Part shown: positions 1 through 41,695 of the stretch, piece by piece
How the letters are laid out: every line of letters starts with the position of its first letter
Position numbering within the stretch: position 1 is the first letter of the stretch
Source: a virus
IMG/VR virus record: IMGVR_UViG_3300013286_000023
Coordinates: 1 to 41,695 of that record
Length of the DNA stretch: 41,695 bases
Reading direction: 5' to 3' (one strand)
Translations under genes and position numbers: made by a program
Notes under the pieces: generated by a model
Told to the model about the DNA's origin: nothing
The model's input: the letters and a program-made list of their open reading frames with translations, nothing else
Databases searched by the model: none

Positions 1-355
1 GTTGGTATTAAAACTTAATGCATAACCACTGGTAGTTGCAAATGTAGCAGTATATGCATTAACCGCAGTAGTTACTAATGTGTTGGTATTAAAACTTAAT
101 GCATAACCACTAGTAGTCGCATATCCAACTGATGCTCCACTAGCACTTCCCCAAACTAATGTTCCACTATTAATAGTTAATATAGTTCCGTCAAGACCAA
201 CTGGTAGAGTAGTCGTTTGGTTAGGGCCTGATTGATAAACTAGACTGCTTGTAGTTCCACCTATAATATTAGTGGCAGTATATGCATTAACCGCAGTGGT
301 TACTATGGTATTAGTATTAAAACTTAATGCATACCCACTGGTGGTAGCAAAAGTA
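1..355. repeat. Direct repeats (81-nt unit and fragments) inside the fibre gene
   Basis: The block at 1-81 starts again at 82, nearly identical for about 45 bases. Further copies of its two halves lie at about 271-308 and 310-355. The unit is 27 codons, so copy-number change would keep the reading frame. The array may continue left of the window. Confidence 0.7.
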
Positions 356-1500
356 GAACTGTTTGCTAACAATGCATTTGTAATTGTCCCCACTAATTGC
401 AATGTTTGTGTATTATAAGTTACAACTGTGTTTTGTAATTTTCCAAAATTATCTGTATATACTAGTTGATTATTACCTAAAGATGTAACACGAGCATTAG
501 CCGCTGTCAAAGTTCCGCCAATATAAACACTTTGAGATATGTATGCTCCGCCATTAGATACGACCAGTGCTCCAGTACCTGTACTAGATCCGTCAGTATA
601 ATCAAATATAGTTAATTTTTTACCAACAGATGCATATCCTGCTACAGTAAATGCCCCTAGGCCAGAAGCTGCTATATAAACATCTTTACCAAAATAGGCA
701 CCGCCTACAACAGATATTGCGCCGCCGCCAATGGTAGTTCCAGATGCTGAGCTAGTTACAGAAATATTATTTGTTACTAATTGGGTTAATGAACTGACAT
801 ATTTTAAATTATTAGGATCAAATGCCGTTTGTCCAACGTCAGATTGATAAGGGATTGCTCCCGGAGCTCCACCTGCTAAGTTTGTTGCACTGGTAGCATT
901 ACCAACTGATGCGCTACTGGAATTAGTCCATACTAGTTGTTGATTTACTACACCAAGTAGTGTACCATCTTGCCCTATTGGTAAAAATGCGGTAACACTT
1001 GCTGTTGATTGATATGGTATGCTATCTGCCGATCCGCCTTCTAAATTTTTTGCTGTAGTAGCTGTTCCTAAAAATCTAAGAGCAGTAACATTTCCGCCAA
1101 TATTTACATTTCTGCCAATCCCAACACCACCAGCAATCACTAGTGCTCCACTATCAGTGCCAGTAGATTGTGTAGTGTTATAGGTTGATATTATGTCATC
1201 TGTAGTTACAAATGATGTGGTAACTGTAGTTAATTGAATTGTTAATTTATTAGCAATTAAATCTCCAGTTACCGTTAAATTTCCGTTTACTGTAGAACTA
1301 GAAAGTGTAGTAAGTCCACCTACTTCAAAATTTCCGTAAATTTTTCCATCAGTTCCAACAATTAAATTTTGAGCAATTGCAGCACCACTATTAACTTGCA
1401 ATGCATTAGATTGTTCAGTTGAACTTGTAACCGCATTGGTGCCTAAAACAACAAGACCGTTGTTTACATTAAAATCTTGATTTACGGGGGTTATTGCCAC
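1..1500 (-). CDS. Tail-fibre-like structural protein, C-terminus beyond window edge
   Basis: An open frame of 500 codons runs off the left edge, so the C-terminal part is missing. The best start is GTG at 1500, with GGGAAG about eight bases upstream and only 15 bases after the preceding gene's stop. The protein is rich in Gly, Ser, Thr, Val and Ala. Motifs such as SGALVIAGGVGIGRNVNIGG recur in the three neighbouring fibre genes. A second module, roughly GG-x-IPYQS then LP-G-DGT-L then LVW then ASVG-AT, occurs about three times. The last part holds near-identical repeats with the core SGYALSFNTN and VTTAVNAYTAT. Such beta-repeat proteins are virion fibre or adhesin-like proteins in aquatic T4-like phages. 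The specific role (short or long fibre, decoration) is not resolved. It is the last visible gene of a minus-strand run starting near 11400. Confidence 0.75.
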   Translation of the reverse strand, partial: MAITPVNQDFNVNNGLVVLGTNAVTSSTEQSNALQVNSGAAIAQNLIVGTDGKIYGNFEVGGLTTLSSSTVNGNLTVTGDLIANKLTIQLTTVTTSFVTTDDIISTYNTTQSTGTDSGALVIAGGVGIGRNVNIGGNVTALRFLGTATTAKNLEGGSADSIPYQSTASVTAFLPIGQDGTLLGVVNQQLVWTNSSSASVGNATSATNLAGGAPGAIPYQSDVGQTAFDPNNLKYVSSLTQLVTNNISVTSSASGTTIGGGAISVVGGAYFGKDVYIAASGLGAFTVAGYASVGKKLTIFDYTDGSSTGTGALVVSNGGAYISQSVYIGGTLTAANARVTSLGNNQLVYTDNFGKLQNTVVTYNTQTLQLVGTITNALLANSSTFATTSGYALSFNTNTIVTTAVNAYTATNIIGGTTSSLVYQSGPNQTTTLPVGLDGTILTINSGTLVWGSASGASVGYATTSGYALSFNTNTLVTTAVNAYTATFATTSGYALSFNTN

Positions 1501-1515
1501 AATGGTATCTTCCCG

Positions 1516-2262
1516 TTAAGGTGTCATACCAATACGTAAAACTTTGACTGTTTTACTTGTTGCACCAGTTGCCTGAAATAACAATTGTGCTGTGGTAATT
1601 CCAAAAATTGAAACTACTTGACTTTGGAATTGCCCAAGTATTGCATTATTTTTTACCGTTGCATATTCAGCTACCCATGTAGTATAAGTACTCGCAGTAT
1701 TTGCAACTAGCATTATTAGTTCGCTAGCTTGAAAACTATTAGTTGACGGGTCGTCAATTTGTACCAAATATTTTGAAGTCCTAAATTGTGTAACTGGATA
1801 AGAATCAATTACTGTTGACACAGCCGAATTGACTGGTGTTAGTGTACTATCAAATATAGTATCAGCAATTTGTACACTTTCGGAATAAAGTCGACCGCCA
1901 ACATTGATATCTTTAGCAACACCTATACCACCACTTATTTGCAATGCTCCAGTAGTAGTACTGGTACTATTTGTTAAATTGTTAATAAAAATTGCATTAG
2001 TAGTTGTTGAACCGTTTGTAGTAACTGACTGTAACGTAATAAATGCCAAAGACGCAGTTGTTAAAATTGCGTTTCCACCAACAGTTATCGAACCAGTAGT
2101 TATAGATACTAATCCAGAACCTGTTCCAATGGATATACCGTCAAAATTGCCAGAACCTTGACTAACTACTGTCCAAGCGTATCCTGTCCACTGATAAGTT
2201 TTTCCACCAAGAGTGTACTTTTGTCCTACATATGGATTTGCGGGAAAATTTAATAGCGCCAT
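1516..2262 (-). CDS. Small fibre-like structural protein with one GGVGI-type repeat
   Basis: A protein of 248 residues. The N-terminus (NPYVGQKYTLGGKTYQW followed by GYAWTV, residues 9-31) is a short aromatic 'G-x-x-Y-x-W-x-G-x-x-W' module often seen at the start of phage fibre and structural proteins. Residues about 104-130 carry one copy of the shared repeat (TGALQISGGIGVAKDINVGG). The C-terminal 110 residues look like a compact beta domain without repeats. The start is ATG at 2262 with AAAGAG about ten bases upstream. Thirteen bases separate it from the 697-residue protein gene upstream, consistent with one transcript. I infer a virion location from context and composition; no enzyme motif is visible. 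Confidence 0.7.
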   Translation of the reverse strand: MALLNFPANPYVGQKYTLGGKTYQWTGYAWTVVSQGSGNFDGISIGTGSGLVSITTGSITVGGNAILTTASLAFITLQSVTTNGSTTTNAIFINNLTNSTSTTTGALQISGGIGVAKDINVGGRLYSESVQIADTIFDSTLTPVNSAVSTVIDSYPVTQFRTSKYLVQIDDPSTNSFQASELIMLVANTASTYTTWVAEYATVKNNAILGQFQSQVVSIFGITTAQLLFQATGATSKTVKVLRIGMTP

Positions 2263-2274
2263 ATTTTTAACTCT

Positions 2275-4368
2275 TTATAATGTTGTAATCTGTAACCAGA
2301 ATGAATTAGCACCATCTTGAACATATTGAAGTTCAGCTAGTATTTGTGTATCTATCCAAAAATCTCCAGGTTTAGGATTTGGGGGAGGTAATCCAGTATC
2401 AGTAATTGTAACTTTTGGTGTATACAATAGGTAATTTTGTAATGGATTCCCATCTTGACTATAAACGCTACCGTTGACTCCAACTCCGCCAACCACTTGA
2501 AGAGCACCAGTGCTAGTCGATGTAGCTGTACTAGTTCCAGTAATTTTAACAGATTTAGAATTATCAATGTTTCTTATATATAGATGCCCTTTTCCTATAT
2601 CTAAATAACCGTCTTGTGTAGTATGACTAATAGCTAACGCATTATTGAAATTGTTTGATTTTATAGTAAATGATGAACTACCATTTATAGAATCCAAAGT
2701 TATATTTCCGCCGGCATATATATTTCCACCAACACCAACCCCGCCAGTTACGACAAGTGCTCCCGAACTAGTATTAATTGACGCAGCTTGATTACTTATT
2801 CTTACATATGAATCTACGTACAAGATGTCATTTAACCCGTCATATTGAATAGTGCTAGGCGAATATATAGAAGTATATCCAGTTTGTTGGGAGGTCATTG
2901 CCAACAAATAAGTATCTGAAGCTGTTGGATTTGCTTTTATTTCATCAGCCAATGTTGCTGAACCTGAAACCAATGCAGCTAGTGCAGTTGCGTGTAATGT
3001 GCCGCCAATCCAAACATCACCGCCAATTCCCACACCGCCGTTTACTACCAATGCTCCGTTAGTAGTAGTTGTTGCCTTTTTGGGATTGACTACATTTAAT
3101 GTTCCACCAACATATAAATTGCCACTAATACCAGCACCGCCATCTACATTAAATGCTCCACTAATTGTAGATGTGGACTCAGTTCCTAGACCTAATCCAG
3201 TATCAGCATTAAATTCTAAATAACCCGATCCATTGTAATAAAATACAGATCCAATATTAATTTGATTGTCTAACCCATCAACCATATTATCGCCGCCAAT
3301 AGAAATATTAGCATTTCCACTGATCATATTTCCAGCAATTTCATGGCCCATGAAAAAGTTATAACTGCCTGTGGTAAAATTAACAGCTGGGTTGTATCCT
3401 AAGAAAAAATTCTGCTCTCCATTAATTAAATTTTTTCCAGCATTATTACCAATAGCAAAATTACCGTTCCATAATAAAGTTTTATATATTATTCCGTTAC
3501 TAGAATAACCATTGTATGCACTGGCATCTACGCCGTGTTGTAAATTGATATCACTGTATAATATGATAGATGACGGAGCAACTGGATTAACATAGTAAAC
3601 GTTATCATTTATTTCTGTCATGCCAAGTACATTTTTAATTATTATTTGTGTACCTGGTATCATTGTACTTGTATTTGATATTGATAATGTTAAAGGATTT
3701 GTAAAAATAACACCTGTTATATTAGCAGCAAATTCAGTTTGTGTAGAACCAATATTGTTTAATGCATTATCACCAATAGCTATTGTATTTTCTAATAATT
3801 TTCCCTTACCAACAGCATTGTTACCAATAGCAATAACTTTATATGATGTGTCAATTCCTAAAAGAGCGTCATATCCAACTACAATACTTCGTTGTCCAAC
3901 AGGAAAATCATTAAGCGTTGGCGACCCAGTGCCAGTAATAGAAATATTATTAATCCCGCCGCTGAGATTACTGTATCCTTGACCCATGGTCAATCCGTTG
4001 ACCACAATGTCTTTACCTGTACGTATTCCCTCAGAAATCCCAATACCACCTTTAACCACTAATACACCAGTATCTGAACTTGTATTTGCTACCAAACCTG
4101 ATATAACAACTGTACCAGTACCATTACCAACAAGGCTAATGTTTAAATCTTGCAGATTTGTCTGCATTGTTCCAGTAGTAAACTGAATATTGCCTAAACT
4201 AGAAGCATACTTAGTAATTAATTCTGATGGGTATACAACTTCAGTTATTAATGTATAACCAGTATTAGTAGTTGGCGTGGCAGGTAATTGCGGTTGTGCA
4301 GTCGCAAGAGTAATGAAATTGTTTGCACTTCCTGCTCTTAGTGACGATCCGCTTAATAATGCTGGCAT
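2275..4368 (-). CDS. Adhesin-like structural protein with trimeric-autotransporter-type head repeats
   Basis: A protein of 697 residues. At least five copies of the TGAL-x-V-x-GGVGI-x-x-x-L-x-VGG repeat are present, the first near residues 100-121 and the rest in the C-terminal half. Residues about 162-375 contain repeats of the type AIGNNAVGKG, AIGDNALNN, AIGNNAGKN, FLGYNPA and ISIGGDN. These resemble the left-handed beta-roll head repeats of YadA-type trimeric autotransporter adhesins. The C-terminus (NPKPGDFWIDT, then QYVQDGANSFWLQI) resembles end modules of other phage fibres. There is no signal peptide or autotransporter anchor, so this is a phage fibre borrowing an adhesin fold, not a bacterial adhesin. 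Receptor contact is the likely job, by inference. The start is ATG at 4368 with GAGAG upstream. Confidence 0.72.
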   Translation of the reverse strand: MPALLSGSSLRAGSANNFITLATAQPQLPATPTTNTGYTLITEVVYPSELITKYASSLGNIQFTTGTMQTNLQDLNISLVGNGTGTVVISGLVANTSSDTGVLVVKGGIGISEGIRTGKDIVVNGLTMGQGYSNLSGGINNISITGTGSPTLNDFPVGQRSIVVGYDALLGIDTSYKVIAIGNNAVGKGKLLENTIAIGDNALNNIGSTQTEFAANITGVIFTNPLTLSISNTSTMIPGTQIIIKNVLGMTEINDNVYYVNPVAPSSIILYSDINLQHGVDASAYNGYSSNGIIYKTLLWNGNFAIGNNAGKNLINGEQNFFLGYNPAVNFTTGSYNFFMGHEIAGNMISGNANISIGGDNMVDGLDNQINIGSVFYYNGSGYLEFNADTGLGLGTESTSTISGAFNVDGGAGISGNLYVGGTLNVVNPKKATTTTNGALVVNGGVGIGGDVWIGGTLHATALAALVSGSATLADEIKANPTASDTYLLAMTSQQTGYTSIYSPSTIQYDGLNDILYVDSYVRISNQAASINTSSGALVVTGGVGVGGNIYAGGNITLDSINGSSSFTIKSNNFNNALAISHTTQDGYLDIGKGHLYIRNIDNSKSVKITGTSTATSTSTGALQVVGGVGVNGSVYSQDGNPLQNYLLYTPKVTITDTGLPPPNPKPGDFWIDTQILAELQYVQDGANSFWLQITTL

Positions 4369-4387
4369 AGTGTATCTCTCTTTTTAA

Positions 4388-4768
4388 TTATTGATTAGAG
4401 GTTTCAAGTATACTTAGTACTATTGTGCAGTCCCCAGCTCTAGTAGCATATGCTTTAACACTATCTAACGTTTCTACAACTAGCTTACCACTTAACAAAT
4501 TGACTGCATCCTTTCCTGGTAAGGGATAGTCTTCTACTAGATAACTATCACCAACGGGTTGCCCGTTTTTACCTTGTGCATTTTGTTGAATAGGAATATT
4601 CCTACGATGTATAAGACTTACAGAATTAGTTATGGTGTTTCTATTTGAAACTTGTGCCATAAGAACAATGCTAGTAACACCAACAGGCGACGTATAAATT
4701 GTTGCTGAAGTGCTTGAGGTTAGGACTGCGGTCATTGTCCTAAACTGATTTAATGGAATTAACGCCAT
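4388..4768 (-). CDS. Small conserved virion-type protein
   Basis: A protein of 126 residues beginning MALIPLNQFRT, with ATG at 4768 and a good AAAGGA site eight bases upstream. The sequence alternates hydrophobic and polar residues, typical of a beta sandwich, with TSTSATIYTSPVGVTSIV-like strands and a HRR motif at residues about 54-56. There are no cysteines in a catalytic arrangement and no known enzyme motif. It lies 12 bases after the giant fibre gene and 19 bases before the 697-residue fibre gene, so it is probably co-transcribed. Similar small proteins sit among fibre genes in cyanophage-type genomes, as far as I recall. It could be a fibre connector or decoration protein; this is inference. 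Confidence 0.6.
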   Translation of the reverse strand: MALIPLNQFRTMTAVLTSSTSATIYTSPVGVTSIVLMAQVSNRNTITNSVSLIHRRNIPIQQNAQGKNGQPVGDSYLVEDYPLPGKDAVNLLSGKLVVETLDSVKAYATRAGDCTIVLSILETSNQ

Positions 4769-4780
4769 GATTTATCCTTT

Positions 4781-7700
4781 TTAAAATCCGCCGCCGCCTT
4801 CAATTGCTAATATGAACGGAGTCATATTAGCAAACAGCGACTTGGTAAATGTCCTACCACTTAGAACACCTGTTGCTTGACTTATTACTAATCCTGGTCC
4901 AATACGGAAGTCACCGTTTTGGTCAGTTGATGTGAAAAATACTGCTCCGTTATCTAACTGTACAACTTCTTTACCTTGCACAGGGTCAGCAATACCAAAT
5001 TGTGGCAATGCTCCGTAGTTAGTACCAGCACCTACATATTCAAATACATAACCACTTGCGCTAATGTAACTACGTTGGTAAAAATTAACAGTGGCGCCAT
5101 CAGGGAATAGATCAGTCCTTGTTACGTTTTCTCCTAATTGAACAATATGATGAGTACCATTTCTAGACCAATAGCTTAATCCTGAGAATACGCTGTGATA
5201 ATTTCCACCAGATTCAATGTCATATATTAATTCTTGTAGTATTAAAAATACATCGCGTCTGCATTTATTTTGATCGTAATCAAAATTTACAGGATTGTTA
5301 CTAATAACATATGCTGTTACTTGATCTGCTAAGAAAGTTTTATTTGCTTCAATCAATGTAATAGCATCACCAGATCCTGCAGGAATAGTGCCTGTTTTCT
5401 TAACTAGTTTAGGAGGAACTATTGTTGCATATGTGCTAGGTGTAGCTCCTATAATTCTTGTCATCTCTCCAAATCTTAAATCAATAAATGAAGCTGCTGC
5501 TGAACCATTTACTATTAAAGGTCTAAATTCTTGTACACTAGTAGTATTTAAATTTTGTTGAGTAACTGGCACATTTCCAATGACATTGTCTATCAAACTG
5601 TTCAAATATTGTAACGATGCAACATGTGCAGCTACTTGATCAGTAGCTACATTGGGTTCTGAAAGAATGTTAGTATTATCTGACCCATTGATTAATCTTG
5701 GATTATTTGCCACTGTACTACTCAACACAGTGTAATAAGCATTACCACAGAAGTAAAATGTAAAATAATTATCGTTATTTGGGAATCCGCCACCAGTTGG
5801 TAAAGCATAATTTAAAGTAACTGATTGATAGCTGACATTAGTAACATATGTTCCAGTGGCAACATATGGAATTCCATAATTTGAATTTACAACATATTGC
5901 GCAGGATCAGTAGTAATATTTTCATCAGCATCTAAATAATCACCAATTTGATTATGTTTGTATTGGAATTTGTCAAATGTGGATGCAAACTGATCTCTAA
6001 TGTAAACATAGTTGCCAAGTGAAATTCCAGTTGTATCAATGCCAGTAATTGTAATAGATCCCGTAGTTAATGTAGCAAGATTAGGCTGTGCTGTTAAGAA
6101 GCCAGGGAATCCTTGTTCGTTGATATGCCCTTCATCTGGGACAACTTCCATTACCAAACTAATATGTGGCCTATTGTTTAAATCAGGAACAAATATTTCT
6201 ACTTGTCCATTTTTAGGCCAGTAGCCATTTGGATAATATTGATTATAACCATTTTCTCCTGGACTGTCTGGATATGCTTTAAATTTAGGATTGTAAACAG
6301 TACCGCTAAATTTACGGGTACCATATCCCTTAGCAACCAAGCAAAGATCACCAAAGTTAGCATTACTGTTAACAATACTAGCAATACCGCCATTGTCAAC
6401 TTGTACACCTACACTTGAGAAAATTGTAAACACAGAAACTAACTGTGCATAACCATTATTAGTAATATGTACACCACGTCCACCCTGTGTTAATTGTGTA
6501 AACGCATCATAAACAAAAGAATTAATTGGGCTACGGTCAGATATAACTCCGCCGTCAACTAAACTTCCTCCCATGCCGCCAATAGGATCGACCTTACGCA
6601 TATCCCAAGTGTTAGCATTACCGGTATATTCTAAAGAAATTGCTTCAACTTGATAATCTTGTAATGGGAATATTGATATGTCGCCAAAATATAATGTTGC
6701 ATTATTAGCAAAGCCTACCGTAAGAGTATCTAATCCAATTAAGTACGTATTTGTGGCAGTGTTTATCAGTGTTACACTTGTAACTAAAGGAGCAATTTGT
6801 ACATCAAGTGCATTAAGTCCAGTTGTATTAACCAATGCACTACCTGGATAGATAGACGGTGCATATAACGGACCTTTTTCAATTATGTTAGTGATAATTC
6901 CAAAATTGCGGCGTACTGCCTGTTGTGGCATATAGTCTTGACCATAATCATAGAAGGTATTGATGATTTGTTTTGTTTCAGTTTGTGGTTGAGGTGTAAC
7001 TGTCTGATTAGCAATAATTTGTAAGGCAATATCTCTTGCGTGATTTATTGCCGCTGTTGTAGTAGTTTCTTGTCCAGTTATATAGTTATAACCTGCGGAC
7101 CAATAAGACAGCCCAGCCTCTACAGATTTTTGATTTCCGCCTAATAGTATGTCTTGACTAACTGCATCAACAATTAATCCAGTGTCTCTATAGCACTTTT
7201 CTTGATTGTAAAGGAATGAGGATGGACTTTCAAAAGTTTGATTTATATAGGATATTACTTCTTCTCTTATAAAGTTTTTATTAATTTGAATATTATCAAT
7301 GCCATTTAATATCGATGTTGATGAAGATCTAATTAGGCTAATAGGTACTAAATTTTTAGATGCAACAGCAGTTCCAGTTGCAATAATAGTTGTAACTGTA
7401 CTAATTGCTTGAGCAAAAAGATTGGCTACGCCAACGGTTGATGGATTAGATGTTATTACCTGACGTACAGTTGTTTGAAGTGGAGTAACTGGAATATTTT
7501 GTATAATATTTGAAGTTATTGCAGATAGATAATTAAATGCTGCAATGGTAGCTGTGGTTTCGCCAACAATATTAGATTTAGTTCCTACAAATCTATAATA
7601 GCTTAGTCCTGACTGTATACTTTGTTTATTACCACCGTATAATAAATCAAAACAAACGCTCGTATTCATGTACCCAACATCTCTTTCACATTTTGCATTA

Positions 7701-10700
7701 TCATATGTGGTAGAAAATCCAGGATTAGTTGCGTTAATATATGCAACTACTTCTTTAGCCATATATGTGGCATTAGCTTGCAATACTGCGTAGGCATTTT
7801 GTACGCTTAAGAACTCACTGGGGGTAAATCCGAAAACAATTTTATCAGTCCAGCCAGTAATATTACCTTTTAATATATCAAGTATAATGTCATAGTTTGC
7901 CATAACTTTTTTAGCTTCGGCATATGTCCCTGGTTGTAAACTTATATTTTGTTGTTCAATATCTTGATATCTGCTGACCAAATCAGTAGCCGATGTAATA
8001 TTTTGTATAACCTTAACACTTAATTCTTTTAAATATTCAACTGCTTGAATTGTTTGATGATATTCGTCAGGAATCGCGCCTACTAAATCGCCTTGGACAT
8101 AATATTGCAATCCTGCAAATGTACTTTGGCTGTATTTAGGAGTAGGGAATAATAAATCCTCAATAGCAGAATCAATAATTATACTAATATCTCTCTTGCA
8201 TTTAATAGCATTATACGGGAAAGATTGAAAATTATTGTTAATCCAATTAATAGTGTCTTCTTGAATAAATGTTCTGTTAGCCTGCATTAATACTTCAGCA
8301 CTCAAATATGCTGCATCTATTGCAGAACTGCTCTGTTTGGTAAACTCGTCAGCAGACCCAATCTGTATAATTCTAGTGATAGTATTGAACAATGTAGCAA
8401 TACTTGCATTAGCAACACTGCCATCAGTTAATACGGTGTTTATTACTTGAGGGTTTTGTTTGAATGGGTATACTGCTGTCAGTATTGGACAAATAGAATT
8501 AGTAATAATGTTTCTACATAGTGAACTCAAATAATCAATAGCACTAATAGTCTGAGTTACTTGTCCAGAAATCTTACTAATTGCTCCATTCCAATATGCT
8601 AATCCAGATTCAATAGATTTTTCATTACCACCAAATGTTGCGTCGTATGACACATTTTCTACTAATATGCCAACGTCTCGATAGCAAATTTCTTTATTAT
8701 AACTGAAGTTATTAAACTGACTGTCAATATATGCAATTACTTCGTCTGCTAAGAAAGCTATGTTTGCTTCCAATAATGTATAAGCATTTATAAATTCAGT
8801 ATTCGTACTTGCAGTTAACGGCATTGGAATTGTTGCACTAACTACACTTGGGCCGTTTCTAATAATATTAGTAATTATATCAATTTTGTCTTGTACTAAT
8901 TTAGCTTCGTAAGTAGTTGCTGCAATGTATCCGTTACCAGTAGTATTCTGTGTTGATAAACTATATTGTTTTGGTAGTTGGACACCAGTAACAATATTAG
9001 GTAATAAAGATCGTATGTAATTATATGCTGCAACTACTTGTGGCATTTCATTAGGAACTGCTGAAGAAGTTGCATCAAAACTATAATAATATATTCCAGA
9101 TTTAATTGCTTGTTTATTAGATGGAGAACCAGTACCATCAGGATGTATTAAATCAAATGCAACACTATCAATCATGTATTGAATATCTCGATAGCAGGTA
9201 GATGTACTAAATGCAAATGTTGGATTATTTGCAATTATCCATGCTATGGTTTGATCAGCAATTGAAGTTTTTGCTGCTACCAATGCATTGTAACACGCTA
9301 TTTTTGTAGGATCAGTACTTTTTTCACCATTCATAATGATACTATTAGTAACATCAAGACCAGTGCCAAATGGATTAGCAGTACCATTATTCAAAATGTC
9401 TAAAATAACTTGAAAATCTGCACTTACAATTGCTGCTGTAGGTCCATCAATTGCTGTAACTACTGCATTTGCTAAAGATTGTACGTGAGATATTGCTGCG
9501 GTTGTTGTTGTTAATTCAGATAAAATATTTCCAGTATAGTTGCCTTGATTCCAATATTGTAAGCCTGCAAAAATACTTTCACTAGTTGTATTATATAATA
9601 AATCTAATGCAATACTATCAATAATTAGACCAATATCTTTTCTACATTTTGTTCTATCATATGTAAATGATCCACTATTAAATGATTGTTCAACATAACT
9701 CACTACTTGTGATTGTAAAAATGATTTATTAGATAATAGTAAAGAACGTGCGTTAAAAAATCCTTGATTTTGATGTCCTTGATTAACGCTCATGCCTTGT
9801 ATTACTGTGCCAGTACTTAAACTAGTGTTTAAAGTTACAACAATACTGGCTGTATTTGCAACCCATGTAGCAGTACCAACTGCTATTGGAATTTGAACTG
9901 TGCCATCTGGCTGGAACAAATTTCCATCTTTTAACCAAGGGCCACTTAAATTAGTACAGTTTTGAATATATGGCGAGTGGAATAAGTCAATCCGTTCACC
10001 TGCAGGCAAAGGAGGAAATGCTGTGGCATATGCACCTCTATTGGTGTCAGCTGTGTAATAATCTCCAGGAAGCAATCCGCTACGTCCTTGACAGAATTGC
10101 ATAAATGCTAGATAACATCCGCTGTTAACATGGAATAAATCTTGAGTTTTGTTAATCGGTTCAAGTTCTGTTGTACGAATATCTGACCCCATAACACTTG
10201 TATATGGTTTCATTGGCAACGGATTATCTTCAAAATAATGACCAGGACTTACTCGAATTTGTGTACCAGGTTGATAGTACGGACTCTTCATTGCACCGCC
10301 AACGGTACGGCAAGCACGAGTAGGATCCATTGCACGACCATCATTAGTATCGTCACCATCCATGGTAACATACAATACATTAGTAACTACTGGTGCAGTC
10401 CCTAAAGGTTTTTTACCACCACGTACATTTATTTCTCCATAAATGTCAGTTTCACCGCCTTCAGGTTTAATTGAAATTGGACCAGTTTGACTAGATATTA
10501 AATTTGTAATTAATTCAGCAACATATGCTTTACCACCAATGTGCGCATCTTTAGCAATGCCAACGCCACCAGTAACAGTTAATGCTCCGGTATTAGTTGA
10601 TGTACTATTGTCTGTTGCAGAAATATTTGCTCTTTGTGTGGTCAATAATCCTGAATATGGATTATAAGTCAATCCACCTGAACTTGTTGTTCCGTTTGTG

Positions 10701-11395
10701 TTGGTATTTAAATTATCAACATATGAATAACTAAACGATGCTGTTGACACTGCATTTTTATTTGCAAATATAGGATAAAATACATCATCAACATTAGTAG
10801 ATGTTACTAATGTCTGAGTAGCTTGATCAGATTTAGCTATTCGACCATAAATGTATCCGCCTACATTTAAATCTTTTTCAATACCTACGCCGCCGGCAAC
10901 ATAAACGGCACCTTTTAATCTTTGATCAAAAGTTCCATAAACATTAGTAGTAGTATATGCAACTCCCAGCGGATTATCAACATTGTTATCATTAGCTTGG
11001 ATAATAACAGTACTGGTATTACCTTTAACACTAATAGTACCTTCTATAGTTGCGCTATTGATTACTTTTACAGTACCAGTTATGACTGCATTGCCACCAA
11101 CATTTAAATTTTGACCAATACCAACTCCGCCGCCAACTACCAATGCTCCTGTCCCAGTACTATAAGAAGTGCTAGTATCTAATATAGTTACTCGATTTGT
11201 TAAAGAACTTTCTCCGCCAACAAACAATTTGCCACCAATGCTACCGCTACCGGTAACTACTGACGAGCCGCCAACATTTAACTGTCCTGATATATTGGTA
11301 ATTGTGGAATTTAAGTTAATGCTACCAGAAGGCGATGAAACCGCACTTGGGCCGCCGGGAGTTTGTGATCTTGTTCCTGATACTGTAATAGCCAT
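4781..11395 (-). CDS. Giant tail-fibre/structural protein with beta-helix and seven Cys-x-Arg-Asp helical repeats
   Basis: A protein of 2204 residues. Residues 1-330 carry three or four GGVGI-type beta repeats. From about 345 (VTMDGDDTNDGRAMDP, then ACRTVGGAMKSP) a pectate-lyase-like beta-helix starts. It resumes around residues 1590-1720 (GGRGVHITNNGYAQLVSVF). Between and after these parts are seven helical repeats of about 150-170 residues, each with Y-x-x-x-x-C-x-(R/K)-D-x-x-x-x-x-(D/N). The Cys residues are at about 584, 734, 904, 1066, 1236, 1401 and 2045. Each repeat continues with a pattern like GGN-x-x-S-x-x-x-GL-x-YW. The C-terminus ends in MTPFILAIEGGGGF. Related proteins are known in aquatic T4-like phages as virion structural proteins. 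The start is ATG at 11395 with AAAGGA upstream. A late-promoter motif sits at 11413-11420. Confidence 0.75.
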   Translation of the reverse strand: MAITVSGTRSQTPGGPSAVSSPSGSINLNSTITNISGQLNVGGSSVVTGSGSIGGKLFVGGESSLTNRVTILDTSTSYSTGTGALVVGGGVGIGQNLNVGGNAVITGTVKVINSATIEGTISVKGNTSTVIIQANDNNVDNPLGVAYTTTNVYGTFDQRLKGAVYVAGGVGIEKDLNVGGYIYGRIAKSDQATQTLVTSTNVDDVFYPIFANKNAVSTASFSYSYVDNLNTNTNGTTSSGGLTYNPYSGLLTTQRANISATDNSTSTNTGALTVTGGVGIAKDAHIGGKAYVAELITNLISSQTGPISIKPEGGETDIYGEINVRGGKKPLGTAPVVTNVLYVTMDGDDTNDGRAMDPTRACRTVGGAMKSPYYQPGTQIRVSPGHYFEDNPLPMKPYTSVMGSDIRTTELEPINKTQDLFHVNSGCYLAFMQFCQGRSGLLPGDYYTADTNRGAYATAFPPLPAGERIDLFHSPYIQNCTNLSGPWLKDGNLFQPDGTVQIPIAVGTATWVANTASIVVTLNTSLSTGTVIQGMSVNQGHQNQGFFNARSLLLSNKSFLQSQVVSYVEQSFNSGSFTYDRTKCRKDIGLIIDSIALDLLYNTTSESIFAGLQYWNQGNYTGNILSELTTTTAAISHVQSLANAVVTAIDGPTAAIVSADFQVILDILNNGTANPFGTGLDVTNSIIMNGEKSTDPTKIACYNALVAAKTSIADQTIAWIIANNPTFAFSTSTCYRDIQYMIDSVAFDLIHPDGTGSPSNKQAIKSGIYYYSFDATSSAVPNEMPQVVAAYNYIRSLLPNIVTGVQLPKQYSLSTQNTTGNGYIAATTYEAKLVQDKIDIITNIIRNGPSVVSATIPMPLTASTNTEFINAYTLLEANIAFLADEVIAYIDSQFNNFSYNKEICYRDVGILVENVSYDATFGGNEKSIESGLAYWNGAISKISGQVTQTISAIDYLSSLCRNIITNSICPILTAVYPFKQNPQVINTVLTDGSVANASIATLFNTITRIIQIGSADEFTKQSSSAIDAAYLSAEVLMQANRTFIQEDTINWINNNFQSFPYNAIKCKRDISIIIDSAIEDLLFPTPKYSQSTFAGLQYYVQGDLVGAIPDEYHQTIQAVEYLKELSVKVIQNITSATDLVSRYQDIEQQNISLQPGTYAEAKKVMANYDIILDILKGNITGWTDKIVFGFTPSEFLSVQNAYAVLQANATYMAKEVVAYINATNPGFSTTYDNAKCERDVGYMNTSVCFDLLYGGNKQSIQSGLSYYRFVGTKSNIVGETTATIAAFNYLSAITSNIIQNIPVTPLQTTVRQVITSNPSTVGVANLFAQAISTVTTIIATGTAVASKNLVPISLIRSSSTSILNGIDNIQINKNFIREEVISYINQTFESPSSFLYNQEKCYRDTGLIVDAVSQDILLGGNQKSVEAGLSYWSAGYNYITGQETTTTAAINHARDIALQIIANQTVTPQPQTETKQIINTFYDYGQDYMPQQAVRRNFGIITNIIEKGPLYAPSIYPGSALVNTTGLNALDVQIAPLVTSVTLINTATNTYLIGLDTLTVGFANNATLYFGDISIFPLQDYQVEAISLEYTGNANTWDMRKVDPIGGMGGSLVDGGVISDRSPINSFVYDAFTQLTQGGRGVHITNNGYAQLVSVFTIFSSVGVQVDNGGIASIVNSNANFGDLCLVAKGYGTRKFSGTVYNPKFKAYPDSPGENGYNQYYPNGYWPKNGQVEIFVPDLNNRPHISLVMEVVPDEGHINEQGFPGFLTAQPNLATLTTGSITITGIDTTGISLGNYVYIRDQFASTFDKFQYKHNQIGDYLDADENITTDPAQYVVNSNYGIPYVATGTYVTNVSYQSVTLNYALPTGGGFPNNDNYFTFYFCGNAYYTVLSSTVANNPRLINGSDNTNILSEPNVATDQVAAHVASLQYLNSLIDNVIGNVPVTQQNLNTTSVQEFRPLIVNGSAAASFIDLRFGEMTRIIGATPSTYATIVPPKLVKKTGTIPAGSGDAITLIEANKTFLADQVTAYVISNNPVNFDYDQNKCRRDVFLILQELIYDIESGGNYHSVFSGLSYWSRNGTHHIVQLGENVTRTDLFPDGATVNFYQRSYISASGYVFEYVGAGTNYGALPQFGIADPVQGKEVVQLDNGAVFFTSTDQNGDFRIGPGLVISQATGVLSGRTFTKSLFANMTPFILAIEGGGGF

Positions 11396-11412
11396 TTCTT
11401 ATTCCTTTAGAG

Positions 11413-11420
11413 TATTTATT
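11413..11420 (-). promoter_or_regulatory. T4-like late promoter (AATAAATA) for the giant fibre gene
   Basis: On the minus strand the sequence is AATAAATA, one base off the T4 late consensus TATAAATA. It lies 18 bases upstream of the ATG at 11395, so the leader would be only about a dozen bases and barely contain the AAAGGA site. Confidence 0.45.
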
Positions 11421-11423
11421 TGA

Positions 11424-11954
11424 TTAATGAATTCTCAATTCAACAGCATTGATATACGCCTCATCACGATGAGGGTAATTAGGGTGAGACTGTAACCTTA
11501 TTACTACTCCAAATTTTGAGTCCTGTATTGTTGACATAGATAAATTTTTCACACTCCATAAACTCGTTTTATTACCATAAATTTTAATTGGGTCTACAAT
11601 TAAATTTGCTTGATTATCTCCAATTACCTTATCATCAAAACATAATTGAATTGTTTCATCAGTTATCCTTCCACGACGCTGAGTAGTTAATTTAAGTTCT
11701 ATGCCAGAAGGTGACTCTGGTAAATTAATAAAATTAAAACCTTGGCATTTTACATAATAAGTTTTAGATAATATATCATGTTTAGGGCTTCGGGCAATAT
11801 GTATTAACGTACCGTTAGTACGTAAACTATCGTTGGTATTTTTATTTAAAAGTGCGCCCCATCCTTTAGAATCATCCCATGGAATATGTGCAGTTTCTGC
11901 TCCAGATTCAGCATATTGTGAAAAGATTGTAGGCGTGGTCCACTCGGTAGTCAT
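11424..11954 (-). CDS. Conserved virion-type structural protein
   Basis: A protein of 176 residues, beginning MTTEWTTPTIFSQYAESG. It looks like an all-beta protein with several tryptophans and a C-terminus ending in AVELRIH. It has no enzyme motif. It lies between the terminator at 11995-12017 and the giant fibre gene, so it is probably a tail or fibre-associated structural protein. The ATG at 11952-11954 lacks a good ribosome site at normal spacing. Instead a GGTAAATA late-promoter-like motif lies only five bases upstream (11960-11967), which raises the possibility of a leaderless late transcript. The function is not known to me. Confidence 0.65.
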   Translation of the reverse strand: MTTEWTTPTIFSQYAESGAETAHIPWDDSKGWGALLNKNTNDSLRTNGTLIHIARSPKHDILSKTYYVKCQGFNFINLPESPSGIELKLTTQRRGRITDETIQLCFDDKVIGDNQANLIVDPIKIYGNKTSLWSVKNLSMSTIQDSKFGVVIRLQSHPNYPHRDEAYINAVELRIH

Positions 11955-11959
11955 ACCAG

Positions 11960-11967
11960 TATTTACC
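11960..11967 (-). promoter_or_regulatory. Possible late promoter (GGTAAATA) very close to the start codon
   Basis: GGTAAATA on the minus strand ends five bases before the ATG at 11954. The same octamer occurs upstream of the plus-strand gene at 28830. An upstream terminator means a promoter is needed somewhere in 11955-11994. Confidence 0.35.
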
Positions 11968-11994
11968 TAATTCAAAATTATGCATACTAAATGA

Positions 11995-12017
11995 AAAGGG
12001 CTCCCGAGAGCCCTTTT
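11995..12017 (-). terminator. Rho-independent terminator after the head-decoration candidate gene
   Basis: On the minus strand, AAAAGGGCTC and GAGCCCTTTT form a ten-base-pair stem around a TCGG loop, ending in a T run. It lies about 20 bases after the stop of the gene at 12036. The A run on the other side makes it potentially bidirectional. Confidence 0.85.
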
Positions 12018-12035
12018 CTATAGTTCTATCTCAAA

Positions 12036-12956
12036 TTAGATAGTGTGGGCAATAGATACTTTTGTACCAGTTGCAGTTGTAACATTCCATCCTGTTTGGC
12101 CACCATCAGTAACTAACCAAGCATTTGAACCACTTTGAGTTAACCGCACTAGTCTGGCTTTTTTAGCAGTTAATTTAGTTACATAGTAAGTGTTACCGTT
12201 GGCATCAGTTGCAATGATATTCATCTCGCCCGTCAGCAAAGAACCATTTGCTTTTGCTACTAATTTGCAGATTCCTTTGCCGTCAGTATTTTGAATCAAA
12301 TAACGATGACTACCTTCTTGTTTTAGAATGTCTCCATTAGTACGTACAGATCCAAGAGGAAGTTTTGAGGCAAAAGATATTGTGTTCTGACGAGTACCAG
12401 TTAGAACAACCGCTGAGCTAGCAAACCCTGCACCTGTATCACGGAATAAAATACTGGCGTTGACTGTGCCTGCATTTGGCCACGTTAGATTGACTACATT
12501 ACCTACTACACTGGTAACAAAAGTAGTGCTTGCACTTATGTTAACACCAAATACCTGCATGCCAATTTGAATGCCAGTGGTAGTTGCTGGATAAACTTGT
12601 GCAACACCACTAGTACCAGTAGTCGCACTAGTCACTCCAGTTGCCGTAGTAACAGTTATTGATGGACCAGATGAATATCCAGAACCAGCATTTGTAATTG
12701 TGATTGATGAAATTTTACCAGCGCCGGCTGTTCCTGGTGCACCGATTACTGGTGCGCCCGTTGCTTGAACACCGCCAGTAATGTTTGGAGCACCAAACGC
12801 TATTGTTGTACCTAATGAATAAGCAGCAGTACCTGTGTTTGAAATTGTAACTGATGCTACACCTTCAGCACCAACACCAGTTTTGCCACCAGTGGATAAA
12901 TTCCTATACGGACTAATTGTACTGCCGAAAAATCTCTTTTTAATTGGACGTCCCAT
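12036..12956 (-). CDS. Head decoration or head-fibre candidate, conserved next to gp23
   Basis: The frame is open to 12983, but ATG at 12956 (MGRPIKKRFFG) is the better start because AGGAGA lies seven bases upstream; this gives 306 residues. The basic N-terminus is followed by a Gly/Thr/Ser-rich beta region. It includes VASVTISNTG and ISSITITNAGSGYSSGP, the 'GSGY-x-x-x-P' type repeat frequent in phage decoration and fibre proteins. The C-terminal 100 residues (from about TNGDILKQEGSHRY) form a different, non-repetitive domain. A gene starting with this basic MGRPIKKRFF-like motif directly after gp23 is familiar from aquatic T4-like phages. It sits between two terminators with its own late-promoter motif, so it is an independent late unit. 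The decoration role is inferred. Confidence 0.65.
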   Translation of the reverse strand: MGRPIKKRFFGSTISPYRNLSTGGKTGVGAEGVASVTISNTGTAAYSLGTTIAFGAPNITGGVQATGAPVIGAPGTAGAGKISSITITNAGSGYSSGPSITVTTATGVTSATTGTSGVAQVYPATTTGIQIGMQVFGVNISASTTFVTSVVGNVVNLTWPNAGTVNASILFRDTGAGFASSAVVLTGTRQNTISFASKLPLGSVRTNGDILKQEGSHRYLIQNTDGKGICKLVAKANGSLLTGEMNIIATDANGNTYYVTKLTAKKARLVRLTQSGSNAWLVTDGGQTGWNVTTATGTKVSIAHTI

Positions 12957-13047
12957 TTTGTTTCTCCTAAAATAAGTAAACACGGCGTTCTAGGCCGTAC
13001 GCAGTTGGATTTCTGCATAAAACTTACCCGATGTAAGCTGTACAGAG

Positions 13048-13055
13048 TATTTAGT
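13048..13055 (-). promoter_or_regulatory. T4-like late promoter (ACTAAATA) for the gene at 12036-12956
   Basis: ACTAAATA on the minus strand lies just downstream of the gp23 terminator and about 90 bases before the ATG at 12956. It matches the conserved TAAATA core and is well placed to restart transcription after the terminator. Confidence 0.5.
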
Positions 13056-13066
13056 GTTCAGTCAAC

Positions 13067-13092
13067 AAAAAGCCCACCGAAGTGGGCTTTTG
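13067..13092 (-). terminator. Rho-independent terminator after gp23
   Basis: On the minus strand, AAAGCCCAC and GTGGGCTTT form a stem closed by a stable TTCG tetraloop and followed by a T run. It starts about 25 bases after the gp23 stop codon. This is a textbook terminator for a very highly expressed gene. Confidence 0.9.
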
Positions 13093-13116
13093 TTTTTGCG
13101 TTGTCCCAATAATGGA

Positions 13117-14289
13117 TTATTGGAAGGAAACGTTTGCGCTAGTGATAGCAACACGACCTAGATAGTCAGCAGCGTTACCTAAGCTAGATGCAGAGTTTGT
13201 TAACTCAACGTAGCCGTAACGTGTCAAGAAGCCAACTACTGGCTCAAAGGTTGCTGGATCTAGAACAACACCAGAGCTCATTAGAGGAATGTATGGGCAA
13301 TAGAACGCAGCAGCATCTGCTTCGCTAGAACCTTTGTATCCAACTAGAACTTGGTTGTTGTCGCTGCTGTCGCTTAGGTAAGCGTCAACATAAACACGCA
13401 TAGCGCCATTCAATGTTCCAACAAACTTGGTGTTTGTAGGAGCTTCAAATGTACCTTCTGTTGTACGAGCAAAAGCGCTGGTAGTAGCAGATTGTAGAAT
13501 TGTCAATGCTTGGTTAGAGATAACAGCCCAGTTAGCTGCACCACGACGTGTACGTTGAGCGATCAAGTTAGCTGTACGATTGATTAGAATCGCTAGAGCA
13601 GCGTGCTCGTCACCTACGAATGTAGCAGTACCAGACACTAGAGACTGGTCATATGTCTGTTCGACGTTAGCTAGTGAGCGTAGGCTTCCTAGGATTTCTT
13701 GGTCGATTTCAGTTGTGATTTCTTGTGCTAGTGCAGCCATGATTTCTGCTTCAATGTCAATACCTTGTTGGGCTTGTGCATCTTGAGCAGCTTCAAAAGT
13801 CCAGCGAGCGCTTAGTTTACGAGACTTAGCTTCAACTGGGCTCTTCAAGATTTGAATGCTCATACGCTTACCTGGTTGACCTTCTAGCTGGCTTGTTACA
13901 GCAGCCTTAGCAGGTGAACTATCGTTACCAGAGTATGCGCTCGCAATCTTGAATGGGCTTAGTGCTTCTTCACCAGCTGTTACTTCGCTAGAAGGATCAG
14001 CATAACGAACACGTAGTGTGTGAATCTGTGCTACTGGGCCAGTCATTGGTTGAACACCAATGATTTCGTTAGCAATAACGGTTGGCATAACACGACGAAT
14101 AACTGGAAGAATTACACGGTTTAGTGTAGCAATGTTTCCAGAGCTGGTTGCACCAGCTGTTGCGCTTTCAGCCAAATACCTACGTGTATTTTCTAAACAA
14201 ACTTGCATAGAACTACGACGGGTACCACTTAGGCCTTCAAGCAGAGCTTCTTTGGTCTCTGACCATCTTTCATTTAATAGTTGTGACAT
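13117..14289 (-). CDS. 23: Major capsid protein gp23
   Basis: A protein of 390 residues homologous to T4 gp23 (521 residues). Several blocks match: IIGVQPMTGPVAQIHTLRVRY (about 74-94), VEAKSRKLSARWTFEAAQD (about 153-171), then EITTEIDQEIL, VGYKGSSEADAAAFYCPY and FEPVVGFLTRYG near the C-terminus. It lacks much of the insertion domain of T4 gp23, which explains the shorter length. The N-terminal 41 residues end in RRYLAE, aligning with the T4 FLTE processing site, so the prohead protease probably cuts after Glu41. The start is ATG at 14289 with AAGGAGA seven bases upstream. Its own late-promoter motif (14309-14316) and the strong terminator at 13067 fit very high late expression. Confidence 0.95.
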   Translation of the reverse strand: MSQLLNERWSETKEALLEGLSGTRRSSMQVCLENTRRYLAESATAGATSSGNIATLNRVILPVIRRVMPTVIANEIIGVQPMTGPVAQIHTLRVRYADPSSEVTAGEEALSPFKIASAYSGNDSSPAKAAVTSQLEGQPGKRMSIQILKSPVEAKSRKLSARWTFEAAQDAQAQQGIDIEAEIMAALAQEITTEIDQEILGSLRSLANVEQTYDQSLVSGTATFVGDEHAALAILINRTANLIAQRTRRGAANWAVISNQALTILQSATTSAFARTTEGTFEAPTNTKFVGTLNGAMRVYVDAYLSDSSDNNQVLVGYKGSSEADAAAFYCPYIPLMSSGVVLDPATFEPVVGFLTRYGYVELTNSASSLGNAADYLGRVAITSANVSFQ

Positions 14290-14307
14290 TTATGTCTCCT
14301 TGATTAA

Positions 14308-15402
14308 TTATTTAGATAGACCCGCTAACTTACGGATATCTAAAATATTGTCTAAGCCTGCTTCAGGCTTGCTTTCACGATTTCCAGTTATTTCAGAACT
14401 CTCACTTAAAACTACTTTTTTATCAGTAGGTTTACGTATTTGTCCTTCCATTACCGCTGGTAGGTATTTGTCGAATGCTTCATTAAGTTTTTTAGTCTGT
14501 GTAGACTCTAAAAGTTCTTTCATGATGCCTCGTTTGCTAGCATCCAACGGTGCTAGTAATTCCGTCATAACTTGCTTACGCTCCATCAAATCTTTTGTAA
14601 TGCGAATTTCGCGTTGCGCAGATTCAATTAAACGGGCTTTTTCTGTTACGACAGTTTTTGCTTCTGCTAATTCTTGATCTTTCTTGGAAATAATCTTTAA
14701 TAATTTACTTGTCTCAGATTTTTCATTTAAGTAAGAACCAGCAAACTCTTGTGCAAATGCTTCATAGATCTTACGACCAAAGTCATTGTTACGTGCAGAG
14801 TCGATATCTTCTTTCAATTGCTTGATCTCAGATGTTAACTTTTTAGTAACAGTTGCTTCAACAATCTTTGAAGATTGTTCGATGAAACGTTGCTTAATTT
14901 CAGCAAATTTATCTTTAGCTTCACGTACTAACTTGACTTTCGTCTCAGCTAGGTCACGCTTGTCTATATTAAATTCGTTGATTTCTTTTGCCAATGCATG
15001 AACAATAAATTGCTCTAGCTTGTTAAAATTCTCGGAAACTTTCTTACGGTCACCTTGGAACTCTGACATTTCTCTTGCTAATTGTTTGATAACAAAACCT
15101 TCTAGCTTTTTAGCATCTTCAGCAATACGAGTTTGGTATGCTAATTTTGCTTCGGCTAATGTCTTTTTGTCTTCATACAAACTAACCATCTCTGCGCTCA
15201 AGCGCTCGCTCAACAGTTTATCGATTGCTTCAACCATAACAGTTTTGTCATGGCTGTATTTTTGTGCAAACTCTTCACGTAGTTCAGCTGTTACTTGTTC
15301 GCGATTCTCTTGAATTTTTTCAGCAAAGGCAGATTCAATGACAGACTTTACGTCCTCAGTCATTACTCCTGACTCTACTAATTGTTTGAATGCGTCCAAC
15401 AT
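14308..15402 (-). CDS. 22: Prohead core scaffold protein gp22
   Basis: A protein of 364 residues, almost entirely helical and highly charged, with long coiled-coil stretches rich in Lys, Glu, Ala and Leu (about 25-300). It begins MLDAFKQLVESGVMTED. Position between the protease and major capsid genes, composition and N-terminal pattern match T4 gp22, which forms the scaffold inside the prohead and is later degraded by gp21. It is about 95 residues longer than the T4 protein. Several L/I-x-E sequences could be protease sites. The start is ATG at 15402 with GAGGAGA upstream. It ends 18 bases before gp23. Confidence 0.88.
   Translation of the reverse strand: MLDAFKQLVESGVMTEDVKSVIESAFAEKIQENREQVTAELREEFAQKYSHDKTVMVEAIDKLLSERLSAEMVSLYEDKKTLAEAKLAYQTRIAEDAKKLEGFVIKQLAREMSEFQGDRKKVSENFNKLEQFIVHALAKEINEFNIDKRDLAETKVKLVREAKDKFAEIKQRFIEQSSKIVEATVTKKLTSEIKQLKEDIDSARNNDFGRKIYEAFAQEFAGSYLNEKSETSKLLKIISKKDQELAEAKTVVTEKARLIESAQREIRITKDLMERKQVMTELLAPLDASKRGIMKELLESTQTKKLNEAFDKYLPAVMEGQIRKPTDKKVVLSESSEITGNRESKPEAGLDNILDIRKLAGLSK
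14309..14316 (-). promoter_or_regulatory. T4-like late promoter (TCTAAATA) for gp23
   Basis: TCTAAATA on the minus strand overlaps the end of gp22 and lies 20 bases before the gp23 ATG. It differs from the T4 consensus at one position. Confidence 0.5.
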
Positions 15403-15420
15403 ATTTTTTTCTCCTCGGGC

Positions 15421-16050
15421 TTATTTTAGACCTTTAATAATTTGAAGGAGCGATTCCTTCAAATACTTCTGGGCCTTTGGATCTTCTTTCACTTCTTGTG
15501 CAACTGCAAACGCTCTATTCCCGCCACGAGCATTCATTAAATGTTCATAAACTGGTGTAGGATACGCTCCAGGAGCACTGGGTTGTGCAACTACGTCTAC
15601 TGTGATAATCTCAAAATCGGATACATGGCCGTTCATGTCGCTTACGTTGCCGCTACCACGAGAACTAACGCCAAGTTTTACTCCGCTTTCAAGCATAGTA
15701 CGAACTAAGTTGCCCATTGGTGTTGGCAAAATCTTCATCTTGCCATAACCATTAGGACCTTCCATCCACATTTGAGTAATCATATGGGATACACGGTCCA
15801 AATTTACTTTCAAATCATCTGGATGATCTACTTCACCTAATACTGAATATCCATTTTGTATTTGATCATTAAGTGCTTTTACAGCACGTTCAATTTCATC
15901 TACAGGGTAGACACGCTGATTAGCATTTCGGATACCACCTTGGATAGCAATGCCTTTTAAGTAAAGACTTTTGCCATCCTTGTCATCCGACTCCATTACG
16001 ATGCCGGATTGATCAAAACTTAGGTGTTCTCTTAGATAAGCTAGCTTCAT
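15421..16050 (-). CDS. 21: Prohead maturation protease gp21
   Basis: A protein of 209 residues, close to T4 gp21 in length. The serine protease of the prohead cuts scaffold, core and capsid proteins after L/I-x-E. Recognisable parts are NANQRVYP (about 43-50), GEVDHPDD with the probable catalytic His76, and GVSSRGSG with the nucleophile at Ser129 or Ser130. The segment TVDVVAQPSAPGAYP (about 150-164) is also typical of the family. The start is ATG at 16050. There is no strong ribosome site, and the upstream gene stops 13 bases earlier, so translation may be coupled. The order core protein, gp21, gp22, gp23 is the same as in T4. Confidence 0.93.
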   Translation of the reverse strand: MKLAYLREHLSFDQSGIVMESDDKDGKSLYLKGIAIQGGIRNANQRVYPVDEIERAVKALNDQIQNGYSVLGEVDHPDDLKVNLDRVSHMITQMWMEGPNGYGKMKILPTPMGNLVRTMLESGVKLGVSSRGSGNVSDMNGHVSDFEIITVDVVAQPSAPGAYPTPVYEHLMNARGGNRAFAVAQEVKEDPKAQKYLKESLLQIIKGLK

Positions 16051-16063
16051 CTTAACGCTCTAA

Positions 16064-17074
16064 TTAAGGACGGGTATGTGGTGGTAGGAATTGTTTCTTA
16101 GTACCAGTAGCATCGCTAGTTTGACCAGCTTTGTCACCTGTACCAGCACCTACTGGACCTGGACCAGAACCTTTCTTCTCAGCGCCGTGTCCGCCTTTGA
16201 CATTAGATAAGTTTTTAACACCCATCTTGCCGCCAGGAACATTACCGTTGCCAGTGTTCATATTTTTAGCTGCACTTAAGAAACCGCCTGCTTTACCAGC
16301 TGGGCTTGTTCCTGTTGGGGTACCGCCTTCATCGCCACCACGTAGGATGTTTTCAGCAGTAGCACCTGTAGCAGGCTTGCCTTTACCTGAGCTTACAATG
16401 CTTCGTGTATTCTCAGCGTGTGGCATGCTTTCACCAGTGTTAGCACCAACGATTTGACCTTGTGACTTTTGGCTACCAGACTTTTCCCAGTCGTTGCCAA
16501 CTTTTTCAACGTATTCACGTGTCATGCGACGACCTTCAAATGCTGGTTGACCCATCATTTCATCTGCGCCTTCTTCATCATCTCCACCCATTCCTGGCTC
16601 CATACCCATATCAGCTTCTTCTCCGCCTTGGGCTGCTTCTAGTTCAGCAAATGCTGCTTCTAGTTTTTGGAATGCTGCTTTAAAGTCAAAAATCGCATCG
16701 TCTTCTGATTTTTCATGATCCATTTCGTCATCACCACCAGTTACGCTAGCGCCAAATTCGTCGCTGGCATCACCTTTGGCAAATCCATGCTCGCCTTCTT
16801 CATCGTCACCTTCCATGCTGTATGACTCTTCGGTGTCGATGGACTCATCTTGCTGTTCGTCATCATCCATAGACTCGTCCATTTCTTCATCAACGGACTC
16901 TTCTGTTTCTTCTTCAGCTTCATCCATTTCTTTGGACTCGTCTTCCTCTTCGGCGATTAGTTGTTCGTAAATTCCTCTAGACATCTCGACAACAATATCA
17001 TGGAAAAGCTCATTGGCTTGATCCATGTTCTCATTGACAAGGTGATCTAACAATTGTTCAAATTTTGCTGACAT
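16064..17074 (-). CDS. gp67-like acidic prohead core protein with Gly-rich extension
   Basis: A protein of 336 residues. The N-terminal 40 residues (KFEQLLDHLVNENMDQANEL, then FHDIVVEMSRGIYEQL) form an amphipathic helical domain. It is followed by a very acidic run (about 41-110, nearly all Glu, Asp, Ser and Met). This arrangement is that of the 80-residue T4 gp67, a core protein encoded at the same place between gp20 and gp21. A second helical segment (FDFKAAFQKLEAAFAELEAA) precedes a long Gly/Pro/Lys/Ser low-complexity tail ending in FLPPHTRP that T4 gp67 lacks. I infer a prohead core role, probably processed by gp21. The start is ATG at 17074 with ATAGGAGA upstream; two late-promoter motifs lie further upstream. 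Confidence 0.75.
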   Translation of the reverse strand: MSAKFEQLLDHLVNENMDQANELFHDIVVEMSRGIYEQLIAEEEDESKEMDEAEEETEESVDEEMDESMDDDEQQDESIDTEESYSMEGDDEEGEHGFAKGDASDEFGASVTGGDDEMDHEKSEDDAIFDFKAAFQKLEAAFAELEAAQGGEEADMGMEPGMGGDDEEGADEMMGQPAFEGRRMTREYVEKVGNDWEKSGSQKSQGQIVGANTGESMPHAENTRSIVSSGKGKPATGATAENILRGGDEGGTPTGTSPAGKAGGFLSAAKNMNTGNGNVPGGKMGVKNLSNVKGGHGAEKKGSGPGPVGAGTGDKAGQTSDATGTKKQFLPPHTRP

Positions 17075-17116
17075 GTTATTGATTCTCCTATGTTGGTTAG
17101 CGGCAAGGCTATTCTA

Positions 17117-17124
17117 TATTTAAA
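17117..17124 (-). promoter_or_regulatory. T4-like late promoter (TTTAAATA) for the core-protein, gp21 and gp22 unit
   Basis: TTTAAATA on the minus strand lies 43 bases before the ATG at 17074, one base off consensus. The 17075-17232 gap otherwise holds only a second motif and a hairpin. Confidence 0.5.
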
Positions 17125-17152
17125 GCCGCGCTGGAATAGAAGGGTGATATAG

Positions 17153-17181
17153 GCCAAAAACGAGCCGTTTTGGCATTTTTT
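17153..17181 (+). terminator. Possible plus-strand terminator hairpin in the gp67-like leader region
   Basis: GCCAAAA, one unpaired A, CG, a three-base loop, then CG and TTTTGGC form a stem followed by six T bases on the plus strand. No plus-strand gene ends here, so it may block antisense transcription or be a structural element. The orientation is odd and confidence is low. Confidence 0.35.
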
Positions 17182-17189
17182 AATAAAAA

Positions 17190-17197
17190 TATTTAGT
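17190..17197 (-). promoter_or_regulatory. Second late-promoter-like motif (ACTAAATA) upstream of the core-protein gene
   Basis: ACTAAATA on the minus strand is identical to the motif at 13048-13055. It lies about 115 bases before the ATG at 17074, with the hairpin at 17153 between. Confidence 0.35.
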
Positions 17198-17232
17198 TTC
17201 TATCAAAAATAATTAAACTATGCGTTAATAGT

Positions 17233-17481
17233 TTACGCTGCCGCAGCAGCTTCCGGTGGTGGTTGGGCGTACATTTTTCTTGTTAGTCCCAACTCTTCTT
17301 TCTTTTCTTTTTCTCTAGCCTCGCCTGCTTTCCTAAGTTCATTAAGCATTTCTAGAGTTAAACGAGTTTTTCTTAAATCTTTATTGCGTAGCACACTGGT
17401 GTCATTTTGACTTAGATATCTATTATCTTCCTGCGGCTCTTTGTGATTTTTATCAAAATAAGTAAATTCGTTTAGTAACAT
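17233..17481 (-). CDS. Small conserved protein between gp20 and the core protein
   Basis: The frame extends upstream into gp20, but the start best supported is ATG at 17481 (MLLNEFTYFDKNHKEPQEDN), which gives 82 residues and lies 16 bases after the gp20 stop. The longer version would read antisense-like low-complexity sequence overlapping gp20. The protein is charged and helical, with NRYLSQNDTSVLRNKDLRKT and then RLTLEMLNELR, and ends in PPPEAAAAA. Short proteins of this type occur directly after the portal gene in aquatic T4-like phages, as I recall. No strong ribosome site is visible, so coupling to gp20 is likely. A function in portal or core initiation is only a guess from position. Confidence 0.6.
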   Translation of the reverse strand: MLLNEFTYFDKNHKEPQEDNRYLSQNDTSVLRNKDLRKTRLTLEMLNELRKAGEAREKEKKEELGLTRKMYAQPPPEAAAAA

Positions 17482-17497
17482 ACAATTATTTATCAGT

Positions 17498-19234
17498 TTA
17501 TGCAGCAGGAGCAGGTGCAGTTGCACCAGCATCAGCGCCTGGGACTGGTGGTGCCGCTTCACCTTCTGGAGTCATTGACGGATCAGGTTGCGGATTACTT
17601 AAGTCTCCCATATCACCTGCCATGCCGTTAGCAGTAACTCCAGCGGTACGTAACTCAGCGCTGGCACTTAATGCGGTATCAGTGTCAACGTTTTCTTCTT
17701 CCCACATAGTTTCGTTTTCAGTTATCTCTTCAGTAGTCAATCCTAAGAATCTTTTCATAGCAAAACGCTTACTAATATATGGAACTGCTGCTAAAGTGTT
17801 GTAAGTGTTAACACGAGCAGTGTCCATTTCTGCTTGACGATAGCTGGCAAAATTCTGCGGAGGATTAAATTTGAGGTCAAAAATATTGCTGTCAATATTG
17901 ATACCTTTAGTATGTAAGTATAATTTAAATTCGCTATCAAATGGGTCATTTATTAGACTTTGTAGTCGTTCGCAGTACTTGTTGAATCGCAATTCTTGTA
18001 TGTATGCTGTTCCAACTCTACCATCATTAAAGTTGCTCCCTCCGTCGTCGGAGCCAGTAGGTAGATAACTGCTAGGAATACGTAAAGCCCTAAAGAGCTT
18101 ATTAGTAAAATACTTAAGATCATCAATTTCTCCTAGATTTTGCCCGCCTTGTAGGATTTCAACCTTACTTCCGCGACCCTCAGCAGTTGTGGGAAAGAAA
18201 TAATCTTCGTTAACTGACAGTGGATTGTAACTAGAATCTATTAAACTTTGACCGCCACCACTGGCGCTGGGGATACGTCTTTGATTAACTTCATTTTTAA
18301 CACGCTCGACAAAACTCATGGCCAAATGACTAGGCATATTACCTACATCAATGTAAAATACCCTACGTTCTGGAGCACGCTGTATACGATAAATTAAAAT
18401 TGCATCTTCTAATAGTTCTTTTTGTTTGAATACTTTGAAGATACTTTCCATCAAACTATTACCAAACGGAAAATTATTATCCAATCCCTCGCTCATGCTA
18501 ATATGGATTACATGACGTGCATCAATAGCGTATTGATTTTGATTTTGTGCAAATCTGCTGCCCGATGCACTATTAGGAAATGATCCTGCCATGCCTCGTC
18601 CACCGCCGCCCGCACCTTGTCCAGTTCCGTAATTTCCACCAAACTGATTGCCTCCGCCCTGAATGTTACTGGGGTTAATAGCAGTTGTGGCCAGTGCTTC
18701 AAAGTTAGGATTGAAGTCACGAATCATGTATTGTTCAGGCTTTTTGCCATCACTTTCGTTGACAATAATCTTATCTACTTTGGCTGGATCTACGTACATC
18801 CAACTTTGTGTTTCTGGATCTCGCACAAAAAAACTGTCGCCGTATTTCATTGCGTTGCGAACAATTTTAAATATTCTTACAGGGAATTTATTCAGCTTGC
18901 ACCACTGCTGCAAGTACTTTTTAATGATTTTTACTTCAGTATTTGTGGCTTGTTCTTTGAAATAAATTTCAAATGGAGTTCCATTTTCTTCGTTGGGCTG
19001 TGTGCAAAACTCAGCTAAAATATCTAAGGCAGCGTTAACTTCACTGTCACTATCCATTGTATCATATTGCCCGTAGCGCTCTAAACGGTTAGGATGGCCA
19101 GCATAAAAATCTGGAAGATAACTGCTGTAATTTGTTCTGCTGGGATTCTTTCCCATGTCTGAACTCATGCTGCCACTTACAGGACTTAATTTACCAGATG
19201 TATTAACTGGGGTAAAATATTTTTTCCAAGACAA
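17498..19234 (-). CDS. 20: Portal vertex protein gp20
   Basis: A protein of 578 residues (T4: 524) homologous to gp20, the dodecameric portal through which DNA enters the head. Recognisable parts are NRLERYGQYDTMDSDSEVNA (about 49-68), ALDILAEFCTQPNEENG, MKYGDSFFVRDP, DARHVIHIS, FGNSLMESIFKVFKQKELLED, APERRVFYIDVGNMP and DDLKYFTNKLFRALRIPSSYL. These follow the T4-type portal order. A Gly-rich insertion (about 190-225) and an Ala/Pro-rich C-terminal tail add length. The start is TTG at 19234 (MSWKKYF), supported by AAAGGA eight bases upstream and the 12-base gap to the tape-measure stop. No ATG is available nearby. Confidence 0.94.
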   Translation of the reverse strand: MSWKKYFTPVNTSGKLSPVSGSMSSDMGKNPSRTNYSSYLPDFYAGHPNRLERYGQYDTMDSDSEVNAALDILAEFCTQPNEENGTPFEIYFKEQATNTEVKIIKKYLQQWCKLNKFPVRIFKIVRNAMKYGDSFFVRDPETQSWMYVDPAKVDKIIVNESDGKKPEQYMIRDFNPNFEALATTAINPSNIQGGGNQFGGNYGTGQGAGGGGRGMAGSFPNSASGSRFAQNQNQYAIDARHVIHISMSEGLDNNFPFGNSLMESIFKVFKQKELLEDAILIYRIQRAPERRVFYIDVGNMPSHLAMSFVERVKNEVNQRRIPSASGGGQSLIDSSYNPLSVNEDYFFPTTAEGRGSKVEILQGGQNLGEIDDLKYFTNKLFRALRIPSSYLPTGSDDGGSNFNDGRVGTAYIQELRFNKYCERLQSLINDPFDSEFKLYLHTKGINIDSNIFDLKFNPPQNFASYRQAEMDTARVNTYNTLAAVPYISKRFAMKRFLGLTTEEITENETMWEEENVDTDTALSASAELRTAGVTANGMAGDMGDLSNPQPDPSMTPEGEAAPPVPGADAGATAPAPAA

Positions 19235-19246
19235 AATCTTATTCCT

Positions 19247-21583
19247 TTAGATTGTTGGCATCATGTCGCCACTTATCTTTGCAATGGCTCCAATAGTACG
19301 TCTAGTATTCTCTGAAGTGGCTGCAGAATAACTCAATAACTGTTTCATAGTGTTATTTAATTCTTCTAGTGCAGTAGACGTTGGTTTCTCACTGGCCATT
19401 CTAGACAGTGCTGCCCGTAAAGTATCGTTACTGATCATATCTCCACTAGCCCCAACGTTGACAATTTCAGGTCCGCGCTCGCCCACTAGATAAGATCCTG
19501 GATTAACTGAACCACCACTTGCTTTTGGTTTAGGCATATTTCCTAGCTCTTTACCGCCTGCATCTTTGTATGCTTTCCATGCTTCTGATTGTGCTACTAG
19601 TGCGTCTTTTAACTCTTTCTGTAATTCTGCCATTCTTTCTGGACTCATTATTCCTGGAGGTAATTGTCTTGCCTCTTTAAGTGCTGCACTGGCATCATCT
19701 ACTGAAAATTGTGATTCTTGAACTTGCCTTGCTCTTGCTCTAGATTCAGGTGATTCATTTTGAAACATTTTTGGTAATGCATTGTTAAGTCCATCTACCA
19801 TTTCCGCCCCAAGTCTGTAGAATAACCTTTTAATTAATGGCTCCAAAATTGATTGTAAGGTCCTAAACACTTGTATTAATAATGGCTTTACATCATTGTA
19901 CCATATGGGTTTTAGAGTTTCCCATAGATTATTAAATCCATCTCGGCCTCGTTCTTTTAATATAGTCCAAAATTGAGACCAATTTTCTGCACCAGTTAGT
20001 TGTCTAAATGTTTCTCCAAACCATGCGCCGATACCTTGTAATTTTGGTAAAACAATTGTTGTAAATATTTTTGTTATACTATTCCATGTTTCTTTAATAG
20101 ATGCATAATGTTCATTAAACCATGTCAATGCCGACTTTACAAAACTTCCAAGACCTTCACCTAAGGCAGTTCCAGCTTTGAGAAGATCTGGAGTTACAAC
20201 ACCTATCATTTGAGCAAACCCTAGCTGTATGTTATTACCCATGGCAGTCATGTTTTCATGGAACTTCATTAATGATTGTTGGTTTTCAGAATTCTTTTTT
20301 GCTGCCTCTTGCTGCTTTGCTAGTTCTTCTTGAGACAACATATTTCGTCTACTCATAGCTACCATAGATTGACTCATCGTATTTTGATAAGGAGCTAATC
20401 CACCAAGCATTGAGCCATACTGATTTGCAACAGTATTTGCTCCAGAAGCCACTGTCATAAGTGATTTTTGAAATGCTGCTAGCTTTTCTGGCATTGGAGC
20501 AGTACTTGTCATAAGTTTTTGCAAAGTATCAGCTAATCCAATGCTGGTAAAACCCGTTGCTTGAGCAAATTTTGCCATTTCAGCAGTAGCAGTTGCAGGA
20601 ACTCCTCGCATCATTGGTTTTAAAACATTATCTATGTCTTTCTGAGTCATGCCCATTGATTCTGCCATTGCTAAAGAGTTACGTATAAATTCTTGTGTTG
20701 CTTTACTTTGCTGATCACGGAAATTAACAAACAATGTATCGTCCTCTTGCTTTTTAACCATTGCATTTAGTTGATCTCTATGTACCCCAGTTAATCTTGA
20801 TAACTGATCTAGATTTTCAATATAGTCTTTGGTTTGAACTGCTAGTTGGCTACCAGTCAGTTGACCATTTCTAAAATTAACTTGATTGGCCTGTATCATG
20901 GTTGTCATGTACTCAGCAGCTTCTTTACTAGTCACACCTAATCCATGTAGGTCAGATTTTAATGTGCTGTCAGGGCCCATTAATTCTTTCATGGCGTTGG
21001 CAAATCTTCTAACACCTGTACCTACATCTCCACTGGCCGCTGCAAACACTTGACTGTTTTTCATAGTGATGTCTTTAAGATCACTAAAACTTAAAGAAAG
21101 GCCTGCGGCTATAGATCTCATTTCTGTTATACTGCCAGTAAAACCTGCTCCAGCTTTTGTTAAAGATATATAGTCGTCAGTCATTTTTTCTACTATGCCG
21201 ATCAAGGACTTTGCAAATCCAAATAACTCACCTATAAAAAATGGCAATTTGTCAAATGCAGCAAATAGGTCACTCATCTTTGCAGTGCCTTCCATCGCCT
21301 TAAGGGTAAAATCTTTTAGACCTTTTATGGTATTTCCAATGCCATCAACTACCTTGCCTACTACATTGCCCAGCATTTCGAATGCTGAACCGACAACACT
21401 GGCCGCAGCTCCTATGATGCTAAAGCCACTACTGACTGCTCCTATATTTTGTGTTAGATTGGCGGCAGCACCGCCGCTAGAACCCCGTCCAGCCATTAAT
21501 TGATTTAATGCTTCAAGGTTAATATTTTGAGCCTGAGCGACACGTAGTAGCTCTGCTAATGTTGCTTCAGTTGCGGCGTTCAT
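19247..21583 (-). CDS. Tail tape-measure protein
   Basis: A protein of 778 residues with hydrophobic Gly/Ala/Val-rich segments (about 40-95) and long helical stretches (about 130-480). Near the C-terminus is SGGSVNPGSYLVGERGPEIV followed by SGDMISNDTLRA. The G-x-YLVGERGPE-x-x motif is a hallmark of tape-measure proteins in lambda- and Mu-type phages. It would set tail length and be ejected with DNA. It is not an obvious homologue of T4 gp29, so it may be a functional replacement. The start is ATG at 21583. The GATAAATA late motif at 21637-21644 lies upstream. It shares its start region with the opposite gp26-like gene and leads directly into gp20. Confidence 0.8.
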   Translation of the reverse strand: MNAATEATLAELLRVAQAQNINLEALNQLMAGRGSSGGAAANLTQNIGAVSSGFSIIGAAASVVGSAFEMLGNVVGKVVDGIGNTIKGLKDFTLKAMEGTAKMSDLFAAFDKLPFFIGELFGFAKSLIGIVEKMTDDYISLTKAGAGFTGSITEMRSIAAGLSLSFSDLKDITMKNSQVFAAASGDVGTGVRRFANAMKELMGPDSTLKSDLHGLGVTSKEAAEYMTTMIQANQVNFRNGQLTGSQLAVQTKDYIENLDQLSRLTGVHRDQLNAMVKKQEDDTLFVNFRDQQSKATQEFIRNSLAMAESMGMTQKDIDNVLKPMMRGVPATATAEMAKFAQATGFTSIGLADTLQKLMTSTAPMPEKLAAFQKSLMTVASGANTVANQYGSMLGGLAPYQNTMSQSMVAMSRRNMLSQEELAKQQEAAKKNSENQQSLMKFHENMTAMGNNIQLGFAQMIGVVTPDLLKAGTALGEGLGSFVKSALTWFNEHYASIKETWNSITKIFTTIVLPKLQGIGAWFGETFRQLTGAENWSQFWTILKERGRDGFNNLWETLKPIWYNDVKPLLIQVFRTLQSILEPLIKRLFYRLGAEMVDGLNNALPKMFQNESPESRARARQVQESQFSVDDASAALKEARQLPPGIMSPERMAELQKELKDALVAQSEAWKAYKDAGGKELGNMPKPKASGGSVNPGSYLVGERGPEIVNVGASGDMISNDTLRAALSRMASEKPTSTALEELNNTMKQLLSYSAATSENTRRTIGAIAKISGDMMPTI

Positions 21584-21609
21584 AGTTTAAACCTGTCATT
21601 AAGTTGGTA

Positions 21610-21617
21610 GATAAATA
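21610..21617 (+). promoter_or_regulatory. T4-like late promoter (GATAAATA) for the gp26-like gene
   Basis: GATAAATA on the plus strand lies 39 bases before the ATG at 21656. It faces the identical minus-strand octamer at 21637-21644, so the two transcripts would overlap at their 5' ends. Confidence 0.5.
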
Positions 21618-21636
21618 GATGGTACTAGTATCAGTT

Positions 21637-21644
21637 TATTTATC
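21637..21644 (-). promoter_or_regulatory. T4-like late promoter (GATAAATA) for tape measure and gp20
   Basis: GATAAATA on the minus strand lies 54 bases before the ATG at 21583. It forms an inverted pair with 21610-21617 around an ACTAGT centre. Confidence 0.5.
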
Positions 21645-21655
21645 GGAGTTAAAAT

Positions 21656-22522
21656 ATGCAACCACAGACGTTCAAGCCCAAAAATCCATTGGCAAATTTT
21701 ATGAGACAGCCAAAGATTTATATCAAATTGCCCAGCAATGGTAATTTTTGGCCCGCAAAAAGTTTAGTGATCACTGAAAATATGGAATTTCCCGTATACT
21801 CAATGACTGCTAGAGATGAACTGGCATTTAAAACTCCCGATGCATTAATGAATGGGCAGGCCATGGTCGATGTAATTCAAAGTTGTTTGCCCAATATTAA
21901 AAATGCTTGGGATATTCCTATTATAGATTTAGATACCATATTGATAGCCATTAGATTGGCTACCTATGGAGAAAAAATGTCCGTCAATCATAAGATACCA
22001 GTTATTGACGAAGAAGTCGAATATGAAATAGATCTTAGACTGTTGCTAGATCAGCAGCGCATGAGTTCTTGGATTGACCAAATAGTCATAAGTCATGATC
22101 TAGTGGTATATGTTAAACCTTTGACCTTTAAACATATGAATCAAACCAATATGAAAGCATTTGAAACAAATCGTATCATGAAAATGGTCAATGATGATTC
22201 AATTGATGACAATAAAAAAATGGAAATGTTCAATGCCAGTTTTAATAATCTAACAAAGATCACAGTGGACCTAATGGCTGAAAGTATTACTAAGGTACTG
22301 GCCAACGGAGAAGAAGTTGCTGATAAAAATCTTATTTTAGAATTTGTACATAACATTGACAAAGAAATATTTGACATTGTTAATAATCATCTAGGTGACA
22401 TTAAGGTTAAAAATCAATTGCAACCTTTAGAATTTACCACTACTGAAGAACAGCAGGCAGACGGTGCCCCAGCTACCTACACAATGCCAATTACTTTTAA
22501 TCAATCAGATTTTTTCGTATGA
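21656..22522 (+). CDS. 26: Baseplate hub protein, gp26-like
   Basis: A protein of 288 residues (T4 gp26: 208). The N-terminal pattern IYIKLPSNGNFWP, then FPVYSMTARDELAFKTPDAL, ending IDLDTILIAIRLATYG, is the signature of the T4 baseplate hub gp26 family as found in aquatic phages. The middle (about 130-230) is helical and charged, and the C-terminus ends TFNQSDFFV. The start is ATG at 21656, with CGGAG eight bases upstream. It overlaps the next small gene by four bases (ATGA), which implies coupled translation. gp26 acts in assembling the hub at the tail tip. It is divergent from the tape-measure gene with shared promoter DNA. Confidence 0.8.
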   Translation: MQPQTFKPKNPLANFMRQPKIYIKLPSNGNFWPAKSLVITENMEFPVYSMTARDELAFKTPDALMNGQAMVDVIQSCLPNIKNAWDIPIIDLDTILIAIRLATYGEKMSVNHKIPVIDEEVEYEIDLRLLLDQQRMSSWIDQIVISHDLVVYVKPLTFKHMNQTNMKAFETNRIMKMVNDDSIDDNKKMEMFNASFNNLTKITVDLMAESITKVLANGEEVADKNLILEFVHNIDKEIFDIVNNHLGDIKVKNQLQPLEFTTTEEQQADGAPATYTMPITFNQSDFFV

Positions 22523-22746
22523 GGCTTTTGACCTTAGATATCCCTGAGATAGAATCAGAGATAGCTAAGATGGAAAATGAGTCAAAAGCCTTAAAGAAAG
22601 AAATTTTTAAACTGTCTTGGTATATGAGAGGAGGTCTCAGTTTTACTGAAGCCTACATGCTTGATCAAGAAGATCGAGAAATTATTACTAAAATTATTGA
22701 AGAAAATTTAGAGTTGACTAAAGCCAGTCAAATGCCGTTTTTTTAG
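22519..22746 (+). CDS. Small hub-assembly partner of the gp26-like protein
   Basis: A protein of 75 residues starting at the ATG that overlaps the preceding stop (ATGA). It has a helical N-terminus followed by KLSWYMRGGLSFTEAYMLDQ and then DREIITKIIEENLELTKASQ, ending MPFF. This WYMRGG-x-x-x-x-EAY, DRE-x-I-x-x-II-x-EN pattern is common in small genes directly after gp26 in T4-like phages. Position suggests a role like T4 gp51 (hub assembly), although T4 gp51 is much longer; alternatively it is a tail-assembly chaperone. The C-terminal end overlaps the convergent gene at 22743 by four bases. Confidence 0.72.
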   Translation: MRLLTLDIPEIESEIAKMENESKALKKEIFKLSWYMRGGLSFTEAYMLDQEDREIITKIIEENLELTKASQMPFF

Positions 22747-23516
22747 ATATTCATATCTAAAAAACTGCTGCGTACTTTGCCTTCTTCCATATTACGAATT
22801 GGCAATCCATTTATATTTCTTGCAGGCGGCGGGGTAGGAACTGTTTGTCTAACTTGTGGGGGCGGTGTTGTAAAAGATGATTGGGGTGCCGCAGGTTGAG
22901 AAACTGGTCTTGCAACATTTCTAACACTAACTGGTGCATTGGCCATTGTATTAGGACCAGCGACAGTGTTGGCCATATTGCTAAATGCTCCTGAACCAGC
23001 GGTATTTGGTGCATCCGTTGTGCTACTAGCAGGTGCGCTTGATGGAGAATTTATAGCTTGAGCAGCTTGTGCTTGTCTAGATTGTCTAACTTGACTAGGT
23101 GTTGGTTGTAGTGTACTAGCTGGTGTTGGTGGTGTTGTACTAGCTGAAGTCGATTGTGTATTACTAGGCGGTGCAACATATGGTTGCCCTTGTCCGCCAG
23201 CAGCGCGACTCGCACGTTGCGGTTGTCTAGATCTTGGAACATTTTGGATAGGAGTTGCAGTAGTTTGGGCCGAAGTTCCTCCATCAAGCGCATCTGCTTG
23301 TTGTCGTAATGTTAGTGCTTGTTGTGCCTGTTGCTTAGAGTATCCGCCACCTGCACCAGAAACTGCGCCACGTCCACCTTGATAGCCCTGCTTAAATCTA
23401 TCCCACGCACCATGAACTCCACCAGCAACCGCGCCAACAGCTCCCACACCTGAGCCAATAGCTGATGCTATTCCTTCTTCAGTTTGGGTTTCAGTTAATA
23501 TATCATTGATACGCAT
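22743..23516 (-). CDS. Low-complexity Ala/Pro/Gln/Ser-rich protein, probably virion
   Basis: A protein of 257 residues, with ATG at 23516 and AGGA upstream. The N-terminus MRINDILTETQTEEG is followed by a Gly/Ala/Val-rich hydrophobic helix (about 17-35). Next is HGAWDRFKQGYQGGRGAVSG, then about 180 residues of disordered Ala, Pro, Gln, Ser and Thr. The last residues (LPIRNMEEGKVRSSFLDM) are more conserved-looking. A perfect late-promoter motif lies just upstream, so it is late and plausibly virion-associated. Proteins with a similar start (MRIN-x-IL-x-E) occur in uncultured aquatic phages. I cannot name a function; an internal head or tail protein is one possibility. Confidence 0.6.
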   Translation of the reverse strand: MRINDILTETQTEEGIASAIGSGVGAVGAVAGGVHGAWDRFKQGYQGGRGAVSGAGGGYSKQQAQQALTLRQQADALDGGTSAQTTATPIQNVPRSRQPQRASRAAGGQGQPYVAPPSNTQSTSASTTPPTPASTLQPTPSQVRQSRQAQAAQAINSPSSAPASSTTDAPNTAGSGAFSNMANTVAGPNTMANAPVSVRNVARPVSQPAAPQSSFTTPPPQVRQTVPTPPPARNINGLPIRNMEEGKVRSSFLDMNI

Positions 23517-23541
23517 TGCACAATCCTATAAGTTATAAATT

Positions 23542-23549
23542 TATTTATA
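23542..23549 (-). promoter_or_regulatory. Perfect T4 late-promoter motif (TATAAATA)
   Basis: TATAAATA on the minus strand lies 26 bases before the ATG at 23516. It sits directly after the last hairpin of the structured region, within an AT-rich near-palindrome. Confidence 0.6.
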
Positions 23550-23551
23550 AG

Positions 23552-23571
23552 AAATGAGCTAAAGCTCATTT
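23552..23571. terminator. Nine-base-pair hairpin at the end of the structured region
   Basis: AAATGAGCT and AGCTCATTT pair with a two-base loop (or eight pairs with a four-base loop). On the minus strand it is followed by CTTATAA, a weak tail, so it could end the upstream minus-strand transcript just before the late promoter. Confidence 0.45.
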
Positions 23572-23990
23572 GCTTCGGCGCTATCGCTTGAAGCATTTAC
23601 TTCGTCGAAGACGAAATTAATATTATCCAGATCGTTCAGTCACACTTTGCCCTGACGGGCAAAGAAACATTATCCGAGTCGAACACATGTCACTTAGCGT
23701 TAGAGCATTACAGAGGCGGTCATCCGGTACCTCGAGCTCAGTCTTTATATGACGGCGGTCTACTAACATACGCTAACATGCTAGCAAACGTGGGGCAACT
23801 ACCCCTCCTTTTGCCTAAAACTGTTTAAACAACCAAACCGCGGCAGATTTGCGATCCTCGTCCTGTAAAGGATAGTGGTTGAGTACTCTTATCGGCAAGA
23901 GATTTCCCTCCCTGTGATCCTAGATCCAGGTGTACGGGCACCCGAAATTAGCAGGTGCGAGCCTTGAGACCGATTAAATGAGCCTAAATT
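23552..23990 (-). ncRNA. Unclassified structured non-coding RNA candidate
   Basis: The 503-base gap 23517-24019 has no convincing gene. From about 23640 to 23980 it is close to 48% G+C, against about a third in flanking genes. Clear hairpins are 23552-23571, 23571-23595 (TGCTTC with GAAGCA, plus GCG with CGC inside), 23601-23615 (TTCGTC with GACGAA) and 23645-23664 (CTTTGCCC with GGGCAAAG). Others are 23772-23785, 23792-23805 (GGGG with CCCC), 23886-23901 and 23929-23942; GCACC at 23938-23942 can also pair with 23954-23958. The strand is assumed minus because both flanking genes and the terminal hairpin fit. I recognise no tRNA, tmRNA, RNase P, SRP or group I intron core. An origin or packaging element is an alternative. 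Confidence 0.5.
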
Positions 23991-24019
23991 TTGTTTTTTA
24001 TGTGGGACTTGGTGTCTGT

Positions 24020-24445
24020 TTATGATTTTAATATATGCGAGCCATGCACTCTTACGGATATTTGTCCATTATAGAACTGGTCCGACTCTAACACTTTATG
24101 TTCAAACTGTAATTTTGCTTCAATGTAACTACACTCTGCTTTACTCTTGCAGTAATGTAATATTTCTCTTTTAAAATTTTCTTTGCCTAAATTTTCTATA
24201 TCTTTGTTTAATTCTATCGACGAGCCGTAATACTCTTCCCAGTCACTAGGAATTTTACTTCTAATCTTTTTCTTTTTCTTTGTGCCATTCTTTAATTGTA
24301 CATTCTTATAAGTAGTTTTTGCAAACTTTGCAAGTTTCTTACCTATATATTTTTTATTATTTGTTAAATTTGTTATACAATATACATAACCAACACAATC
24401 TTCCGGAAGTTCGATAACTTCTTGTCCTTGATAGTGCCAAGTCAT
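24020..24445 (-). CDS. GIY-YIG family nuclease, SegE-like
   Basis: A protein of 141 residues. GYVYCITNLTNNKKYIG (19-35) holds the GIY-YIG pair (Tyr20-Val-Tyr22 and Tyr33-Ile-Gly35). A Lys-rich insertion follows, then DWEEYYGSS, Arg93 in FKREIL and Glu109 in CSYIEAK, which match the catalytic Arg and the metal-binding Glu of the family. The small size and the WEEYYGSS block resemble T4 SegE-type free-standing homing nucleases. Proteins like this are widespread in T4-like phages and may be domesticated. The start is ATG at 24445, three bases after the preceding stop. It is followed by the structured non-coding region. Cleavage specificity cannot be told from the sequence. Confidence 0.75.
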   Translation of the reverse strand: MTWHYQGQEVIELPEDCVGYVYCITNLTNNKKYIGKKLAKFAKTTYKNVQLKNGTKKKKKIRSKIPSDWEEYYGSSIELNKDIENLGKENFKREILHYCKSKAECSYIEAKLQFEHKVLESDQFYNGQISVRVHGSHILKS

Positions 24446-24448
24446 AGA

Positions 24449-24643
24449 TTATTTTGCTACTTTTTCTTCCTTGCGGGCATTCTTTTCAGCAGTAATTTCA
24501 TTCCGGCGGACTTTAACAGCCTTGGCCAATTCACCTAATGCCTTACGTGCGCGAGTACCAGCAGCAGCATTACCTGCTGTAAATTTTGCATCTTCTTTTA
24601 AGAAATCTGCTACCTGTGCTTGGATTTGTTCGTTTGTTGTCAT
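24449..24643 (-). CDS. Small histone-Hc1-like basic protein
   Basis: A protein of 64 residues with ATG at 24643 and AAAAGGA upstream. The segment FTAGNAAAGTRARKALGELA (21-40), followed by a Lys/Arg-rich tail, matches the GN-x-AAGTRARKAL motif of chlamydial-type histone Hc1-like proteins. The same motif is common in small proteins of large DNA viruses and phages. It is probably a DNA-binding or nucleoid-compacting protein, but a helical protein-protein role is possible. It sits in the gp46/gp47 transcription direction, between a basic 113-residue protein and the GIY-YIG nuclease. Confidence 0.65.
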   Translation of the reverse strand: MTTNEQIQAQVADFLKEDAKFTAGNAAAGTRARKALGELAKAVKVRRNEITAEKNARKEEKVAK

Positions 24644-24665
24644 TTTCTTTCCTTTTAAAATAATT

Positions 24666-25007
24666 TTATTTGTTTTTAGCAGCAGATCTATTGCTTGCTC
24701 TCAATTTTCTAGCTTGAATTTTAGCTTTATTGTTCATTACTTGCTTACTTTTTGTAATCTTTCGATTTTTTCTTTCCTCATCAAGAGAAGCTGCATTAAA
24801 AGTTCTTAATTTTTTTAATAACTTACCCATTTTCATACACTGGGAGCGAAACTTAAATGATGATTCAACCCCAGTATGCGTCATATAAGTTGTATGGTAG
24901 TTATGCAGTGCAACGACATCGGCCAAAAAATCTGAATATAGATCTTTATAGGCCTGTGTTTTTTCAGTTGACGTACTCTGCGCCGCTAGAATAGCTCGTG
25001 AATCCAT
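24666..25007 (-). CDS. Small basic protein of unknown function, overlapping gp46
   Basis: A protein of 113 residues, starting ATG at 25007 inside the last 44 bases of gp46 with GGGTGG upstream. The N-terminal half is helical with aromatic residues (YKDLYSDFLADVVALHNYHT). The segment FKFRSQCMKMGKLLKKLRTF is followed by a strongly basic C-terminus (about 75-113). Layout and charge suggest a nucleic-acid-binding protein. It resembles a longer relative of the neighbouring Hc1-like protein in spirit, but I see no shared motif. The function is unknown. Confidence 0.55.
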   Translation of the reverse strand: MDSRAILAAQSTSTEKTQAYKDLYSDFLADVVALHNYHTTYMTHTGVESSFKFRSQCMKMGKLLKKLRTFNAASLDEERKNRKITKSKQVMNNKAKIQARKLRASNRSAAKNK

Positions 25008-26742
25008 TTTCTTTTACCACCCTTAATACACTGTTCACTCGTCCCATAAGTTCATCCTTATGGCTTATCAAGTAAATATTCTTGTTTCTTTCTCTGGCCA
25101 TCTTTTTTAGTACGGCCAAAGCACTTTCAACACCTGCGGCGTCCATGCCAGAATCAACTAATTCGTCAATGAATAATAAATTAATCCCCTGATATAGTCC
25201 TTCCCAAACATCTCTAAATGCAAAACTCATACTTAGTATTAATCTGTTGCGCTCTCCACGTGACAAATTATCAAAATCTAAGTCCTGTCCTAATTGAGTT
25301 ATTTCTACAGTTAGGTCATTTTGGAATACTACCCTGTGTGGAAGTCCTAGACAATCAATATAGTAACCCAATCTCCTATTTAGATAGCTTAAATTCTGAT
25401 CAATTATCTTCTTACGGATAAAGCTATCTTTGTTTGTTAACAATTTTAATAAAAATTCTTGATGATCCTTAAGTCTAGATAGTTCATTGACACGATTCCA
25501 GGATATTTCTTGTATGGCAGTCCTTCTAAGTTCTTCAACTTGTTCAGAATAAGGATTAATTTCATCCGCTCTAGCAGTTAAAGATTTTTCTAAACTGTCT
25601 AAATTGTTTTTATGCCCCAAAGCTTCGGCTTCAGTGTCATAAAACGTTAAAGGTTTATGGGGTTGGTCCCCTGTACCTAATTCTTCTACAACTTTATTGT
25701 AATCATTACTAACTTTATCAAAATATTTCTTAGATTCTTCCAAGTGTTGTTGAGCAACAGCTGACATTTCTTCATGTTTATGGTCATGCAGTTGTTGTTC
25801 ACACGCATGACACGTTTTGTTTGCTAAACTTTTTAATTCTTGTTCATATTTTTTAACAGTCTTTTCAGCTTGTCCTAATGCAGATTCTAAAGTTGCTCGC
25901 TGCTTATTAAGATTTGTTATTTTAGTATTATGCTCAGTCCACTGTTTGAGTTGCACATGTACCGCTAGTTCATTTTCAATATTAACTTCACTCAGCGTAT
26001 GTATGTTATTAACCATAGTGGAAATATCAGATTCTTGTTTAGAATCCCATGCTATGCTGCGTATCAATAAACTATCAATGCTTTTTTGTATATTTTCGTT
26101 GGCTTTTTTAGTAGCTTCTATGGTTGCATTTTCAGATATAATTAAATCTTTAGTATCTTTGACTGAATTTTTAAGCATTTCTGCTTTTTCACTTAACAGC
26201 GTAATACCCAGCAGTTGTTCAATGATCTCTCTTTGTTCAGCTGCTCGCATACTTAAGAAAGGTTCAGTATAGGTGTTTAACGCAACTAAATGTTTGAACA
26301 TTGTATGGCTCATACCTAACATCTGTTCAATAGATTTTTGTGTTTCTCTACTATCTCCCTGACTGTCATCTTCTGATTCATCAGTTTTTATCTGACTATC
26401 ATTAACATACAGTTTAAGTACGTTGGGTTTACGGCCCCGTTCAATCCTGTAACTATTGCCATCTTTATCAAATTCTACAGTAACCAACATGGCTTTGCCG
26501 TTGATCTTATTGATTAAATTTTCTTTTTTAATGTTTGTTAGGGCTTGACCGTATAGCGCATAACTTAATGCGTTGATAATAGTGGTTTTTCCAGTACCAT
26601 TACGTGATCCAGTATCGTCTCCACCTAGATCTAAATTTTCTCCCAGCACTAGAGTAAGTAATTCTTTGTCAAATTGTACAGCCTGGGTTTGATTACCCAC
26701 ACTCATGAAGTTTTTAGCGGTAATATTCTTTAATTTAAACAT
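24964..26742 (-). CDS. 46: Recombination nuclease ATPase subunit gp46 (Rad50/SbcC type)
   Basis: A protein of 592 residues (T4 gp46: 560). It has the N-terminal Walker A GSRNGTGKTT (46-55), a Q-loop region near 160 and long coiled coils. The zinc-hook CHAC is at 311-314, the ABC signature LSRGERNRL near 493, and Walker B LLFIDELVDSG with Asp526 and Glu527. With gp47 it forms the Mre11-Rad50-type complex that resects DNA ends for recombination-dependent replication and host DNA breakdown. The start is ATG at 26742, overlapping the gp47 stop by one base (TAATG). The pair is therefore translationally coupled. Confidence 0.95.
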   Translation of the reverse strand: MFKLKNITAKNFMSVGNQTQAVQFDKELLTLVLGENLDLGGDDTGSRNGTGKTTIINALSYALYGQALTNIKKENLINKINGKAMLVTVEFDKDGNSYRIERGRKPNVLKLYVNDSQIKTDESEDDSQGDSRETQKSIEQMLGMSHTMFKHLVALNTYTEPFLSMRAAEQREIIEQLLGITLLSEKAEMLKNSVKDTKDLIISENATIEATKKANENIQKSIDSLLIRSIAWDSKQESDISTMVNNIHTLSEVNIENELAVHVQLKQWTEHNTKITNLNKQRATLESALGQAEKTVKKYEQELKSLANKTCHACEQQLHDHKHEEMSAVAQQHLEESKKYFDKVSNDYNKVVEELGTGDQPHKPLTFYDTEAEALGHKNNLDSLEKSLTARADEINPYSEQVEELRRTAIQEISWNRVNELSRLKDHQEFLLKLLTNKDSFIRKKIIDQNLSYLNRRLGYYIDCLGLPHRVVFQNDLTVEITQLGQDLDFDNLSRGERNRLILSMSFAFRDVWEGLYQGINLLFIDELVDSGMDAAGVESALAVLKKMARERNKNIYLISHKDELMGRVNSVLRVVKENGFTSYSSGAEYVN

Positions 26743-27755
26743 TATAGTTCGTTATAAATTTCTAATAGCATGGATTTGTCAAACTGTTCTGATTCTATGT
26801 TGACTAGACTATCTGTAACAATTTGATCAACGCTTTCAAAAGTAGTATCTAAGTTTTCAGCAGTACTGCCTTCTAAATTAACTTTATCTTGAATAAGACT
26901 GATTTCACGTATGTCGTAATCATTCATAAAAGTTTCTTTAATGAAGTTTGCTTCTTCAAAGCTGATATCTATGTCTAGATTTACTTTAAAATGCATCTTA
27001 CCTTTCATGATAGAGTCTTTTTGATCAATTAAATTGCTAAGTTTGATAGATCTATACTTGGGGCAGTTGGTCCAATTGATAAATTGTGGATCTCCACCCC
27101 ATTCTAACGTCATCATACCACGTTCATCATCCCCTGCATCACTGTAGTTGTGTGGGAACGCATTTCCAATATAGATTACCTTATTGTTTTCTTGACGTTT
27201 ATGGAAGTGTCCGCTGAATATATAGTCAGGACCATTAAAGTCTTCTGCCCTAAGTTCGCCGTGATCGGGCATTTGTACCATGGCGTTCATAAAGAATTTG
27301 GGCAATTCAAAGTGACCAAAGACATATCGACTTTTAATGTTCTTCATGGTCTTCCACTCATCACCTATTAACCAAGGTACAAGTGTGACATCATCCCGGC
27401 TCCATATACTGTCTACAACAGTGACGCCTGGAATGTGCCGACCAAAAGCACTCGAATGAATGTCACGCTTGTCTTTGTAGAACAGATCGTGGTTACCTGG
27501 GAACCAAAAGAACTGCTCAAATGCAGCACCGAGTTTCTCAAGGCAGCGTAAACTGCTATCTAATGTGAATAAGTTTAGACTGTTACGGTTATGACTCCAA
27601 TCACCCAAAAAGATTGCTGTTTCACACCCAGCAGTTTGTGCTTCTTGAATAAACCAGTCTACAAATTCTTCACAATCTCGCAAATGAGTGGATGAATTTG
27701 ATTTTAATCCAAAATGTATATCTGTAAAACATGCAACCTTTTTAAATAGACCCAT
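26742..27755 (-). CDS. 47: Recombination nuclease subunit gp47 (Mre11/SbcD type)
   Basis: A protein of 337 residues, as in T4 (339). The five phosphoesterase motifs are present: TDIHFG (Asp12, His14), LGDWSHNRN (Asp52), PGNHD (Asn88, His89), FGHFE (His148) and SGHFHKRQ (His183, His185). It is the Mn-dependent nuclease partner of gp46. The start is ATG at 27755 with GTAGGAGA nine bases upstream. It lies 49 bases after gp55 on the same strand. An acidic C-terminal region (about 240-337) is typical of the part that docks on Rad50-like partners. Confidence 0.95.
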   Translation of the reverse strand: MGLFKKVACFTDIHFGLKSNSSTHLRDCEEFVDWFIQEAQTAGCETAIFLGDWSHNRNSLNLFTLDSSLRCLEKLGAAFEQFFWFPGNHDLFYKDKRDIHSSAFGRHIPGVTVVDSIWSRDDVTLVPWLIGDEWKTMKNIKSRYVFGHFELPKFFMNAMVQMPDHGELRAEDFNGPDYIFSGHFHKRQENNKVIYIGNAFPHNYSDAGDDERGMMTLEWGGDPQFINWTNCPKYRSIKLSNLIDQKDSIMKGKMHFKVNLDIDISFEEANFIKETFMNDYDIREISLIQDKVNLEGSTAENLDTTFESVDQIVTDSLVNIESEQFDKSMLLEIYNEL

Positions 27756-27804
27756 TAATAGTTCTCCTACTATAAGTGTAGTAATAATAACTTAATAAGT
27801 CAAG

Positions 27805-28716
27805 TTAAAGATCATCGTTTTCTATTTCTTCTTCTTCCGATACAGTTTCGCTCTTGGGCATACGCATATTTTTATACAGCTCTGCTTGCCGTGCAATTTC
27901 TTCGGCATATTCTTGACTATTTTGTCTAGTTAGGCTTGGCGTTAACCCAGCTTCTTCCAATAGATCATCCCTAATATTTTGACTCTTTTTCTCAATGTTC
28001 AATATTCTAGTAAAGCTGTTTGTTACGGCAGCAGTGTAGTAAGCAAAGGGATTTTCACTTTTTGATTCGTCAAACTGTAGACCAATATGACTTAATTGTA
28101 GGATAGCCTGTCCTTTCATTTCATCAATGTAAGTGTATCCCCGCCAATTGCTACGCTGTGCGTATCTTTCGCTGAGTTTAATAAACATCTTACCTAAATT
28201 TTCAGTGATGCGCCCTTTATCTTTATCAAAATGCCCTGTATCTACAGGACCGCGCCAATGGCTTTTACCTACACATGTTAATTCATCTTGATCATTGTAT
28301 TTCCAATGTTGGAATGGTGGGAAATTTACTTTGTCATGACTATCTGCTGTAGTTTTTGTAGTCTTTTTTCGGCCAGGGGCAAGGGGAATATGATCAAAAG
28401 TCATGATTCTTATGATCACATCAGTTTTGGCAATGGTAGTGTAGTCAGGAATGCATTCTGCCAGTTTGACTTTCTTGTCTCCGTTGAGTCTGGCCTGGCT
28501 AAAAATCTGTATCCCTATACGTTTTGCTCTGGCTCTTTTGGCTTCAGCTACTGTTCTAATATTAACTTTGGATAGATTGGGTAAAATAATATCGTGTTGT
28601 TGATATTCTGGAAGAACAAAACTAGAAAAGCTGCATTTACTCTTGTGAATTTCTGCTAGTAGATCTCGATTATTTAGATATTTGACTTTTCTAGTTGTGG
28701 GAATTGGGGTGCTCAT
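27805..28716 (-). CDS. 55: Late-promoter sigma factor gp55 with long N-terminal extension
   Basis: A protein of 303 residues (T4 gp55: 185). The gp55-like core is at about 165-260: ENLGKMFIKLSERYAQRSNW, GYTYIDEMKGQAILQLSHIG and ENPFAYYTAAVTNSFTRILN, with the following IEKKSQNIRDDLLEE. It recognises the TAAATA late element. The first 165 residues (KYLNNRDLLAEIHKSKCSFS, then LPNLSKVNIRTVAEAKRARA, then IIRIMTFDHIPL) are absent from T4 gp55. They resemble a short conserved protein I associate with T4-like cyanophages, so a fusion is possible. The C-terminus is very acidic. The start is ATG at 28716 with AAGGA about 13 bases upstream. Both a sigma70-like and a late-type promoter lie upstream. Confidence 0.85.
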   Translation of the reverse strand: MSTPIPTTRKVKYLNNRDLLAEIHKSKCSFSSFVLPEYQQHDIILPNLSKVNIRTVAEAKRARAKRIGIQIFSQARLNGDKKVKLAECIPDYTTIAKTDVIIRIMTFDHIPLAPGRKKTTKTTADSHDKVNFPPFQHWKYNDQDELTCVGKSHWRGPVDTGHFDKDKGRITENLGKMFIKLSERYAQRSNWRGYTYIDEMKGQAILQLSHIGLQFDESKSENPFAYYTAAVTNSFTRILNIEKKSQNIRDDLLEEAGLTPSLTRQNSQEYAEEIARQAELYKNMRMPKSETVSEEEEIENDDL

Positions 28717-28743
28717 CTTATTATTGTTATCCTTATGAACTAC

Positions 28744-28771
28744 AGTATAACATAGATGTATCCAATGTCAA
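28744..28771 (-). promoter_or_regulatory. Sigma70-like promoter for gp55-gp47-gp46
   Basis: On the minus strand, TTGACA (28766-28771) and TATACT (28744-28749) are separated by 16 bases. They lie about 30-55 bases before the gp55 start. This fits host-polymerase transcription of the gp55, gp47, gp46 run early in infection. Confidence 0.55.
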
Positions 28772-28794
28772 CCATATTAATTAAACTAGCACAT

Positions 28795-28802
28795 TATTTA
28801 TA
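28795..28802 (-). promoter_or_regulatory. Perfect late-promoter motif (TATAAATA) upstream of gp55
   Basis: TATAAATA on the minus strand lies about 80 bases before the gp55 ATG and just upstream of the sigma70-like promoter. It would let gp55 reinforce its own expression. It sits two bases from the plus-strand motif at 28805-28812, back to back. Confidence 0.45.
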
Positions 28803-28804
28803 TT

Positions 28805-28812
28805 GGTAAATA
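28805..28812 (+). promoter_or_regulatory. Late-promoter-like motif (GGTAAATA) for the baseplate run
   Basis: GGTAAATA on the plus strand lies 17 bases before the ATG at 28830, with AAAGGA between. It has two differences from consensus but is identical to the motif at 11960-11967. Confidence 0.35.
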
Positions 28813-28829
28813 ACATTAAAGGATATATT

Positions 28830-29618
28830 ATGTCATTGTCTCCGCAAGAAGAACAACAACTTAGCAATTTAGCTGTTGGGGTCGGTCTGTCAGTTTTAAA
28901 AAAAGCACTTAGTAAAGGGGCTATGCCAGGAAATGTGCCGGCACCCCAAGTTAATGTTTTTAAAACAGACGGCACACAACTGAGCAATGATAATAGGGTA
29001 AAAATTCAAGTTCCGATTGATTATTATTCTTCTTCTTTAATGAATGGAGTTCATCAATCCGAAACTAATTTAACTAAATTTAAAGGTATTGTATTTCCCT
29101 ACACGCCAACCATACAATATGAAACTAAGGCAACGTACTCTCCTAAGAATACCGTGCATTCTAATTTTACACAATATTTTTATCAGAATAGTTCAGTCAC
29201 GCCAATAACAATAAGCGGAAAATTTACTGTAGAAAATGACGATGATGCAGCATTTTTGTTAATGACACTTCATTTACTTAAAACATTAACAAAAATGAAA
29301 CAGGGAAAAGATAGTAACGCCGGAGCTCCACCGCCAGTATGTAAATTATCTGCATATGGCAATTACATGTTTGATAATGTTCCAGTAGTTATATCATCAT
29401 TCACACATGAATTGCCTGACAACATTGATTATTTTACAACATCTAAAATGAATAAAGTTATTGATATTAATTTGGCAAATAATTCTGTTCCAGTAATATC
29501 CAGTATAAAAGTTATTTGCACACCGGTATATAGTCGACGACAAATGACTAATTTTTCAGTAGATCAAATGATAGGCGGCAATTATAATTTACAAGGTAAT
29601 GGGAAGGGATATCTATAA
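28830..29618 (+). CDS. Tail-tube or hub structural protein (possible gp48/gp54 counterpart)
   Basis: The frame opens at TTG 28803, but ATG at 28830 (MSLSPQEEQQLSN) has AAAGGA six bases upstream and lies after the likely promoter, so I prefer it; this gives 262 residues. Key blocks are IVFPYTPTIQYETKATYSPK, HSNFTQYFYQ, ITISGKFTVENDDDAAFLLM, APPPVCKLSAYGNYMF and LPDNIDYFTT. This set occurs in tail-tip proteins of aquatic myoviruses placed before gp53. In T4 that position belongs to the tube cap and initiator (gp48, gp54), so a tube-baseplate connector is plausible, by inference. It overlaps the gp53-like gene by one base (TAATG). Confidence 0.65.
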   Translation: MSLSPQEEQQLSNLAVGVGLSVLKKALSKGAMPGNVPAPQVNVFKTDGTQLSNDNRVKIQVPIDYYSSSLMNGVHQSETNLTKFKGIVFPYTPTIQYETKATYSPKNTVHSNFTQYFYQNSSVTPITISGKFTVENDDDAAFLLMTLHLLKTLTKMKQGKDSNAGAPPPVCKLSAYGNYMFDNVPVVISSFTHELPDNIDYFTTSKMNKVIDINLANNSVPVISSIKVICTPVYSRRQMTNFSVDQMIGGNYNLQGNGKGYL

Positions 29619-29920
29619 TGGCAATTAATTATTCAAAATATAGTCCGTACTCCTCAACAGATCAATCATCTGGTTATCTAGGTATTTGGTCTCCAAGAAA
29701 TATTCCTCTAGAAGTTGATGACGTATTGTTCGAGATTCCAGACAAATATCATCACAGGCCGGATCTACTATCTTATGATCTTTATGATACTGTAAAATTA
29801 TGGTGGGTGTTTGCCATGCGTAATCCCAATATTATACAAGATCCAATTTTTGATTTAGTTTCTGGTACGTCAATTTATCTACCTAAAATTTCCTCAATTA
29901 ATTCGGCACTAGGTGTGTAA
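29618..29920 (+). CDS. 53: Baseplate wedge protein gp53-like (LysM-type)
   Basis: A protein of 100 residues, about half of T4 gp53 (196). The pattern YHHRPDLLSYDLYDTVKLWW, then VFAMRNPNIIQDPIFDL and GTSIYLP is the gp53/LysM-like core, with the RPD-x-x-x-YDLY and LWWVFA-x-RNP blocks intact. T4 gp53 joins neighbouring wedges into a closed baseplate. It overlaps the preceding gene by one base and is followed one base after its stop by the ATG of the next gene, so the set is tightly coupled. The lack of the second half of T4 gp53 suggests a minimal version. Confidence 0.8.
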   Translation: MAINYSKYSPYSSTDQSSGYLGIWSPRNIPLEVDDVLFEIPDKYHHRPDLLSYDLYDTVKLWWVFAMRNPNIIQDPIFDLVSGTSIYLPKISSINSALGV

Positions 29921-29921
29921 C

Positions 29922-32273
29922 ATGGCAAAAAGTTTAGATTCTACTGCCCAAACACCGCTTGGCAAATTTGTGACAGCGGCCCCAGGCCAATCAAATATTA
30001 ATAATGGTGGAAAATCTGACTCAACTAATCGTGATCTACCAAAGGAGATTAAACAAAAAATAGAAGGTCAGACGAATCCAGACCTTTTAAAATATATAAA
30101 GAATACCAATGCGGTTAGAATTACTGCGATAAAAGGACATGATATAGTACCTGGCACAGTTACACCTGCTCAAGAGTCAGGTATTCCTTTTTCTGGAACC
30201 GCTCAAGGCGGCGGCGCTTTGAAACCAGTATATGCTAATAACCGGATTAACGGTACTAACATTTTAAACAAGTATATAAGTTATAATTATGTTGTCACAC
30301 TGTCAGGATTACTTAGTACTGCTTTAGAAAATCCCACATCAGAATCATTTGAACAAAGTTCAAAGATGTTAAAAATACTTTCATCATCAGGTAAAGGTGC
30401 AGGCTATGAAATTGGTAACGTAATAACCCCAATATCTCTTCGTCAAATGGTTTCAGTCATTGGAAATAAAAATATTCCAGGAGATAACACTGTCAAAGTA
30501 GTTAATCAATTTAATACAACTAGTCCTGGCAGATTTGATATGTATATTGATAATATTGAAATTGACACTTTAATGGGATATTCAGGTAAATCAGGTCCAA
30601 CACTTCCAACTGGTGTTAGATTTGAAGTATTTGAACCTTATAGTATGAATGGATTTATGGAAGCATTGCAGGCAACTGCATTAGCCTCAGGATATGTTAA
30701 TTATGCAACAGCATCTTATCTATTAAAAATTCATTTTGCAGGCTATCGAGATACGGACCTTGGTATTGATTCAGAAATTCCCTACAGTACTAGATATTTT
30801 GGTATCTATATAACTGAAGTACAACTAGATGTGACAGAAAAGGGCACTAGATATATTTGCGTGGGAATACCATTTAACGAATTTTCTTTTACCGATTCTG
30901 TCAATAAATTAAGACAAAATGTACAGGCAAAAGGACAAACGGTTGATGAAATTTTAACCAATTTTATTCAAAATATTCAATTTCAACGAGCTTTAGAAAG
31001 TAAATCAATGTATGTTGGTGGTAAAAATCCTGGTGCTGATACTTATCAAATTAGATTCCTCGGAGATTTTGCAAATTTAATGAAAAGTAATTTGGCAGAC
31101 CCAAAGGATGAAAAAAATGTTGAAATGGAAAATCCACAATTCTCCTCAAATAGTGGATATGGTAAGCTCGATTTAACCAACACACGTTTACCAGATGACA
31201 GTCGGTATACAACCAATCCTAGAAATAGTGTTGTAAATTTTTCAGCACAACAAAATATTACCGATTGTATAGCATCGGTAATTTCTGAAAGTACATGGGC
31301 GCGTGATTTAGTGAAAAAATTAAACACTAGCATTGATTCTATAATAGACAAAGATACAGGATTTTTAGATTATTTTTCAATAAGAGTTAGTACAAAGAAT
31401 AAAAAAATAATCGACCCACTCACTAATCGATATTATCAAATTCATGCATACTTAATATCCCCATATAGAGTACACTATACATCAGTTCCTGGGTTTCAGC
31501 AAGATAAATTTGATTTTAAAACACAAGATGCTGGTAAATTATCTACATTGATATTTAGGGATTATAATTACATATATACTGGTAAGAATGTTGATATTAT
31601 TGATTTTAAAATAAATTTTAAAAACAGTTTCCTTGCACCGTTAGCTCCTTTTATGGGCGCTAATGATAAAGGAGCAATACAATCAATTGGCAAACCTGAC
31701 ATTGTTACTCCACTGGTAAATCCTGACAAAATAAAAGCAACTTTAAGTGCTAGACAAATTGATGTTGCGTCTGCGTCACAGGTTTCAAATTCTAATTTAA
31801 ACACACAGTACGATAACCAGCGTAAATATCATAGTGTCACAGCAAATCAACCATTAGGAGATCCAGATTATCTTGGAAGTAAAGCAATGTATGAAGCAAT
31901 CCTAAATAACCCCGCAGATATGGTTGAACTTGATCTTGGAATTATTGGAGATCCAATATATGTTACTCATGGCGGGATTGCTAATTATATGCGAGAAGAG
32001 TATAATGGATTAATGGAAGACGGTGCAATTAATCAATATTACGGAGGCCCATTAATACGAATAAATTTTAAAAATTTTGAAGATATTAGCCCAGACGGCA
32101 TTATGAAACCTAACCTAACACAAGTCCAATTTAGTGGAATTTATATGGTTAGACAAGTAGTTAGTAAATTTTCTAATGGAGTGTTTACCCAAGTATTAAA
32201 ATTAAATAGATTGTCCCAACTTAATAATGTAGCACCTACTGGGTCGTTCATAGACACTGGAAACATAACATAG
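29922..32273 (+). CDS. Large baseplate/hub structural protein
   Basis: GTG at 29913 is in frame, but ATG at 29922 (MAKSLDSTAQTPLG) right after the gp53 stop is preferred, giving 783 residues. After a disordered N-terminus (1-95), a conserved-looking domain follows (about 110-300). It includes NKYISYNYVVTLSGLL, RFDMYIDNIEIDTLMGYSG, RFEVFEPYSMNGFMEALQAT and LLKIHFAGYRD. Proteins with the FEPYSM and IHF-GY blocks occur in aquatic T4-like phages as virion proteins near gp5. The C-terminal 150 residues (AMYEAILNNPADMVELDLGI, then GDPIYVTHGG) resemble a second hub-like beta domain. Position next to gp5 suggests it takes the gp27-like hub role, but I cannot show homology. Confidence 0.65.
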   Translation: MAKSLDSTAQTPLGKFVTAAPGQSNINNGGKSDSTNRDLPKEIKQKIEGQTNPDLLKYIKNTNAVRITAIKGHDIVPGTVTPAQESGIPFSGTAQGGGALKPVYANNRINGTNILNKYISYNYVVTLSGLLSTALENPTSESFEQSSKMLKILSSSGKGAGYEIGNVITPISLRQMVSVIGNKNIPGDNTVKVVNQFNTTSPGRFDMYIDNIEIDTLMGYSGKSGPTLPTGVRFEVFEPYSMNGFMEALQATALASGYVNYATASYLLKIHFAGYRDTDLGIDSEIPYSTRYFGIYITEVQLDVTEKGTRYICVGIPFNEFSFTDSVNKLRQNVQAKGQTVDEILTNFIQNIQFQRALESKSMYVGGKNPGADTYQIRFLGDFANLMKSNLADPKDEKNVEMENPQFSSNSGYGKLDLTNTRLPDDSRYTTNPRNSVVNFSAQQNITDCIASVISESTWARDLVKKLNTSIDSIIDKDTGFLDYFSIRVSTKNKKIIDPLTNRYYQIHAYLISPYRVHYTSVPGFQQDKFDFKTQDAGKLSTLIFRDYNYIYTGKNVDIIDFKINFKNSFLAPLAPFMGANDKGAIQSIGKPDIVTPLVNPDKIKATLSARQIDVASASQVSNSNLNTQYDNQRKYHSVTANQPLGDPDYLGSKAMYEAILNNPADMVELDLGIIGDPIYVTHGGIANYMREEYNGLMEDGAINQYYGGPLIRINFKNFEDISPDGIMKPNLTQVQFSGIYMVRQVVSKFSNGVFTQVLKLNRLSQLNNVAPTGSFIDTGNIT

Positions 32274-32280
32274 TAACACG

Positions 32281-34449
32281 ATGAGTAAAACACCAACACG
32301 ATTACACAGTCCTGGTCCGTATTTGGCAGAAATTGTCAACCATGTGGACCGAACCTCTATGGGGGGTTTGGAAGTAATATTAAAAACACGAAATCCAGCA
32401 AGACCTGACGAAAAATCAAATACCTATAGGGTAAGGTATATGACACCATTCTATGGAGTAACTTCATATAGATTCTTAGGCAACGAAGCTGATAATTTTG
32501 AACATACTCAAAAAAGTTATGGCATGTGGGCAGTCCCCCCAGATGTGGGAACTACTGTCATGGTTATTTTTGTTGATTCAGATCCCAATCAAGGATATTG
32601 GATAGGGTGTGTACCTGATCCTTATATGAATCATATGATACCTGAAATTGCAGCGGTGCCTAAAAATAGGATACATAAAACATTCATTAAAGATTACCCA
32701 GCAATTTTTGACAAAGCAGAGGCGTTTCCTGCGGGAGAATTTAATAGAAAAGCATATACAACAGGCGATCCTAATTTTCAAAAACGTCCAGTGCATCCGT
32801 TTGCGTATCAATTAGCTAGACAGGGATTATTGTTAGATAACATACGCGGCATCACTTCCAGCAGTGCCCGCCGAGAAGCCCCAAGCCATGTATTTGGAAT
32901 TAGCACACCTGGCCCAGTAGATTCGGGAATAAAAGGAAAAACAGGAAACATTGGATATCACGGAACTGCTGAATTTCCTGTTAATAGATCGGGCGGCAGC
33001 ACATTTGTTATGGATGACGGAGACAACGATAATCAAAACGAATTGATAAGGTTTAGAACTAGGGCTGGCGCACAGATATTATTACATGTAACAGAGGATT
33101 TAATATATATTACAAATTCTGGGGGGACAGCTTGGTTAGAATTTACCAGTGATGGAAAAATTGATATCTATGCACGAGATTCAGTATCAATTCATACTAT
33201 TGGAGATTTTAATTTTAAAGCTGCTCGAGATTTTAATTTCCATGCAGGAAATAATTTTAATCTATATTCTGAAGGAGATGTTAATATAAATTCTTTACAA
33301 AATATAAATTCTTTAGCCAATAAAGTATTAATTCAAACTACGGGCGATGGAGATGTTCCTGGTTCTGGAGATTATGTATTAGCAGTGGCTGGTAACAAAA
33401 TAGTAGCAGTAGATCAAGATAGTATAGATCATACACTAGGAAAAGCTACTATATCAGCTAACGAAGATATGGCAATTCAAGCAATCAAAGAAGTATCTGT
33501 ATATGGTGGAACGCAAATATCATTAGATTCAGTGTTAACTAAACAAGCGCCCGGTGTCAGGACAGCCAAAGCAGACCCTGTTGGAACAATAGACGTTCCT
33601 GAACCTATTCCTTTATTTTTAGTGCCTACAACGCCATCGTTTGAAAAAGACGCAGTTGACGAACCTGAACTTGCCGCAATGCAACGTGTGCCTCAATCTG
33701 AGCCGTGGCCTCAACATGAAAATTTAGATAGACCAGCATTTAGCCGAGAAAATACAAACATCCGAAATACAGGTACTCAAGTAACTTCTAAAACTGGACC
33801 TGTTCCGGCTCAGGGTAGCCAACGTATAAGTGGTGTTGATTCAGGAACAGTTGGCCGTGTCCTCACTCCGTGGTCTACCGATAAACCGTTTCTAAATAAA
33901 GTAAAAGCCGTATCAGCAGCGCTGGGATTTAAACCTGTAGATTTGCTTGCTGTTATGAATTTTGAAACAGGCGGTACATTTGATCCGGCAAAGAAAAATA
34001 TTAGCAAACCAGGTAATACAGCCACTGGATTAATACAATTTGTAGAAAGCACCGGTGCCAAAGATGTTGGTAAAACAATAGCAGAATTACGCAACATGTC
34101 AAGAGTTGAACAGATGGAGTATGTTGAAAAATATTTCAAAAGATGGAATTGGCCAAACCCTAACGTTAAGTCGCCAACTGAAGCTAATGTATATCTAACA
34201 GTACTTTACCCAGCCGCAAGATTTTACAATCCTGATGATGTAGTTTTTGATAAAAATAGCCCCTCAGCAGATAACCGTAAAGATTACGAATCTAATAAAG
34301 GTCTTGATGTAACAGATCCAAAAACAAAAGCACTCACTGGAAAAATCACAGTTGCTATGATTACTAAAAAAATCATATCGTCTAAGGCAAGAGTACTTGA
34401 TTTATTAAAAACTCAAAATCTTGATGAAAATTTAGATCCAAAAAAGTAA
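32281..34449 (+). CDS. 5: Baseplate hub/central spike gp5 with C-terminal lytic transglycosylase-like domain
   Basis: A protein of 722 residues (T4 gp5: 575). Residues about 12-115 form the gp5 OB-fold (GPYLAEIVNHVDRTSMGGLE to MWAVPPDVGTTVMVIFVDSD and QGYWIGCVPD). Residues about 270-345 carry short beta-helix repeats (GDFNFKAARDFNFHAGNNFN, then LYSEGDVNIN) typical of the spike needle. A Pro-rich linker leads to a C-terminal domain (about 535-700). It contains LLAVMNFETGG, with probable catalytic Glu562, and ATGLIQFVESTG, like the SLT/lysozyme-type peptidoglycan-cutting fold. In T4 the lysozyme domain sits between the OB-fold and the needle, so the order differs. It starts at ATG 32281 without a ribosome site, seven bases after the preceding stop. 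Confidence 0.85.
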   Translation: MSKTPTRLHSPGPYLAEIVNHVDRTSMGGLEVILKTRNPARPDEKSNTYRVRYMTPFYGVTSYRFLGNEADNFEHTQKSYGMWAVPPDVGTTVMVIFVDSDPNQGYWIGCVPDPYMNHMIPEIAAVPKNRIHKTFIKDYPAIFDKAEAFPAGEFNRKAYTTGDPNFQKRPVHPFAYQLARQGLLLDNIRGITSSSARREAPSHVFGISTPGPVDSGIKGKTGNIGYHGTAEFPVNRSGGSTFVMDDGDNDNQNELIRFRTRAGAQILLHVTEDLIYITNSGGTAWLEFTSDGKIDIYARDSVSIHTIGDFNFKAARDFNFHAGNNFNLYSEGDVNINSLQNINSLANKVLIQTTGDGDVPGSGDYVLAVAGNKIVAVDQDSIDHTLGKATISANEDMAIQAIKEVSVYGGTQISLDSVLTKQAPGVRTAKADPVGTIDVPEPIPLFLVPTTPSFEKDAVDEPELAAMQRVPQSEPWPQHENLDRPAFSRENTNIRNTGTQVTSKTGPVPAQGSQRISGVDSGTVGRVLTPWSTDKPFLNKVKAVSAALGFKPVDLLAVMNFETGGTFDPAKKNISKPGNTATGLIQFVESTGAKDVGKTIAELRNMSRVEQMEYVEKYFKRWNWPNPNVKSPTEANVYLTVLYPAARFYNPDDVVFDKNSPSADNRKDYESNKGLDVTDPKTKALTGKITVAMITKKIISSKARVLDLLKTQNLDENLDPKK

Positions 34450-34461
34450 CAAAATTTACTG

Positions 34462-34469
34462 GATAAATA
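34462..34469 (+). promoter_or_regulatory. Late-promoter-like motif (GATAAATA) just before gp25
   Basis: GATAAATA ends seven bases before the gp25 ATG at 34477. There is no ribosome site between them, so a transcript from here would be nearly leaderless. Confidence 0.42.
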
Positions 34470-34476
34470 TTATACC

Positions 34477-34914
34477 ATGCCTTATAAGAATAAAATTATT
34501 ACAAACAGTTCTCCTGTTAGAGCTAATGTACAAACTCAAGGGCATTTTTATTCGGGGTTTAGCACAGTAAATCCTAAAAAATCAGGAAATAAACTTTATG
34601 ATTTTGAATTAATCAAGCAGGATCTTATTAATTATTTTAATACTCGTCCGGGTGAGCGGGTAATGAATCCTACTTTTGGCAGCAGTATTTGGTCAGTAAT
34701 GTTTGAGCCTCTGACTGATACCATTCGTCAAATAATAGAACAAGATGTGATTGAAATTTGTAAAAGTGATCCTAGGGTATATCCTACACAAATTAATATT
34801 AGAGAATATGAGCGAGGATATTTAATAGAATTAACACTAGTAGTTAAAGCTACAAACCAATCTGCCAATTTATCTTTGACATTTGATCAGCAAACAGGAT
34901 TACAGGCACGATAA
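34477..34914 (+). CDS. 25: Baseplate wedge protein gp25
   Basis: A protein of 145 residues (T4: 132), with the gp25-like core DLINYFNTRPGERVMNPTFG followed by SSIWSVMFEPLTDTIRQIIE. The E-x-x-M-x-P-x-FG and FEP blocks are hallmarks of the family, shared with type VI secretion TssE. It seeds sheath assembly at the baseplate wedge together with gp6. The start is ATG at 34477; no clear Shine-Dalgarno site is present. It is followed by a 46-base gap with a late-promoter motif and then gp6, a neighbour it contacts in the wedge. Confidence 0.93.
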   Translation: MPYKNKIITNSSPVRANVQTQGHFYSGFSTVNPKKSGNKLYDFELIKQDLINYFNTRPGERVMNPTFGSSIWSVMFEPLTDTIRQIIEQDVIEICKSDPRVYPTQINIREYERGYLIELTLVVKATNQSANLSLTFDQQTGLQAR

Positions 34915-34934
34915 TATGTGCAGTTTATATCTAC

Positions 34935-34942
34935 AATAAATA
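34935..34942 (+). promoter_or_regulatory. T4-like late promoter (AATAAATA) for gp6
   Basis: AATAAATA on the plus strand lies 19 bases before the ATG at 34961, one base off consensus and identical to the motif at 11413-11420. Confidence 0.5.
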
Positions 34943-34960
34943 CGCTATAGAGCAATACAT

Positions 34961-37900
34961 ATGACCATTCCATCAACTAATTCTAAAATTCTTATTACTG
35001 AAGATTGGAAAACCTTATACCAGTCAAATTCTAATGCAGAATTTCAAAGCTATGATTTTGATACCTTAAAGAGGGTCATAATTTCTTACTTACAAGAAAA
35101 CTATCCTGAAGATTTTAACGATTTTATTGATAGTAGTGAGTATATTGCACTAGTTGATTTAATTTCTTTTTTAGGACAAAATTTAAGTTTTCGTATTGAT
35201 TTAAATGCAAGGGAAAACTTTTTAGAAACTGCTACTCGAAGAGATAGTATATTACAACTAGCTCAGTTGGTTAGTTATTTTCCTAAAAGAAATATACCTG
35301 CTAGTGGGTTACTAAAAATTGTATCAATAGCAACAACTGATAATGTATTTGATTTATCTGGTAACAATCTAGCAAACGCAACTATACAATGGAATGATTC
35401 AATCAATGCCAATTGGTATCAGCAATTTATTTCAGTGTTTAATTCTGCATTGCAATCGCCTTCGTCTTTTGGCGTTCCTACAGACCAATCAATAGTTAAC
35501 GGAATATTCACACAACAATATCGTATCAATAGTTCAAATACTGACGTACCAGTGTTTGGATTTTCTCAAAATATTAATGGTATTCCAATGTCCTTTGAAG
35601 TAGTTGGATCAGAATTTTCTGGTAAATCATTTATATATGAAGAGCCGCCTAAGCCTGGAAATCAATTTTCTATTTTATATCAAAATGATAATCAAGGAAA
35701 TTCTAGCAGCAATACAGGATTTTTTTGTCATTTTAAACAAGGTACTTTAGGCACTAGCTATTTTGAAATTACTAATCCGGTATCTAATGAAATTATAGGA
35801 GTTAACATTAACAGTATTAATGATACTGATCTTTGGTTATGGCAGCTTGGACTCAATAATTCATTTGCAAATATGTGGACACAAATTCCATCAGTAACAG
35901 GAAATAATGTTATATACAATAGTTTAAGCTCCAATGTTCGAAATTTTTATAGTGTAAGTACTCAAAATAATGATAGCATTAATTTAAATTTTGCTGACGG
36001 AAATTTTGGAAATTTACCGCAAGGCAAGTTTATATTATATTATCGACAAAGCAACGGATTTATATATAGTATCAAACCAGAAAATATGTCTGGAGTTATT
36101 ATCAATATTCCATATACTAATAAAAGTGGCACCAACCATACTTTAACATTAACTCTTAGTTTACAGTATACCGTAAACAACAGTTCTGGACCAGAATCAA
36201 ATGATAGTATAAGACTAAATGCACCTAAGGCATTTTATACACAAAATAGAATGATTACCGCAGAAGATTATAATATTGCACCATTAGGTATTGGTAGTGA
36301 AATTCTTAAAGTTAAAAGTGTAGCAAGGGTTACTAGTGGAGTAAGCAAATATTTTGATCTTAGTGATGTTAGTGGCAAATACAGTAAAACAAATATATTT
36401 GCAGATGATGGGATTGTCTATAAAAATATTAATGAACAAAATTTTTCATTCTTTTATACCAGCAAAAATGATATTTACTCAGTTATTAAAAATAAAATAG
36501 AACCCATCTTAATTAATAATAGTTTTAGATCTTTCTATCTAGATCAATATCCTGCGCTGTCGATGACCTCATTGGCTGCTTCTTGGATTCAAGTTAATAA
36601 ATTGGCTAATCAAAGCCAAGGGTATTTTTCTATTAATAAAACACCAGTATCCGTTGGCAGTTTTTCAAACAGTGCCTTATCTTATGTTAAATCTGGTGCA
36701 CTTATAAAGTTTGTACCACCAACAGGTAAGTATTTTTTAGCAAACGGTTCTATAGTTTCTAATAAATCAAACAAAACAAGAAATTATATCTGGGTCACTG
36801 TAGTTAATGTAATAAGTGATGGTTCAAATAATGGAGCAGGTGCATTGTCTAATGGCGCTGGACCTATAACACTTAGTATTGGAATAGCATCAGCAGCCGT
36901 ACCAGTAGCAATTATACCAGTGTTTGCATCTTCGTTATCCAATTTATTTGAATCAGAAATGGTTAATCTTTGTCTAATACAGAGAAATTTTGGATTATCA
37001 TTTAGTTTAACAGACAGAACTTGGAATATAATTGCAGATAGTAATTTAGATTTAAAAAATTCTTTTAGTTTAGATTATCAAAATAATGTTGATAATCAAA
37101 ATAGAGATGCGAGCTGGATGATTGCGTTTACTTGGACTGGGGTAAGTTACCTAGTACGATATCGAATAGTTAATTATATTTTTGAAAGTGAAAATCAAAC
37201 GGGATTTTTTATAGATAATAATTCTGTTAATTACGATTTTCAATCAAATACTATTATTAAAGATCAAATTACAGTGTTGTCAGTTAATACACTTAATACT
37301 ACAACCTCAATGTCTTTAGAAAATGACTATCTATGGCAAATTGATAGCGCTATTACTCAACCAGATGGTTATGTTGAACCTAAAAAAGTTAACGTAAGTT
37401 TTTATGATTTTAATGGGTCTGGACAAATTTCAGATCCTGATACATTTAACAATATTGTATTGGGATCAAGTGTAAATTCAACAACTGGATATTTGGATAA
37501 ATTTGTGTATTTTCAATTACAATCTGATAATATAACTTACAAATTAATAGATAGCGAATTATTCACAGTGTATCCAAATCCTACAGCAGCAGCTTTGGCA
37601 ATATCTAAAAACATTATATCTCCATTATCTGGTGATTTGTTTTATTTTTATGATTCTAATTATAATATTGTAAACAAATACAGTACATCGGTGAATAATT
37701 TAAATAATCCTTGGACCTATAGTGAACAAGAATCAAAATATGTAGTCTATCCCGGTAGATCAAATTTGAAATTTCAATATCTCCATAATAGCAGTCAAGA
37801 AACTCGAATTGATCCTAGCAAAAGTAATATTATAGATGTTTATCTGTTAACTAGCGGGTACGATATTGATTTTAGAAATTGGGTATTAAAAGGGGCTATT

Positions 37901-38404
37901 CCAAATTTAAAACCGTTGCCATTAACTACTGCTGATTTAGAAAATAATTATGCTAGTTACTTAGAGCCTATCAAGGCAATTAGTGATCAAATGATATTTC
38001 AATCTGCTAATTATAAACTATTGTTTGGATCTGCTGCTGATATTAATTTACAAGCAATGTTTAAAGCAGTTCAACATCCAACTAGCACTCTAAGTTCACA
38101 TGATATTGTCACTAAAGTTTTAAACGCCATTAATAATTTCTTTGCTTTAGAATATTGGGATTTTGGAAAAAGTTTTTATTTTAGTGAATTAAGCACGTAT
38201 GTAATGAATTTATTAACTCCTGATATTACTAATTTTTTAATAGTCCCGGTAAGCACGTCAATTACGTTTGGTAATTTTTATGAAATTGCATGTCAATCTA
38301 ACGAAATTTTTATAAGTTGCGCTACCGCTTTTGATATACAGGTAATACCTTCAATCACCGCAAATCAACTTAATTCCAAATCAACTGGTAATGGAAGCTA
38401 CTAA
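34961..38404 (+). CDS. 6: Baseplate wedge protein gp6, enlarged
   Basis: A protein of 1147 residues (T4 gp6: 660). The N-terminus is gp6-like: SYDFDTLKRVIISYLQENYP, FIDSSEYIALVDLISFLGQN and FRIDLNARENFLETATRRDS, followed by QLAQLVSYFPKRNIPASG. The segment FYTQNRMITAEDYN (about 425-438) is the baseplate-J-like core turn found in gp6 relatives. The second half (about 600-1000) is extra beta-rich sequence not in T4. The C-terminus (DIVTKVLNAINNFFALEYWD, FYFSELSTYVMN) returns to a conserved-looking wedge pattern. gp6 dimers form the inner ring of the baseplate and bind gp25. The stop overlaps the next start by one base (TAATG). Confidence 0.88.
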   Translation: MTIPSTNSKILITEDWKTLYQSNSNAEFQSYDFDTLKRVIISYLQENYPEDFNDFIDSSEYIALVDLISFLGQNLSFRIDLNARENFLETATRRDSILQLAQLVSYFPKRNIPASGLLKIVSIATTDNVFDLSGNNLANATIQWNDSINANWYQQFISVFNSALQSPSSFGVPTDQSIVNGIFTQQYRINSSNTDVPVFGFSQNINGIPMSFEVVGSEFSGKSFIYEEPPKPGNQFSILYQNDNQGNSSSNTGFFCHFKQGTLGTSYFEITNPVSNEIIGVNINSINDTDLWLWQLGLNNSFANMWTQIPSVTGNNVIYNSLSSNVRNFYSVSTQNNDSINLNFADGNFGNLPQGKFILYYRQSNGFIYSIKPENMSGVIINIPYTNKSGTNHTLTLTLSLQYTVNNSSGPESNDSIRLNAPKAFYTQNRMITAEDYNIAPLGIGSEILKVKSVARVTSGVSKYFDLSDVSGKYSKTNIFADDGIVYKNINEQNFSFFYTSKNDIYSVIKNKIEPILINNSFRSFYLDQYPALSMTSLAASWIQVNKLANQSQGYFSINKTPVSVGSFSNSALSYVKSGALIKFVPPTGKYFLANGSIVSNKSNKTRNYIWVTVVNVISDGSNNGAGALSNGAGPITLSIGIASAAVPVAIIPVFASSLSNLFESEMVNLCLIQRNFGLSFSLTDRTWNIIADSNLDLKNSFSLDYQNNVDNQNRDASWMIAFTWTGVSYLVRYRIVNYIFESENQTGFFIDNNSVNYDFQSNTIIKDQITVLSVNTLNTTTSMSLENDYLWQIDSAITQPDGYVEPKKVNVSFYDFNGSGQISDPDTFNNIVLGSSVNSTTGYLDKFVYFQLQSDNITYKLIDSELFTVYPNPTAAALAISKNIISPLSGDLFYFYDSNYNIVNKYSTSVNNLNNPWTYSEQESKYVVYPGRSNLKFQYLHNSSQETRIDPSKSNIIDVYLLTSGYDIDFRNWVLKGAIPNLKPLPLTTADLENNYASYLEPIKAISDQMIFQSANYKLLFGSAADINLQAMFKAVQHPTSTLSSHDIVTKVLNAINNFFALEYWDFGKSFYFSELSTYVMNLLTPDITNFLIVPVSTSITFGNFYEIACQSNEIFISCATAFDIQVIPSITANQLNSKSTGNGSY

Positions 38405-41400
38405 TGACAACATCTACATTTCGTTCAATTGATTTTTTACCAGACTATTTGCAGACAAATAAAAATTCAAAATTTTTATCTAGCACTTTAGATCAATTAA
38501 TACAACCCACTCAGATAGAGAGGATAAGTGGATATATTGGCACTAAAATAACTCCTACATATGTTTCTACTAGTGATAATTATATACCAGATACTAGAAA
38601 TTATCAAATAGCTCCAGCATTAATAATTAATAATTCTGACAATGATGTGCAAGATGTTGTTAGTTATGATGACCTCTATAACGAAATAGAAACGTTAGGC
38701 GGAAATGTATCAAATTTGGATAGATTATTTAAAGGTAATTTATATTCATATAATCCTCATATAGATTGGGATAAACTAATTAACTATCAAGAATATTTTT
38801 GGTTAGTATCTGGCCCAGATCCAATATTAATTTCTAATGATACCTTAGTTATAGAATCTGATATTATTGGAAAATTATCATATACTTTTGTTGTAAATTC
38901 TACAAGACTATCTTTATCTAATGGTATGCTATTAAAATTTAGTGGAATTTTAATATCGGAAAAATATAAAGATAAAGAATTTTTTGTTGAAGGTGTTGGT
39001 GTTTTAATTAAATTAATTGATTATTCTTCAATGACATCTCCTGGAATTATTTCTACAATTTATAATGAAAATTTTGATGCCGATATTTTTGACGATTTTC
39101 CTTTTGATGGCGATAAAACTTTGCCCATAACTCCAGAATATATCACTATAAATCGTGCAAGTTCTGATTTAAATCCTTGGTCAAGATATAATAGATGGTT
39201 TCATAAAAATGTCATAGCTGCAACAGCACTGGCAAACGGGGTCCAACCACTATATCCATTTAAAAATCGTGCAAAGCGACCAATTATTGAATTTGCTCCT
39301 AATTTAAAATTATTTAATTTTGGCACATTGGCAGTTATCAATGTTGATTATATTGATAATATCACTTTAGATGCATTTAGTACTGTAGAAGGATCTGCCG
39401 GATTTTTTATTGATGGAGACCTTATACAAGAAGGACATCGAGTAATATTTAATGCAGATACTGATCCCTTAGTTAAGGGTAGAATATATCAAGTATCTTT
39501 TAAAACATATAAAAATAATGTTAAATTAATTTTAACCCCAACTTTAGATACTGTACCAACATTCAACAATAGTGTGAGTATTTTAAAAGGTTCAAAGTAC
39601 AGCGGCACCTCATGGTATTTTGACGGAACCCAATGGGTATATGCTCAACAACACACTACAATTAATCAAGCCCCGCTATTTGATCTATTTGATAGTACGG
39701 GAAAAAGTTATAGTGAGTATATAAGTGATTTTAAAGGTAATAAAATATTTGGATATGCAATGGGTACTACCAATCCAGTGGATTCTGTATTAGGATTTTC
39801 TTTAGAGTTTAAAACTCCGTTTCAAGGAATTGGAAGTTACTTATTTTTAAATTATTTCAATTCTGAAATTATTACAGTAATAAATGGATCTGTAAGCACT
39901 AGTATTTCTACAGCAAATACTTTTTGTAAAATAGATAATTTATTTAAAAATGTTTGGACAAAAGTAACTGATTATCGTATACCTATTTTACAGTTTCAAA
40001 CACCTAGGTCGTCAGTATCATCCATTGAAATAAATTCTTTAAATAACTCATCTTCGGTCAATTTAACAGTTGATGTAACTGTAAATTCTAAAAAAATTAA
40101 CCCGACCAATTATGTTATTATGGATCGTGGCAACTCATCGTATGTTGATTTTTTAAATAATATTGCTGCAGGATCTAATGTTCTGTTAAAAATATATTCA
40201 GATCAATCTCCCAATAATTTAGGCACGTATGAACTTCCATTAAGTCTTACAAATAATCCTTTAAATTCTAGTATTAGCAAAATTACATTGACTGAATTAG
40301 AAGATCATGTTAGGGGAATGATTGAAAAATCATCAGACTTTATTGGAAATTTTCCTGGAGTTAGTAATTTACGAAATATAGCAAATATATCAAACTATGG
40401 AATTAGATTAATAGCACATGAAACTCCAATCACATTTTCTCAATTATTTTTAGGAAAAAAAGAACATAACATAGTAGAAGCAATTACAAAAGCATCTAAT
40501 GATTATAACCAGTTTAAAATGGCATTTTTACAGAAATTAATTTCTGTAGATAATCAATTAGATCCAGCATCTGCGGTTGATAATATTTTATTAAACATGA
40601 ATTTGGATAAACAAATTCTTGATCCATATTATCTATCAGATATGGTCCCTTACGGTACTAATACAGTAGTTAGAAAATGGACAGTTACTGATAGCAGGAA
40701 TGCCCTTTACTCATTAAGTATAGATTTTAATCCTGATGCATTAGGCATGCAATCAGTATTAGTATATCTTAATGATGCTCAATTGATCTACAACACTGAT
40801 TACGAATTTGTTTATGCTAATTCAAAAGTTAAATTATTAACCCCGTTAGTTACTGGAGATTTACTAGTAATAAAATACTATCCTGATACAACAGGCAGCT
40901 ATGTACCAGCCACTCCTACTAAATTAGGACTATATCCTAAATTTATTCCTACAATAAGCACAGATACTTCTTATACAACTAATACAGGAGTTATACAAGG
41001 ACATGATGGAAGCATTACTGTTGTATATAATGATTATCGAGATGCAATAATTTTAGAACTTGAAAAAAGAATTTATAATAATATAAAAGTTCAGTATCGA
41101 TCAGAGTTATTTGATCATAATAGTGTATTACCTGGTATATTTAGAAATTCTGGATATACTTTAAAAGAAATAACTGATATATTAAGAAATGACTTTGCTA
41201 ATTGGACTGCAACTTATGGCATAGATTATGAAACTAATTCTACGTTTAATGAGGATGACCCATTTACTTGGAACTATTCAAACTCTTACTGTAGTTTTAT
41301 TAATGCTCAAATAAGTGGGCATTGGAGATCAATATACAAATATTTTTATGATACTGATCGACCAGATACTCGTCCTTGGGAAATGCTTGGAATCTATCAA

Positions 41401-41695
41401 GAACCAGTATGGTGGGTTTCAAAATATGGCCCAGCACCATACACATCTGGCAATAGCATTATGTGGACCGATATTGAAAATGGATCCATAAACGGTGAAG
41501 TTAATAAAATTTATTCAAGACCTGGACTAAGCCAAGTTATTCCAGTAGATGATTCTGGAAATTTATTAGATCCTTCTAATTTTTTATTGTCTGATTATAC
41601 ACCGTCTACTGTAAGACAATCGTGGATTTTTGGTGATCAAGGCCCAGCTGAAACCGCTTGGAGACGAAGCAGTTTTTGGCCGTTTGCCTTACAAA
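38404..41695 (+). CDS. Giant baseplate-associated structural protein, 3' end beyond window
   Basis: An open frame of 1097 codons runs off the right edge. It starts at the ATG overlapping the gp6 stop. The N-terminus has FRSIDFLPDYLQTNKNSKFL, then STLDQLIQPTQIERISGYIG, NYQIAPALII and HIDWDKLINYQEYFWLV. This start is typical of a very large virion protein found directly after gp6 in aquatic T4-like phages. The T4 position belongs to gp7, the large peripheral wedge protein, so it may be a gp7 counterpart; homology is not evident to me. The rest alternates beta-rich domains (TVVRKWTVTDSRNALYSLSI and similar) with aromatic-rich blocks near the edge (WNYSNSYCSFINAQISGHW). Confidence 0.7.
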   Translation, partial: MTTSTFRSIDFLPDYLQTNKNSKFLSSTLDQLIQPTQIERISGYIGTKITPTYVSTSDNYIPDTRNYQIAPALIINNSDNDVQDVVSYDDLYNEIETLGGNVSNLDRLFKGNLYSYNPHIDWDKLINYQEYFWLVSGPDPILISNDTLVIESDIIGKLSYTFVVNSTRLSLSNGMLLKFSGILISEKYKDKEFFVEGVGVLIKLIDYSSMTSPGIISTIYNENFDADIFDDFPFDGDKTLPITPEYITINRASSDLNPWSRYNRWFHKNVIAATALANGVQPLYPFKNRAKRPIIEFAPNLKLFNFGTLAVINVDYIDNITLDAFSTVEGSAGFFIDGDLIQEGHRVIFNADTDPLVKGRIYQVSFKTYKNNVKLILTPTLDTVPTFNNSVSILKGSKYSGTSWYFDGTQWVYAQQHTTINQAPLFDLFDSTGKSYSEYISDFKGNKIFGYAMGTTNPVDSVLGFSLEFKTPFQGIGSYLFLNYFNSEIITVINGSVSTSISTANTFCKIDNLFKNVWTKVTDYRIPILQFQTPRSSVSSIEINSLNNSSSVNLTVDVTVNSKKINPTNYVIMDRGNSSYVDFLNNIAAGSNVLLKIYSDQSPNNLGTYELPLSLTNNPLNSSISKITLTELEDHVRGMIEKSSDFIGNFPGVSNLRNIANISNYGIRLIAHETPITFSQLFLGKKEHNIVEAITKASNDYNQFKMAFLQKLISVDNQLDPASAVDNILLNMNLDKQILDPYYLSDMVPYGTNTVVRKWTVTDSRNALYSLSIDFNPDALGMQSVLVYLNDAQLIYNTDYEFVYANSKVKLLTPLVTGDLLVIKYYPDTTGSYVPATPTKLGLYPKFIPTISTDTSYTTNTGVIQGHDGSITVVYNDYRDAIILELEKRIYNNIKVQYRSELFDHNSVLPGIFRNSGYTLKEITDILRNDFANWTATYGIDYETNSTFNEDDPFTWNYSNSYCSFINAQISGHWRSIYKYFYDTDRPDTRPWEMLGIYQEPVWWVSKYGPAPYTSGNSIMWTDIENGSINGEVNKIYSRPGLSQVIPVDDSGNLLDPSNFLLSDYTPSTVRQSWIFGDQGPAETAWRRSSFWPFALQ

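Follow-up and report, generated by a model that had tools for sequence, protein, structure and literature searches.

Polynucleobacter-1 (RF01718) and cow-rumen-2 (RF02947), the described RNA classes closest to the one presented here, have so far been catalogue entries without a known function; cow-rumen-2 reportedly originates from a survey of 2017. The Polynucleobacter-1 motif was named once, in a table, in a paper from 2010 (PMC2864571). GOLLD and ROOL are large, ornate RNAs with pseudoknots, carried by phages or prophages, that form homo-oligomers (PMC12286853).

The window examined in this study is a stretch of 41,695 nucleotides of viral DNA (IMG/VR record IMGVR_UViG_3300013286_000023, positions 1 to 41,695). 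Covariation among homologues establishes that one of its intergenic gaps encodes a putative phage noncoding RNA, about 435 nt long, conserved and structured over its full length. The same alignments establish Polynucleobacter-1 as a fragment of this longer predicted phage RNA, while cow-rumen-2 resembles another part of it; together with the strict same-letter covariation that links two sequence boxes, this gives a concrete handle, in that the box predicts what a partner would have to recognise. The setting is freshwater T4-like phages, with possible relatives in rumen jumbo phages. The 5' domain was already known, but the literature searched gives no account of the complete RNA, of its pseudoknots or of a twin-box module shared across classes; an earlier description of parts is possible.

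Extent and structure of the RNA

The intergenic gap at 23517-24019 (503 nt) had been flagged in a first-pass annotation of the window as a G+C-rich structured region. Its G+C content (about 0.38-0.48 in 200-nt windows) is indeed raised, but it is unremarkable beside the adjoining gene at 22743-23516, where G+C is likewise 0.47-0.51, so that the enrichment is not specific to the gap. The structure itself is real: the minus strand folds with a z-score of -3.16 against dinucleotide shuffles, none of 100 shuffles being equally good, and 33-55 homologues show covariation beyond chance. The plus strand is less clear than the minus strand (z -1.94 against dinucleotide shuffles).

Homologues were sought by scanning IMG/VR with a 16-base motif, which returned at least 119 stretches; by alignment score, at least 85 matches, including the copy in the window, are true homologues. 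Thirty-three diverse homologues from freshwater T4-like phage contigs in IMG/VR align across the whole gap. The conserved RNA lies on the minus strand at 23553-23988 (5' end at 23988, ends approximate) and extends from about the stop codon of a GIY-YIG gene to a closing hairpin. Helices were suggested by a covariation scan of 55 sequences and counted on the 33-sequence alignment, the kind of comparison that the first-pass annotation had proposed. In the 14 resulting helices 97.6% of cells are paired, a percentage that, like those below, leans upward because structure and counts were drawn from the same sequences; repeated joint changes on a tree support the helices. Changes on both sides were seen in 40 of 71 pairs, and double-change cells numbered 295 compared to 81 in shuffles, with all slid controls far lower. 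A conserved protein reading frame, named beforehand as grounds for rejecting an RNA, was looked for across the homologues and not seen; the longest open stretches average 38-59 codons.

All 4227 Rfam families were searched, again as proposed, with E values up to 10, and two matched the gap. Polynucleobacter-1 matches strongly at 23827-23963 on the minus strand, with 116.3 bits over model positions 1-141 of 141, compared to a curated cut-off of 37 bits, so that membership holds over the full model. Cow-rumen-2 matches weakly at 23685-23789 (17.6 bits, E 1.1, below the curated cut-off of 66). The models for GOLLD, ROOL, HEARO, the group I intron and tmRNA had no match in the gap at E up to 10, and ARAGORN found neither tRNA nor tmRNA there. 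The earlier statement that the region belongs to no recognised RNA class therefore fails: Polynucleobacter-1 accounts for one third of it with a match over the full model. The suggestion of something undescribed must be given up for this 5' third, but it holds for the remaining two thirds and above all for the twin-box module. The comparison with large, complex phage RNAs was well founded as to general kind.

Three of the 14 helices are pseudoknots. Within the Polynucleobacter-1 domain, helix P2 (GCACC/GGUGC, 23938-23958 on the minus strand) has double changes in three of five pairs; the segment GCACC at 23938-23942 (plus-strand letters), previously noted as a pairing segment, forms one of its arms. 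Helix P5 and its inner helix (23830-23881, minus) are 99.5-100% paired, with double changes in seven pairs. Pseudoknot Pk1 (23892-23973, minus) joins 23970-23973 to 23892-23895 in the loop of a CUCU/AGAG hairpin; it is paired in 98.5% of cells, occurs as A-U, G-C and U-A at the pair 23973/23892, lies partly beyond the Rfam model and, when read by eye, is apparently kept with different letters in two divergent paralogues. Domain B (23694-23789, minus) consists of a long hairpin at 23758-23789 and stems at 23736-23740/23702-23706 and 23729-23732/23711-23716, all with covariation. Its pseudoknots are Pk2, between the hairpin loop 23771-23776 and 23694-23699 (99.5% paired, double changes in four of six pairs), and Pk3, between 23749-23753 and 23719-23723 (93.3% paired, double changes in three of five pairs), both on the minus strand. 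At the 3' end the RNA is closed by a terminator-like hairpin of the form GARC..GYTC (23553-23571, minus), with a T tail too weak for the terminator scan; beyond it, at 23542-23549 on the minus strand, the next gene has its own T4-type late promoter box, TATAAATA. Both elements had been pointed out earlier, and they recur in 76 and 58 of 77 homologues, respectively; TATAAATA would be expected by chance about 0.006 times per such stretch.

Compared to the Polynucleobacter-1 Rfam model, of which its 5' third is a full-length member, the RNA is about three times as long and adds the upstream arm of Pk1, domain B, Pk2, Pk3 and the twin-box module. The 3' half (domain B) appears distantly similar to cow-rumen-2: the two align over their full length in both directions, albeit weakly (17.6 bits; E 0.04 with our model R1). 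Across 425 kb, every match of model R1 (best E 0.04) fell at a cow-rumen-2 position, in loci that had been preselected by a motif inside the model. The rumen RNAs also have a downstream hairpin with like boxes, but Pk2 is not seen in them. GOLLD and ROOL resemble the present RNA as large, ornate, pseudoknotted phage RNAs; the present RNA differs in its smaller size, in its twin boxes and in having no sequence or model match to either.

Twin boxes at the 3' end

Near the 3' end of the RNA, two copies of a 7-nt box stand 47-60 nt apart with a hairpin in between (23645-23664, minus; strong covariation at 23661/23648, canonical fraction 0.96, four pair types). In the window, copy R1 reads A-CTC-GGATAAT (23669-23679, minus) and copy R2 reads A-TCT-GGATAAT (23622-23632, minus). 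In all 55 aligned sequences the letters of the two copies are the same at the three variable positions (columns 23675/23628, 23674/23627 and 23671/23624). Among 96 unique RNAs the pattern is XYA-CTC-box for R1 and XYA-TCT-box for R2, and the copies agree in the 7-nt box in 95 RNAs, in X in 76 and in Y in 93; R2 was taken in this set as the best match among anchored candidates, which introduces a mild bias, and the unselected 55-sequence alignment agrees. On a tree of 95 RNAs built without the boxes, copy 1 changed 31 times and copy 2 32 times, with 32 joint changes and one discordant case.

It is unusual for same-letter covariation to be as strict as base pairing with no complement in cis, and the pattern can be tested directly. 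A search for a cis complement of the box found none, a phage's own box scoring no better than the boxes of other phages, and seven large contigs held no extra copies of the box motif beyond one chance match in coding DNA. Predicted accessibility of the boxes (0.44 and 0.55) is not clearly higher than the average of 0.42. The translational bypassing element of T4 gene 60 likewise has matching words on either side of a hairpin, roughly 50 nt from each other. The boxes described here differ from that element in having no conserved frame and in matching over at least 7 nt rather than one codon; they do not lie inside a translated ORF, and a bypassing element was rejected.

The module in other RNAs

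In other phages the same site beside the GIY-YIG gene holds a large RNA of a second class, with an unrelated 5' part and no Rfam match above cut-off (L287:1915-2420, L316, L318, L326, L356-L447); RNAs of this class often lie just 3' of that gene, and a motif scan returned 92 stretches. Two more RNAs at this site differ again in their 5' parts: the one at L344:1920-2300 carries GGTGAAT twice, and the one at L291:1914-2270 carries AGATGAT twice plus domain B. At least six of seven box letters are identical in 44 of the 46 second-class RNAs with anchored boxes, which include ACATGAA, ACAGGAA and ACATAAA, and between the related RNAs L401 and L402 both boxes were replaced at once. Model R2, whose training set was confined to the Polynucleobacter type and L291, placed 30 of its 31 matches in second-class RNAs on the twin-box module, each of them weak (E 0.02-4); it did not find the module in the rumen loci. 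The like boxes of the rumen loci are less strict: their mean shared run is 6.75, and the corresponding values are 4.9 for shuffles and 5.3 for comparisons between RNAs.

Among seven large freshwater contigs, six carry the RNA once and one carries it twice, a single copy being usual. Compared to this, cow-rumen-2 is present in two to four copies in five of eight rumen or gut contigs and in one copy in the other three; these contigs (L260-L275, 136-424 kb) thus have one to four copies each. Rumen and gut paralogues within one contig can carry different boxes, including in one jumbo phage. The sequence TATATTTG, like a Bacteroidota promoter, is often found upstream of the cow-rumen-2 copies in L260-L275. 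Two places in one phage contig of 145,656 bases, L257 and L258, hold divergent RNA paralogues with the same rare box, AGATGAG; their 3' halves are similar overall, and the shared box may therefore reflect recent ancestry. The L258 copy has a promoter-like TTGACT-17-TATACT upstream, a type of site whose number is not above that in shuffles.

A GTDB scan of host genomes with an 18-base motif gave seven chance matches and showed no bacterial carrier. Among named phages, blastn found no match for five RNA queries and only a 41-nt match for a sixth. The 41-nt match of L430:184-224 (85%) falls in intergenic DNA without annotation in phages of Roseobacter and Caulobacter; in CcrBL9 it sits among tRNA genes, and ARAGORN predicts no tRNA in L430.

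Possible functions of the twin boxes

The existence of a structured RNA with twin-box covariation is far more certain than any mechanism. Our best reading, to which we assign a probability of roughly 45%, is that of a trans-acting phage noncoding RNA whose two identical boxes would dock one external partner. A partner in trans that is recognised twice is the simplest reading because the box has no complement in cis, the motif has no extra copies and the joint change is strict. The recurrence of the module in an RNA class with a different 5' part and the rare box shared by L257 and L258 also speak for it, whereas the unremarkable predicted accessibility of the boxes and the negative promoter search in the window speak against it. 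During infection such an RNA would presumably serve in trans as a scaffold or decoy whose folded body holds out both boxes to a partner; that partner could be a protein that binds a specific sequence, or a nucleic acid recognised through base pairing. Any change in the specificity of the partner would then require both boxes to change, and the differing 5' domains could be interchangeable bodies for one docking device. More speculatively, and with odds well short of even, the twin-box module may be an unrecognised RNA device that several large phage RNAs share despite their unrelated 5' domains. Two identical, fast-diversifying 7-nt words would then read one trans partner, and the box would set the specificity of each RNA as a bivalent guide or decoy. 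The different boxes of paralogues within one genome imply either a partner for each RNA or an internal contact, and in the case of the jumbo phage they weaken the idea of a single shared host partner. Because they keep other explanations alive, confidence in the mechanism is limited.

There are several such explanations. An unlikely candidate is a single sequence-specific endoribonuclease (or, at the DNA level, a nuclease or recombinase) that processes or cuts at both boxes and so frees or removes the segment lying between. Both sites would have to match the same enzyme, and the identity of the boxes, the hairpin between them and the short spacing (47-60 nt) all fit; however, no enzyme was identified, no inverted arms of a recombinase site were seen, and the identity of the X and Y flanks (76 and 93 of 96) next to a constant CTC/TCT difference is left unexplained. 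Non-Watson-Crick contacts of the boxes with each other or with a shared internal element, like letters fitting like, would account for strict same-letter covariation within one molecule and for the different boxes of paralogues in one genome, but words as dissimilar as GGATAAT, ACATGAA and GGTTAATGTAA are hard to reconcile with a fixed geometric contact, and we consider this unlikely. It is improbable that the RNA works mainly through folding and self-assembly, as the homo-oligomers GOLLD and ROOL do (PMC12286853), with the boxes as a side feature: its size, pseudoknots and phage and freshwater or rumen setting are in keeping with this, yet Rfam gives no match to either class and identical boxes are not predicted.

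The remaining explanations are weaker. Although a gene of the same orientation follows the RNA in every case, a role as a leader controlling that gene in cis is very improbable, as the closing hairpin (76 of 77) and, in 58 of 77 homologues, a late promoter stand between them and the downstream gene differs greatly from locus to locus. Gene conversion or slippage between short direct repeats could in principle maintain the box identity without function, the repeats being close together; that the CTC/TCT and G/A differences at the box borders persist when the inner 7 nt are replaced, that the intervening hairpin and the spacing vary and that only one discordant case occurs make this highly improbable. 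Least credible of all is one mobile or RNA-guided unit of RNA and GIY-YIG protein: the two are adjacent in most loci (an ORF ends at the RNA 5' end in 78), but about 17 of 80 GIY-YIG loci lack the RNA, an inserted gene separates the pair in four loci, and the fixed gene order implies vertical inheritance rather than a mobile unit. An RNA-guided nuclease unit of the HEARO or omega-RNA type was rejected on synteny, the association of RNA and nuclease not being constant.

Genomic context

The RNA follows the late sigma factor gp55, gp47, gp46, small genes, an H1-like protein and a SegE-like GIY-YIG gene, and is itself followed by a variable gene, a baseplate hub protein, a large protein and the portal gp20 (gp46 and gp47 were named from position and similarity). 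This single gene order across loci looks like vertical inheritance within one T4-like clade. The GIY-YIG gene, outside the RNA at 24020-24445 on the minus strand, matches PF19835 (E 1.4e-33). The first-pass annotation had placed the RNA next to this homing-type nuclease, and the link between them proves weak: in 80 loci fetched by the GIY-YIG protein alone, domain B was found in 48, while the other 32 include loci cut short, loci with insertions, loci with a different RNA and about 17 in which a protein gene takes the place of the RNA. In Melnitz, an isolated phage, a related GIY-YIG gene is present but is followed by no comparable gap. In L109, L060, L117 and L047 the SegE-like gene and the RNA are separated by an insertion placed exactly between them, a GIY-YIG homing-endonuclease-like gene of 230-240 aa.

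No clear promoter was seen in the window, and the RNA may therefore be processed from the GIY-YIG transcript. Indirect signs of an independent noncoding RNA gene are the closing hairpin with the late promoter of the next gene and the promoter-like site upstream of one paralogue. The downstream gene (22743-23516, minus, outside the RNA) has no Pfam or PHROG match; it is highly variable across loci except for a short N-terminal leader (MRINDILTE, MKISELLVE and similar), which we take to resemble the T4 capsid-targeting sequence. Adjoining the GIY-YIG gene on its other side, a small histone H1-like protein of this T4-like phage is encoded at 24449-24643 on the minus strand (PF07432, E 3.8e-13). 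The window also contains a second Rfam match, to the freshwater-2 class (RF02980, listed as cis-regulatory), at 12954-13038 on the minus strand (76 bits), and this RNA is present in L012 as well.

Follow-up and report, generated by a model that had tools for sequence, protein, structure and literature searches.

Activation of transcription by a sliding clamp has its textbook example in the late genes of bacteriophage T4, where it proceeds by way of gp55, gp33 and gp45. The gp33 protein binds the β flap, on the region-4 side. In the cryo-EM study of the T4 late complex, N13 of gp55 was found to contact the −9 base, and the passages on the N-terminal region of gp55 term it poorly conserved and missing from many homologues (PMC7892883). 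The corresponding passage of a T4 review presents the same part, segment 1, as conserved, W23 included, and calls its relation to sigma regions 1.1 and 1.2 unknown (PMC2988020). In sigma70, the place between regions 1 and 2 is taken by the NCR, residues 128-372 (PMC7822876), which, according to the passages devoted to it, touches the β′ clamp toe and the spacer DNA and takes part in opening the promoter and in escape from it (PMC8113463, PMC7822876).

The window analysed here, a whole virus record of 41,695 nucleotides, probably represents part of a larger genome. Its open reading frame at 27805-28716 (minus strand) encodes a gp55-type late sigma factor of 303 amino acids, and this assignment is confirmed. 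PHROG 12791 ('sigma factor for late transcription') matches residues 8-271 with an E-value of 4.5e-82, the surplus sequence included, and PHROG 234, the T4-type gp55 family, matches residues 163-283 only. The protein is a regular member of the known jumbo-phage family PHROG 12791, together with those of RaK2, 121Q, GAP32, CBB, PA5oct and Atu_ph07; it is 33-44% identical to the ten annotated jumbo-phage relatives aligned with it, and no material difference from them was seen. The gene is adjoined by those for a gp47-like SbcD subunit (26742-27755, minus strand) and a gp46-like SbcC subunit (24964-26742, minus strand), while baseplate and other virion genes lie on the opposite strand. Placement near gp47 and gp46 is shared with T4. 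The order gp55, gp47, gp46 is also present in PA5oct, GAP32 and RaK2, it occurs with one small gene in between in cyanophage S-SSM5 and in Atu_ph07, and in Phosso and SCTP-2 the genes following gp55 are different ones.

A sequence-only reading of this locus had proposed that gp55 carries about 165 extra residues at its N-terminus. The surplus is real, as T4 gp55 has 185 residues versus 303 here, and the start of the sigma core is indeed near residue 165, which is borne out by the extent of the PHROG 234 match. The place of the surplus, on the other hand, is different from the one proposed: residues ~7-27 align with residues 4-24 of T4 gp55, and the new sequence comes after them (compare ...KYNYVNNKELLQAII in T4 with ...KVKYLNNRDLLAEIH in the window protein). 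Both sequence blocks quoted in support of an extension are present, at residues 12-27 and 101-112; the first, KYLNNRDLLAEIHKSK, is ordinary gp55, being the N-terminal segment of the T4 protein itself with the promoter-contact residue N13, and the second, IIRIMTFDHIPL, does fall in the additional sequence.

Two family profiles, made from 11 jumbo-phage proteins and from 138 sequences, each matched T4 gp55 in two pieces lying in the same order. With the larger profile, T4 residues 4-34 were aligned to profile positions 3-33 (8.5 bits, conditional E-value 1.3e-4 in a two-sequence search) and T4 residues 23-116 to positions 150-241 (37.7 bits, 1.6e-13), so that ~116 profile positions separate the pieces. 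The underlying alignment comprises the window protein and 137 of 291 distinct trimmed relatives, all from the loci collected, after a cut at 85% identity and with the sequence carrying an intein-like insert described at the end (L177) excluded. T4 was alone among the 11 insert-less gp55s run in giving a separate segment-1 piece (RB49 gp55 was taken without its N-terminus here and in the tree described below), which leaves T4, together with the motif present in six proteins, as the basis of the sequence case. The full-length model, obtained with AF2 from the 138-sequence alignment (mean pLDDT 90), brings out the same arrangement more clearly: in VIA, predicted residues 13-246 superpose on residues 10-117 of T4 gp55 (7d7c_F) with a Z-score of 14.6 and an rmsd of 1.4 over 98 residues. 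The piecewise matches and the superposition together identify the first quoted block as T4 segment 1, with ~130 residues inserted after it. An N-terminal extension is thereby ruled out, and it is near certain that a domain of ~130 amino acids has been spliced in behind segment 1 and before the core. From segment 1 to the core there are 177 residues in the window protein versus 49 in T4, a net surplus of ~128.

Judged from alignments and the predicted structure, the window gp55 keeps the T4 plan (PDB 7d7c/7d7d; PHROG 234) of segment 1, region-2 core and helical C-terminal part, with the additional domain between the first two. Segment 1 (residues 11-27, with KYLNN..SK; 28636-28686, minus strand), delimited by the profile pieces, AF2 and VIA, has a predicted helix at residues 16-29. 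The counterparts of T4 Y10 and N13, here Y13 and N16, are found in 138/138 sequences, and the position of T4 W23 is occupied by serine (S26 in the window) in all 138 as well. The region-2 core (residues 166-246; 27979-28221, minus strand) is homologous to that of T4 gp55 by both profiles and superposition. Most of the residues that read the late promoter in T4 are kept at the sequence level: five of the seven promoter-pocket residues (N13, R57, F86, Y97 and T99) are each retained in 134-138 of the 138 sequences, those of the core being R188, F215, Y226 and T228 in the window protein, and the other two are replaced (L54 by Y, H95 by F). T4 R114 is K in the insert-bearing proteins. Two of the three T4 residues that bind the clamp helices are changed in them, D74 to Q and E77 to L, and E70 is kept. 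Behind the core, AF2 and the alignment delimit a conserved stretch (residues 247-264, IRDDLL..G..PS.TR; 27925-27978, minus strand) which by its position would fall in the helix-loop-helix region of T4. The last predicted helix extends to residue 284, and the tail with its acidic end (residues 268-303; 27808-27915, minus strand) is variable, with a mean conservation of 0.37.

The promoter sequences around the gene are consistent with this assignment. A sigma70-type promoter, TTGACA-16-TATACT, was found by sequence scan upstream of gp55 (28744-28771, minus strand), and the late-promoter core TAAATA, also characteristic of T4, lies on the other strand (28807-28812, plus strand), 23 nt before the start of the divergent virion gene at 28830. 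Across 240 unique intergenic regions between gp55 and the divergent reading frame, which are related to one another and hence not independent, a looser TTGAC-TAnnnT pair was present on the gp55 strand in 180 versus 4.5 expected, and TAAATA on the virion-gene strand in 225 versus 59 expected, the expectations being derived from nucleotide-pair shuffles. Of 241 TAAATA occurrences, 196 are placed 20-34 nt before the divergent gene start. The hexamer is above expectation on the gp55 strand too (99 versus 57 in the 240 regions). Within the window, TAAATA precedes 6 of 25 chosen gene starts by 15-45 nt (0.4 expected); two of these six are virion genes (28830 and 34961), one is without a PHROG match, and at this spacing none was found before gp55, gp47 or gp46. 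In phage CBB, the passage on late promoters reports an ATAAATA motif before virion genes, at 35 sites (PMC5259590). Taken together, the host-type promoter and the TAAATA pattern suggest that gp55 is expressed from the former and, very probably, serves late promoters of the T4 type. The full T4 consensus octamer, TATAAATA, is not enriched in the window, where it is rarer than expected (2 versus 8.2). Its sites are at 23542-23549 and 28795-28802, and one of them ends ~25 nt before the start of the gene at 22743-23516, for which no PHROG match was found.

The inserted domain covers approximately residues 28-163 (28228-28635, minus strand), with edges uncertain by a few residues, as judged from the 138-sequence alignment and from AF2 prediction of the insert alone. 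The latter gave a mean pLDDT of 96.8 and a pTM of 0.88, so the surplus appears to be a genuine folding unit, as had been supposed; the supposed fusion to the N-terminus of the sigma factor is replaced by insertion behind a T4-like segment. The model consists of a long helix (53-77), short helices and short strands. D42, I44, R103, H109, F132, S152, H153 and F163 are invariant in the 138-sequence alignment, and eight columns are invariant in a separate alignment of 110 insert sequences. A basic loop at residues 116-121 (RKKTTK; 28354-28371, minus strand), recognised in the alignments, has R116, K117 and K121 each conserved at 95-96% among the 138 sequences and is shorter in the GAP32/RaK2 branch. 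The net charge of the insert is positive in 81 of 110 sequences and ranges from −14 to +13; this range and the shortened loop indicate that a basic face is not universal. A metal-binding domain, considered on account of the conserved H109, H137 and H153, was set aside, as glutamine replaces H137 in RaK2 and in Vibrio 2.275, and the latter also has tryptophan in place of H109.

Searches for a known counterpart of this fold gave little. A profile search with residues 1-160 alone, which had been proposed as a check, returned PHROG 12791 as the only match at E ≤ 1. No Pfam or NCBIfam match was obtained for the insert of the window protein, the 110 insert sequences gave only scattered weak Pfam matches in a few members, and three insert-bearing proteins were without a match in NCBIfam. 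Among the libraries searched (Pfam, NCBIfam and PHROGs), the domain occurs only inside PHROG 12791. Against the PDB, Foldseek of the insert found nothing convincing (best E-value 0.82) and VIA no fold match (best Z-score 3.1). A likeness to the RNA polymerase omega subunit in a PDB profile search (E-value 0.46) was followed by no fold match and was taken as chance. Among predicted viral structures (BFVD) the insert matched A0A2Z5HHY8 (134 amino acids, E-value 6e-5), which was dismissed as a stand-alone copy: the whole gp55 model matches it too (136 columns, 37% identity), and for this reason it is probably a gp55 fragment. The best viral match of the whole model, A0A8S5T0K9 (340 amino acids, E-value 1.8e-17), belongs to the family and is absent among the 50 matches listed for the insert alone. 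Searches by fold can thus miss relatives, and the want of a PDB match says little in favour of a new fold, which from the models is possible.

As far as sequence comparison goes, the insert is usual in gp55 of jumbo phages of the RaK2/121Q/GAP32/PA5oct/Atu_ph07 type (PHROG 12791). With the entire protein as query, 1815 phage records were matched, and in 56 the match extended over 80% or more of its length; 54 of these are 284-490 kb in length, and the remaining two are shorter Klebsiella phage records (109,507 and 24,610 bases). Other gp55s were matched in the core. Among 415 fetched loci (292 distinct sequences, some contigs fetched more than once; T4 and S-SSM5 not counted), 409, the window's copy included, have a reading frame that spans the profile from segment 1 across the insert and the core; since the loci were fetched with insert-bearing queries, this figure describes integrity and not frequency among all gp55s. 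Of the six exceptions, three lie at contig ends (L268, L138 and L247), one is broken by an in-frame stop (L057), one has a reading frame with an end unlike that of the family (L243), and one, also at a contig end, carries an intein-like insert (L252). Two findings had been named in advance as jointly contrary to a fused domain, namely that the surplus is usual in the group and that the protein aligns with T4 gp55 throughout; the former was observed and the latter was not. In the literature searched, that is titles and abstracts with most subscription journals outside the coverage, we found the gp55 insert described nowhere, and the passages on gp55 in the accounts of CBB, Atu_ph07 and phAPEC6 do not mention it.

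A separate problem is whether the domain exists as a gene of its own, as would be expected of a fusion with a known stand-alone gene; none was found by tblastn of 50,697 phage records or by scans of viral-contig stretches and of prokaryote genomes, within the listings given below, and a fusion of this kind was accordingly set aside. Residues 1-155 matched 58 of the phage records, 57 with the same gp55 and one by chance (E-value 8). The SCTP-2, GAP32 and Atu_ph07 queries matched 46, 77 and 57 records, with no stand-alone gene among the matches listed; for the 77-record query 60 are listed, 16 of them Synechococcus phages at 38% coverage and E-values of 3-4. The insert alone gave no stand-alone copy in the best 80 of 575 viral-contig stretches, and in prokaryote genome contigs it gave four loci, each with a full sigma factor and no stand-alone copy, which probably sit in viral contigs among MAGs. 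Because the viral-contig scans cover the best 80 of hundreds of stretches and used insert-bearing queries, rare stand-alone copies may be missed.

One plausible explanation of the insert starts from its position. In VIA the predicted gp55 also superposes on sigma70 (6ca0_F; Z-score 10.8), with 92 aligned residues over 110-447 and ~246 sigma70 residues skipped. This number is the size of the NCR, which by deduction places the insert at the NCR position; VIA reports the ends of the aligned range alone, and the exact insertion point in sigma70 is likewise deduced. These range ends, with the T4-based position of the insert, put it between regions 1.2 and 2.1, as the NCR is in sigma70. No sequence or fold match to the NCR was present among the matches listed (25 of 44 weak Pfam families, Foldseek and VIA), so the likeness is one of position only; the insert is about half the size of the NCR, and the functions cited for the latter are known for sigma70. 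We consider the chances about even that the insert is an NCR-like module in the late sigma factor of a T4-related jumbo phage, a function suggested by where it lies. According to this proposal, gp55 would, like its T4 counterpart, bring host RNA polymerase to TAAATA promoters, and the inserted domain would lie next to region 2, close to the bubble's upstream edge. It might then work like the sigma70 NCR, touching the β′ clamp, the promoter DNA immediately upstream of the −10 element, or both, and thereby stabilise the complex or aid its escape. We counted in favour of the NCR-like module the two-piece match to T4, the VIA results, the kept pocket residues, the TAAATA data with the CBB motif, the contacts described for the NCR and the prevalence of positively charged inserts; against it, the weak profile match of segment 1, the range of charge, the changes at D74 and E77 and the excess of TAAATA on the gp55 strand.

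A different possibility, and perhaps the most interesting open one, is that the insert is a coupling module which ties the late holoenzyme to the sliding clamp or to a replication protein. A domain of undescribed fold at the NCR position would then replace the gp33 and clamp-motif machinery of T4, giving a single-chain sigma factor with a different coupling to polymerase or replication; we regard both the module and this replacement as rather unlikely. The gp33 family phrog_254 was found in both controls (T4, 1.6e-33; S-SSM5, 1.4e-36), yet went undetected at E ≤ 0.001 in all 17 insert-bearing records, of which seven are IMG/VR contigs and perhaps fragments, one having only 28,846 bases. Weak gp33 matches in Phosso (0.026) and Hallingskeid (0.060) were dismissed as chance, because a second match in T4 has 0.033 and 4 of 14 control genomes match at E ≤ 1. 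In the pertinent passages of the CBB account neither gp33 nor gp45 was found (PMC5259590), whereas a survey, in its part on the matter, credits group 2 jumbo phages with a gp33 orthologue (PMC7824862); the latter conflicts in part with the non-detection and leaves room for a diverged gp33. Matches to the clamp family phrog_223 were obtained in both controls and, among the 17 records, in Vibrio 2.275 alone and weakly (1e-5); as such phages should possess a clamp, its absence is to be read as failure of detection and means little. A simple C-terminal clamp-motif pattern of our own, drawn on T4, was found in five of eight gp55s without the insert (T4, nt-1, Ah1, Roth22 and RB49), in one of 138 insert-bearing sequences and in none of the 11 proteins comprising the ten annotated jumbo relatives and the window's gp55. 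It also misses S-SSM5, Melnitz-2 and Yut3, so that either some gp55s lack the motif or the pattern is drawn too tightly. Within the insert, no clamp-binding motif was recognised. With gp33 and the T4-type motif undetected in the group, a link of the insert to another factor, as the sequence-only reading had imagined, is conceivable. That the insert is gp33 itself, joined to gp55 in one chain, we disfavour as very improbable. Engineered gp55-gp33 fusions are functional, according to the passage of the T4 review dealing with them (PMC2988020), and a separate gp33 was not detected in the 17 records. Nevertheless, T4 gp33, a late co-activator acting in the same pathway and encoded there by a separate gene, has no profile similarity to the insert: the hhalign probability was 0.1% against T4 gp33 and against T4 and S-SSM5 gp33 together, that is against one and two gp33 sequences only. 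PHROG 12791 is the sole match of residues 1-160, the insert is predicted to be of mixed helix and strand, and it precedes region 2, whereas gp33 binds on the region-4 side.

By analogy, the insert could also serve as a docking site for a phage or host regulator, such as an anti-sigma factor, a timing factor or a defence protein, with no direct role in initiation. The passages on EcmrR show that the sigma70 NCR binds this activator (PMC8113463), and the mean conservation of the insert, 0.62, is below that of the core (0.80) and of segment 1 (0.78), yet it contains invariant residues. No partner for the insert was identified, and we find this role doubtful. Finally, the insert might be a lineage-specific decoration of a permissive loop, devoid of a specific role. 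The loop does vary elsewhere: six T4-type gp55s have 45-50 residues from segment 1 to the core, and there are 63 in Maynard, 85 in Campylobacter phage CP20, 94 in Vibrio phage Va1 and 168-224 in ten insert-bearing proteins (phiM9, Roth22, RB49 and Vibrio 2.275 stand outside these counts, the last being mis-scored at 24 where the pattern matched an earlier place). These lengths make the loop look like a place that accepts inserts. However, the eight invariant columns in the 110 insert sequences argue against mere decoration, as does the tree of segment 1 and core, from which CP20 was left out and in which the 38 sampled insert-bearing proteins form one clade with moderate support (0.845), apart from 11 others; we therefore hold a decoration to be very unlikely. 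In Va1 (L436) and CP20 (L440), a shorter surplus lies in the same loop, and none of the blocks of the jumbo-phage insert was seen in it.

The late sigma family of jumbo phages was known; its inserted domain, at a telling position, is real. Neither gp33 nor the clamp motif of gp55 was detected in the jumbo phages examined, while gp55 has a conserved domain at the site of the variable domain of sigma70. If this domain has indeed assumed some of the coupling, the model of T4 would be one of two solutions; even otherwise, these phages offer a natural test of an insert between regions 1.2 and 2.1 in a minimal sigma factor. Boundaries are now given for this domain, confined to PHROG 12791 in the libraries searched.

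Two minor observations may be added. In two related gp55 genes (L177:1157-2980 and L252:2408-3901) the core is interrupted at one and the same position, after NWRGY, by an intein-like insert. That of L177 is read through back into the core and has Pfam matches to intein-splicing (E-value 0.0015) and LAGLIDADG (0.0086) families, both weak and below the curated cut-offs; that of L252 runs off its contig and gave no Pfam match. Within the window, a reading frame of 141 amino acids (24020-24445, minus strand) matches PHROG 447, labelled NAD synthetase (2.4e-38), and more weakly families of homing endonucleases, so that the labels conflict.
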